Below the pieces are notes generated by a model. The model ran no database searches. It was given only the letters and a program-made list of their open reading frames with translations, and was not told where the DNA came from. A DNA stretch of 40,277 nt, from positions 1 through 40,277 of the forward strand of contig CAADGJ010000195.1 in assembly GCA_900696505.1 (NCBI GenBank), written 5' to 3'. Every line of letters starts with the position of its first letter. The first letter of the stretch is position 1. Position numbers and translations under genes: made by a program. The DNA comes from an uncultured Nitrosospira sp. GTDB lineage: Bacteria; Nitrospirota; Nitrospiria; Nitrospirales; Nitrospiraceae. Below, in pieces: positions 1 through 40,277 of the stretch.

Positions 1-410
1 ACAAGGAACAAGGTTCGTGCCGGTTGGATCGCATCGGTGACCTGTCGCACCCAGCCGGGAACGGTGGAATCCAAGACCCAGAGACGAGGAGCGCCCTTCG
101 ACGATCCAAAGGTGCAGCGCAGCACTTCCGGGCCCAAACTGCTGCCCCCCATTCCAAGTAGCACCACGTCTGTCGTGCGAGCCTCTCGAGCGGCTTGGGC
201 GAAGCTTCGCAAGTCGGAAAGTCCGTCTTGCATGTGGTCGAGTACGGTCAGCCACCCCAGCCTGTTATCGATTTCCGTCGGATTCGGCTTCCAAAGGGTA
301 TGGTCTCGCATCAAAATCCGTTCGATCGCGCGACTGCTTGCCAATTCATCGAATGTTGTCGCGAGGGTCTGGGTATCCAGAAGGGAGGTCACTTTGGGGC
401 GGATCGGCAT
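1..410 (-). CDS. Glucose-6-phosphate isomerase-type SIS-domain protein, N-terminal fragment
   Basis: The gene runs off the left edge; 136 codons are visible from an ATG at 408-410, preceded by a purine-rich GGAAGAGAG. Residues near 85-95 read LLGMGGSSLGPEV, the glycine/serine-rich phosphosugar-binding loop of SIS domains. The following strand LWVLDSTVPGWV matches the phosphoglucose isomerase fold seen in stand-alone enzymes and in bifunctional transaldolase/Pgi proteins. The family interconverts glucose-6-phosphate and fructose-6-phosphate in the cytosol. The visible N-terminus starts directly with the isomerase module, so any transaldolase partner would be a separate gene. The catalytic residues lie outside the window, so isomerase activity is inferred from the family. 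Confidence 0.75.
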   Translation of the reverse strand, partial: MPIRPKVTSLLDTQTLATTFDELASSRAIERILMRDHTLWKPNPTEIDNRLGWLTVLDHMQDGLSDLRSFAQAAREARTTDVVLLGMGGSSLGPEVLRCTFGSSKGAPRLWVLDSTVPGWVRQVTDAIQPARTLFL

Positions 411-597
411 AACACGCTCTCTTCCATAGGTGGAGGAACGAAGATGCTGGTCGGCTGAGCCCTATCTTAGGTTCGAGGATGTGAAAAGGCAAACCAGGAA
501 GGGAAGGCGATACGCGATGGCGGAGTCAGTTGGAGCGAGAGAGATGAATGATGGAGGTGGAGAAGCGACCGAAGGCTAATGCGTAGCGGGCCCGACG

Positions 598-1749
598 CTA
601 TGTTTCTTCCTCCTGATCGCCCAAGTCAGCCAGGACTAGCGAAATGGAATTTTGCGATTCCAGTGCGCCGACGATATTGACGGGTGTGCCCACGGCGACC
701 TGGTCAAACAGTTGGGCAATCTGCGGGTTATCCAGCACGATACTGCCGTACGGTTGATCCGAAATTCCTTGCGCGATGCCATGAAGCTGAATGAGGCCTG
801 GCATATGTTGGCTTTTGGGGATGAGTCCTGCTTTCTGGGCTTCCTCGAATCGGCGCCGGTCGTCTATATTGGGATAGTCGAGAATCAGGGCGCGGAAATA
901 GGGCGTTTGTCCAGGTCCGCGTTTACGTTGAATGCGATATTCGCCTTCGGGAGTAGCGCCATCACCGTAGTGCTGTTTTGCCCGGATTCCTCTTGATCCT
1001 AATCGAATAGGATAGGTCAGAACTTTGCGACCGTTCTTATATAGGGTGAGGACGCGGTCGGCCTTGCTGACGACAATGGCCTGGGCCCGATGAGTTCGAG
1101 ACCAGTCAATGGTGCGTTGTGCCGATTCCCGCCACGCCGCGATCAGATCATCGTCCGCATACCGGCCTAACTCATTGGTGAGCAGGGCGGTCTGAGTCAG
1201 GAGGATTCTACCGGCTCGTTCCGAAGCCTGGATCGAATGTTCAAATTGTCCCTGTTCGAGGAACAGGCGAGCCTGTTTGACGTGCACTTCAGTTTCGACC
1301 GGATGCTCGCCCAGCACCACGCGGCTGCCGATGTCTCCCACTCGGGAGTTCAGGAGTCGAAGCCGCTGCTCGATTTTGGCGAGTTTCGTTTCGGCAGTCG
1401 TGCGTTGAGCCTGAATGCGGCTGTTGACGTCGCTCAGGAGCTGCGTGCCCTCGACTTGAAGGGCTTCCAGATCGGTTTCCAGCTCATTGTCTTCCCATGG
1501 CCACCGGACGATGTTCTCCTCGGATCGGATTCGGCCTTGTAGCGCAATCCATTGGCGGGAAAACTTGGAATAGGCTGCGGGGTTCACGTCGGAGGCTCGC
1601 AGTGTTGATAGGTCACGGTCGAGACTCTCAATGGATTCCACCAACTCCTCAGGAACGGTTTCAACGCACCCGCCCAAGCTCATCGATAATAGCGCGACGA
1701 GGGTAACGCGAGTGGCGATGCGGCAGATGTCACGTGAGCGGCTCATCAT
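598..1749 (-). CDS. Lipoprotein with degenerate L,D-transpeptidase (YkuD) domain
   Basis: 383 aa. A basic N-terminus and a hydrophobic stretch end in LGGC, so Cys28 is a probable lipidation site and the protein should be membrane-anchored outside the cytoplasm. Residues 35-200 are charged and helical, probably coiled coil. Residues 223-361 form a YkuD domain: the entry strand AIVVSKADRVLTLY, the GDGATPEGEY motif and the closing GTPVNIV are all present. The family cross-links peptidoglycan through a Cys in a [S/T]HGC signature. The equivalent position here reads PYGS (residues 333-336), so the Cys is Ser and the adjacent His is Tyr, while the upstream LHG His323 is kept. A normal transpeptidase is therefore unlikely; a binding or scaffolding role is an inference. 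Domain call is firm, function is not. Confidence 0.8.
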   Translation of the reverse strand: MMSRSRDICRIATRVTLVALLSMSLGGCVETVPEELVESIESLDRDLSTLRASDVNPAAYSKFSRQWIALQGRIRSEENIVRWPWEDNELETDLEALQVEGTQLLSDVNSRIQAQRTTAETKLAKIEQRLRLLNSRVGDIGSRVVLGEHPVETEVHVKQARLFLEQGQFEHSIQASERAGRILLTQTALLTNELGRYADDDLIAAWRESAQRTIDWSRTHRAQAIVVSKADRVLTLYKNGRKVLTYPIRLGSRGIRAKQHYGDGATPEGEYRIQRKRGPGQTPYFRALILDYPNIDDRRRFEEAQKAGLIPKSQHMPGLIQLHGIAQGISDQPYGSIVLDNPQIAQLFDQVAVGTPVNIVGALESQNSISLVLADLGDQEEET

Positions 1750-1804
1750 TCTTGCATTCTATAGTGCGGATGGCTGTCCCGCGAGTTCTTCCCGCCTTTT
1801 GCCC

Positions 1805-1981
1805 CTAGCTAGACGGTAGTGTTACCGTGGTGCCTTCTGATACGAGGGCTCCGGCCTGTCCGCGGTCCTTCATGGATTCCGCGTGAAGGTCGGTGATTCC
1901 ATCAATCCAGCATCCTTCTACGCAATGTAAGTGCCAGAAAGTGCATTCGTGCGAAGACCATTGAATGCCTTTGGAGAACAA
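1805..1981 (-). CDS. Small Cys/His-rich ORF, unrecognised (58 aa)
   Basis: An open frame read from TTG at 1981 to TAG at 1805. The stretch HECTFWHLHCVEGCW packs three Cys and three His and is followed by a protein-like tail (DLHAESMKD, then LVSEGTTVTL). I do not recognise the family. It ends 55 bp before the lipoprotein gene on the same strand, so they could be co-transcribed. There is no ATG or convincing ribosome site upstream, and a stop codon lies a short distance further 5'. It may therefore be a real small metal- or thiol-dependent protein, a remnant of a longer gene, or chance. The amino-acid composition is the only support. Confidence 0.4.
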   Translation of the reverse strand: MFSKGIQWSSHECTFWHLHCVEGCWIDGITDLHAESMKDRGQAGALVSEGTTVTLPSS

Positions 1982-2167
1982 TAAGTTACGGTGCAGTATT
2001 CCGTTGTCTCACTGGCTGGCCGCTGTGGCATCTTTGCCGCAATCGGGCAAGAGTGCCTCAAAGAAGTGGTGATTGATAAGGCGTGTGCGCATCGAAGAGG
2101 ACGCGCGCTTCATGCAGGCTGCATTTCACGGGGACGATTTCATCGCGGAGAGGCGATGGTAGATTGA

Positions 2168-2196
2168 TTGACACCCTCCCGTTCCGCCCCTATAAT
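2168..2196 (+). promoter_or_regulatory. Consensus sigma70 promoter of rpmH
   Basis: TTGACA at 2168-2173 and TATAAT at 2191-2196 are separated by exactly 17 bp. Both hexamers match the sigma70 consensus perfectly, which fits the high expression of a ribosomal protein gene. Transcription should start near 2203, leaving a leader of roughly 38 nt before the rpmH ATG. The same transcript could continue into rnpA, yidD and yidC. Confidence 0.88.
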
Positions 2197-2240
2197 GCGG
2201 CCTCTTCATTGAAAAATGATCTCTCGAGAAGGAGTGCGCA

Positions 2241-2378
2241 ATGTCGTTCACTTTTAAACAGCCCTCGAATCTCAAGCGCAAGCGGGAACATGGATTTCGG
2301 AAGCGCATGAGCACAAAGAACGGCCGCAAGGTCATCGCTCGTCGCCGAGCCAAGGGCCGCGCTCGCCTCACCGTCTGA
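2241..2378 (+). CDS. rpmH: 50S ribosomal protein L34
   Basis: 45 codons beginning [18 protein letters not shown]. The protein is Arg/Lys-rich and contains the L34 signature [19 protein letters not shown]. It is a component of the large ribosomal subunit that binds 23S rRNA. A strong ribosome-binding site (GAGAAGGAG) sits at 2226-2234. Length and sequence are typical (44-46 aa). It is followed by rnpA, yidD and yidC in the order conserved in many bacteria. Confidence 0.97.
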
Positions 2379-2557
2379 TTCTTTCCTGCCGCTAGGCAAT
2401 CTGCATGTAGGCAAACATCCAGGTGGTGGGTAGTCACCGGGGGTGGATACTGTCGTCTTAGCCTGGTCGTGGAAGAACATGGGCGATACAGCGGACGATA
2501 TGCGGCTTCAAACGATTGAAGCCCGGTCGAACCTGGTAACCCGCAGACAGGTCGGTT

Positions 2558-2929
2558 ATGACGGCAGGGCAGGCGTCTGCGTCGTTTTTCTTGAAGCGTA
2601 GCGGGGATATCCAGCTCATCAAGAAGAATGGGCGGCGTGTTTCAACAGGATTGTTCAATCTCCAGATCTGTCCGGGTACGATGCCCCAAGACACCATGAT
2701 GGGGATTGTCATCGGACGGCGGTTTGGGACGGCGGTGCGGCGAAATAGGGCGAAGCGCCTATTCCGCGAATTGGGCCGTGCAGTGCGGCCGACGTTGAGT
2801 GCGGGGCACGCATTTCTTGTCTTCCCGAAGCGACAATGCCTGAATGTGCCGTTTGTGGAGCTGCAAAGCGTATGGCGCAGCACATTGCAAAGACAGCGGT
2901 TGGTTCGTGTTGGGGATCCCTCGTCGTGA
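2558..2929 (+). CDS. rnpA: Ribonuclease P protein component
   Basis: 123 aa basic protein. It binds the catalytic RNase P RNA and helps remove 5' leaders from precursor tRNAs. The N-terminal FFLKRSGDIQLIKKNGRRV and the RNR-type motif at about residues 50-72 (GIVIGRRFGTAVRRNRAKR) are diagnostic. The ATG at 2558 is the first possible start, because an in-frame TAA lies at 2537-2539 with no start codon between. Its stop codon overlaps the GTG start chosen for yidD, which suggests translational coupling. Length is normal for the family. Confidence 0.95.
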   Translation: MTAGQASASFFLKRSGDIQLIKKNGRRVSTGLFNLQICPGTMPQDTMMGIVIGRRFGTAVRRNRAKRLFRELGRAVRPTLSAGHAFLVFPKRQCLNVPFVELQSVWRSTLQRQRLVRVGDPSS

Positions 2930-3135
2930 GGTACTTCTGCATCGGCCTGCTGTCGGTCTACCGGGCCTGTGTGTCGCCGATGCTTGGTCCCGCATGCCGC
3001 TTCCATCCGACCTGTTCCGTCTATGCGCAAGACGCCATTGAACGATATGGATTGCTCAAGGGGGTAGCGATGGCTGGTTGGCGCCTGCTGAAATGTCACC
3101 CGTTCCATCCTGGCGGAGTAGACCCGGTACGGTGA
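2926..3135 (+). CDS. yidD: Membrane protein insertion efficiency factor YidD
   Basis: 69 aa from GTG at 2926. The family is a small inner-membrane-associated protein that assists YidC-dependent insertion. The core SVYRACVSPMLGPACRFHPT followed by CS, the YGLLKG stretch and the closing LLKCHPFHPGG are clearly YidD. A longer reading from ATG at 2836 would sit inside rnpA and add about 30 residues that do not look like the family. GTG 2926 gives the usual 70-residue length and makes a GTGA overlap with the rnpA stop. A TGGGGA ribosome site lies at 2911-2916. Confidence 0.92.
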   Translation: MRYFCIGLLSVYRACVSPMLGPACRFHPTCSVYAQDAIERYGLLKGVAMAGWRLLKCHPFHPGGVDPVR

Positions 3136-3180
3136 TTTTTGTGACGACAACCCCTCAGGTGTTATTCGGTACATAAATTC

Positions 3181-4926
3181 ATGGAAAAGCGCGTCATTGT
3201 TTTCCTCATCGTCTCTCTAGCCGTCATTATCGGCTATGACTACCTCCTCAAGGGCATGGGCTTGTTGCCCCCGTCTGAGCCTGTGCAGGTCGCGACTAAT
3301 ACCCAGGTCGCGGAACGACAGTCTGCAGGGTCCGAGAATGCCTCTACTCAGTCCGTGAGTCCTGCGTCTTCTGCTCCAACAAGTTCTCCTTCCACGCCTG
3401 CGGCATCAGACGCTGGCACGGGAACGGTCAAAGAAGAGCAGACGATAGAGATGGACACGGACTTATTTCGGGCTAAGTTCTCTACCCGCGGCGGAGTGCT
3501 CAAGTCCTGGGAGCTGAAGCGATATACCACGTCAACCGATCAGGGCCCCGTGCCGGTCCAGCTCGTGTACGCCGGGGGACGCTTCAAGGGTCCTCTGAGT
3601 CTGGTCACTACCGATCAATCTGTGACGTCCGATCTCGGATCTGCCCTCTACCAGGTGACCCAAGACATTTCTCACCTCGATAGCGCCCATCCCACCGGAC
3701 ATATCACATTCCGATATCACGACACGCAGCGGAATATGGATGTTGAGAAGGAGTTGACGTTCCATCACGGATCGTACGTGGTGGATATCGCTGTTCGGGC
3801 GCAAGGCCTGGCCACGCCGGTGGATGTGACTCTCGGGACCAATTTTGGCATCGTCGAATGGGGCGAAGGATTTATTGGCCTGATGGGCTCAGCCTCCCTG
3901 GTCGATGACAAGGTCTTGAAGGAAACCCCGGACGGTGAAGCGGAGCGTAAGGGAGATGTGAAGTGGTCCGCCATTCAGGACAAGTATTTCCTGAGCGTCC
4001 TGATGCCCAAGAAGGCGATGTCTGCGCTGGCGAAGAAAGAGGGCGATAAGCTGGTGTCTGCCGGAGTCAGGTTTCCTGCGCCGACTCCCGGATCGACAAT
4101 GACGATGCAGCTGTATGCCGGACCGAAAGAGTACGACACCCTGAAGGGCTTAAATGTCGGCTTGGAAGATACGATCGACTTTGGTTGGTTTGTCTTTGGC
4201 AGTTGGGCACTGGTGAAAGCAGTCGCCAAGCCCATCTTTTATGTCCTGCGCTTTCTCTACGAGTTTACGCACAACTATGGTGTCACGATCATTCTCTTGA
4301 CGATGCTGATCAAGCTGATGTTCGTGCCGCTGCAGTACAAAAGCTACAAGTCGATGAAGCAGATGCAGGTCATTCAGCCGAAGGTTCTGGCCATTCAAAA
4401 TAAGTTCAAGGATGATCGCGAGCGGCTGAACAAGGAGTTGATCAAGCTCTACAAGGATCATCGGGTGAACCCCGTCGGGGGCTGTCTGCCGATGGTCCTG
4501 CAAATGCCGGTCTTCGTCGCGCTGTTTAATATTCTCTACATGACGATCGACCTCCGGCAGGCGCCGTTCATGCTCTGGATCAAAGATCTTTCCGTGCAGG
4601 ATCCCTATTACGTTTTGCCCATCATCATGGGCGCCACCATGGTCATTCAGCAAAAGATTACACCGACCACCATGGACCCGACGCAAGCAAAGATCATGTT
4701 GTTCCTCCCAGTGTTCATGACGTTCCTGTTCGTCAACTTCCCGGCAGGGTTGGTGCTGTATTGGCTGACGAACAACACGCTCACGATTACGCAGCAGGTT
4801 GTGACGGAGCGGTTATTTGGGAAGAAGTGGCAGGTGGCGCCCGAGGGCGCTGACGCCGCTGCCATCGAAGATTCGAAAGAACAGAAAAGTAACGGTAAAC
4901 GGCGAAACGCCTCCGCGACTGAATAA
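3181..4926 (+). CDS. yidC: Membrane protein insertase YidC
   Basis: 581 aa. It inserts and folds inner-membrane proteins, alone or with SecYEG. Residues 5-23 form the first membrane helix and residues 35-80 a Ser/Thr/Ala-rich linker. About 85-335 is the large periplasmic beta domain that marks the Gram-negative form. About 350-560 is the conserved insertase core with five helices, including NPVGGCLPMVLQMPVF. The positively charged groove residue, Arg in E. coli YidC, is Lys378 here (in LIKLMFVPL), which keeps the charge. The C-terminal tail is charged. It follows yidD by 45 bp. Confidence 0.97.
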   Translation: MEKRVIVFLIVSLAVIIGYDYLLKGMGLLPPSEPVQVATNTQVAERQSAGSENASTQSVSPASSAPTSSPSTPAASDAGTGTVKEEQTIEMDTDLFRAKFSTRGGVLKSWELKRYTTSTDQGPVPVQLVYAGGRFKGPLSLVTTDQSVTSDLGSALYQVTQDISHLDSAHPTGHITFRYHDTQRNMDVEKELTFHHGSYVVDIAVRAQGLATPVDVTLGTNFGIVEWGEGFIGLMGSASLVDDKVLKETPDGEAERKGDVKWSAIQDKYFLSVLMPKKAMSALAKKEGDKLVSAGVRFPAPTPGSTMTMQLYAGPKEYDTLKGLNVGLEDTIDFGWFVFGSWALVKAVAKPIFYVLRFLYEFTHNYGVTIILLTMLIKLMFVPLQYKSYKSMKQMQVIQPKVLAIQNKFKDDRERLNKELIKLYKDHRVNPVGGCLPMVLQMPVFVALFNILYMTIDLRQAPFMLWIKDLSVQDPYYVLPIIMGATMVIQQKITPTTMDPTQAKIMLFLPVFMTFLFVNFPAGLVLYWLTNNTLTITQQVVTERLFGKKWQVAPEGADAAAIEDSKEQKSNGKRRNASATE

Positions 4927-4947
4927 CACCACCTCACTGGGTGCGTC

Positions 4948-6378
4948 ATGCTTGGCGCGCTAGACGATACCATCTGTGCGATTGCCACCCCTCCCGGGGA
5001 GGGCGGCATCGGCATACTCCGCATCAGTGGCCTTCACGCCCTTGACGTCGCGTCTCACGTTGTACGTCTCCGGTCGGGTAACGCCTTGCAAGATCTTCCC
5101 ACGCATCGGCTCGCCCTCGCCGACATCTGCGCTGACAATACGGACGTACCTGCCGCCGGTACCAAGCGCACGGGGGCGTTGCGTTTTATTGATGAAGCGC
5201 TCGTCGTCGTGATGAAAGGGCCCCATTCCTTCACCGGGGAAGATGTGGTCGAAGTGCAATGCCACGGTGGTCCCGTCATTCTGGATCAGCTCTGTCGCGG
5301 ATTAATCTCAGCGGGAGCCAGGCTCGCCGCACCGGGTGAATTCACCAAGCGCGCGTTTCTCAATGGGCGTCTCGATCTGGCGCAGGCAGAGGCGGTGCTC
5401 GATACCATTCGCGCGAAGACCGCACGCAGCCTCACCCTCGCCCAGTCGCAGCGCCGGGGCGAGTTATCCCGCCACGTGGAGGAGATCCGATCTGAATTAG
5501 TTGTGGCTCTGGCACACATCGAAGCCGCTCTGGATTTTGCCGAGGAGGATATTTCGTTTGTTCGTCAGGACGAATTGTTGCGCCTGCTTGATGTGACCCT
5601 GCAGAAGCTGCGGCGTTTGCTTCAATCGGGACGTGATGGTCGCATTTGGAGGGAAGGCGCGGTCGTGGCGATTCTTGGACGTCCGAATGTGGGGAAGTCC
5701 AGTTTGATGAATGCCCTATTGCGAAGCGATCGCGCCATCGTCACGGCTATCCCCGGTACGACCCGAGATCTCTTGGAAGAATCGCTCAGCATTGATGGCA
5801 TTCCCGTGCGATTGTTGGATACGGCGGGCATACGCATGACGGACGATCCCGTAGAAGTCGAAGGGATTCGCCGGAGCAGGCTGGCTTGGACAGATGCCGA
5901 TCTCGCACTTATCCTCCTGGATGGTTCCCAGTCCTTGTCCGAGAGCGATCGGGCGCTCCTTTCAGAGCCTGGTTCGACGCGTGCGTTGCTGGTCATCAAT
6001 AAATGCGATCTGCCGGGCCAATTGTCGAGGGGGGATCTTGATCGCGCGTGTCCTGGCCATAGCGCTATTCTCGAAATTTCCGCGACGTTGTCGATCGGGC
6101 TGGACGAACTGCGCCAAGCGATTCGTGGCCGGCTGATGCCGGGGACGTGGGAGTCGAATGACGGTGTGCTGGTGACCAATCTTCGCCACGCCGTCGCCAT
6201 TGAGCAGGCTCTGCAAGGGGTTGATCAGGCCAGGCAGTCCGTCGAGGCTGGCCGTGCAGGAGAATTGATCGCCATGGATCTCCGCATTGCCGCAGATGCC
6301 CTAGGAGAAATTACGGGCGTCATTACGACCGACGAAATCCTCGATCGCGTATTTGCAGAGTTTTGTATCGGGAAATGA
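4948..6378 (+). CDS. mnmE: tRNA uridine-5-carboxymethylaminomethyl modification GTPase MnmE
   Basis: 476 aa. With MnmG it builds the (carboxymethyl)aminomethyl group on U34 of tRNAs reading two-fold degenerate codons. The N-terminal formyl-tetrahydrofolate-binding domain starts [17 protein letters not shown]. The embedded G domain has GRPNVGKS (244-251), IPGTTRD, DTAG (291-294) and NKCD (351-354). The protein ends FCIGK, keeping the conserved C-terminal Cys that is essential in the family. The gene is 21 bp after yidC and its end precedes the mnmG start by only 13 bp, so MnmE and MnmG are probably made together. Confidence 0.97.
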
Positions 6379-6391
6379 AAGGGTGTCGGGC

Positions 6392-8272
6392 ATGAGCGAG
6401 CAATGTGACGTCATCGTGGTAGGAGGAGGACACGCCGGCTGTGAGGCGGCCTTGGCTGCGGCTCGTATGGGCGCGCGCACTCTGTTGCTGACCATGGATC
6501 CTGACCGTATCGCCCAAATGTCTTGTAATCCGGCGGTCGGTGGAATCGCCAAGGGGCATCTCGTCAAAGAGATTGATGCCTTGGGCGGCGAAATGGGCCG
6601 GAACACGGATCAGGCAGGCATCCAATTCCGTATGATCAACACGAGTAAGGGGCCGGCGGTTCGCGCGTTGCGCGCGCAGTGCGATAAAAAGATTTACCGC
6701 CAAGTGATGCAGGATACGCTTCGCGCACAGCCGTGCCTTCGCATCAGAGGCGGAACGGTCGATCGTATCCTGACGCATGCCGGGGCCGTGGTCGGCATTG
6801 TGACCGATTCAGGTCAGCACATTGAGGCTCGGGCGGTGGTGCTCACCTCGGGCACCTTTTTGAAAGGTCTCATTCACATCGGTCTGAGTCATTTTCCGGC
6901 GGGACGAGCCGGAGAGGCTTCAGCTGAACATCTTTCAGATTGTATGCGCGATTTCGGGTTTGAGGTGGGCCGTCTGAAAACGGGCACTCCGCCTCGGTTG
7001 GATCGCGATACCATCGACTTTTCGGTCATGGAACTTCAGCCCGGTGACGATCCGCCGCCGCCATTTTCTTACCGCACGAATCGAATTCCCCTGCCACAGG
7101 TGCCGTGTCATTTGACGCATACGAACACGCAAACGAATGATATTATTGCTAAAAATATAGACAGGTCGCCATTGTTCAGCGGCGTCATCGACGGTATCGG
7201 TCCACGCTATTGCCCCTCGATCGAGGATAAGGTCGTGAGATTTGCCGACAAGGACCGGCACCAGATTTTCATTGAGCCCGAGGGGCTCGATACGAATGAG
7301 TTCTACCCGAATGGCATTTCGACGAGTTTGCCGGTGGATGTGCAAGCAGCCATCTTGCGAACCATTCCCGGCCTGAAGCAGGCCAAAATCTTAAAGCCTG
7401 GGTATGCGGTGGAGTATGACTATTTCCCGCCGCGGCAGCTCCATAATTCATTGGAGACGAAGCTTGTCCAGGGGCTTTACCATGCCGGTCAGATCAATGG
7501 CACCTCCGGCTACGAAGAGGCCGGCGCTCAAGGCATCATGGCTGGTATTAATGCCGCGTTGAAGCTAAGAGGAGATGCGCCGCTCGTACTCGACCGATCG
7601 CAAGCCTACATCGGTGTATTGATTGATGATTTGATCACGAAAGACGCGAGAGAGCCCTACCGGATGTTCACCTCCCGCGCGGAATACCGCTTGCTGCTGC
7701 GGCACGACAATGCGGATCTTCGCCTGATGGATCTCGGGCACCGGATCGGGCTCATCCCAGATAGCGTCCATCATAAATTTCAAGAGAAGCGTTTGGCCAT
7801 CGAGCGCGAAGTGCAGCGACTGAAGGATACGAGGCCGAAGTTAACGCCGGACGTCAGGAGGCTGCTTGAAGAATTCGAGATTGGGCCGGTGACGCCGACC
7901 CAATCGTTGGCCGAGATTCTCAGGCGGCAGGATCTGACCTATGGGAAGATTTCTTCGGTGTTCGGCGGGTGCGAGATTGAAGATGCTGATATTATGGATG
8001 CGGTTCAGCTAGAGGTAAAGTACGAGGGCTATATTAAGCGCCAGCAGCAGCAAATCCAGCGATCACAAAAGTTCGAGCACAGGGCGATCCCAGAGAGCTT
8101 TGACTATGACGATGTGTCTGGATTTTCTGCCGAGGTAAGGGAAAAGTTCAAACGTGTAAGGCCCGCATCTGTTGGGCAGGCATCACGAATTTCCGGAGTC
8201 ACGCCTGCCGCAATTTCGCTGTTACTGGTTGCGATCGAGCGCCACAGGCGTCAGCCCCTCACTGCTGAATGA
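6392..8272 (+). CDS. mnmG: tRNA uridine-5-carboxymethylaminomethyl modification enzyme MnmG (GidA)
   Basis: 626 aa FAD-dependent partner of MnmE. The dinucleotide-binding motif [12 protein letters not shown] is at residues 9-20. The family signatures RLKTGTPPR and [10 protein letters not shown], and the C-terminal YEGYIKRQ that contacts tRNA and MnmE, are present. I chose ATG 6392 (MSEQCDV) with AAAGGG about 9 bases upstream. An earlier in-frame codon at 6353 would overlap mnmE and add 13 residues unlike the family. Length is typical. Confidence 0.96.
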
Positions 8273-8352
8273 TTTCGGTATTCCGCTCTCTTTCTGGCCA
8301 GCCTTCCTAATTTGCAGAAACATTCTTGACCCTTGGTATTGGTTTCGCGTAA

Positions 8353-9006
8353 TTGTTCCACGTGGAACACGACGCCAGCCAGTTTGAAGTATCTTTCCGA
8401 AGATTCGCCGCAGAGCTCGGCATCCCTGTAGATAGTTCTTGTCTGCCGTTTTTTTCTACCTACCTCTCAGAGCTCAAAAAATGGAATAAGGCGATCAATC
8501 TGACTGCCATCCATGATGATCAGGAAGTCCTGGTGAAGCATTTCATCGATTCTGTGGCTGGGGTAAAAGTCATTGAAAATATGGACAAATGTGAGCTTCT
8601 AGATATTGGGGCTGGGGCTGGATTTCCAGGTCTGCCGCTTAAATTTGTGCTGCCCCAAATAGAGTTAGAACTGCTTGAGCCGAGCGAGAAGAAGGGGGCC
8701 TTTCTGAGGTATGTCGCCGGGTCCCTCGGGTTGAGGCATGTCACTGTTGTCCCATCCAAGTTGGAGCAGTACGTTCGCCGACCGACTCGGCGACTGTTCG
8801 ATTACATCGTAGTGCGAGCTTTCAAGGTAGACGAGAGTGGCCAGATGGTGGCCGATCTCCTCAAGCCAGCCGGAAAAGTGATTTTATATCGAGCCGAGCG
8901 GGTTCCGAGAGGTTTTAGACTGGGTGGCCTTGCTTTGGTGCAGGAAGTCGAGTATGAGCTTCCATCCGGATATGGACATCGCGTTCTTTCCGTATTCTCG
9001 AAATAG
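8353..9006 (+). CDS. rsmG: 16S rRNA (guanine-527-N7)-methyltransferase RsmG
   Basis: 217 aa. It methylates G527 of 16S rRNA using S-adenosylmethionine. The motif LLDIGAGAGFPGLPL is the SAM-binding loop, preceded by KKWNKAINLTAI and KHFIDS typical of RsmG. An in-frame stop (TAA 8350-8352) forces the start to be TTG 8353 or GTG 8362, and both lie in the parS palindrome at 8354-8369. No clear ribosome site precedes either. Protein call is firm, start is ambiguous. The gene sits between two parS sites and before parAB, a common arrangement. Confidence 0.94.
   Translation: MFHVEHDASQFEVSFRRFAAELGIPVDSSCLPFFSTYLSELKKWNKAINLTAIHDDQEVLVKHFIDSVAGVKVIENMDKCELLDIGAGAGFPGLPLKFVLPQIELELLEPSEKKGAFLRYVAGSLGLRHVTVVPSKLEQYVRRPTRRLFDYIVVRAFKVDESGQMVADLLKPAGKVILYRAERVPRGFRLGGLALVQEVEYELPSGYGHRVLSVFSK
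8354..8369. promoter_or_regulatory. parS site 1 (ParB-binding palindrome)
   Basis: TGTTCCACGTGGAACA, a perfect 16-bp palindrome matching the bacterial parS consensus recognised by ParB. It overlaps the possible start codons of rsmG. The cognate parB is 1.5 kb downstream. Bound ParB spreading from here would cover the rsmG start. Confidence 0.92.
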
Positions 9007-9020
9007 AAGGCCAGCTCGGA

Positions 9021-9036
9021 TGTTCCACGTGGAACA
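9021..9036. promoter_or_regulatory. parS site 2 (ParB-binding palindrome)
   Basis: A second copy of TGTTCCACGTGGAACA, identical to site 1 and 667 bp away, lies in the 71-bp gap between rsmG and parA. It is placed to nucleate a ParB complex and possibly to autoregulate parAB. Confidence 0.93.
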
Positions 9037-9077
9037 TCGCAGTCGGTTCAGTGTGCTGCTAGAAGATTGGGGATGAC

Positions 9078-9854
9078 ATGGCGAGAATTATTGCTGTCGC
9101 AAATCAGAAGGGTGGAGTGGGCAAAACCACCACCTCGGTGAATTTGGCCGCGGCCTTGGCAATTGAGGGGGGATCCGTGCTCCTCGTGGATATTGATCCT
9201 CAGGGTAATGCCACCAGTGGCCTCGGTGTCGACGCCATGTCGCTTGGAAAGACGATCTACAATGCCTTGATTGTGAAAGAAAGTATTACCGATCTGGCGA
9301 TGCCCACTGCGGTTAACGGCTTGTCGTTAGTGCCTGCAAATTCACATCTAGCGGGCGCTGAGGTCGAACTCGTGAATATGGAAGGTAGGGAGCAGCGCCT
9401 CAAGGAGGCCTTAGCCGAGGTGGCTGATCGATACGACACCATTTTGTTGGACTGCCCACCGGCCCTTGGTCTTCTTACCATCAATGCCATGGTCGCTGCG
9501 CACTCCGTTCTGATTCCGGTGCAATGCGAATATTACGCGATGGAAGGTCTTGGGCGACTCATGGAAAGCATTGAGCGCATGAGACAGTCATTAAATCCGA
9601 GCTTAGAAATTGAGGGCATTGTGCTGACGATGTATGACGCACGTAATTCTTTGGCGCGCCAAGTCGTCGAGCAGATTCGCGGCCACTTTGGCGAAGCGGT
9701 GTATCAGACCATGATTCCGCGTAACGTCACGCTGGCGGAGGCCCCCAGTTACGGTCGTCCGGCGTTGCTCTACAACATGGCATCATCCGGTGCTCAAGCC
9801 TATCTTTCCCTAGCCAAGGAGTTTGTGGTCCATGGAGAAAAAAGCCCTCGGTAG
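9078..9854 (+). CDS. parA: Chromosome partitioning ATPase ParA (Soj)
   Basis: 258 aa. It is a Walker-type ATPase that binds DNA non-specifically when ATP-bound and segregates ParB-parS complexes. The deviant Walker A motif KGGVGKTT is at residues 11-18, with the signature Lys11 and Lys16. DTILLDCPPALG is the Walker B region. There is no N-terminal DNA-binding extension, which is the chromosomal rather than plasmid P1 type. Its 3' end overlaps parB by 23 nt in another frame, so the pair is translationally linked. Confidence 0.96.
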   Translation: MARIIAVANQKGGVGKTTTSVNLAAALAIEGGSVLLVDIDPQGNATSGLGVDAMSLGKTIYNALIVKESITDLAMPTAVNGLSLVPANSHLAGAEVELVNMEGREQRLKEALAEVADRYDTILLDCPPALGLLTINAMVAAHSVLIPVQCEYYAMEGLGRLMESIERMRQSLNPSLEIEGIVLTMYDARNSLARQVVEQIRGHFGEAVYQTMIPRNVTLAEAPSYGRPALLYNMASSGAQAYLSLAKEFVVHGEKSPR

Positions 9855-10683
9855 AGGTCTCGACGCTCTGTTGCCGACTGGCCGAAATACGGCCGATCCC
9901 GAGCGAGGCGATGTTCAGGAGTTGCGCTTGGAAGCGGTTGTCCCGAATCGTTTTCAGCCAAGGCAGCAGTTCTCCGAGGTCGAGCTGGCTGAACTGACAG
10001 CGTCGCTCAAGCAAAATGGCCTCCTGCAGCCCATTTTAGTTCGCCGAAAGGGCGACGGCATCTATGAATTGATCGCGGGAGAGCGGCGTCTGAGAGCTGC
10101 TAAGTTGGCGGGAATGCAGAAGATTCCTGCTCTTATCCGAAATGTGTCGGACCAGGAATCGATGGTGCTCGCGCTGGTGGAAAACCTTCAGCGTGATGAC
10201 CTTAATCCGATGGAGACCGCCCGGGCGTATCAGCGCATGTTGAATGAATTCAGCCTCACGCAGGAGGCGATTGCGCAAAAAGTCGCCTGCGATCGGTCAT
10301 CAGTGGCGAACATGCTGCGCCTGACCTCGTTGCCCGCCGAAGTTCAGCATATGATCGAAACAGATCAGTTGTCGACAGGCCATGCGAAGGTCATCCTCGG
10401 TCTGATGACCCCGGCTGCGCAAATTAGTTTGGCGACCCAGATCGTGAGCGGGCAGTTGTCGGTGCGAGAAGCGGAGCGATTGGTTCAAGGGCACGCAGAG
10501 GCTAAAAAAGCAGGGAAGCGTCCGGTGCGGGCGCCGTTGCGATCAGATCTCGAGGAGCGGTTGCAGAAACGGCTCGGCACCAGAGTCGATGTTCAGAAGG
10601 GGCGCCGTGGCGGAAAGATCATCATTCATTATTTTTCTCCTGAAGAACTGGACGGCGTGGTTGAGCAGTTGCTGAACGGATAG
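9832..10683 (+). CDS. parB: Chromosome partitioning protein ParB (Spo0J)
   Basis: 283 aa from ATG 9832, beginning MEKKALGRGLDALLPTG, the typical ParB N-terminus that stimulates ParA. The CTP-binding/clamp region contains GLLQPILVR and GERRLRA. The helix-turn-helix that reads parS follows (LTQEAIAQKVACDRSSVANML), and the last 40 residues are the dimerisation domain. A TTG three codons earlier is less likely. Two parS sites lie just upstream, making a complete partition module. Confidence 0.96.
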   Translation: MEKKALGRGLDALLPTGRNTADPERGDVQELRLEAVVPNRFQPRQQFSEVELAELTASLKQNGLLQPILVRRKGDGIYELIAGERRLRAAKLAGMQKIPALIRNVSDQESMVLALVENLQRDDLNPMETARAYQRMLNEFSLTQEAIAQKVACDRSSVANMLRLTSLPAEVQHMIETDQLSTGHAKVILGLMTPAAQISLATQIVSGQLSVREAERLVQGHAEAKKAGKRPVRAPLRSDLEERLQKRLGTRVDVQKGRRGGKIIIHYFSPEELDGVVEQLLNG

Positions 10684-10821
10684 CGGAGGCATTTTCAGGG
10701 CAGATTTTACGGTTTGACCGGAGTACAATGCCGACGGAATTTGTCTCGTCATTGAGGTGGACGGTGAAGAATTCCCGCTCCGCCGGTCAGACGTGTTGTT
10801 ATTTGTTTGGAGGTATGCACC

Positions 10822-11298
10822 ATGTGGATTAAGGACAAACCAGAAGGAAAGCGCCAGGCAGGACAAAGCGAGGGAAGTGAAATGGAAAATTTGGAATCGA
10901 CAGCACCCCGTGAAGGGAATGAAGAGATCAATGCCTTTGTCGGGAAGGGTGTCAGCTTTAAGGGCGTCATTTCCTACAACGGCACCGTGCGTATCGATGG
11001 CAATCTGGATGGCGAAATTCACACCGAAGGTGTTCTGTTGGTCGGTGAGGACGCGGTGCTGACCGCGAAGATCACGGCCGGCACGGTGGTGTGTAAGGGA
11101 AAGATCACCGGCGACATCAGTGCGCGTGAGAAAGTGAAGTTGCGCGCGCCTGCCGTGGTGAACGCGGGTGTGAAGGCTCCGTTGCTCGCCATGGAAGAGG
11201 GCGTGGTGTTCAATGGCACGTTGGAGATGAGCCAGACGGGGACCCGCGAACCGCAAGGCACGTCACGCGGACAGGGCGTAAAGCTCGTCAACGGTTAG
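10822..11298 (+). CDS. Bactofilin A (polymer-forming cytoskeletal protein)
   Basis: 158 aa. Bactofilins form membrane-associated beta-helical filaments that organise cell-wall and pole proteins. Residues 35-130 carry the bactofilin domain: FVGKGVSFKGVISYNGTVRI, then short repeats rich in Gly, Val and Ile. The N-terminal 35 residues are polar. ATG 10822 is chosen because GGAGG at 10809-10813 lies 8 bases upstream. It follows parB by 138 bp; a TACAAT hexamer at 10725-10730 may be part of a promoter there. It is a paralogue of the next gene. Confidence 0.92.
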   Translation: MWIKDKPEGKRQAGQSEGSEMENLESTAPREGNEEINAFVGKGVSFKGVISYNGTVRIDGNLDGEIHTEGVLLVGEDAVLTAKITAGTVVCKGKITGDISAREKVKLRAPAVVNAGVKAPLLAMEEGVVFNGTLEMSQTGTREPQGTSRGQGVKLVNG

Positions 11299-11424
11299 TC
11301 CGGCTCGATCACGAATCATAGGACAGAGTGCCACCGGCCTTATGCCGGAATCGGCATCAATAGAGTTCCATTCAGTCCGCGCCACGGGCGGTCACCGTCG
11401 TGGGGTGCGTGAAGGAGGACGCTG

Positions 11425-11880
11425 ATGTGGGGTGAGACCAAAAAGCAGTCCGTCGCGGAATCCGACAAGTTTACCTTTCTCGGGAAGGGAACAAGTTTTA
11501 AGGGCATCGTCACCTTTGACGGCACCGTCCGTATCGATGGCCGCGTCGAAGGCGAAGTCCACACAGGTGGTGCGGTGATCGTCGGGGAAAGCGCCGTGAT
11601 TAAGGGCGTGATTGCCGCCGGATCCGTTGAAATCAGCGGGCGCGTGAAGGGATCGATTACTGCGCAGCAGAAGGTGGAAATTCAGAAGCCCGGGATTCTC
11701 ATCGGGGACATCCAAAGCCCCGTCATTATGATCGAAGAAGGTGCCCATTTTCACGGCATGAGCAACATGGGCGCTGAGAAGTGGTCGGAGGACGAGGCTT
11801 CCGAATTCGGTTCTCCGCAGGATCCGGGCGTGCGCGACCTTGTGGCCCATCGCGGTAAAGTCAAAACCCAAGAGCCGTAA
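11425..11880 (+). CDS. Bactofilin B (polymer-forming cytoskeletal protein)
   Basis: 151 aa, a second bactofilin immediately downstream. The domain starts FLGKGTSFKGIVTFDGTVRI and continues with beta-helix rungs to about residue 115, followed by an acidic, polar tail. A strong GAAGGAGG ribosome site at 11411-11418 precedes the ATG. Its similarity to bactofilin A across the whole core points to tandem duplication. The different tails suggest distinct partners in one filament, which is an inference. Confidence 0.92.
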   Translation: MWGETKKQSVAESDKFTFLGKGTSFKGIVTFDGTVRIDGRVEGEVHTGGAVIVGESAVIKGVIAAGSVEISGRVKGSITAQQKVEIQKPGILIGDIQSPVIMIEEGAHFHGMSNMGAEKWSEDEASEFGSPQDPGVRDLVAHRGKVKTQEP

Positions 11881-11912
11881 GTGCGCGGCTCCTTGTTCCC
11901 CCGGTATTTTTT

Positions 11913-12995
11913 ATGACACGTCAGACGGTGCTGCTAGGGATGAGCGGCGGAGTCGATAGCTCCGTCGCTGCATCGTTGCTCGTCCAGCGAGGGTATGATG
12001 TCCACGGCGTCACGCTCCAGGTCTGGGAGCACGAAGACGAGCATGCCGCGGTGTCTAAGCGATGGGAGGAGCGGGGCTGCTGCAAGATCGGGATTGCCAA
12101 GTTCGTCGCGCAACGCCTACGTATTCCTCATGAGGTCGTCGATCGCCGGGAAATTTTTCAGCAAGGTGTCATCGATGACTTTGTTGCCGGATATGCCGCA
12201 GGAACCACCCCCAATCCCTGCGTCCGGTGCAATGAGCGGGTCAAGCTTCGTTCTCTCTATGCCCTGGCGCAGGAGCGGGGTATGGACTACGTGGCGACGG
12301 GGCACTACGCGCGTGTCCAGCAGGCGGGCGGACAATGGTCGTTGCATCGGGCACTCGATGCGCGCAAGGACCAGAGTTATTTTTTGTATCGGATCCAGGC
12401 CGACTGGCTGCCGCGCCTCTTGTTTCCCGTCGGAGAGATGCAAAAAAGCGACGTGTGGAAAGAGGCGGAAACCCTCGGATTGCCCGTCGAGGAGCTGAAG
12501 GAGAGCCAGGAGATTTGTTTTGTGAGCCAAGGCGACTATCGGACCTTCCTCGAGCAGGAACGGCCGGAACTCAAGCAGCCGGGAGCTTTTGTGGGTGTCG
12601 ATGGTGAAGTGTTGGGGCGACACGAAGGGATCGCTTTTTACACGCCGGGGCAGCGGCGCGGACTTGGCATTGCGGTTGGGCAGAGATTGTACGTGCAGAA
12701 AGTCGTCCCCGAGTCAGGCGAAGTAGTGTTGTGCGCGGAAGAACAGCTCGTGCAGTCCGATTGTCAGGTCGGGGATATCAGTTTGTTCGATAGGAGCATC
12801 GGTCGACAGGCCGTCGATGTGGATGTCAAAATCCGGTATGCCACTCCGCCGGCCGCCGCGACGCTGTTGCCATCAACCAACGGGACCGTGCAGATTCAGT
12901 TTCATCAGCCGCAACGAGCGCTGAGCCCCGGACAGTCCGCGGTCTTCTACCAAGGAGACCGTGTGCTTGGCGGTGGCATCATTCAGCGCACGTAA
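11913..12995 (+). CDS. mnmA: tRNA-specific 2-thiouridylase MnmA
   Basis: 360 aa. It adds sulfur at position 2 of U34 in Lys, Glu and Gln tRNAs, complementing MnmE/MnmG. The PP-loop SGGVDSS is at 11-17. The two catalytic cysteines are Cys103 in NPCVRCN and Cys202 in ESQEICFV. ATGHYAR and the C-terminal GQRRGLGIAVGQ are typical. Residues 40-58 carry a charged insert with a CC pair (ERGCCKIG) before the conserved IPHEVVD. With mnmE and mnmG in the same window, the whole U34 pathway core except sulfur relay is encoded here. Confidence 0.95.
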   Translation: MTRQTVLLGMSGGVDSSVAASLLVQRGYDVHGVTLQVWEHEDEHAAVSKRWEERGCCKIGIAKFVAQRLRIPHEVVDRREIFQQGVIDDFVAGYAAGTTPNPCVRCNERVKLRSLYALAQERGMDYVATGHYARVQQAGGQWSLHRALDARKDQSYFLYRIQADWLPRLLFPVGEMQKSDVWKEAETLGLPVEELKESQEICFVSQGDYRTFLEQERPELKQPGAFVGVDGEVLGRHEGIAFYTPGQRRGLGIAVGQRLYVQKVVPESGEVVLCAEEQLVQSDCQVGDISLFDRSIGRQAVDVDVKIRYATPPAAATLLPSTNGTVQIQFHQPQRALSPGQSAVFYQGDRVLGGGIIQRT

Positions 12996-13135
12996 GGCGT
13001 GGCCTGCCGTTGTTCACTTTTCAGCACGTAGTAACACAATCAATCTTTACCTCGGATGCCTTTTGCCTCGGTCTTTTCCGAACCGCGCTGACCGCCCTCC
13101 TGCGACCATTCCTCCTGCCAGCCATGGGATCCTCC

Positions 13136-13165
13136 TTGACAGTACCCGCGTTTGAATGCTAACTT
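13136..13165 (+). promoter_or_regulatory. Probable promoter of the atp operon
   Basis: TTGACA at 13136-13141 and TAACTT at 13160-13165 with an 18-bp spacer. A TG dinucleotide one base before the -10 makes it an extended -10. It lies in the 248-bp gap after mnmA and would give a leader of about 70 nt before the atpH GTG start. Confidence 0.6.
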
Positions 13166-13243
13166 GGCGCGCTTTTTGTCGTGCCCACCGCACGCAAGCT
13201 TCCCGTTTGATCAAAACACGGTTAACCGTAGCGGATAGTTATT

Positions 13244-13783
13244 GTGATTAAGACAGCCGTCGCACGTCGATACGCAAAAGCTCTGTTCGAACTTCTGGAT
13301 GCCCCGAGCATTGAGCCGGCCCGCTTGGCCCTCAATGGACTAGGAGAAGCCTTTACCGAGTCATCCGCATTGCGGCATGCCGTGGCTTCTCCAATGTTCC
13401 CCGAAGCCACTAAGTTAAGTGTGCTGATCGAAGTCGCCACTAAGCTTGGATGCCCACCGGTCGTCAAGCGGTTCCTTGATCAACTCGTCAAAAAGAATCG
13501 TGTCAGTTTCCTGCCCGACATCGCCGATGCCTTTGCCAAGCTGGTGGATGAATCCAAAGGCACGCAGCAAGTGCTCGTGTCATCCGCGAATGCGTTGCCG
13601 GCGACTGAGCAGGATCGCATTACCACCCGATTGCGCGATCTGCTGAAGCGCGATGTTGATGTCACTTTCCATACAGAACCTGAACATGTCGCCGGCCTCC
13701 ACATCCGCCTGGGCAGCACCGTCGTAGACAGCACGGTCCGGGGCCGACTGAGCGCCATGCAGCGAGTGTTGACCAAGGAGTAG
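13244..13783 (+). CDS. atpH: ATP synthase F1 subunit delta
   Basis: 179 aa from GTG 13244. Delta links the F1 head to the F0 stator. The N-terminal [12 protein letters not shown] and the C-terminal [17 protein letters not shown] are the two signature regions. Length matches the family. It is the first gene of an atpHAGDC cluster, 2 bp before atpA. No atpB, atpE or atpF lies upstream, so the membrane sector must be elsewhere. Confidence 0.94.
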
Positions 13784-13785
13784 CC

Positions 13786-15303
13786 ATGCAGATCAAGGCA
13801 GAAGAGATCAGCTCCATTATTAAAGAGAAGATCAAGGGCTTCGATCAACAGGTCGATGTCAGCCAGACCGGGTCCGTGATCCAGGTCGGCGACGGTATCG
13901 CGAAAGTCTACGGTCTCGATGGTGCGATGGCCGGAGAGATGCTCGAATTCCCGGGCGGCCTATACGGGATCGCGTTGAACCTTGAAGAAGACAATGTCGG
14001 CGCCGTGTTGATGGGCGATGACACTGGTATCAAAGAAGGCGATCCCGTCAAGCGGACCGGCCGAATTGCCGAAATCCCGGTGGGCGAAGCCCTAGTCGGA
14101 CGCGTGGTCAATGCCATCGGACAGCCGATCGACGGCAAGGGGCCCATCAATTCGCAACATTCCTCCCGTATCGAAGTAGTGGCGCCTGGCGTCAATACCA
14201 GACAGTCCGTGCGCGAACCGTTGCAGACGGGCATCAAGGCCATCGATGCCATGATCCCCATCGGTCGTGGTCAGCGCGAGTTGATCAGCGGAGACCGTCA
14301 GACCGGAAAAACTGCGATCGCCGTCGACACCATCATCAATCAGAAGGGTCTCGGCGTGTTCTGCATTTATGTCGCCGTCGGACAGAAACGGTCGACCGTC
14401 GCGCGAGTGGTGAAGACGCTCGAAGAAAACCACGCCATGGAGTACAGCATGGTGGTGGCGGCAACGGCCAGCGACCCGGCGCCGATGCAGTTCCTGGCCC
14501 CGTTTGCGGGTGCCGCAATCGGTGAGTATTTCCGTGACAACGGGAAGCACGCGCTGATCGTCTACGACGATTTGTCCAAACACGCCGTCGCCTATCGACA
14601 GCTGTCGCTCTTGCTCCGTCGTCCCCCCGGTCGTGAGGCCTATCCCGGCGATGTATTCTATCTGCACTCCCGTCTATTGGAGCGCGCCGCGAAATTGAGC
14701 GACAAGTTGGGTGGCGGCAGTTTGACCGCGCTCCCGATCATCGAGACGCAGGCAGGCGACGTGTCGGCCTATATTCCGACGAACGTCATCTCGATCACCG
14801 ACGGCCAGATTTACCTTGGTAGCGACCTGTTCTATTCCGGTATTCGTCCAGCCATTAACGTCGGTCTGTCCGTGTCCCGCGTCGGCGGTTCCGCGCAGAT
14901 CAAGACCATGAAGCAGGTCGCCGGTACGCTCCGACTCGATCTCGCGCAGTATCGCGAAATGGCGGCCTTTTCCCAGTTCGGCAGTGAACTCGATAAAGCC
15001 ACGCAAATGCAGTTGGCCCGCGGTGTCCGCATGGTCGAACTGCTCAAGCAAGGGCAATACAAGCCGATGCCGGTTGCCGACCAGGTCTTGTCGATTTATG
15101 CGGGTGTCAACGGATTCCTTGACGATGTGCCGGTGGACAAGGTGCTCCAGTTTGAGGCCGATCTGCTCCACTATGTCGCGCAGAATCACCAGGATATGCG
15201 AAAAGACATTGCCACTGTCGGGAAGATCGACGACAAGGTGGGTGGCAAACTCAAAGAAATCATCACGACCTTTAAGCAGAAAATGGGCTATGGAGGAAAG
15301 TAA
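13786..15303 (+). CDS. atpA: ATP synthase F1 subunit alpha
   Basis: 505 aa. It is the non-catalytic nucleotide-binding subunit of the F1 hexamer. The P-loop GDRQTGKT is at 169-176. The alpha signature around [13 protein letters not shown] is present, as is the N-terminal beta barrel ([15 protein letters not shown]). Length and sequence are canonical. The C-terminus, QKMGYGGK, is short. The gene follows atpH by 2 bp. Confidence 0.97.
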
Positions 15304-15385
15304 GATATCGTGATTGCGTGATCGGGGAGTGACCAGTCCTCTCTTCACTGACTCGTCCAATCGCACCTGTCTGCTTCCGTAAAAT

Positions 15386-16270
15386 ATGCCGAGCTTACAA
15401 TCACTCAGGCGGAAAATTGCCGCCTTCAAAAATACGCAGAAGATCACGAAGGCCATGAAAATGGTCGCGGCGGCAAAGCTCAAGCGCTCGCAGGATCGTA
15501 TTCTCGCTGCCCGGCCGTACGCGCACAAAATGCGCGGCGTGCTGAGCAATTTGAGCCAGCGCGTCAATCGTACCTCCCATCCCTTGCTTCAAAAGCGTGA
15601 GGGAAAGAAAATCGAAATCCTCGTCGTCACGAGCGATCGCGGCCTCTGTGGCGGATTCAACGGCAACATCGTCCGAAAGAGCGCCGAATTCGTGCGGCAG
15701 TGTGAATCTCAAGGACTCTCGGTCAATCTCAGCCTGATCGGACGCAAGGGGCGAGATTATTTTCGCCGTCGTTCCTTGCCGATTCGCCAAGAGTGGACGG
15801 GCATTTTCGACAAGCTGAGTTTTGAGCACGCCATCGATATTGGCGGCGATCTCACCGAAAATTTCGTCAAAGGGACATTCGACGAACTCTACGTGGTGTA
15901 CAACGAGTTCAAGTCTGCGATTCAACAGCGCGTGATTGTCGAAAAGCTGTTCCCTATCGACGCCGCTACGGAGTTCGGTGCGTCGCAAGCCACCGAGGGT
16001 TCGTCCCTTGGAGGCAGCTATCTGTACGAGCCTGATGAGGGCGAGCTTCTGAGCGCATTGGTGCCCAAGCACTTTCAAATTCAGACGTACCGCATTTTAT
16101 TGGAATCGGCGGCTGCAGAACATGGCGCACGTATGGCGGCCATGGACGGCGCCACCCGTAATGCTGGACAACTGATCAAGAAAGTGACCTTGTATTACAA
16201 CAAGACTCGCCAAGCGGCCATCACCAAAGAACTCATGGACATCGTGGGTGGAGCAGAGGCCCTGAAATAA
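15386..16270 (+). CDS. atpG: ATP synthase F1 subunit gamma
   Basis: 294 aa central rotor shaft of F1. The N-terminal helix (LRRKIAAFKNTQKITKAMK) and the C-terminal helix (GARMAAMDGATRNAGQLI) form the coiled coil turning inside the alpha/beta ring. The central Rossmann-like region includes TSDRGLCGGFN. It starts 82 bp after atpA, with only a weak ribosome site. Confidence 0.96.
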   Translation: MPSLQSLRRKIAAFKNTQKITKAMKMVAAAKLKRSQDRILAARPYAHKMRGVLSNLSQRVNRTSHPLLQKREGKKIEILVVTSDRGLCGGFNGNIVRKSAEFVRQCESQGLSVNLSLIGRKGRDYFRRRSLPIRQEWTGIFDKLSFEHAIDIGGDLTENFVKGTFDELYVVYNEFKSAIQQRVIVEKLFPIDAATEFGASQATEGSSLGGSYLYEPDEGELLSALVPKHFQIQTYRILLESAAAEHGARMAAMDGATRNAGQLIKKVTLYYNKTRQAAITKELMDIVGGAEALK

Positions 16271-16301
16271 ATCTGGACTGAGGAATGCTGCACGACGGTA
16301 A

Positions 16302-17780
<1,479 letters not shown>

Positions 17781-17783
17781 CAG

Positions 17784-17859
17784 CCAGGTGCCCTTGGGCT
17801 TGCAGGCCGCGCACATTCAGAAGGTGCCCGGCCGATGCGCGGACGACAGGGCATCCTGG
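17784..17859 (+). other. Long hairpin in the atpD-atpC gap
   Basis: Two nested inverted repeats. Outer arm 17784-17794 (CCAGGTGCCCT) pairs with 17848-17859 (AGGGCATCCTGG), leaving one bulged base. Inner arm 17807-17813 (CCGCGCA) pairs perfectly with 17836-17842 (TGCGCGG). There is no following T-run, so it is not a typical intrinsic terminator. It could adjust atpC expression or mRNA stability relative to atpD; this is an inference. Confidence 0.5.
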
Positions 17860-17893
17860 TGTTAGCCTTTTGCGAGAGAGCAGGAAAAGGACA

Positions 17894-18316
17894 ATGGCTG
17901 GAAAGATTCTCCTAGAAGTTGTGACGCCGGAAAAGTTGCTCCTGAGCCAGGAGGTTGATGAGGTCATCGCCCCAGGCAGTGAGGGGGAATTTGGTGTCTT
18001 GCCTGGCCATTGTCATCTGCTGTCGAGCCTCCGTATTGGAGAGCTTCGATATAAATCTCAAGAGGTGTGGCACTACATGTCGATCCTCTGGGGGTATGCC
18101 GAAGTGACGCCAGTGAAGGTCACCGTGATGGCGGAAATTGCCGAAAAGGCCGAAGATATCGATGTTGGCCGTGCGCAACAGGCTGTCGAAAAAGCCGAGC
18201 AACGCTTACAGGCCGGCGGTCTCCCGTCAGAAGTGAGGGAAGCGGAAATCAGCCTCGAAAAAGCTCGCCTTCGCAAAAAGATCGCCGACCGTGCGCGAAA
18301 AACAGGACACGCTTAA
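17894..18316 (+). CDS. atpC: ATP synthase F1 subunit epsilon
   Basis: 140 aa from ATG 17894, preceded by AGGAAAAGG. It couples the gamma shaft to the c-ring and can inhibit ATP hydrolysis. The N-terminal beta sandwich (LEVVTPEKLLL, then GSEGEFGVLPGHCHLL) and the C-terminal two-helix region rich in Ala, Glu and Arg are typical. A longer reading from GTG 17870 would add 8 residues without family support. The last 26 nt overlap the downstream lipoprotein frame. Confidence 0.94.
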   Translation: MAGKILLEVVTPEKLLLSQEVDEVIAPGSEGEFGVLPGHCHLLSSLRIGELRYKSQEVWHYMSILWGYAEVTPVKVTVMAEIAEKAEDIDVGRAQQAVEKAEQRLQAGGLPSEVREAEISLEKARLRKKIADRARKTGHA

Positions 18317-19271
18317 GTTCTCGCCTGGAACTTCTTCTCGTTCCGTATCTGCCGTTCTTCCTTATCGAGCTCGTCTAGGTCCTCAAGTACTGCCTATTAG
18401 ACTCTCTCGCTATGCCTGGTTCTTCCTTCTCCTGTTGATATGCTCCGGCTGTGCCGGCCCTGTACTGGTGAGTCGAGACGTGCAACAGCGGTCCGACTGG
18501 TTTGTTCGCCTCGATTCGGTTGAGTCCACTGAACCATCTCCAGTAGTCTATGCTCATCCATTTTCATGGAAGGCCGAAGATCTGTCCGCCATCCTATCCC
18601 GGCTCTTTCTCGAAGAGCGCGTGGGCTTAATGGATAATCCAAAACCCGCCAAGCCGGTATTTACGCCGGCAGAAATTGAGCTCGTCGAGCCGCCTGTTCG
18701 AGAAGCCTTTGGGAAAGCGCGCCCAGGGGAGTGGATCGCATTCCTTCTCTTGCAGCCGAACGCTGGCGCCACCGGAGTGACATCAGGCGGTCTCTTTCTC
18801 GAATCTCATAGGTTGCATGTCGTGGTGGCCAACCACCGAACGATGGTCGGAAACAATTCGGATGAATTGGTACGAGTGCGAGCTAACCCGTTTTACTCCA
18901 TTCAAGGGAGCGGCGGAGTACTCGCATTCGAACCGTCGAGGTTTAGACTCACCGCAAAAGCCAACTGGTCTGGTGGTCACCGGGCTTCAGCCAGCGAACT
19001 TATCCTCGACCATTCAGCATTCCTCTCCTATGTCACGCACGCGGCACCACGCGAGATGCCTACCAGCGCTCTGTCACCGATCAGACAGCAGAGCTCAGCG
19101 GAGGCGCTCACGTCTCCCGCCGGTGCATCAGTCCCGGGCGACCCTCACGACCAGCCCATGCTGCCTCAGCTTCAGGGAGAAATCGAACGGTTGAAGCAGC
19201 AACTGGCGGAGAAAGACCTGGAAATCGATCGTCTCAAGGCCCAAATACTCAAGCCCGGAGCCAGACCCTGA
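18291..19271 (+). CDS. Putative lipoprotein with C-terminal coiled coil
   Basis: 326 aa, family not recognised. A hydrophobic run ends in ICSGC (about residues 50-54), a plausible lipobox, so the protein is probably secreted and lipid-anchored. The middle (about 60-240) is a globular region. The last 45 residues (from GEIERLKQQLAEKDLEI) form a heptad coiled coil. The only possible start before the signal is GTG 18291, which overlaps atpC by 26 nt. This gives an unusually long N-region of about 40 residues, so the true start may be non-canonical. It may ride on the atp transcript, but no role in ATP synthase is implied. Confidence 0.65.
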   Translation: MREKQDTLKFSPGTSSRSVSAVLPYRARLGPQVLPIRLSRYAWFFLLLLICSGCAGPVLVSRDVQQRSDWFVRLDSVESTEPSPVVYAHPFSWKAEDLSAILSRLFLEERVGLMDNPKPAKPVFTPAEIELVEPPVREAFGKARPGEWIAFLLLQPNAGATGVTSGGLFLESHRLHVVVANHRTMVGNNSDELVRVRANPFYSIQGSGGVLAFEPSRFRLTAKANWSGGHRASASELILDHSAFLSYVTHAAPREMPTSALSPIRQQSSAEALTSPAGASVPGDPHDQPMLPQLQGEIERLKQQLAEKDLEIDRLKAQILKPGARP

Positions 19272-19432
19272 TCGAGTTTCGTGTCGATATCGATACTACT
19301 GCCATTCACGTTGTCAGGGTATTCTCTGTCCGCTAAGGGTTTCTCGGCGAACCCCCAAACCTTCAGAGCGATTACTGCGCGGTGTTCTGGCCAATTGCAA
19401 TCGTCCGCCATGCTGCCGTAGCCTAGCGGGCG

Positions 19433-20365
19433 ATGCAAACAGAATTTCTCATTTCGCCGGGCGAACAACCGAAGCGGCTGGATATCTTTCTGGTCAACCG
19501 TGAGCCGAAACTCTCTCGTGCGGCGGTGCAGCGGATGATTTCAGCCGGACGGGTGCGCGTGAACAATCAGTCGGCTAAGCCCAGTCAGAAAATAAAGCCG
19601 GGCGATGTGGTCGACCTCGGCAAACCCAAGCCGACCCCCTTACTGATCAATGGGCAGCCATCAGCACTAGAGATTCTGTTCGAAGATTCCGCCTGCCTCG
19701 TTATAAACAAACCTGCAGGAGTCGCAGCCCATCCAGGCCCCGGTCATTGGGATGACACCCTATTGAATGCGCTTCTCGATCATGCCTTGCGGGCGGGAGT
19801 CGTCGGCATGTCAGGACTCGTCCACCGGTTAGACAAAGACACCTCTGGTGTCATGGTCGTGGCGAAAACAAAGACCGCGCATGGCCGGCTTGCGGTGCAG
19901 TTTGAACAGCACTCGATCACGAGACAATACGAAGCCCTGGTGCAAGGCGTCCCTCAGCACTCCCATGGCCGCATCGAGCTTCCGCTCGGAACCGATCGCA
20001 CCAACGTGAAACGCACCTCTGCCCACACGCTGCATCCAAAGGCCTCACTCACTGAGTATTACGTCGAAGAGGTGTTCGGTGCTGCGGCCGCGCATATGGT
20101 GCTTACCCCGCGGACCGGCCGCACCCACCAGATACGAGCCCATCTTCACGCGATTGGTCACCCTATCCTGGGAGATCCGGCCTACGGTGCAGAACCTGTC
20201 CGTGCGCTGGAAGGATATGGGGTGCCGCGCGTAATGCTCCACGCGCACAAGCTGGGTTTCCATCATCCTCTGACAGAGCGTTATTGCGAATTTACGGTGA
20301 AGCCACCGGCCGATTTTCGCGGACTGAGCGACGAACTACGTTTCAAGACCGTGAGGGAAGGCTGA
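19433..20365 (+). CDS. RluA-family pseudouridine synthase (copy 1)
   Basis: 310 aa. An N-terminal S4 RNA-binding domain (RLDIFLVNREPKLSRAAVQR) is followed by the RluA catalytic domain. The active-site motif HRLDKDTSGVMV contains the catalytic Asp, and RTGRTHQIRAHL is the second family signature. Enzymes of this type convert specific uridines of 23S rRNA or tRNA to pseudouridine. The closest type is RluD, but a second RluD-like gene lies 0.9 kb downstream, so the target of each cannot be assigned from sequence. It is 161 bp after the lipoprotein gene. Confidence 0.93.
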   Translation: MQTEFLISPGEQPKRLDIFLVNREPKLSRAAVQRMISAGRVRVNNQSAKPSQKIKPGDVVDLGKPKPTPLLINGQPSALEILFEDSACLVINKPAGVAAHPGPGHWDDTLLNALLDHALRAGVVGMSGLVHRLDKDTSGVMVVAKTKTAHGRLAVQFEQHSITRQYEALVQGVPQHSHGRIELPLGTDRTNVKRTSAHTLHPKASLTEYYVEEVFGAAAAHMVLTPRTGRTHQIRAHLHAIGHPILGDPAYGAEPVRALEGYGVPRVMLHAHKLGFHHPLTERYCEFTVKPPADFRGLSDELRFKTVREG

Positions 20366-20425
20366 GACGAATACAGTGAATAGAGTCATCCTCCGGCGTG
20401 TGATGAGTGTGTATGAATTCGAACA

Positions 20426-20911
20426 CTAGATGGAGAGGCTGGAAATATCGCGATGCAGATATTGCCGTTGGACGAGGAAAAACGGAAAACGTCCAAAGGC
20501 CAAATGGCATCCCACCAGATAACATCCTTGCTGAGTGCCGAGTGGAAGTGAGGCCGTCCACCGGACCTCGAACAGACTGGTTCCCGGTTGTGAGTGCAAC
20601 GTCGGATTATGAAGGCTCAGGACCTGCCCGGTCTGTGGTTGTTGATCGAGCAACAAAAGCACGCCGCCGGAACTGACATTCAATGAGTGAGCCTTGCCCG
20701 AAATCACTGGAGTTTCACGCCGCTGCTTCCTGCCCAATTCGTAAAGGCAGGGCGTTCTCACCGCGAATCGAGCATCGAGCCGCCGTTCCCGGAGGACCTC
20801 AGTCAGTGGCAGGTCTGTGATGTTTTCCACAACCAGCGGTTCGACTGGCGGGGTGGGATCAACCGAACTGCGTAGCGATCTGAGGATTCTGTGGATAAAA
20901 TTTGAGGACAT
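20426..20911 (-). CDS. PilZ-domain protein (putative c-di-GMP receptor)
   Basis: 161 aa. The first 38 residues are unstructured. RLDAR (44-48) matches the PilZ RxxxR motif and NVSSGG (78-83) matches [D/N]xSxxG, the two elements that bind c-di-GMP. Beta strands follow (VLLLLDQQ, FEVRWTA), as in PilZ barrels. It lacks any other domain, so it is probably a small soluble adaptor. It points against its neighbours, inserted between two paralogous pseudouridine synthase genes. A diguanylate cyclase gene occurs 9 kb downstream; no direct link is shown. Confidence 0.82.
   Translation of the reverse strand: MSSNFIHRILRSLRSSVDPTPPVEPLVVENITDLPLTEVLRERRLDARFAVRTPCLYELGRKQRRETPVISGKAHSLNVSSGGVLLLLDQQPQTGQVLSLHNPTLHSQPGTSLFEVRWTASLPLGTQQGCYLVGCHLAFGRFPFFLVQRQYLHRDISSLSI
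20890..20898 (-). other. DnaA-box-like sequence
   Basis: TGTGGATAA, the exact complement of the consensus DnaA box TTATCCACA. It lies inside the 5' end of the PilZ gene. Two TGTGGATGG copies (21161-21169 and 21172-21180), each two mismatches from the box, lie about 270 bp away. A single perfect 9-mer is expected by chance now and then, so origin function is not claimed. Confidence 0.3.
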
Positions 20912-21050
20912 CAGATGGTCCTTCTCGCTAAAAGGTGCGACGCGAAATCCTTCTTTTAAGAAAGCAATTCAAGTGCCTCAAAACGAGAAAATATTCCGCA
21001 CGCCAACCGACTGATTTGTGTCGGAGTCTCTTTCGGACAAGCACCGGGAG

Positions 21051-21203
21051 TCAGAAATTACGCGTCATGGCCGTGTCACATTTGCCGTACTCCTGACAAA
21101 GATGAACGGCCTGACGATAGGCCGCTGCCTGGACGTGCCGAGAATCGAATAGCACAAACTTGTGGATGGCTTGTGGATGGGGTGTGTGCGACTTGTGAGG
21201 CAA
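21051..21203 (-). CDS. Possible small ORF (50 aa), unrecognised
   Basis: Open frame from TTG 21203 to TGA 21051 in the gap upstream of the PilZ gene, same strand. The 3' half reads AAAYRQAVHLCQEYGKCDTA, an amphipathic helix-like segment with two Cys. A shorter GTG start within it would give 34 aa. No clear ribosome site is visible. The protein-like composition is the only support; a gene remnant or chance are real alternatives. The rest of the 20912-21292 gap holds the tandem TGTGGATGG repeats and nothing else I can identify. Confidence 0.3.
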   Translation of the reverse strand: MPHKSHTPHPQAIHKFVLFDSRHVQAAAYRQAVHLCQEYGKCDTAMTRNF

Positions 21204-21292
21204 GGTGGATATCTCGACATCTTGTTTTTAGCCCCTCCCTATGGCAGCTTACCCGCGCTCATGATGTCGGTCACAGATTAGGCAGTTACCAC

Positions 21293-22324
21293 GTGAATAG
21301 AGTCAGCACGACGCCGGTTGAGATTGTCGTCACCGGGGGAGAATCGTCAAAACGAATCGACGTCTTTCTTGCCAATCGTGACCCGACCTTTTCCCGCTCG
21401 GCCTTGCAGCGGCTGATTGGGGAGGGCCGCATTCAAATCAATGGCCAACCAGTCCGGCCGAGTCAAAAAATCCGGCCGGGTGATCGAATCAGACTGGAAG
21501 TACCGCGCCCGGAGCCTCTTGATCTGAAGCCTGAGGCGATCCCTCTGGAAATTCTTCACGAAGACTCGGACCTCTTGGTCCTGAATAAACAGGCGGGCCT
21601 TGTCGTGCATCCGGCACCGGGGAATTGGTCGGGAACGATGGTGAACGCCTTATTGCATCACTTTGCCACCGCGGGCGTCACTCCCTCTCACATCGGCGGA
21701 AAAGAGCGGCCGGGCCTTGTTCACCGGCTCGATAAGGAAACGTCCGGGGTCATGGTCATTGCCAAGACCGATCAAGCGCACCGTGCGCTGGCCGCCCAAT
21801 TCAAATTGCACACGATCACCCGCGTTTATGAAGCGTTGATTTGGGGCGTGCCGAAGAAAGGGCACGGTCTCATCGAGCTGGCTATCGGGCGCGATACGAA
21901 AGAGCGAAAGAAGTTTTCGGCCCGCACCACTAACCCCAAAGCCTCCGCCACGGACTACCAGGTGGAAGAGCGATATGGGAAAATTGCCGCACAGGTGCGG
22001 CTTTCCCCCAGGACAGGGCGCACCCATCAGCTGCGGGTCCACCTCACCTCGATCGATCATCCCATTCTGGGCGATAAAACATATGGGGGAACAAAAGTCA
22101 TGACGGTGGCAGGCATCCCGATACCCCGGGTCATGCTGCATGCCCGGACGCTGGGATTCACACATCCCACGGGCGGGGAGTATCATGAGTTTGATGTGCC
22201 GTTTCCCCCGGATATGGAGCAGGTGCAGCATCTCCTTCGCGACGCCTTGACACAGGGGAGGCCTGCCGGCAGTGATGTGCAGTCAACAAAACAGGAGGCC
22301 GACCGTTCAAGTCGGCGAGGGTGA
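21293..22324 (+). CDS. RluA-family pseudouridine synthase (copy 2)
   Basis: 343 aa from GTG 21293. It has the same architecture as copy 1: S4 domain (RIDVFLANRDPTFSRSALQR), catalytic HRLDKETSGVMV with its Asp, and RTGRTHQLRVHL. About half the residues match copy 1 by eye, so they are paralogues. The frame stays open to 21173, but the extra 40 residues do not resemble the family, and GTG 21293 has AGG about 10 bases upstream. The C-terminus carries a polar tail after the domain. One of the two is probably RluD proper (23S rRNA helix 69), but which one is unresolved. Confidence 0.92.
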   Translation: MNRVSTTPVEIVVTGGESSKRIDVFLANRDPTFSRSALQRLIGEGRIQINGQPVRPSQKIRPGDRIRLEVPRPEPLDLKPEAIPLEILHEDSDLLVLNKQAGLVVHPAPGNWSGTMVNALLHHFATAGVTPSHIGGKERPGLVHRLDKETSGVMVIAKTDQAHRALAAQFKLHTITRVYEALIWGVPKKGHGLIELAIGRDTKERKKFSARTTNPKASATDYQVEERYGKIAAQVRLSPRTGRTHQLRVHLTSIDHPILGDKTYGGTKVMTVAGIPIPRVMLHARTLGFTHPTGGEYHEFDVPFPPDMEQVQHLLRDALTQGRPAGSDVQSTKQEADRSSRRG

Positions 22325-22337
22325 GGAGAAGCGAACG

Positions 22338-22760
22338 ATGGAAACCAGTGCCGTGCTCGATCGGATCGGAGAGCTGATTGCGCAGCTCAAGGCATATGCC
22401 GCCAAGTTACCGACGGTCGTGCATCTCGCATCCGTGCCGACCGGGGTGAAACCCAAACCGGAGGCCGTGGAAGCATTTGAGCAGGCGCTCTTGCGATTTC
22501 GAGAGCAGAGTGGTCGATCGCCATTCAAGGGATTGCAGGAGTATCTGCTTGAATCGTTGGAAGCGTTCGAAGTCGGCAATGTGCTGGGCTCGGTGCAGCC
22601 GCTGATGGCGGTGCTTGATCAGGTGGAGCGGATGCAACGGGATAAGGAAATTAAGGTCACCCCGGCGGAGGACAAGCGGATGGGCGAGTACCGTGCGGCG
22701 CTGATCAAGATTCTGCCGGGCAATCAGCCGGAGTTAGAGGGTGCCGGACGGGGCATGTAG
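22338..22760 (+). CDS. Hypothetical helical protein
   Basis: 140 aa, not recognised. ATG 22338 has GAGGAGA upstream. The protein is nearly all helical: two Leu/Ala-rich segments (LDRIGELIAQLKAYAAKL and LQEYLLESLEAFEVGNVL) separated by a Pro/Lys turn, then VQPLMAVLDQVERMQ. It has no signal peptide, Cys or membrane segment, so it is probably cytosolic. It lies 13 bp after the second pseudouridine synthase on the same strand and is probably co-transcribed. Confidence 0.75.
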   Translation: METSAVLDRIGELIAQLKAYAAKLPTVVHLASVPTGVKPKPEAVEAFEQALLRFREQSGRSPFKGLQEYLLESLEAFEVGNVLGSVQPLMAVLDQVERMQRDKEIKVTPAEDKRMGEYRAALIKILPGNQPELEGAGRGM

Positions 22761-22848
22761 CCATGCAATCAGCAGGGCACATTGATGATCTCTGAAATGA
22801 ATCGCCAATTTGGAATTCAGCCCTCAGAGAGCAGGACTGGTCGAGCGG

Positions 22849-23028
22849 TTAGTGTCCCATTTTCGGTCCCGCAGCGTTGGCGCCGGCGGTGACCAACTGA
22901 AAGCGGACGGTCGAGTCGCAGTGTGGACATTTCGTGCGGACCGTTTCCTCGTCGATCACGTCGTAGTGATCCTGTTTGAGCCACATCAATTGAAAACACT
23001 TCGGACAGCTTCTTACTTGCGTTCCCAT
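22849..23028 (-). CDS. Small zinc-ribbon protein
   Basis: 59 aa from ATG 23028, with AGAGGA 6-7 bases upstream. Two CxxC knuckles, SCPKCF near residue 9 and KCPHCD near residue 36, are spaced as in a zinc ribbon. The sequence between them (MWLKQDHYDVIDEETVRT) looks like a short beta hairpin. Such proteins usually mediate nucleic-acid or protein contacts, but the specific role is unknown. It converges with the hypothetical gene ending at 22760. A CTCTGA/TCAGAG inverted repeat lies between them, without a T-run. Confidence 0.8.
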   Translation of the reverse strand: MGTQVRSCPKCFQLMWLKQDHYDVIDEETVRTKCPHCDSTVRFQLVTAGANAAGPKMGH

Positions 23029-23091
23029 AGGCTTCCTCTTACACTACGGTTAACCGATTACTCCCGTTCGGAGGGATTAATTTAGTACAAG

Positions 23092-23532
23092 ATGCCTCCT
23101 GCTCTCAAGACCGGCCAACGACCCATCGCATTTTCCGATCGCAACGATTTCGACGCGACCCAACTGATCCATTTGTACCGGCAGGCTCCCTGGGCCAAGC
23201 ATCGTGCGTTAGAGCAGACGCAAGCTATGCTGGCGAAGACCGATCTCGTCATTTCAGCGTGGGACGGCCCACGATTGGTAGGATTCGGTCGAGTCCTGAC
23301 GGACTATATCTTTCGCGCTTCAATCTGGGATGTGATCGTGGATCGCGACTATCAGGGGCAACAGATCGGTACTGAAATCGTACGGCGCATTCTCGACCAT
23401 CCCACGCTGCAGCAGGTTGAATTGTTCTGGTTGTGCACGCGCATGCCGGGATTCTACGAACGGCTCGGTTTCAGCGCAAAGGAGCAGACCGGCATGGTCT
23501 GGTCTCGAAAGCAACCATCCAATCAGTCCTAA
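23092..23532 (+). CDS. GNAT-family N-acetyltransferase
   Basis: 146 aa. The acetyl-CoA-binding region is DVIVDRDYQGQQIGTEIVRRI (about residues 82-102), with the Q/RxxGxG/A-type loop read as QGQQIGTE. The C-terminal FYERLGFSA matches the typical GNAT end. GNATs move the acetyl group of acetyl-CoA to an amine; the substrate is unknown. The upstream GGAGG at 23070-23074 is rather far (17 bases) from the ATG. It is divergent from the zinc-ribbon gene across 63 bp. Confidence 0.85.
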   Translation: MPPALKTGQRPIAFSDRNDFDATQLIHLYRQAPWAKHRALEQTQAMLAKTDLVISAWDGPRLVGFGRVLTDYIFRASIWDVIVDRDYQGQQIGTEIVRRILDHPTLQQVELFWLCTRMPGFYERLGFSAKEQTGMVWSRKQPSNQS

Positions 23533-23632
23533 CAGACCTTCCTGTCCTTCGTTCCCATCCCTTTTACTTATTGGGACACTGACACGACTTACCGGCCAAC
23601 GGAGCTGTTTGGCACCAGTCCGGCGTTCGTGT

Positions 23633-24454
23633 CTATTCTGTTTGAATCCGATGCAGCCGCTTCGGTGAACAACAGACGGCAAGGAAGAAGAGGCTTGTGG
23701 CCAATAACACAATCGATGGTCCGGACGGCAGGTCGAATGCGTAGGAGAGCAACACGCCGGTGACGGCACAGAAAATCCCGATGAGCATGGAATACAGAGT
23801 CATTTGCGTGAGGCTGTGTGTGAGCTGGTAGGCGGTGGAGGCCGGGATGAGAATCATCGCGAAGACGAGAATTGCGCCGACCGTTTTTAAGGCAATCACG
23901 ACGGTCAATGCAACCAGTGTGAGGAGGAGATAAAAAATCTGTCTCGCGGGCACGCCCGACGCCGCCGCCATTTCCTGGTCGAAGGCGATGAAGTAGAGTT
24001 CTTTTGAAAGAAGCAGAATCGTTCCCAATACCGCGATGCTCAATCCGCCAATGGTCAGCAACTCCTCCGTGGTGACGGACAGCACACTGCCGAAGAGGTA
24101 CCCGTAGACTTCCGGGTTATACGTCTTCATGAGGCCGAGAAATAAAATAGCCAAGGCCATGGTTGCGGTGTAGAGGATGCCGATGGACACATCCAACTTC
24201 ATGCGGCCCTTTTCCTCCACCCAGCCGGTGATCCACACCGTGGCGAGACCGAACACGATGGCGAGGCTGAGAGGCGGCAGGCCGAGCAGATAAGCCAGCG
24301 TGACACCGGCAAATGCGGCATGGGCCGTTCCTGCACCGGCGAAAGCCAGGCCCCGCAATACTACAAAGACGCCGATCACTGAACAGACCGAGCCCACCAG
24401 AGCGGCGGCCAGCAGTGAGCGTTGCATAAAATCGTAGGCGAGTAGCTCTAACAT
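23633..24454 (-). CDS. Metal ABC transporter permease (ZnuB/MntB type)
   Basis: 273 aa with about eight hydrophobic membrane segments. The N-terminal LLAAALVGSVCSVIGVFVVLR and the loop LAFAGAGTAHAAFAGV are typical of the ABC-3 family that imports Zn2+ or Mn2+. It is the third gene of a minus-strand operon after the binding protein and ATPase. Metal specificity cannot be read from the permease. Confidence 0.92.
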   Translation of the reverse strand: MLELLAYDFMQRSLLAAALVGSVCSVIGVFVVLRGLAFAGAGTAHAAFAGVTLAYLLGLPPLSLAIVFGLATVWITGWVEEKGRMKLDVSIGILYTATMALAILFLGLMKTYNPEVYGYLFGSVLSVTTEELLTIGGLSIAVLGTILLLSKELYFIAFDQEMAAASGVPARQIFYLLLTLVALTVVIALKTVGAILVFAMILIPASTAYQLTHSLTQMTLYSMLIGIFCAVTGVLLSYAFDLPSGPSIVLLATSLFFLAVCCSPKRLHRIQTE

Positions 24455-24540
24455 TGTCTCACGAGATCAGTGAACCATCGGGGAAGACATAACGAACACA
24501 TTGTATCGTGAATTCAGGCTCTATCATGAGATCGGAATGG

Positions 24541-25323
24541 TCAGTGGTGATGATGGTAGTCTTCCACGATGATGAAGTCTTTATCCGTAATGACCAACTC
24601 TTTGCCATAGACCTGGCTGAGAATCTCCGGCTTCAGCACGTCCTGCGGCGGGCCGGCCGCAAATAATTTCGTTTTGAGCAGGACCAATCGATCCACCCGT
24701 GAGCGAATCATATTGATGTCGTGGGTAATCATGAGAATCGTCAGCTTCAGTTCCTGATGCAGCTGTTGGATCAGTTCCACCACACTGTGCTGGGCCGTGA
24801 GGTCCAGCCCGGTCGTTGGCTCATCCAGGAGCAGAATGCGCGGCTGCTGCGCCAAGGCCCGTGCGATGAACACACGTTGTTGTTGGCCGCCGGACAAAGC
24901 ACCCAACGCGGAATCCCGGTGATGATCCATGCCTACCTGCGTGAGCGCCTGGCGGGCAATGTCACGATCTTTCCCGGACGGCCGGCGAAACAGACCCAGC
25001 GCGCCATATCGCCCCATCATCACCGCTTCCAGTACGGTGACGGGAAAGTTGCGATCCAGCATGCCCTTTTGCGGAAGGTACCCGATGAGGGCTCGATGGT
25101 GGCAGCGCAATTCTTCGCAGGCACAGTCGAGGACGCGGAGCGTGCCGCGAATCGGCGCCATCAATCCGAGCACGGCGCGGCACAGGGTGGTTTTTCCTGA
25201 CCCGTTCGGGCCGATGACTCCGACGAATTCCGACTCGGGAATGGACAGAGAAATGTCTTCCAAGGCCACGGTGCCGGGAAAACCGAAAGTCGCATGGTCA
25301 AAACGGATAATCGGATGGGTCAT
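24541..25323 (-). CDS. Metal ABC transporter ATP-binding protein (ZnuC/MntA type)
   Basis: 260 aa. Walker A GPNGSGKTT at about residues 38-46, Q-loop LPQKG, signature LSGGQQQR, Walker B RILLLDEP and the switch His in MITHD are all present, so the ATPase should be active. The C-terminus ends DYHHHH, a His cluster that could bind metal. It sits between the binding-protein and permease genes, 57 bp from the former and 86 bp from the latter. Confidence 0.94.
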   Translation of the reverse strand: MTHPIIRFDHATFGFPGTVALEDISLSIPESEFVGVIGPNGSGKTTLCRAVLGLMAPIRGTLRVLDCACEELRCHHRALIGYLPQKGMLDRNFPVTVLEAVMMGRYGALGLFRRPSGKDRDIARQALTQVGMDHHRDSALGALSGGQQQRVFIARALAQQPRILLLDEPTTGLDLTAQHSVVELIQQLHQELKLTILMITHDINMIRSRVDRLVLLKTKLFAAGPPQDVLKPEILSQVYGKELVITDKDFIIVEDYHHHH

Positions 25324-25380
25324 GCGTGGCGCGTTCGATGAAGATGCTGGTTGTCGTCGATGTCCGGTTGGCGGCGGCGG

Positions 25381-26301
25381 TTATGTCTGTTCAAGCGCGT
25401 GGGCCAATTGGAGCACATTATAGCGGAGCATGTCGAGGTAGGTCTCGGTCCCCGGGAGGCCGCCCGGCAAGGTGGTCAGGACGGCGATGTGCGCCCCGGT
25501 TTCCCGGGCCAGCAGCTGTGGAACTTTCTGATTCAGTTGCACCTCGGAAATAATGACCCGGATATGCCCACGTTTGATGGCGTCGATCAACGTATGCAGA
25601 TGCCGTGCGGAGGGTTCCCCTCCAGGCTGAGTGAGAATCGTTCCAGCAATCTGTAGATCGTAACGCCGGGCAAAATAGGGCCAAGCCGGATGATGCACGA
25701 TGACCGCACGGTTCGGCACCTTTTTGAGCCGCTCCAACGACTCTGCTTGAACACGCAGCAAGGCTTGGAGATAGTCCGCCGTGTTGCTGCGGTATTCGGC
25801 TGCGTGGGCTGGGTCGGCGTCCGCCATGGCCTTGGAAATATGCTGCACCATCGTGGCGGCCGCGGACGGATCCAGCCACACATGAGGGTTGCCACCCGCG
25901 TGGTGGTGGGTGTGGGCATCGGCAGTCGATTCGGGATGATCCGGGATCAATTCAATGTCTTTAGAGGTCGTGACCACCTGCAAGGAGGCGTTTCCCGCAT
26001 TCTTGACCAGTGAGGATACCCACACTTCGAGTCCCGCTCCGACCTGAAACAAGAGGGTGGCTTTGCGGACCGCAACCAGATCGCTGGGCTTGGGCGAGTA
26101 GGTATGCTCGCTTTCATATCCGGTCATAAGGGAGACGACATGGACATGAGACCCGCCGATCTGTTGCACCCAATCCTTCAAGACTGGGAGCGTCACCACG
26201 ACGTTGAGCGGCTCAGCTGCCGATGCCGTGCGTGGAGCTGCGGAAAGGTGCCCCAGCATGGTTACAAGAATGAAAAGGGGAACTAAAATCGTGCGAAACA
26301 T
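25381..26301 (-). CDS. Zinc/manganese ABC transporter substrate-binding protein (ZnuA/TroA type)
   Basis: 306 aa from ATG 26301 (MFRTILVPLF), giving a clean signal peptide that ends near SAA. The cluster A-I fold is clear: VVVTLPVLKDWVQQIGG, the first ligand His in EHTYSPKPSD, a short His loop (DAHTHHHAGGNPHVWLDP), HHPAWPYFARR and SEVQLNQ. His-rich loops favour zinc. An upstream in-frame start at 26337 would put 12 residues before the signal peptide. It is the first gene of the operon, divergent from anmK; I saw no clear Zur or MntR operator. Confidence 0.93.
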   Translation of the reverse strand: MFRTILVPLFILVTMLGHLSAAPRTASAAEPLNVVVTLPVLKDWVQQIGGSHVHVVSLMTGYESEHTYSPKPSDLVAVRKATLLFQVGAGLEVWVSSLVKNAGNASLQVVTTSKDIELIPDHPESTADAHTHHHAGGNPHVWLDPSAAATMVQHISKAMADADPAHAAEYRSNTADYLQALLRVQAESLERLKKVPNRAVIVHHPAWPYFARRYDLQIAGTILTQPGGEPSARHLHTLIDAIKRGHIRVIISEVQLNQKVPQLLARETGAHIAVLTTLPGGLPGTETYLDMLRYNVLQLAHALEQT

Positions 26302-26462
26302 CCGGCGGACCGTAACACCCGATGTGCCCAAAGTCAACGCGATGACGCATGCAAACCGAGTGCTCTGCAGCAGCGCACCGCTTGACCCGTCTCGTGGTTT
26401 CGATTAGCGTAGCGCCCGAATGCCAGGGCGATCTCTGGCGGTTGTGTGGAATGGGGGACGGG

Positions 26463-27647
26463 ATGAAGGTTGTCGGACTCATGTCCGGGACATCGGCAGA
26501 TGGAATAGACGCGGCGCTGGTGAATATCGTTCGGCGCGGAGGCCGGCCGATCATCACGCCGATCGCCTTCTCCACCGTGCCCTATCCCCGTGCTTTGCAG
26601 CAGCGAGTGGTGGATCTGTCGCTTCATGGCCAGGTGGCGGAGATCTGCCATATGAATGCGTACCTCGGGGAATTGTTTGCTGAGGCCGCACTCAAGGTGA
26701 TTCGGGCGGCGAAACATCAGCCAGGCGACATTCATGCCATTGGGTCACATGGCCAGACGATCCACCACTTGCCAAAAGGACGGCGTGAGTCCGGCGTCGG
26801 CCTGATCCGATCGACATTACAAATCGGTGAGCCGGCAGTGATTGCCGAGCGCACGGGTATCACGACCGTGGCCAATTTCCGGCCGCGAGATATGGCGGCT
26901 GGGGGGGAAGGCGCTCCACTGGTCCCCTATGCCCATGCCGTCGCCTTCAGCCATGCACGCCGGACGCGATTGGTGGTCAATATCGGCGGGATTAGCAATG
27001 TAACCTATCTTTCTGCAGGCGGCGTGATGGCTGATGTGCGCGCGTTCGACACCGGGCCTGGCAACATGGTGCTCGATGCCATTATGCAGGAAACGACAAA
27101 GGGCAACCGTACGTACGATGCCGGGGGGCGATTGGCGCGAAAGGGCACGATACACCAACCGCTGCTCACCGAACTGATGGCCCATCCGTTCCTGACGCGG
27201 CGTCCGCCGAAGTCCACAGGTCGTGAAGAGTTTGGTGCGCCCCTGGTTCGTCGCTTGCTCGCGAAGCAGAAAAAAGCGCGGCTACCGATTGAGGACCTGT
27301 TGGCGACCTGTGCGGCCTGGACGGCGGAAGCCATCGGTTCATCGCGGCGCTGGGTCCCCGGCAAGATCGATGACGTCATCGTCGGGGGGGGCGGGGTCTT
27401 CAATCGAGCTATCATGGCGTCGCTCCGGACGGTGTTTGCCCCCGCACCGGTGCTGACATTTGATGAGTGCGGTTGGAGTAGTAAGGCGTTTGAGGCGACC
27501 GCATTTGCGTTGCTCGCACATGACGTATTGCACGGCCACTGCACGAATGTTCCGCAGGTGACAGGGGCTCGTCATCCCGTCTTACTTGGATCCGTGGTTC
27601 CCGGCAAGGCGGACATACGGAGGAGGAGCCGGTATCTGCCGGGTTAA
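26463..27647 (+). CDS. anmK: Anhydro-N-acetylmuramic acid kinase
   Basis: 394 aa from ATG 26463, with GGGGGA a few bases upstream. It phosphorylates and opens 1,6-anhydro-MurNAc released by lytic transglycosylases, feeding wall recycling. The N-terminal MKVVGLMSGTSADGIDAAL is the ATP-binding signature. GSHGQTIHH, VVNIGGISNVTYL, FDTGPGNMVLDA and VGGGGVFN are the other conserved blocks. The frame is open to 26349, but the extra 38 residues have no family counterpart. A lytic transglycosylase gene lies 5 kb downstream. Confidence 0.95.
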   Translation: MKVVGLMSGTSADGIDAALVNIVRRGGRPIITPIAFSTVPYPRALQQRVVDLSLHGQVAEICHMNAYLGELFAEAALKVIRAAKHQPGDIHAIGSHGQTIHHLPKGRRESGVGLIRSTLQIGEPAVIAERTGITTVANFRPRDMAAGGEGAPLVPYAHAVAFSHARRTRLVVNIGGISNVTYLSAGGVMADVRAFDTGPGNMVLDAIMQETTKGNRTYDAGGRLARKGTIHQPLLTELMAHPFLTRRPPKSTGREEFGAPLVRRLLAKQKKARLPIEDLLATCAAWTAEAIGSSRRWVPGKIDDVIVGGGGVFNRAIMASLRTVFAPAPVLTFDECGWSSKAFEATAFALLAHDVLHGHCTNVPQVTGARHPVLLGSVVPGKADIRRRSRYLPG

Positions 27648-27656
27648 GGGACTCGC

Positions 27657-28181
27657 ATGAACATGGACGTACTCTATCCTCTCCTCGCGATCGGCGCGCT
27701 GGTCCTTTTGGGAAGTCTCGCGTGGGAAACATTCGGGCGGCGACGTGCGCCGGCTGCGTCATCCGGCAGCCTGCCGTCCGGACTGACCTTTGCCCCCAAG
27801 CCTCTGCTGACAGACCAGGAAGTTCAGCTCTACAACCTGTTACGCCTTGCGGTCGAAGATCGATATCTCTTATTTACTCAAATTCCTCTCTGGAGCGTAT
27901 TGGATTTGCGCGTTCCCTCCGGGATGCCTCCAGCCGAAACGCTGCGGGAGCTGGCGCTCACACGCGCCACGTTTGTGCTGGTGCATCCCGGCAGTCGGTT
28001 GGTGGAGAAAGTGGTGCAGGTCGAGCCCTCGGCCTCGCAGGCAGAAGGGCAGGGGACGGCAAACTCTCTATTCGATGGTGCGCTGCGCGCCGCCGGCGTG
28101 CAACTCGTCCGACTCAGTCCATTCCATACGTATACGGTTCCCGGCCTCGTGACGGTGTTGGATCTCGCCGATCCGGATTGA
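27657..28181 (+). CDS. DUF2726-domain membrane-anchored protein
   Basis: 174 aa. Residues 5-24 form one membrane helix (LYPLLAIGALVLLGSLAW). Residues 45-170 resemble DUF2726: KPLLTDQEVQLYNLLRLAV, then a restriction-endonuclease-like strand pattern ending VQLVRLSPF. The usual acidic DFV motif is replaced by TFVLVHP, so nuclease activity is doubtful. It starts 10 bp after anmK and is probably co-transcribed. Confidence 0.7.
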   Translation: MNMDVLYPLLAIGALVLLGSLAWETFGRRRAPAASSGSLPSGLTFAPKPLLTDQEVQLYNLLRLAVEDRYLLFTQIPLWSVLDLRVPSGMPPAETLRELALTRATFVLVHPGSRLVEKVVQVEPSASQAEGQGTANSLFDGALRAAGVQLVRLSPFHTYTVPGLVTVLDLADPD

Positions 28182-28245
28182 ATCCGGCCGAGTCAGTGAG
28201 GAAGATCGGTTGGTCGACCCGTAGGGACCGAATGCGGCAAGCCGG

Positions 28246-28767
28246 TCAATTCGGTCCAGCTGCGATTGGATCTCCCTTCGCAGCAGCGGCTTCTATGGCC
28301 TTACGCGCGACTTCTGCCTCCGGGCTATCAGGATATTCGCCGGTGACTCGCTCGTACATCATTTGAGCCTTTTCAAGGTCACCCTGTTTCGTGTAGATCT
28401 GTCCGATTTTAAGGGTCGAGGCGGCGAGTTTCTGGCTCATGGGATAGTCTGAAATCAGTTTGAAGAATGATCCCAGTGCCTCGTCGTGCTTTCCCATACG
28501 GTACTGGCATTCCCCCATCCAATATTGCGCATTGGCCGACAATGATGAGTGCCCGTGGAGCTCAAGGAAGAAGCGAAACCCGGCGAGCGCTGCAGGGTAG
28601 TCTTTGTGGCGGAACTCGTCCATCACGCGATCGTAGAGGCGGCGTGAGGCATCCGGTTGCTGGGGTGACGCGGCGAACAGATCGGATGCGCTCGCGAGGA
28701 TGCTGAACAACGCCAATGCTGCAGCGATACCTCGCACCTTTTCACGGCTGAGTTGAACCATGGTCAT
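28246..28767 (-). CDS. TPR-repeat periplasmic protein, CpoB/YbgF-like
   Basis: 173 aa from ATG 28767, with AGAGGGG upstream. A signal peptide (IAAALALFSILASASDLFAAS) is followed by three TPR units: LYDRVMDEFRHKDYPAALAG, NAQYWMGECQYRMGKHDEAL and LKIGQIYTKQGDLEKAQMMY. This is the C-terminal half of CpoB/YbgF, which works with the Tol-Pal system and peptidoglycan synthases. No tol or pal gene is nearby and the N-terminal coiled coil of CpoB is absent, so a free-standing TPR role is equally possible. An earlier in-frame start at 28845 is less likely. Confidence 0.8.
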   Translation of the reverse strand: MTMVQLSREKVRGIAAALALFSILASASDLFAASPQQPDASRRLYDRVMDEFRHKDYPAALAGFRFFLELHGHSSLSANAQYWMGECQYRMGKHDEALGSFFKLISDYPMSQKLAASTLKIGQIYTKQGDLEKAQMMYERVTGEYPDSPEAEVARKAIEAAAAKGDPIAAGPN

Positions 28768-28830
28768 AGAAGCCCCTCTTTCTTCTGTGGTCGGCGCGTC
28801 TGGAACCCATCCATTATTGTGGCCGTGGAT

Positions 28831-29019
28831 ATGAAAGAACCGCACCAGCCGGAGGCAATCGACGAACTTGTTGTGAAATTGTATGGTTGGTTAATCCGAG
28901 CGGCTCGGGGATCAGAAAGCTCTGTGCGGAAAGCACACAGGATTGTACGGAAAAGAGCCGAAGGGTATGTTGAGGGCAGGCAGTTGACAGAAAACACGTT
29001 GTCGTTTGTTGGTGGTTAG
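28831..29019 (+). CDS. Small basic hypothetical protein
   Basis: 62 aa from ATG 28831. The sequence is helical and basic (LVVKLYGWLIRAARGSES, then VRKAHRIVRKRAEGYVEG). It resembles a small nucleic-acid- or membrane-associated protein, but I do not recognise it. The frame opens upstream into the CpoB-like gene, so an earlier start would overlap that gene's 5' region. The ribosome site is weak. Confidence 0.4.
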   Translation: MKEPHQPEAIDELVVKLYGWLIRAARGSESSVRKAHRIVRKRAEGYVEGRQLTENTLSFVGG

Positions 29020-29075
29020 CGCTCCATTGTGGAGTGAATGACTTGGTCGAGTTCCTAGAGGATTGAAACGGTCGT

Positions 29076-29909
29076 ATGGATACATCTCACGAGGCTGGTT
29101 CATCGGGCGCAGGCAAGGACCCTCTCATCGAACCGCCACCCAATCCCAAAGGCGGGAAGACATTGATTGTCGATGCCCGCGATCCCGATGCCTACCTTTG
29201 TCCCAGCGCGGCGCTCAAAGACGCGGGCGAGGATGACCAGGTATTTGTCCGCCCCGGTGTGTATGAAGATAAGGTGTTTGTTGCGGATAAGCCGGTGCTT
29301 CTCGTCGGGGCTGGTCGCGACCAGGTGCAGATATACAGTCGTCGCGGAGGGCCACTGTATTTGCAACGAGTGCCCAACGGCATGATTTCCGGGATTACCT
29401 TCCGGTATGTGGGCAGCGATCAACATTCCGCCATGAACGTTTTAGACTCGGTCTGCACCATTACGCGGTGCCGGGCCATGGAAGGCATCTTATCGGGGGT
29501 GGTGATCTACGGTCCCGAGGCGAGGCCGACGTTTATCGACAATGAGGTCTGTTCCAATCGGGAATCCGGCATCTTTGTCTTTGCGGGGGCGCAGCCTCGG
29601 GTGGCGCAGAATCTGTGTTATGGCAATCACCATTTTGGTTTGGCGGTGCGAGATCCAGGCAGTCATCCGGAGTGTGTTCGGAATGTGTGTCATAGCAACA
29701 TGCTGAGTGGGATGCTTTTGTTCCATCATGCGGAGGCGCTGCTCTTGGATAATATCTGCCGCGACAATCAGCATTGGGGCTTGGTGATGACGCCGGACTC
29801 GCATCCGACTCCATCGCAGGAGGAATTGGTGGCGGGGAACGTGTTCCTGCCCAATCCCCGGGGCTCGGTGGTGGTGACGGAGCAGCCGCTCGCCGATATC
29901 GGGCGGTAG
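29076..29909 (+). CDS. Right-handed parallel beta-helix repeat protein
   Basis: 277 aa. After a 30-residue polar leader without a signal peptide, the N-terminal part (LIVDARDPDAYLCPSAAL) resembles NosD/pectate-lyase-like openings. From about residue 110 there are successive coils of about 22-24 residues. Four of them repeat a hydrophobic-Cys-x(1-2)-Asn...Gly pattern: VCSN, LCYGN, VCHSN, ICRDN. The cysteines would stack on one face. Such folds bind or process polysaccharide or act as scaffolds; the substrate is unknown and a cytosolic location is inferred. Confidence 0.8.
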   Translation: MDTSHEAGSSGAGKDPLIEPPPNPKGGKTLIVDARDPDAYLCPSAALKDAGEDDQVFVRPGVYEDKVFVADKPVLLVGAGRDQVQIYSRRGGPLYLQRVPNGMISGITFRYVGSDQHSAMNVLDSVCTITRCRAMEGILSGVVIYGPEARPTFIDNEVCSNRESGIFVFAGAQPRVAQNLCYGNHHFGLAVRDPGSHPECVRNVCHSNMLSGMLLFHHAEALLLDNICRDNQHWGLVMTPDSHPTPSQEELVAGNVFLPNPRGSVVVTEQPLADIGR

Positions 29910-29970
29910 CGGTGAGCGATGAAGAGTAGGTGGATTGAACTGACCTAGCGCGCGGCGGCACGCGGGCCCT

Positions 29971-30900
29971 TTACGGGAGGGGAGCGGGGACATCGGGAGA
30001 ATGGCCGGCCGGTGAGTGAAAATGATAGCGGCCTCCCCCCTGCTGTTTGGCTGCGTACATCGCCTTGTCCGCGTGCCTCAGGAGCTCGTCGAGATCCTCG
30101 TCGTCCGAAGGATAGAGCGTGATGCCGATACTCACGCCGATCGAGATATTATGCGGCCCGATCTGAAATGGCGAGCCAATCGAGTCTACGATTCGCTTCG
30201 CGACAACCAGCACATCGTCTTCGCCTGAGATCCCTTCGAGAATGGCAGTGAATTCATCGCCGCCCAGTCGGGCGACCGTATCGACCTCTCGCACACATTC
30301 CATCAAGCGTGTGGCCACTTCTTTCAGTAGCTGATCGCCGATATCGTGTCCGAGCGTGTCGTTGACGGCTTTGAAGCGATCCAGATCCAGCAGCATGACC
30401 GCCAGCGGCTGATCTTTTCGCTTGCTGCGTGCCATGGCGTGAATCAACCGGTCGCGAAACAGGGCGCGATTGATCAACCCCGTAAGCGCATCATGCTGCG
30501 CAAAGTATGTGAGCCGCTCCTGCGCCTTCTTGCGTTCAATGGCATAGAGAATTGACCGTGCCAAAAACTCAGTTCCACCTTCGCCCTTGACCAGATAATC
30601 CTGCGCGCCATGTTGGAGCGCCTGCAGCGCGAGCGGATGGTCATCATGCCCGCTCAAGACGACGACCGGCACATCGGGGCTGGTCGCCAAGACCTGTGTG
30701 ACGGTCGCCAGGCCATGGGTGTCTGGAAGCGAGAGATCGAGGAGGACAACATCGAACCGCTCCCGGCTGAGTCGGGTGAGTCCATCCGCCAGGACGGAGG
30801 CATGGGTAATCTCGAAACGGTCCAGTGACCATTCGGCTAGGAGGTCTTGCGTCAGTTGCGCATCGACGGAATTGTCTTCCACGAGAAGGAGTTTGATCAT
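29971..30900 (-). CDS. Response regulator with GGDEF domain (diguanylate cyclase)
   Basis: 309 aa from ATG 30900. The receiver domain (KLLLVEDN) has its phospho-acceptor Asp55 in VVLLDLSLP and the conserved Lys105 in YLVKG. The GGDEF domain starts DALTGLINRALF, with LGGDEF intact at 213-217. An inhibitory I-site RxxD (REVD, 204-207) stands exactly five residues before it. It should make c-di-GMP from two GTP when phosphorylated and be product-inhibited. No histidine kinase is adjacent. A longer in-frame reading to 31005 lacks support. Confidence 0.92.
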   Translation of the reverse strand: MIKLLLVEDNSVDAQLTQDLLAEWSLDRFEITHASVLADGLTRLSRERFDVVLLDLSLPDTHGLATVTQVLATSPDVPVVVLSGHDDHPLALQALQHGAQDYLVKGEGGTEFLARSILYAIERKKAQERLTYFAQHDALTGLINRALFRDRLIHAMARSKRKDQPLAVMLLDLDRFKAVNDTLGHDIGDQLLKEVATRLMECVREVDTVARLGGDEFTAILEGISGEDDVLVVAKRIVDSIGSPFQIGPHNISIGVSIGITLYPSDDEDLDELLRHADKAMYAAKQQGGGRYHFHSPAGHSPDVPAPLP

Positions 30901-31415
30901 GAGGCCGCGTTCACACTCCGATCCCAGTTGTACCGGCAGGTTGTGCACATCATGATGAATCGCAAGATTGGGCGAGGATTCAGAGCGGGGTCTCTCCCGG
31001 CCCACGGTTTCCTGGAGTTAAAGGACCGGCTTGATCGGGATTCTAGCATGTCGCATCGAACCGTCAAACAACAGCCTGCTTCCCCGCGGCATGTGTTGTC
31101 GAGACCATGGTCTGCGCCGTAGCCATGTGCCTGGTTAGTCCATCCGGCATGCTCGCAACGTTGTAGATTGCCTGCAACGGACACCAACGAGCTGATTGCC
31201 AAATTACGGCCGCGGGATGGCCCCAAATTGGCTCATCTCAACATCCTGCCCTGCGCGATCGCAATCAATGTTCAGAACCCGTTCTCTAACCTCCTGATGT
31301 TATAGGCCGTGACCAGTTTTGTACGGGCCGGTGAAGTGGCATGAATTCTGCGCAAGAAGATCTGGGTCGCAACGCAATGCCCTGCACACACAGTGCAGAG
31401 GAAGGGGAGGGCCCT
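30901..31415. other. 515-bp gap without identifiable gene
   Basis: This is the divergent region between the diguanylate cyclase and the lytic transglycosylase. I found only short open frames that overlap the neighbours' antisense. A direct repeat of CCAAATT occurs near 31200-31235. No consensus promoter, terminator or RNA gene was recognised. Confidence 0.5.
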
Positions 31416-32192
31416 ATGGCGCAGGAACAGTCTGCTCGAAACCAGGAGAGTTTTTCCCGCACATCTTCTGTTGATGACTGCCTGGATGGAAAGACGCGCA
31501 CCTCAGTCTCCTGGGCGCTTCCATTGGCGATTGCCGGGGTGTTGGTTGTGGGGGATTCCGCCTCTGCGGAAAACGACATCTACGGCTATGTGGGAGCAAA
31601 CGGCGTGTTCGAGATGACGAATGTTCCGACGGATGGACGCTTTCGTCCGGCTGAGTTGCAGCATAGCCGATTGTCACATCGAGCATCAGTCGAAGAAGTC
31701 GAGGATGCCGTTGAACGCTATGCCTGGCAGTTCCACCTGCACCCAGCCCTGCTGCTGGCTGTGATCAAGGCAGAGTCGGATTTTAATCCGACCGTCATTT
31801 CACGAGCTGGAGCGGTGGGACTCATGCAGTTGATTCCCGAAACCGCCATTCGTCACGGTGTGCACAACTTATATGATACGGGCGATAACATTCGCGGCGG
31901 CGCGCGGCATTTGCGGTATTTACTGGATCGATTTAACGGCAACATCCGGCTGGCTGTGGCGGCGTACAATGCCGGCGAACGGCGAGTAGAACGATATCAC
32001 GCCATACCGCCCTATCCCGAAACTCGCGACTACGTCCGGAAAGTGATGATCTACTACAAGAGCTTCCGTGGAGATTATCAAGCCACTCCGGGAAAAGCGG
32101 TGCTCCTGGCCATGCATCATAAACGATTGCAGCTGGAGCCCCTGTCGGTCCCCGTCGATTTTCGCCATGGTCGCCCTGCAGCGAAAAAGTAA
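31416..32192 (+). CDS. Lytic transglycosylase (SLT domain) with DUF4124-like N-terminus
   Basis: 258 aa from ATG 31416, which has a strong AAGGGGAGG site. An N-region of about 30 polar residues precedes the hydrophobic VSWALPLAIAGVLVVGDSAS and a cleavage site near ASA, so the protein is exported. NDIYGYVGANGVFEMTNVPT is a DUF4124-like segment. The SLT domain has the catalytic Glu120 in VIKAESDFNP, then GAVGLMQLIPETA and AVAAYNAGERRVERY. It cleaves peptidoglycan glycan strands to 1,6-anhydro-MurNAc ends, the substrate of AnmK after further processing. A longer N-terminus from 31341 is possible. Confidence 0.92.
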   Translation: MAQEQSARNQESFSRTSSVDDCLDGKTRTSVSWALPLAIAGVLVVGDSASAENDIYGYVGANGVFEMTNVPTDGRFRPAELQHSRLSHRASVEEVEDAVERYAWQFHLHPALLLAVIKAESDFNPTVISRAGAVGLMQLIPETAIRHGVHNLYDTGDNIRGGARHLRYLLDRFNGNIRLAVAAYNAGERRVERYHAIPPYPETRDYVRKVMIYYKSFRGDYQATPGKAVLLAMHHKRLQLEPLSVPVDFRHGRPAAKK

Positions 32193-32788
32193 CGAGCAAT
32201 AAAAGGCTGCAGGCTTCCAGGGGCCTAGCTGCGACAAGACTATCGGAGGCGAAGGGGCGGAGCCCCGAGGTCGGCTGTTCGCGGGTCTGTGATGAACCTG
32301 CACTGGGAGGCTAGCGCCGACCAACGCGCAGATTGCTAAAAACTGCTGAGCATCCCTCTCGAAATAAAAGCATTTAAAGGAACATCCCGTACTCGTTCAT
32401 CGATTGGCGTGATCGTAGTTTCACATCTGAACTTATATGGCTTCCACAAGAGGGTGAAGCCGTATATACTCATTTCCACTGTCAGAATTCAGGAAGATAT
32501 CCCTGTCAATATTGGGGCATGCCCGGGTTTCGCCTAGGTAAAACAACACCGTTCCTAGGGCGCTATGGGCGAGCGGGCGGCCGTTGAGAATAGCGCGTCA
32601 GCGCCCGGCTGGTAAGCTGATCCGCAATTCCCCCACACATTCTGGGGACGCGAAACCCTATCGCCATCGTACAGCTTCTACGCCTTGCCGGATTGTGTCG
32701 CAAAATTAGTGGTCGCAGTCGAGAACAGGGCCCGATGTAATCCTGTAAATGGGATGCATCCGCTAGCCCGTTTTTGAGGAGCCATATC
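32193..32788. other. 596-bp non-coding stretch before a methyltransferase gene
   Basis: No plausible coding frame. Near 32525-32560 there is an imperfect CGCCTAGG/CCTAGGGCG inverted repeat. A GGGGCGGAGCCCC hairpin lies near 32255. The 3' part carries the nested inverted repeats listed separately. The last bases hold the ribosome site of the next gene. Confidence 0.5.
32605..32691 (+). other. Possible structured RNA leader
   Basis: Four nested complementary pairs fit one branched fold. CCGGC 32605-32609 pairs with GCCGG 32687-32691. AAGCTG 32614-32619 pairs with CAGCTT 32672-32677. Inside these are two hairpins, CCCC/GGGG (32631-32634 with 32644-32647) and GCGA/TCGC (32650-32653 with 32661-32664). 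The layout, a closing stem around two hairpins joined by GGGGACGCGAAACC, recalls c-di-GMP-I riboswitches (GGGACGCAAAGCC), but the rest of that consensus is not met. It ends about 100 bp before the methyltransferase start. Confidence 0.3.
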
Positions 32789-33646
32789 TTGCCTGTCACC
32801 CCCATCCCCGAATCTCGCAATGGACAGTCGGGCCATGGACGTTCATCGATTCCGGCTCAGTTGCTCTCTGCCGTGGTATGGCCATTTAAAACATTCATCA
32901 GGCGGCTCATCGGAGAGGTGTTCTATCAGCAGGCCCGAGTCACGTTGCTTCACGAACACGGTGGTGTAGGGCTTGACTGGAGGTGGGGAAACTCTCTCCG
33001 GCGCGTCCATCCTATTCGGCGTGATTTTGGCTGGCAGTCAGGGCGCCCCATCGATCGGTACTATACCGAAGACCATTTTCTCCCTGCTTACCAGGCGGAT
33101 ATTCGCGGCCGCGTGCTGGAAATCGGCGATGATCGCTACACCCGACAATTCGGGGGCGAGAGAGTGGCCCTCTCGGAGATCCTCAATGTGAATCCTGGCA
33201 TGGGGGGCACGACCATCCAGGCTGACCTCACTGATGCCAAGCAGATTCCCTCAAACACGTACGATTGCGCCATTCTGACTTTCACCCTGCAGTTTATTTT
33301 TGATGTTCCGGCGGCGCTCAGAACACTCGAGCGTATTTTGCGCCCCGGAGGAGTGTTATTGGTGATCGTTCCTGGGATCAGTCAGATCGCGCGTTACGAC
33401 ATGGACAATTGGGGCGAGTTTTGGCGATTTACGTCCCTGTCGGCCCGTCGGCTCTTTGAGCAAGTGTTTCGTCCGAAAGACATCACGATCACGACCTACG
33501 GCAACGTGCTATCCTCCCTTGCGAGTTTGCATGGACTCCACTCCACAGAGCTCACCACCGCCGAGTTAGACCATTGGGACCGCGACTATGAGCTCGTCAT
33601 TGGCATACGCGCGGTAAAGCGTCCAGCTGCCAACACGAGCCACTAG
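32789..33646 (+). CDS. Class I SAM-dependent methyltransferase
   Basis: 285 aa from TTG 32789, chosen because GAGGAG (32776-32781) lies 7 bases upstream; the TTG at 32774 has none. The SAM-binding motif I is RVLEIGDDRYTRQFGG. The acidic strand-4 motif is YDCAILTFTLQFIFD, and RPGGVLLVIVPG is the strand-5 region. This is the methyltransferase type 11 fold, often found beside glycosyltransferases of surface polysaccharides. The substrate is unknown and no such genes are adjacent. It stands alone. Confidence 0.82.
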   Translation: MPVTPIPESRNGQSGHGRSSIPAQLLSAVVWPFKTFIRRLIGEVFYQQARVTLLHEHGGVGLDWRWGNSLRRVHPIRRDFGWQSGRPIDRYYTEDHFLPAYQADIRGRVLEIGDDRYTRQFGGERVALSEILNVNPGMGGTTIQADLTDAKQIPSNTYDCAILTFTLQFIFDVPAALRTLERILRPGGVLLVIVPGISQIARYDMDNWGEFWRFTSLSARRLFEQVFRPKDITITTYGNVLSSLASLHGLHSTELTTAELDHWDRDYELVIGIRAVKRPAANTSH

Positions 33647-33784
33647 AGCTGTCTCGATCTCAAGAAATGTCTCAATACTTACAGGGAGGGAGGCTGATGG
33701 TTCCAGGGTTCGCTGACGCCTTCTTCATCAAGCGAATCACATGCCTCCTAGGAGAAACTCGAATCAGAGCAGTATGTGGTGTCT

Positions 33785-34489
33785 TTAGTGGAGATAACCG
33801 GGAGGGAGGGCATTCAAAATTAACGCATCCGGCACCATGCACAGCGCTCGGATGGTCTTATCAAGGGCAGGGTCATGGTATGTTGCGGCCGTGAACGATT
33901 CACGCTCTACGTAATGAGGATTGAGCCGAGAGAGTGTCTCATTGATGTAGAGTGACGGATGAGCCAATAGGCCTTGCCGTAATACTTCATTCGGGAGCGT
34001 ATCCGCATGATATTGGCAGATACCGGAGAGAGCCGGATGTGATTGAAGAAATGTTTCCAGTCGCCATTCATAATCCAGAAGCTTTGAAAAATCTCTTTCT
34101 GGACCAAACTCCAAGGTCATGTCACCCGTACATCAGAAACCGGCATGCCCGTCCTGCAAGGCTTGATTCAATCCCTCCTCAAGCATTCCGAGCATTCGAT
34201 CAATACTGAAATGCCCATCGGTGAGATGGGTTGGGTTTGAAGACAAGACGAGACGGCCTCTTTCAACTTCTTGTGTAATATCGATTCCCGCAGCCAGCAG
34301 ATAGGGGCGCATGGCAGCGATCATGGCCGAGGTATTGAAATACAGGCAGCGATAATTCTCGGTAAGTTTTTGCCGAATGACAGCCGAGAGCCCAGAAAAA
34401 TGCGTCGCTGGTGAGCCCTTATAAATCAGGCATTGATGGCGAGGAGTCGATGCCGTGATCTCGGTGGGTGTGGTCAACGCGCTATGCAT
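33785..34489 (-). pseudogene. MEDS-domain (DcmR-type sensory) gene split by an in-frame TGA
   Basis: Reading from ATG 34489, 118 residues match the N-terminal part of MEDS domains: RHQCLIYKG, RCLYFNTSAMIAAM, ERGRLVLSS. The frame then meets TGA at 34133-34135. Reading through it in the same frame gives CTGDMTLEFGPERDF and a further 115 residues to 33785, which complete the domain. Family members usually read GLRATGDMTWE here, so the TGA replaces an Arg-type codon and CGA to TGA is one transition. No frameshift is needed. Two separate products, a sequencing error or a decayed gene are the options; decay is most likely. Confidence 0.8.
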
Positions 34490-34798
34490 ACCCTAGATAC
34501 TATCGCATAAGGGATATTTGATCAGCTGAAATTGAATAATCAGCGGCTGCTGCTTTCAGTGTCCGCCCCCTCCACCGCGCGCTCCCATCAATAATGTGTT
34601 GTGAATGTAGGCTAGTTCCGGTGGCTGAGTCTTGACGATCAATCATGCTACTTGGCCGCTAACGGAGCGGCGAGTTTACAGTTCCTGCTGGATGCCCAGC
34701 TGGATTTTGCCACACTGGTAGCACAATTGGCGTCTCACACGCGTGTCGAGGCCTGGGTCGAAATTGCTGTAAGTGGTTGAAAGAGAAGTTGGAAAGGT
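34490..34798. other. 309-bp gap between the MEDS pseudogene and tRNA-fMet
   Basis: No confident gene. On the minus strand, beginning just beyond the tRNA 3' end, an open frame ending with TAA at 34676-34678 contains RRQLCYQCGKIQLGIQ, a CxxC knuckle. It lacks an ATG and overlaps an equally open complementary frame on the plus strand. It may be a gene remnant. Confidence 0.4.
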
Positions 34799-34875
<77 letters not shown>

Positions 34876-34880
34876 ACCGG

Positions 34881-34910
34881 ATACTAACAGGCGTGTGAAA
34901 CGAGAGTCAA
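34881..34910 (-). promoter_or_regulatory. Probable promoter of tRNA-fMet
   Basis: Read on the minus strand, TTGACT (34905-34910) is followed after 18 bp by TAGTAT (34881-34886). The tRNA 5' end begins 6 bp after the -10, as expected for a short leader. The -10 matches consensus at four of six positions, so support is moderate. Confidence 0.5.
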
Positions 34911-34962
34911 GGAAGCCGCGACGAGAATTGCATTCGCGAAGGGAGAATGATAAAGCCAGAGC

Positions 34963-35913
34963 ATGCGTATCGTATTCATGGGAACACCCGACTTCGCCGT
35001 GCCCTCATTGGAGGCGTTACTGAAGTCCGATGATCAGGTCGTCGGCGTGGTGACACAGCCGGATCGCCCGAAAGGCCGCGGGCAGGAGGTCATTCCTTCC
35101 CCGGTGAAAGTCGTCTGCCAGCGCGAAGGCATTCCCGTGCTCCAACCACTGAAGATGAAGGATCCGGCTTTTCTGGACGCATTACGCGAGTGGCAGCCGG
35201 ATGTCATTGCGGTGACTGCCTTCGGCCGCATCCTCCCCCCGGTCATTCTGACGCTGCCGCCTCGAGGCTGCATCAACGTCCATGGGTCGCTTTTGCCGAA
35301 GTATCGCGGGGCTGGTCCTGTGCAATGGGCCATTATCCGCGGTGAACGGGAAACCGGCATTACGACCATGTTCATGGCTGAAGGGATGGACACCGGCGAT
35401 ATGCTGCTGCGTGAGGCTGTAGAAATCCGTCCAGACGATACAGCCGGCACACTCGCCCCTCGGCTTGCGGATGTGGGCGGACGGTTGCTGGTTGAGCCCC
35501 TGCGTCGCCTGAAGGCGGGGACGTTGACGCCGGAACGCCAGGATGATTCTCAGGCGACTATGGCGCCGTTGCTCAAGAAGGAGGACGGCTTCATCGATTG
35601 GACGCTATCGGCCCAGGAGATCGCCAACCGCGTGCGGGGACTTTCTCCCTGGCCCGGCGCATATAGCTATGTGAACGGTGAACGGTGGACTCTCTGCCGC
35701 GTTGCGGTCGGCGACGCATCTCAACAAGCGGCTCCGGGCACTGTCACGAAGGTGACGAAGGACCGCATCGATGTCGCGACCGGTGCGGGAGCCATTCAGA
35801 TTCTCGACATCCAACCATCCAATAGCCGCCGTATGACGGTGGCGCAATATCTGGCAGGCCATCGTGTGGCTGAAGGTATCAGTCTGCACGCTGTTCCGCC
35901 TCCACAGGCCTGA
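34963..35913 (+). CDS. fmt: Methionyl-tRNA formyltransferase
   Basis: 316 aa. It transfers the formyl group of 10-formyl-tetrahydrofolate to Met-tRNA-fMet for initiation. The N-terminal MRIVFMGTPDFAVPSLEAL is diagnostic. The catalytic Asn-His pair is in INVHGSLLPKYRGAGPVQWA and the Asp is in GMDTGDMLL. The C-terminal domain binding the tRNA begins near residue 205. The gene is divergent from the tRNA-fMet gene and its promoter region is 87 bp. No strong ribosome site is visible. Confidence 0.96.
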   Translation: MRIVFMGTPDFAVPSLEALLKSDDQVVGVVTQPDRPKGRGQEVIPSPVKVVCQREGIPVLQPLKMKDPAFLDALREWQPDVIAVTAFGRILPPVILTLPPRGCINVHGSLLPKYRGAGPVQWAIIRGERETGITTMFMAEGMDTGDMLLREAVEIRPDDTAGTLAPRLADVGGRLLVEPLRRLKAGTLTPERQDDSQATMAPLLKKEDGFIDWTLSAQEIANRVRGLSPWPGAYSYVNGERWTLCRVAVGDASQQAAPGTVTKVTKDRIDVATGAGAIQILDIQPSNSRRMTVAQYLAGHRVAEGISLHAVPPPQA

Positions 35914-35971
35914 CCCAGCGCGGCACACGCATTCCATTCACCATTTCCGGCGATGTTCATGTCTAGTGCCC

Positions 35972-37411
35972 ATGGGAACTGATCCGCAACCAGCGTCACC
36001 CGGTCACGCCGTTTCTCCCGGGCGGCATGCCGCCGTCAAGGCGTTATTGGCCATCGACGAAGCCGGCTCGTTGTCCGATGACTTGTTCGATCAGATTTCT
36101 GCGAAGGCCGGGCTCGATCTCCGCGATCGAGCCTTCATGGTGGAACTCGTGCGCGGTGTGTTGCGGTATCGCGCGACGCTGGATTGGCGTCTAGGCCTCT
36201 TGTCCGATCGTCGTATCGCCAAACTTCCCACTCTCGTGCAAATCATGTTGCGCTTGGGCGCGTATCAAGTGCTGTACCTGGATCGGGTGCCGGCCTCAGC
36301 CGCGGTGAACGAATCCGTGCAGATGATGAAGCAACTGCGACGACGCTTGGGGCGCGATTGGAGCGGATTCGTCAATGCCGTACTGCGGGCCATGCTGCGG
36401 GCGGCGCCTCCGGATTGGCCGGATCTCGCGAAGAATCCTGTCGAGGCACTGGCCGTTCAGTACTCATGCCCGACATGGCTCGTGGAGCGCTGGTGTCGAC
36501 AGTGGGGGGCGGAGCGAGCCGCAACCTTATGCCGGGCCTCGGTTGAAGTGCCTCCGCTCACACTTCGTGTGAACCGGCTTCGAACCACGCGAGCGGCGCT
36601 ACTGGCTGACTTGGGCGCGGCGCACGTCGAAGCGGAGCCCACGTCGATCAGCGAAGTCGGCATTCAACTAGGCCGCACCAGTCTCGTCGCCGATCTCCCT
36701 GGATACCCGGCGGGACATTTTTATGTCGAAGATGAAGCCGGGCAACTGGTGCCTCTGCTCTTGGACGTCCAGCCGGAGCACCGTGTGTTGGATGCCTGCG
36801 CCGCACCTGGCGGCAAAGCGACGCATATCGCCGCGCTCATGGCCAATCGAGGTGAAATCATCGCGGTTGATAGAGTCGCATCACGTCTGGACCGGGTGAT
36901 GGACAATTGTCGGCGCCTGGGTGTGACGATCGTCACGCCAGTCGTAGCTGACATGCGAGAGCTGAAAGCCGAAGAGGCAGGGGCGAGAGAGCCAGCGATC
37001 TCTCCCGCGCTGCCGGAGGTGCAATCGCGCCCGTTCGATCGGATTTTACTCGATGCCCCGTGCAGCGGCCTCGGCGTGCTGCGGCGTCACCCAGAAGCCA
37101 AATGGTACAAGACGCCGGATTCCATCGCGCAACATCGACAGGTGCAGCTGGACCTGCTCGCCACGACGACTCGTCTCTTGCGGCCTGGTGGAGTGTTGGT
37201 CTATAGTACGTGCTCGATTGAGCCGGAAGAAACCGAGTCGGTCATCGACGAGTTTTGTCAGTCTCATCGTGAATTTCAGCGCGATTCGATCGCGCCCTGG
37301 TTGCCCCCAGCCGGTCTGCCGTTTCTGACCCCTCGAGGGGATCTGTCTACGATGGCCAATAGAAATAACATGGATGCGTTTTTTGCCGCCCGTCTGCGGA
37401 GGATCGGGTAA
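35972..37411 (+). CDS. rsmB: 16S rRNA (cytosine-967-C5)-methyltransferase RsmB
   Basis: 479 aa from ATG 35972. An N-terminal NusB-like RNA-binding domain (about residues 15-150) precedes the SAM methyltransferase. Its motifs are LDACAAPGGKATHIA, DAPCSGLGVLRRHPE and YSTCSIEPEE, with the two conserved cysteines of m5C enzymes. A Pro/Glu-rich insert (AGAREPAISPALPEV) lies before the PC motif. Upstream in-frame sequence to 35864 would overlap fmt and is not family-like. Its stop shares one base with the rpe ATG. Confidence 0.93.
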   Translation: MGTDPQPASPGHAVSPGRHAAVKALLAIDEAGSLSDDLFDQISAKAGLDLRDRAFMVELVRGVLRYRATLDWRLGLLSDRRIAKLPTLVQIMLRLGAYQVLYLDRVPASAAVNESVQMMKQLRRRLGRDWSGFVNAVLRAMLRAAPPDWPDLAKNPVEALAVQYSCPTWLVERWCRQWGAERAATLCRASVEVPPLTLRVNRLRTTRAALLADLGAAHVEAEPTSISEVGIQLGRTSLVADLPGYPAGHFYVEDEAGQLVPLLLDVQPEHRVLDACAAPGGKATHIAALMANRGEIIAVDRVASRLDRVMDNCRRLGVTIVTPVVADMRELKAEEAGAREPAISPALPEVQSRPFDRILLDAPCSGLGVLRRHPEAKWYKTPDSIAQHRQVQLDLLATTTRLLRPGGVLVYSTCSIEPEETESVIDEFCQSHREFQRDSIAPWLPPAGLPFLTPRGDLSTMANRNNMDAFFAARLRRIG

Positions 37412-38115
37412 TGGCTGGCAGGACCGTCTGTATTGCGCCATCCATTCTATCGGCAGATTTCGCACGCCTGGCGGAAGAGGTCGCCAAAGTCGAAGAAGCG
37501 GGCGCCGATTGGTTGCATGTGGATGTGATGGATGGTCACTTCGTGCCGAACCTGACGATCGGCCCCCCGGTCGTTGAAGCGTTGAGAAAAGTGACCAGCC
37601 TGCCGCTGGACGTGCATCTGATGATGACCAATCCGGATGCGTTCATCGGGGAGTTTGCCGAAGCCGGTGCGGACTATCTGACCGTGCACGTGGAAACCTG
37701 TCCTCACCTGCATCGGACCGTGCAATTGATCAAAGAACGAGGCGTAAAGGCCGGGGTCACGTTGAATCCCGCCACACCGGCGATCACCCTTTCCGAAATT
37801 GTGGGCGACGCCGATCTCATTCTCATTATGTCCGTGAATCCCGGATTCGGCGGGCAAAAATTTATTCCCTCGTCCTTGCAAAAGGTCGCCGCAGTCCGGG
37901 CCATGATCGACCGGACCCACAGCCATGCGCTTCTTGAGGTGGACGGCGGGGTGAAACCGGATAACGCGGAGTCCATTCTTGCGGCGGGGGCCGATGTGTT
38001 GGTAGCAGGATCCGCCGTATTTTCCGATCACGATTATGCCGCCGCGATTACAGCCCTCAGGGCCGGTCGGGTATCACCGCCACGCAGCAGCAGGACTATG
38101 GCCGGCCAGCGATAG
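37411..38115 (+). CDS. rpe: Ribulose-phosphate 3-epimerase
   Basis: 234 aa TIM barrel. It interconverts ribulose-5-phosphate and xylulose-5-phosphate in the pentose phosphate and Calvin-type pathways. APSILSADFARL, HVDVMDGHFVPNLTIGP (metal-binding His and catalytic Asp), DVHLMM, MSVNPGFGGQKF and EVDGGVKPDN are all intact. GGAGGA stands 7 bases before the ATG, and the TAATG overlap with rsmB suggests coupling. The last 20 residues are an Arg-rich extension beyond the barrel. Confidence 0.96.
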   Translation: MAGRTVCIAPSILSADFARLAEEVAKVEEAGADWLHVDVMDGHFVPNLTIGPPVVEALRKVTSLPLDVHLMMTNPDAFIGEFAEAGADYLTVHVETCPHLHRTVQLIKERGVKAGVTLNPATPAITLSEIVGDADLILIMSVNPGFGGQKFIPSSLQKVAAVRAMIDRTHSHALLEVDGGVKPDNAESILAAGADVLVAGSAVFSDHDYAAAITALRAGRVSPPRSSRTMAGQR

Positions 38116-38142
38116 AAGAGGCATCGGACCGCACCGTCATTC

Positions 38143-39687
38143 ATGGATAATCTTCATCCCCTCGAAAGCAAAGTGCTGCTGGCATTGGCTCCGCAGCCTG
38201 GCTCGCCCTCCACGCTCGATCAACTCGCGGACTCCACCGGGCTGGAACCTTCGCAGTTAAGTATGGCCGTCGAATGGCTCTTGGCCAAATCCCTCATTGC
38301 CGTTCACGCCGAAACGGTTGCGTATATTGCATCGTTGACGCCGATCGGTGAGGTGTTTTTCGAGAAATACGCGCCGATTGAACGCGTGCTGTCGGCGGCA
38401 CGGGAAGCCGGGCAGACCGGCAAACGTCTGACCATCCAGGACATTCAGGCCAAGGAAGCGCTTGAACCGTCGGATGTCAGTAAAGCGGTCGGCACCCTCA
38501 AAAAAGAAGGCGCCATTCTCATCGTGCAGGGTGGCTGCATCGAAAGCACTGGTCGGAATAGCCCCACGGCAGAGGCCATGCGTGCCCTCTTGCAGGAATT
38601 GCGAAGCGGACAACGGGAGTTGCAGACCTTTGCGGAACCGCTTCGGGCTGTGCTTCAGCAGCATGCGGTCAAACGCGGGAACGCGCGAGAGCCCTTCCGG
38701 GTCGACGAACGGGTGACGCGATCGTTTCTGCTGACGCCTTCCGGTCAGGAAGTGGCTGACCAGTTGTCGCGTGACGGCGTCGCGGAAGAAGTTTCCCAAT
38801 TGACGCCCGAGCTTCTCAAGGAAGGTGCCTGGCGGACGAAGCAGTTCCGGAAGTATACGATCAGCTTGCGGGCTCCGAGGATCGCGGCCGGGAAACGGCA
38901 CCCGTATCGGGAATTCCTGGATCTCGTGAAACTCAAGCTGGTCAGCATGGGCTTTCAGGAGATGCGTGGAACGCTCGTGGAGACTGAGTTTTGGAATATG
39001 GACGCTCTGTTCATGCCGCAGTTTCATCCCGCGCGCGATATCCACGACGTGTACTTTGTGAAAAACCCGACCCATGCCAAGAACATTGCCGAGCCCTACC
39101 TGACCAACGTGACCCAGGTGCACGAAAGTGGAGCGGGGGCGGGATCGACCGGCTGGGGGTATCAGTTCGATGCGGAACGAGCCAAGCGGTTGGTCTTGCG
39201 GAGCCAAGGAACGGCGGTGTCTGCGCGCAGGCTCGCTGCCAACCCGTCCGTCCCCGGAAAGTACTTTTCTATCGCCCGGTGTTTTCGTTATGACCAGGTG
39301 GACGCCACCCATGCTACCGATTTTTTCCAGGTAGAAGGAATTGTGTTGGGGGCGGATATTAACTTTCGAACGTTGTTGGGATTGTTAAACCTGTTCGCTT
39401 GCGAAGTGGCGCAAGCCAAGGAAGTGAAGTTTCTTCCTGCCTATTTCCCGTTCACCGAACCGTCGGTTGAAATGCATGTGCGTCATCCGAAGTTGGGCTG
39501 GATGGAACTGGGAGGCGCGGGATTGTTCCGGCCTGAAGTCACGACGCCGCTTGGCGTCTCAGTGCCGGTCATTGCCTGGGGACTGGGGCTGGATCGCATG
39601 GCGATGGTGGCGTTGGGCATTCATGATATTCGCGACCTCTTCTCAGCGGACTTGGAATTCATTCGGACCATGCGCGGAAGTTTTTAG
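38143..39687 (+). CDS. pheS: Phenylalanyl-tRNA synthetase alpha subunit, archaeal/eukaryal type
   Basis: 514 aa, against about 340 for ordinary bacterial PheS. Residues 5-150 form winged-helix modules (LDQLADSTGLEPSQLSMAVE, and a second near LTIQDIQAKEALEPSDV). These are the tRNA/DNA-binding domains found in archaeal and eukaryotic enzymes. The class II core has motif 2 SIARCFRYDQVDATHATDFF and motif 3 AWGLGLDRMAM, with GGAGLFRPEV as in archaeal PheS. It charges tRNA-Phe together with PheT. It lies 27 bp after rpe and 12 bp before pheT, so all may share a transcript. Confidence 0.92.
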   Translation: MDNLHPLESKVLLALAPQPGSPSTLDQLADSTGLEPSQLSMAVEWLLAKSLIAVHAETVAYIASLTPIGEVFFEKYAPIERVLSAAREAGQTGKRLTIQDIQAKEALEPSDVSKAVGTLKKEGAILIVQGGCIESTGRNSPTAEAMRALLQELRSGQRELQTFAEPLRAVLQQHAVKRGNAREPFRVDERVTRSFLLTPSGQEVADQLSRDGVAEEVSQLTPELLKEGAWRTKQFRKYTISLRAPRIAAGKRHPYREFLDLVKLKLVSMGFQEMRGTLVETEFWNMDALFMPQFHPARDIHDVYFVKNPTHAKNIAEPYLTNVTQVHESGAGAGSTGWGYQFDAERAKRLVLRSQGTAVSARRLAANPSVPGKYFSIARCFRYDQVDATHATDFFQVEGIVLGADINFRTLLGLLNLFACEVAQAKEVKFLPAYFPFTEPSVEMHVRHPKLGWMELGGAGLFRPEVTTPLGVSVPVIAWGLGLDRMAMVALGIHDIRDLFSADLEFIRTMRGSF

Positions 39688-39699
39688 GACAATCACATC

Positions 39700-40277
39700 A
39701 TGCCCACCATTTCTCTACAACGAGACGATCTTGAGGCGTTGATCGCCGGTCATGGCGAAACGGCGTCCCGTATTTCGATCGACCAGCTTGAGCAATGGCT
39801 GATGTTGGTGAAAGGCGAGTTGAAGGGGCACAATACCGAAACCGGTGAATTACGAATCGAGCTGCAGGACAGCAACCGGCCGGATTTGTGGTGTTGCGAA
39901 GGGATTGCCCGGCAGATCAGAACCAAGCAGCAGGGCGCGGCCATTTCCTATCCCTTTTTCAAGAAGCAAAAACGTGCGGCTGGAAAACTCGTCGTAGCAC
40001 CCGGGCTGGACCAGGTGCGGCCGTATGTGGCGGCCTGTACGGCGATTGGCTATCGTGTGACGGCCTCCGGTCTGGCGCAATTGATCCAGACGCAGGAAAA
40101 GCTGGCGGATATTTTCGGGCGCAAGCGCCGCACGGTGTCCATCGGCCTCTATCGCCTCGCGCCGATTGTCTTTCCCGTATCGTACGATCTGGTGAAGCCG
40201 GATGAAGTGCGGTTCACCCCGTTGGGCATGGAAACGGTGATGACTCTGCGCGAGATCCTGATGGTCCATCCGAAAGG
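39700..40277 (+). CDS. pheT: Phenylalanyl-tRNA synthetase beta subunit, archaeal/eukaryal type, N-terminal part
   Basis: 192 codons from ATG 39700; the gene continues past the right edge. The N-terminus PTISLQRDDLEALIAG is archaeal-type: bacterial PheT starts with a tRNA-binding EMAP-like domain that is absent here. ELRIELQDSNRPDLWCCEGI corresponds to the conserved ...DRPDLLS.EG.A block of this group. It is the partner of the preceding archaeal-type PheS, consistent with joint inheritance of the pair. Confidence 0.9.
   Translation, partial: MPTISLQRDDLEALIAGHGETASRISIDQLEQWLMLVKGELKGHNTETGELRIELQDSNRPDLWCCEGIARQIRTKQQGAAISYPFFKKQKRAAGKLVVAPGLDQVRPYVAACTAIGYRVTASGLAQLIQTQEKLADIFGRKRRTVSIGLYRLAPIVFPVSYDLVKPDEVRFTPLGMETVMTLREILMVHPK

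Follow-up and report, generated by a model that had tools for sequence, protein, structure and literature searches.

The window analysed here, the whole stretch of 40,277 nucleotides from a Nitrospira genome, has 95% identity to its nearest named record (Nitrospira sp. UBC2) and 86% to N. defluvii, and encodes a YkuD lipoprotein that lacks the catalytic cysteine. The Cys is absent throughout the genus of the window, the YkuD domain is under purifying selection, and the Cys was lost only at loci without the adjacent L,D-transpeptidase gene found in relatives. With moderate confidence, we regard the protein as a maintained pseudoenzyme, the relic of a dismantled attach-and-detach module, which probably serves as a non-covalent, peptidoglycan-binding tether or sensor. 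The main clue comes from the lost partner genes, which could not be seen from the sequence alone.

The protein and its active site

The gene (598..1749, minus strand) encodes a protein of 383 residues (P0001) that consists of a signal peptide with a lipobox, a helical N-terminal domain and a Cys-less YkuD domain of the DpaA/YafK-like type. The sequence-only reading had described a full-length, lipidated YkuD protein, and this description is accurate. The open reading frame is complete, and the signal peptide has the lipobox LGGC at residues 25-28 (1666..1677, minus strand), with the lipid-bearing Cys28, as in bacterial lipoproteins. The strict lipobox pattern was found in 134 of the 151 family members, 115 of which have Val at position +2, as does P0001. 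In E. coli, Asp at +2 is the inner-membrane signal. The Val of P0001, i.e., the lack of this signal, suggests an outer-membrane location.

The N-terminal domain (about residues 29-218; 1096..1665, minus strand) is helical in an AlphaFold model and, by profile comparison, distantly related to the DUF4398-like lipoprotein whose gene precedes it in relatives (hhalign 93.5%, E 2.3e-7). The profile of this lipoprotein also hits distant YkuD lipoproteins (down to 3.8e-11). The YkuD domain (about residues 219-362; 664..1095, minus strand) is supported by Pfam, Foldseek and a dN/dS of 0.038. The Pfam YkuD profile (PF03734) matches residues 223-359 over positions 2-146 of its 146, with 59.2 bits for a cut-off of 23.4. 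The model, computed with 77 homologues as input, has a mean pLDDT of 91, and the PDB structures that match it best are those of the YkuD proteins Bd1075, Pgp2, B. subtilis YkuD and DpaA (8ikr). Foldseek E-values were better for Pgp2 and Bd1075 than for DpaA.

The motif region of P0001 reads LHGIAQGISDQPYGSIVLDN. The catalytic His of the HG motif, already recognised from the sequence, is His323 (781..783, minus strand) and is present in 169 of 169 homologues. The catalytic Cys is gone: PYGS (residues 333-336; 742..753, minus strand) replaces [S/T]xGC, with Ser336 at the position of the nucleophile, and the genus has either Ser or Gly there. The Cys-to-Ser change that had been placed around 743-760 is thus real. 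In an alignment with E. coli DpaA, PYGS corresponds to Ser140-Cys143, Ser336 to Cys143, Tyr334 to Ile141, Lys258 (976..978, minus strand) to Lys83 and Thr282 (904..906, minus strand) to Ser107. Both Lys258 and Thr282 are invariant in our alignment A1.

The second loss that had been read from the motif, of a His at position 334, did not occur. Among the 169 homologues this position is L (116), Y (33), F (10), N (5), S (3), T (1) or R (1) and never His, and the motif of E. coli DpaA, SIGC, has Ile there. Hence, the Cys is the sole loss. The subfamily belongs to the SxGC branch, in which the second His is absent, and has no Arg two positions after the Cys, like DpaA and the L,D-carboxypeptidases: this residue is Val in P0001 and M (113), A (17) or others in the homologues, but never R. 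The sequence PYGSIV does not follow the L,D-transpeptidase motif [S/T]HGC-h-R, and of the DpaA motif SxGChA it keeps the lack of Arg but not the Cys. The only Cys residues of P0001 are at positions 9 (signal peptide) and 28 (lipobox), so that none in the mature protein could stand in for the nucleophile. A replacement Cys is thereby ruled out.

The assignment of the subfamily to DpaA (also named YafK or LdtF, 8IKR) is proposed from remote similarity. The two share the YkuD fold (2.9 A rmsd over 149 columns of the Foldseek match), an HG...xxGC-type motif with neither His before the G nor Arg after the Cys, and the Lys at 258 (Lys83 in DpaA). They differ in that DpaA has Cys143 where P0001 has Ser336, and in the large helical N-terminal domain, which only the Nitrospira protein has. 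Scores with the NCBIfam model of DpaA/YafK (NF040599) were far below its cut-off of 365, for P0001 (23.6 bits) as for a Cys-bearing orthologue (28.2 bits). The L,D-carboxypeptidases Csd6, Pgp2 and Bd1075, among them the top Foldseek matches (7o21, 6xj7), also have the YkuD fold and belong to the Arg-less hydrolase branch, but they keep the catalytic Cys and their extra domains are different. A YkuD domain naturally devoid of the catalytic Cys is known in LdtPae1 of P. aeruginosa, whose second YkuD domain reads QLGKIR (PMC10434034). There, the Cys-less domain is fused behind an active one, whereas the YkuD domain of P0001 stands alone on a lipoprotein.

Extent of the loss and constraint on the Cys-less domain

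Of the 175 genomes of the family, 158 have a match. None of the 28 distinct proteins from the window genus has the Cys; Ser is present in 27 of them and Gly in one, the motif being [YF]GS except for one YGG (L023). The sister genus has YGS (L062). Two further losses were found, one in genus g30 (L063, LGS) and one in genus g21 (L175, TGG). Other intact homologues keep the Cys, as LGC within the family and as YGC, FGC, NGC and similar motifs in the other Nitrospirota families sampled. The tree shows three losses, each forced by well supported branches, and the window genus and its sister form one clade with a support of 100. The Ser codons at the site are all AGY, one base away from the TGY of Cys.

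According to the sequence-only reading, a normal HGC motif in close relatives would reveal a single mutated copy. Related genera do have the Cys, albeit as LGC and not HGC, but the absence of the Cys from 28 of 28 distinct proteins rules out a single mutated copy at the level of the genus. Since these proteins were taken from numerous independent assemblies, and the closed chromosomes among them agree, neither chance nor sequencing error accounts for the loss in the genus. The loss in L063 (TLGS), seen in a single g30 genome that is a MAG in about 450 contigs, may be an error or a strain variant. As to the conservation of Ser336 and Tyr334, about which that reading had asked, the Ser is kept in nearly the whole genus, while position 334 is Y or F in the genus and varied across the homologues.

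The Cys-less protein is the sole YkuD match in the closed genomes of N. defluvii (G023) and of G006. The genome of the window encodes one more YkuD protein, with the motif SHGC (L001:1405-2199, minus strand); a second YkuD match of any kind is absent from about half of the genomes of the genus, including the closed N. defluvii.

The Cys-less proteins are strongly constrained. Pairwise dN/dS (NG86) in the genus was 0.060 for the N-terminal domain, 0.038 for the YkuD domain, 0.025 for residues 316-345 and 0.019 for the C-terminal tail, values that are rough because dS is near saturation. The Cys-bearing relatives gave 0.101, 0.084, 0.056 and 0.131, respectively. The active-site region of the Cys-less proteins is thus more constrained than the remainder of the YkuD domain, and every copy in the genus is full length. 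The stem of the Cys-less clade is long (0.40 changes per column). Ten differences are fixed between the Cys-less and the Cys-bearing clades, of which nine are in the YkuD domain and five at residues 316-336 (I316M, G317P, E321Q, T333P and C336S). In the Cys-bearing relatives the loop that connects His323 to Ser336 varies, but it has become conserved in the Cys-less clade. The active-site pocket looks as if it had been remodelled and then frozen.

A catalytic residue lost throughout a clade whose YkuD domain remains under strong purifying selection indicates a maintained pseudoenzyme rather than decay. The pseudoenzyme with a preserved fold that had been proposed from the sequence is well supported in this respect by the conservation across the genus, the low dN/dS, the fold, and the presence of His323 and Lys258; its proposed role as a peptidoglycan-binding scaffold is plausible.

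The gene module of relatives and the lost partner genes

Elsewhere in the phylum the genes are ordered as follows: a helical lipoprotein with a Lys tail, the YkuD lipoprotein with its Cys, an L,D-transpeptidase with the motif THGC, a fourth secreted protein that is usual but not constant at this place, and pgi. The gene of the transpeptidase, a second YkuD protein of about 215 residues, mostly starts 7-15 bp past the stop codon of the YkuD lipoprotein. Its motif is THGC in 112 of 112 distinct sequences (THGCIR in one example). The NCBIfam models most similar to it are those of L,D-transpeptidases, the score for LdtE (36.9 bits) being below the cut-off. The upstream lipoprotein is weakly DUF4398-like (E 0.0036) and has a C-terminus rich in Lys and Arg. 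Lys is among its last three residues in 94 of the 108 genomes with the transpeptidase (final residue in 74 of the 108), and in one of the five without it. The order recurs in further Nitrospirota families, where, for 21 homologues on 20 further loci, the lipoprotein was found upstream in all cases and a transpeptidase directly downstream in 18.

At this locus the window genus has lost three genes, those of the transpeptidase, the upstream lipoprotein and the fourth protein. The gene of P0001 is separated by a gap (411..597), where L058 and other relatives have the transpeptidase and usually the fourth gene, from an open reading frame cut by the window edge (3..410, minus strand), which we take to be pgi (glucose-6-phosphate isomerase) from general knowledge of the sequence. 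It is the syntenic downstream end, and lies downstream of the module in L058 as well. The upstream end is marked by the divergent genes rpmH (ribosomal protein L34; 2241..2378, plus strand), rnpA, yidD, yidC and mnmE; yidC and mnmE are also divergent in L058. Neither an orthologue of the transpeptidase nor the upstream lipoprotein had any match in the 29 genomes of the window genus, which rules out a relocation of the transpeptidase within the genome.

All three Cys losses took place on loci without the adjacent transpeptidase. Among 169 homologues, the distinct proteins with the Cys number 129 with the partner and eight without it, and those without the Cys zero with the partner and 31 without it (one Cys-bearing protein at a contig end falls outside these four classes). 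The branches lacking the partner make up 14.8% of the tree, and the probability that three losses all fall on them is about 0.003, a rough branch-length figure that assumes that on no branch did Cys loss precede the loss of the partner. With only three losses, significance is out of reach of the independent-pairs test.

Other loci show further states of the module. In L180, a remnant of the transpeptidase with three stop codons (G170:C476:3931-4269) lies beside a Cys-bearing YkuD lipoprotein, and is a case of partner loss caught ahead of Cys loss. In genus g30, where the partner is gone, the YkuD lipoprotein has stop codons in four genomes (G162, G164, G167 and G176; L195-L198) and is missing from about ten others, and the upstream lipoprotein is truncated in three (G163, G180 and G182). 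This is the same module decaying to nothing, and it shows that retention after the loss of the partner is not automatic. The neighbouring family f3 (L057, L235, L236 and L237) has two pairs of lipoprotein and YkuD lipoprotein, roughly 9-17 kb apart, of which just one adjoins a transpeptidase.

The fourth secreted protein (e.g., L058:6688-7446, plus strand) is conserved, with matches in 130 loci, and has no Pfam family. Its start aligns with that of the transpeptidase (hhalign 65%, E 6e-5). Its C-terminal part is similar to the last part of a YkuD domain, with the HG and GC motifs both absent. It may be another YkuD protein that has degenerated fully. A single-sequence AlphaFold prediction gave no usable structure (pLDDT 38).

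From presumed releasing enzyme to putative tether

Lpp of E. coli, or Braun's lipoprotein, is attached to peptidoglycan via its terminal Lys; that the upstream lipoprotein ends in Lys in only 74 of the 108 genomes speaks against the reading below. The attachment of Lpp is carried out by LdtA, LdtB and LdtC, and the amidase DpaA detaches it (PMC8263019); Cys143 and Lys83 of DpaA are essential (PMC13400389, PMC8263019), and its C143A mutant is inactive (PMC8263019). By analogy, the ancestor of P0001 would have been a DpaA/YafK-like YkuD hydrolase, an outer-membrane lipoprotein encoded between the Lys-tailed helical lipoprotein and the L,D-transpeptidase. The transpeptidase most likely joined the C-terminal Lys of the helical lipoprotein to diaminopimelate in peptidoglycan, a link that the DpaA-like protein would then have cut. 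In the ancestor of the window genus and its sister, the gene of the transpeptidase would have been lost and the Cys of the hydrolase changed to Ser, in either order, with the upstream lipoprotein lost later, in the window genus. Once the linking enzyme was gone, the releasing enzyme would have had no substrate and its Cys would have been free to go. The protein was kept and the other residues of its groove are intact, which makes non-catalytic binding of peptidoglycan the simplest reading: with its lipid in the outer membrane, it would bind stem peptides in the intact YkuD groove and act as a non-covalent tether or sensor.

A lost Cys does not by itself prove a loss of chemistry. Lpg1514, a YafK protein of Legionella with the same scaffold, turns over beta-lactams in its C174A but not in its S132A mutant, this Cys-independent activity depends on Ser132 and His166, and the requirements of E. 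coli DpaA are similar (PMC13400389). By its spacing, Thr282 is probably the equivalent of Ser132, and P0001 might still be an enzyme with Thr282 as a non-canonical nucleophile, assisted by Lys258 and His323, all three being invariant. We find this unlikely. The activity of Lpg1514, which itself retains its Cys and probably has a Ser where P0001 has Thr, is slow and concerns beta-lactams. Moreover, Thr282 is equally invariant in the Cys-bearing relatives and is thus no replacement that arose with the loss of the Cys.

We give a similarly low probability to a retention of the domain for a protein partner instead of peptidoglycan, as a regulator or an assembly factor. Pseudoenzymes often act on protein partners, and the newly conserved loop (325-335) and the fixed changes at 316-317, 321 and 333 would suit any binding surface. 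Yet, Lys258 and His323, which belong to a DpaA-type active site, stay invariant, and peptidoglycan binding accounts for both more simply.

The serine-based variant that had been suggested from the sequence, a YkuD hydrolase or transpeptidase with Ser336 as its nucleophile, is very improbable. The Ser is shared with the sister genus and its codons are close to those of Cys, but Gly occupies the position in one species of the same genus (L023) and in the independent lineage of L175. Furthermore, the C354S mutant of LdtMt2 is not acylated by beta-lactams, and such swaps are reported to lose acylation by natural substrates (PMC6391942). That the domain is a relic heading for loss, as the decayed or absent orthologues and truncated upstream lipoproteins of g30 might suggest, is least credible of all, being contradicted in the window genus by the full-length copies and by a low dN/dS that is lowest within the domain around the active site.

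The maintained, peptidoglycan-binding pseudoenzyme thus remains our preferred reading, and the loss of the Cys only where the transpeptidase is gone suggests an attach-and-release system reduced to one non-catalytic binder. In the literature collection searched, no paper was found on DUF4398 with transpeptidases, on Nitrospira with Braun lipoprotein or L,D-transpeptidases, or on this module. More tentatively, Nitrospirota might have an unrecognised Braun-lipoprotein-like system unrelated to Lpp, made of a helical Lys-tailed lipoprotein, an attaching transpeptidase, a DpaA-like releaser and the fourth secreted protein, which one lineage of Nitrospira dismantled, turning the releaser into a non-catalytic tether. 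DpaA-like proteins are present in many bacteria lacking Lpp (PMC8263019). The gene neighbourhood proposes a concrete substrate and partner for such a protein in one phylum and, if this is true, the module would provide a substrate for DpaA-like proteins in bacteria without Lpp. That the Cys was lost repeatedly, and only in the absence of the transpeptidase gene, makes functional coupling of the two a testable prediction. The conserved Cys-less protein, found in an important nitrite oxidiser, is a natural candidate for a pseudoenzyme that binds peptidoglycan.
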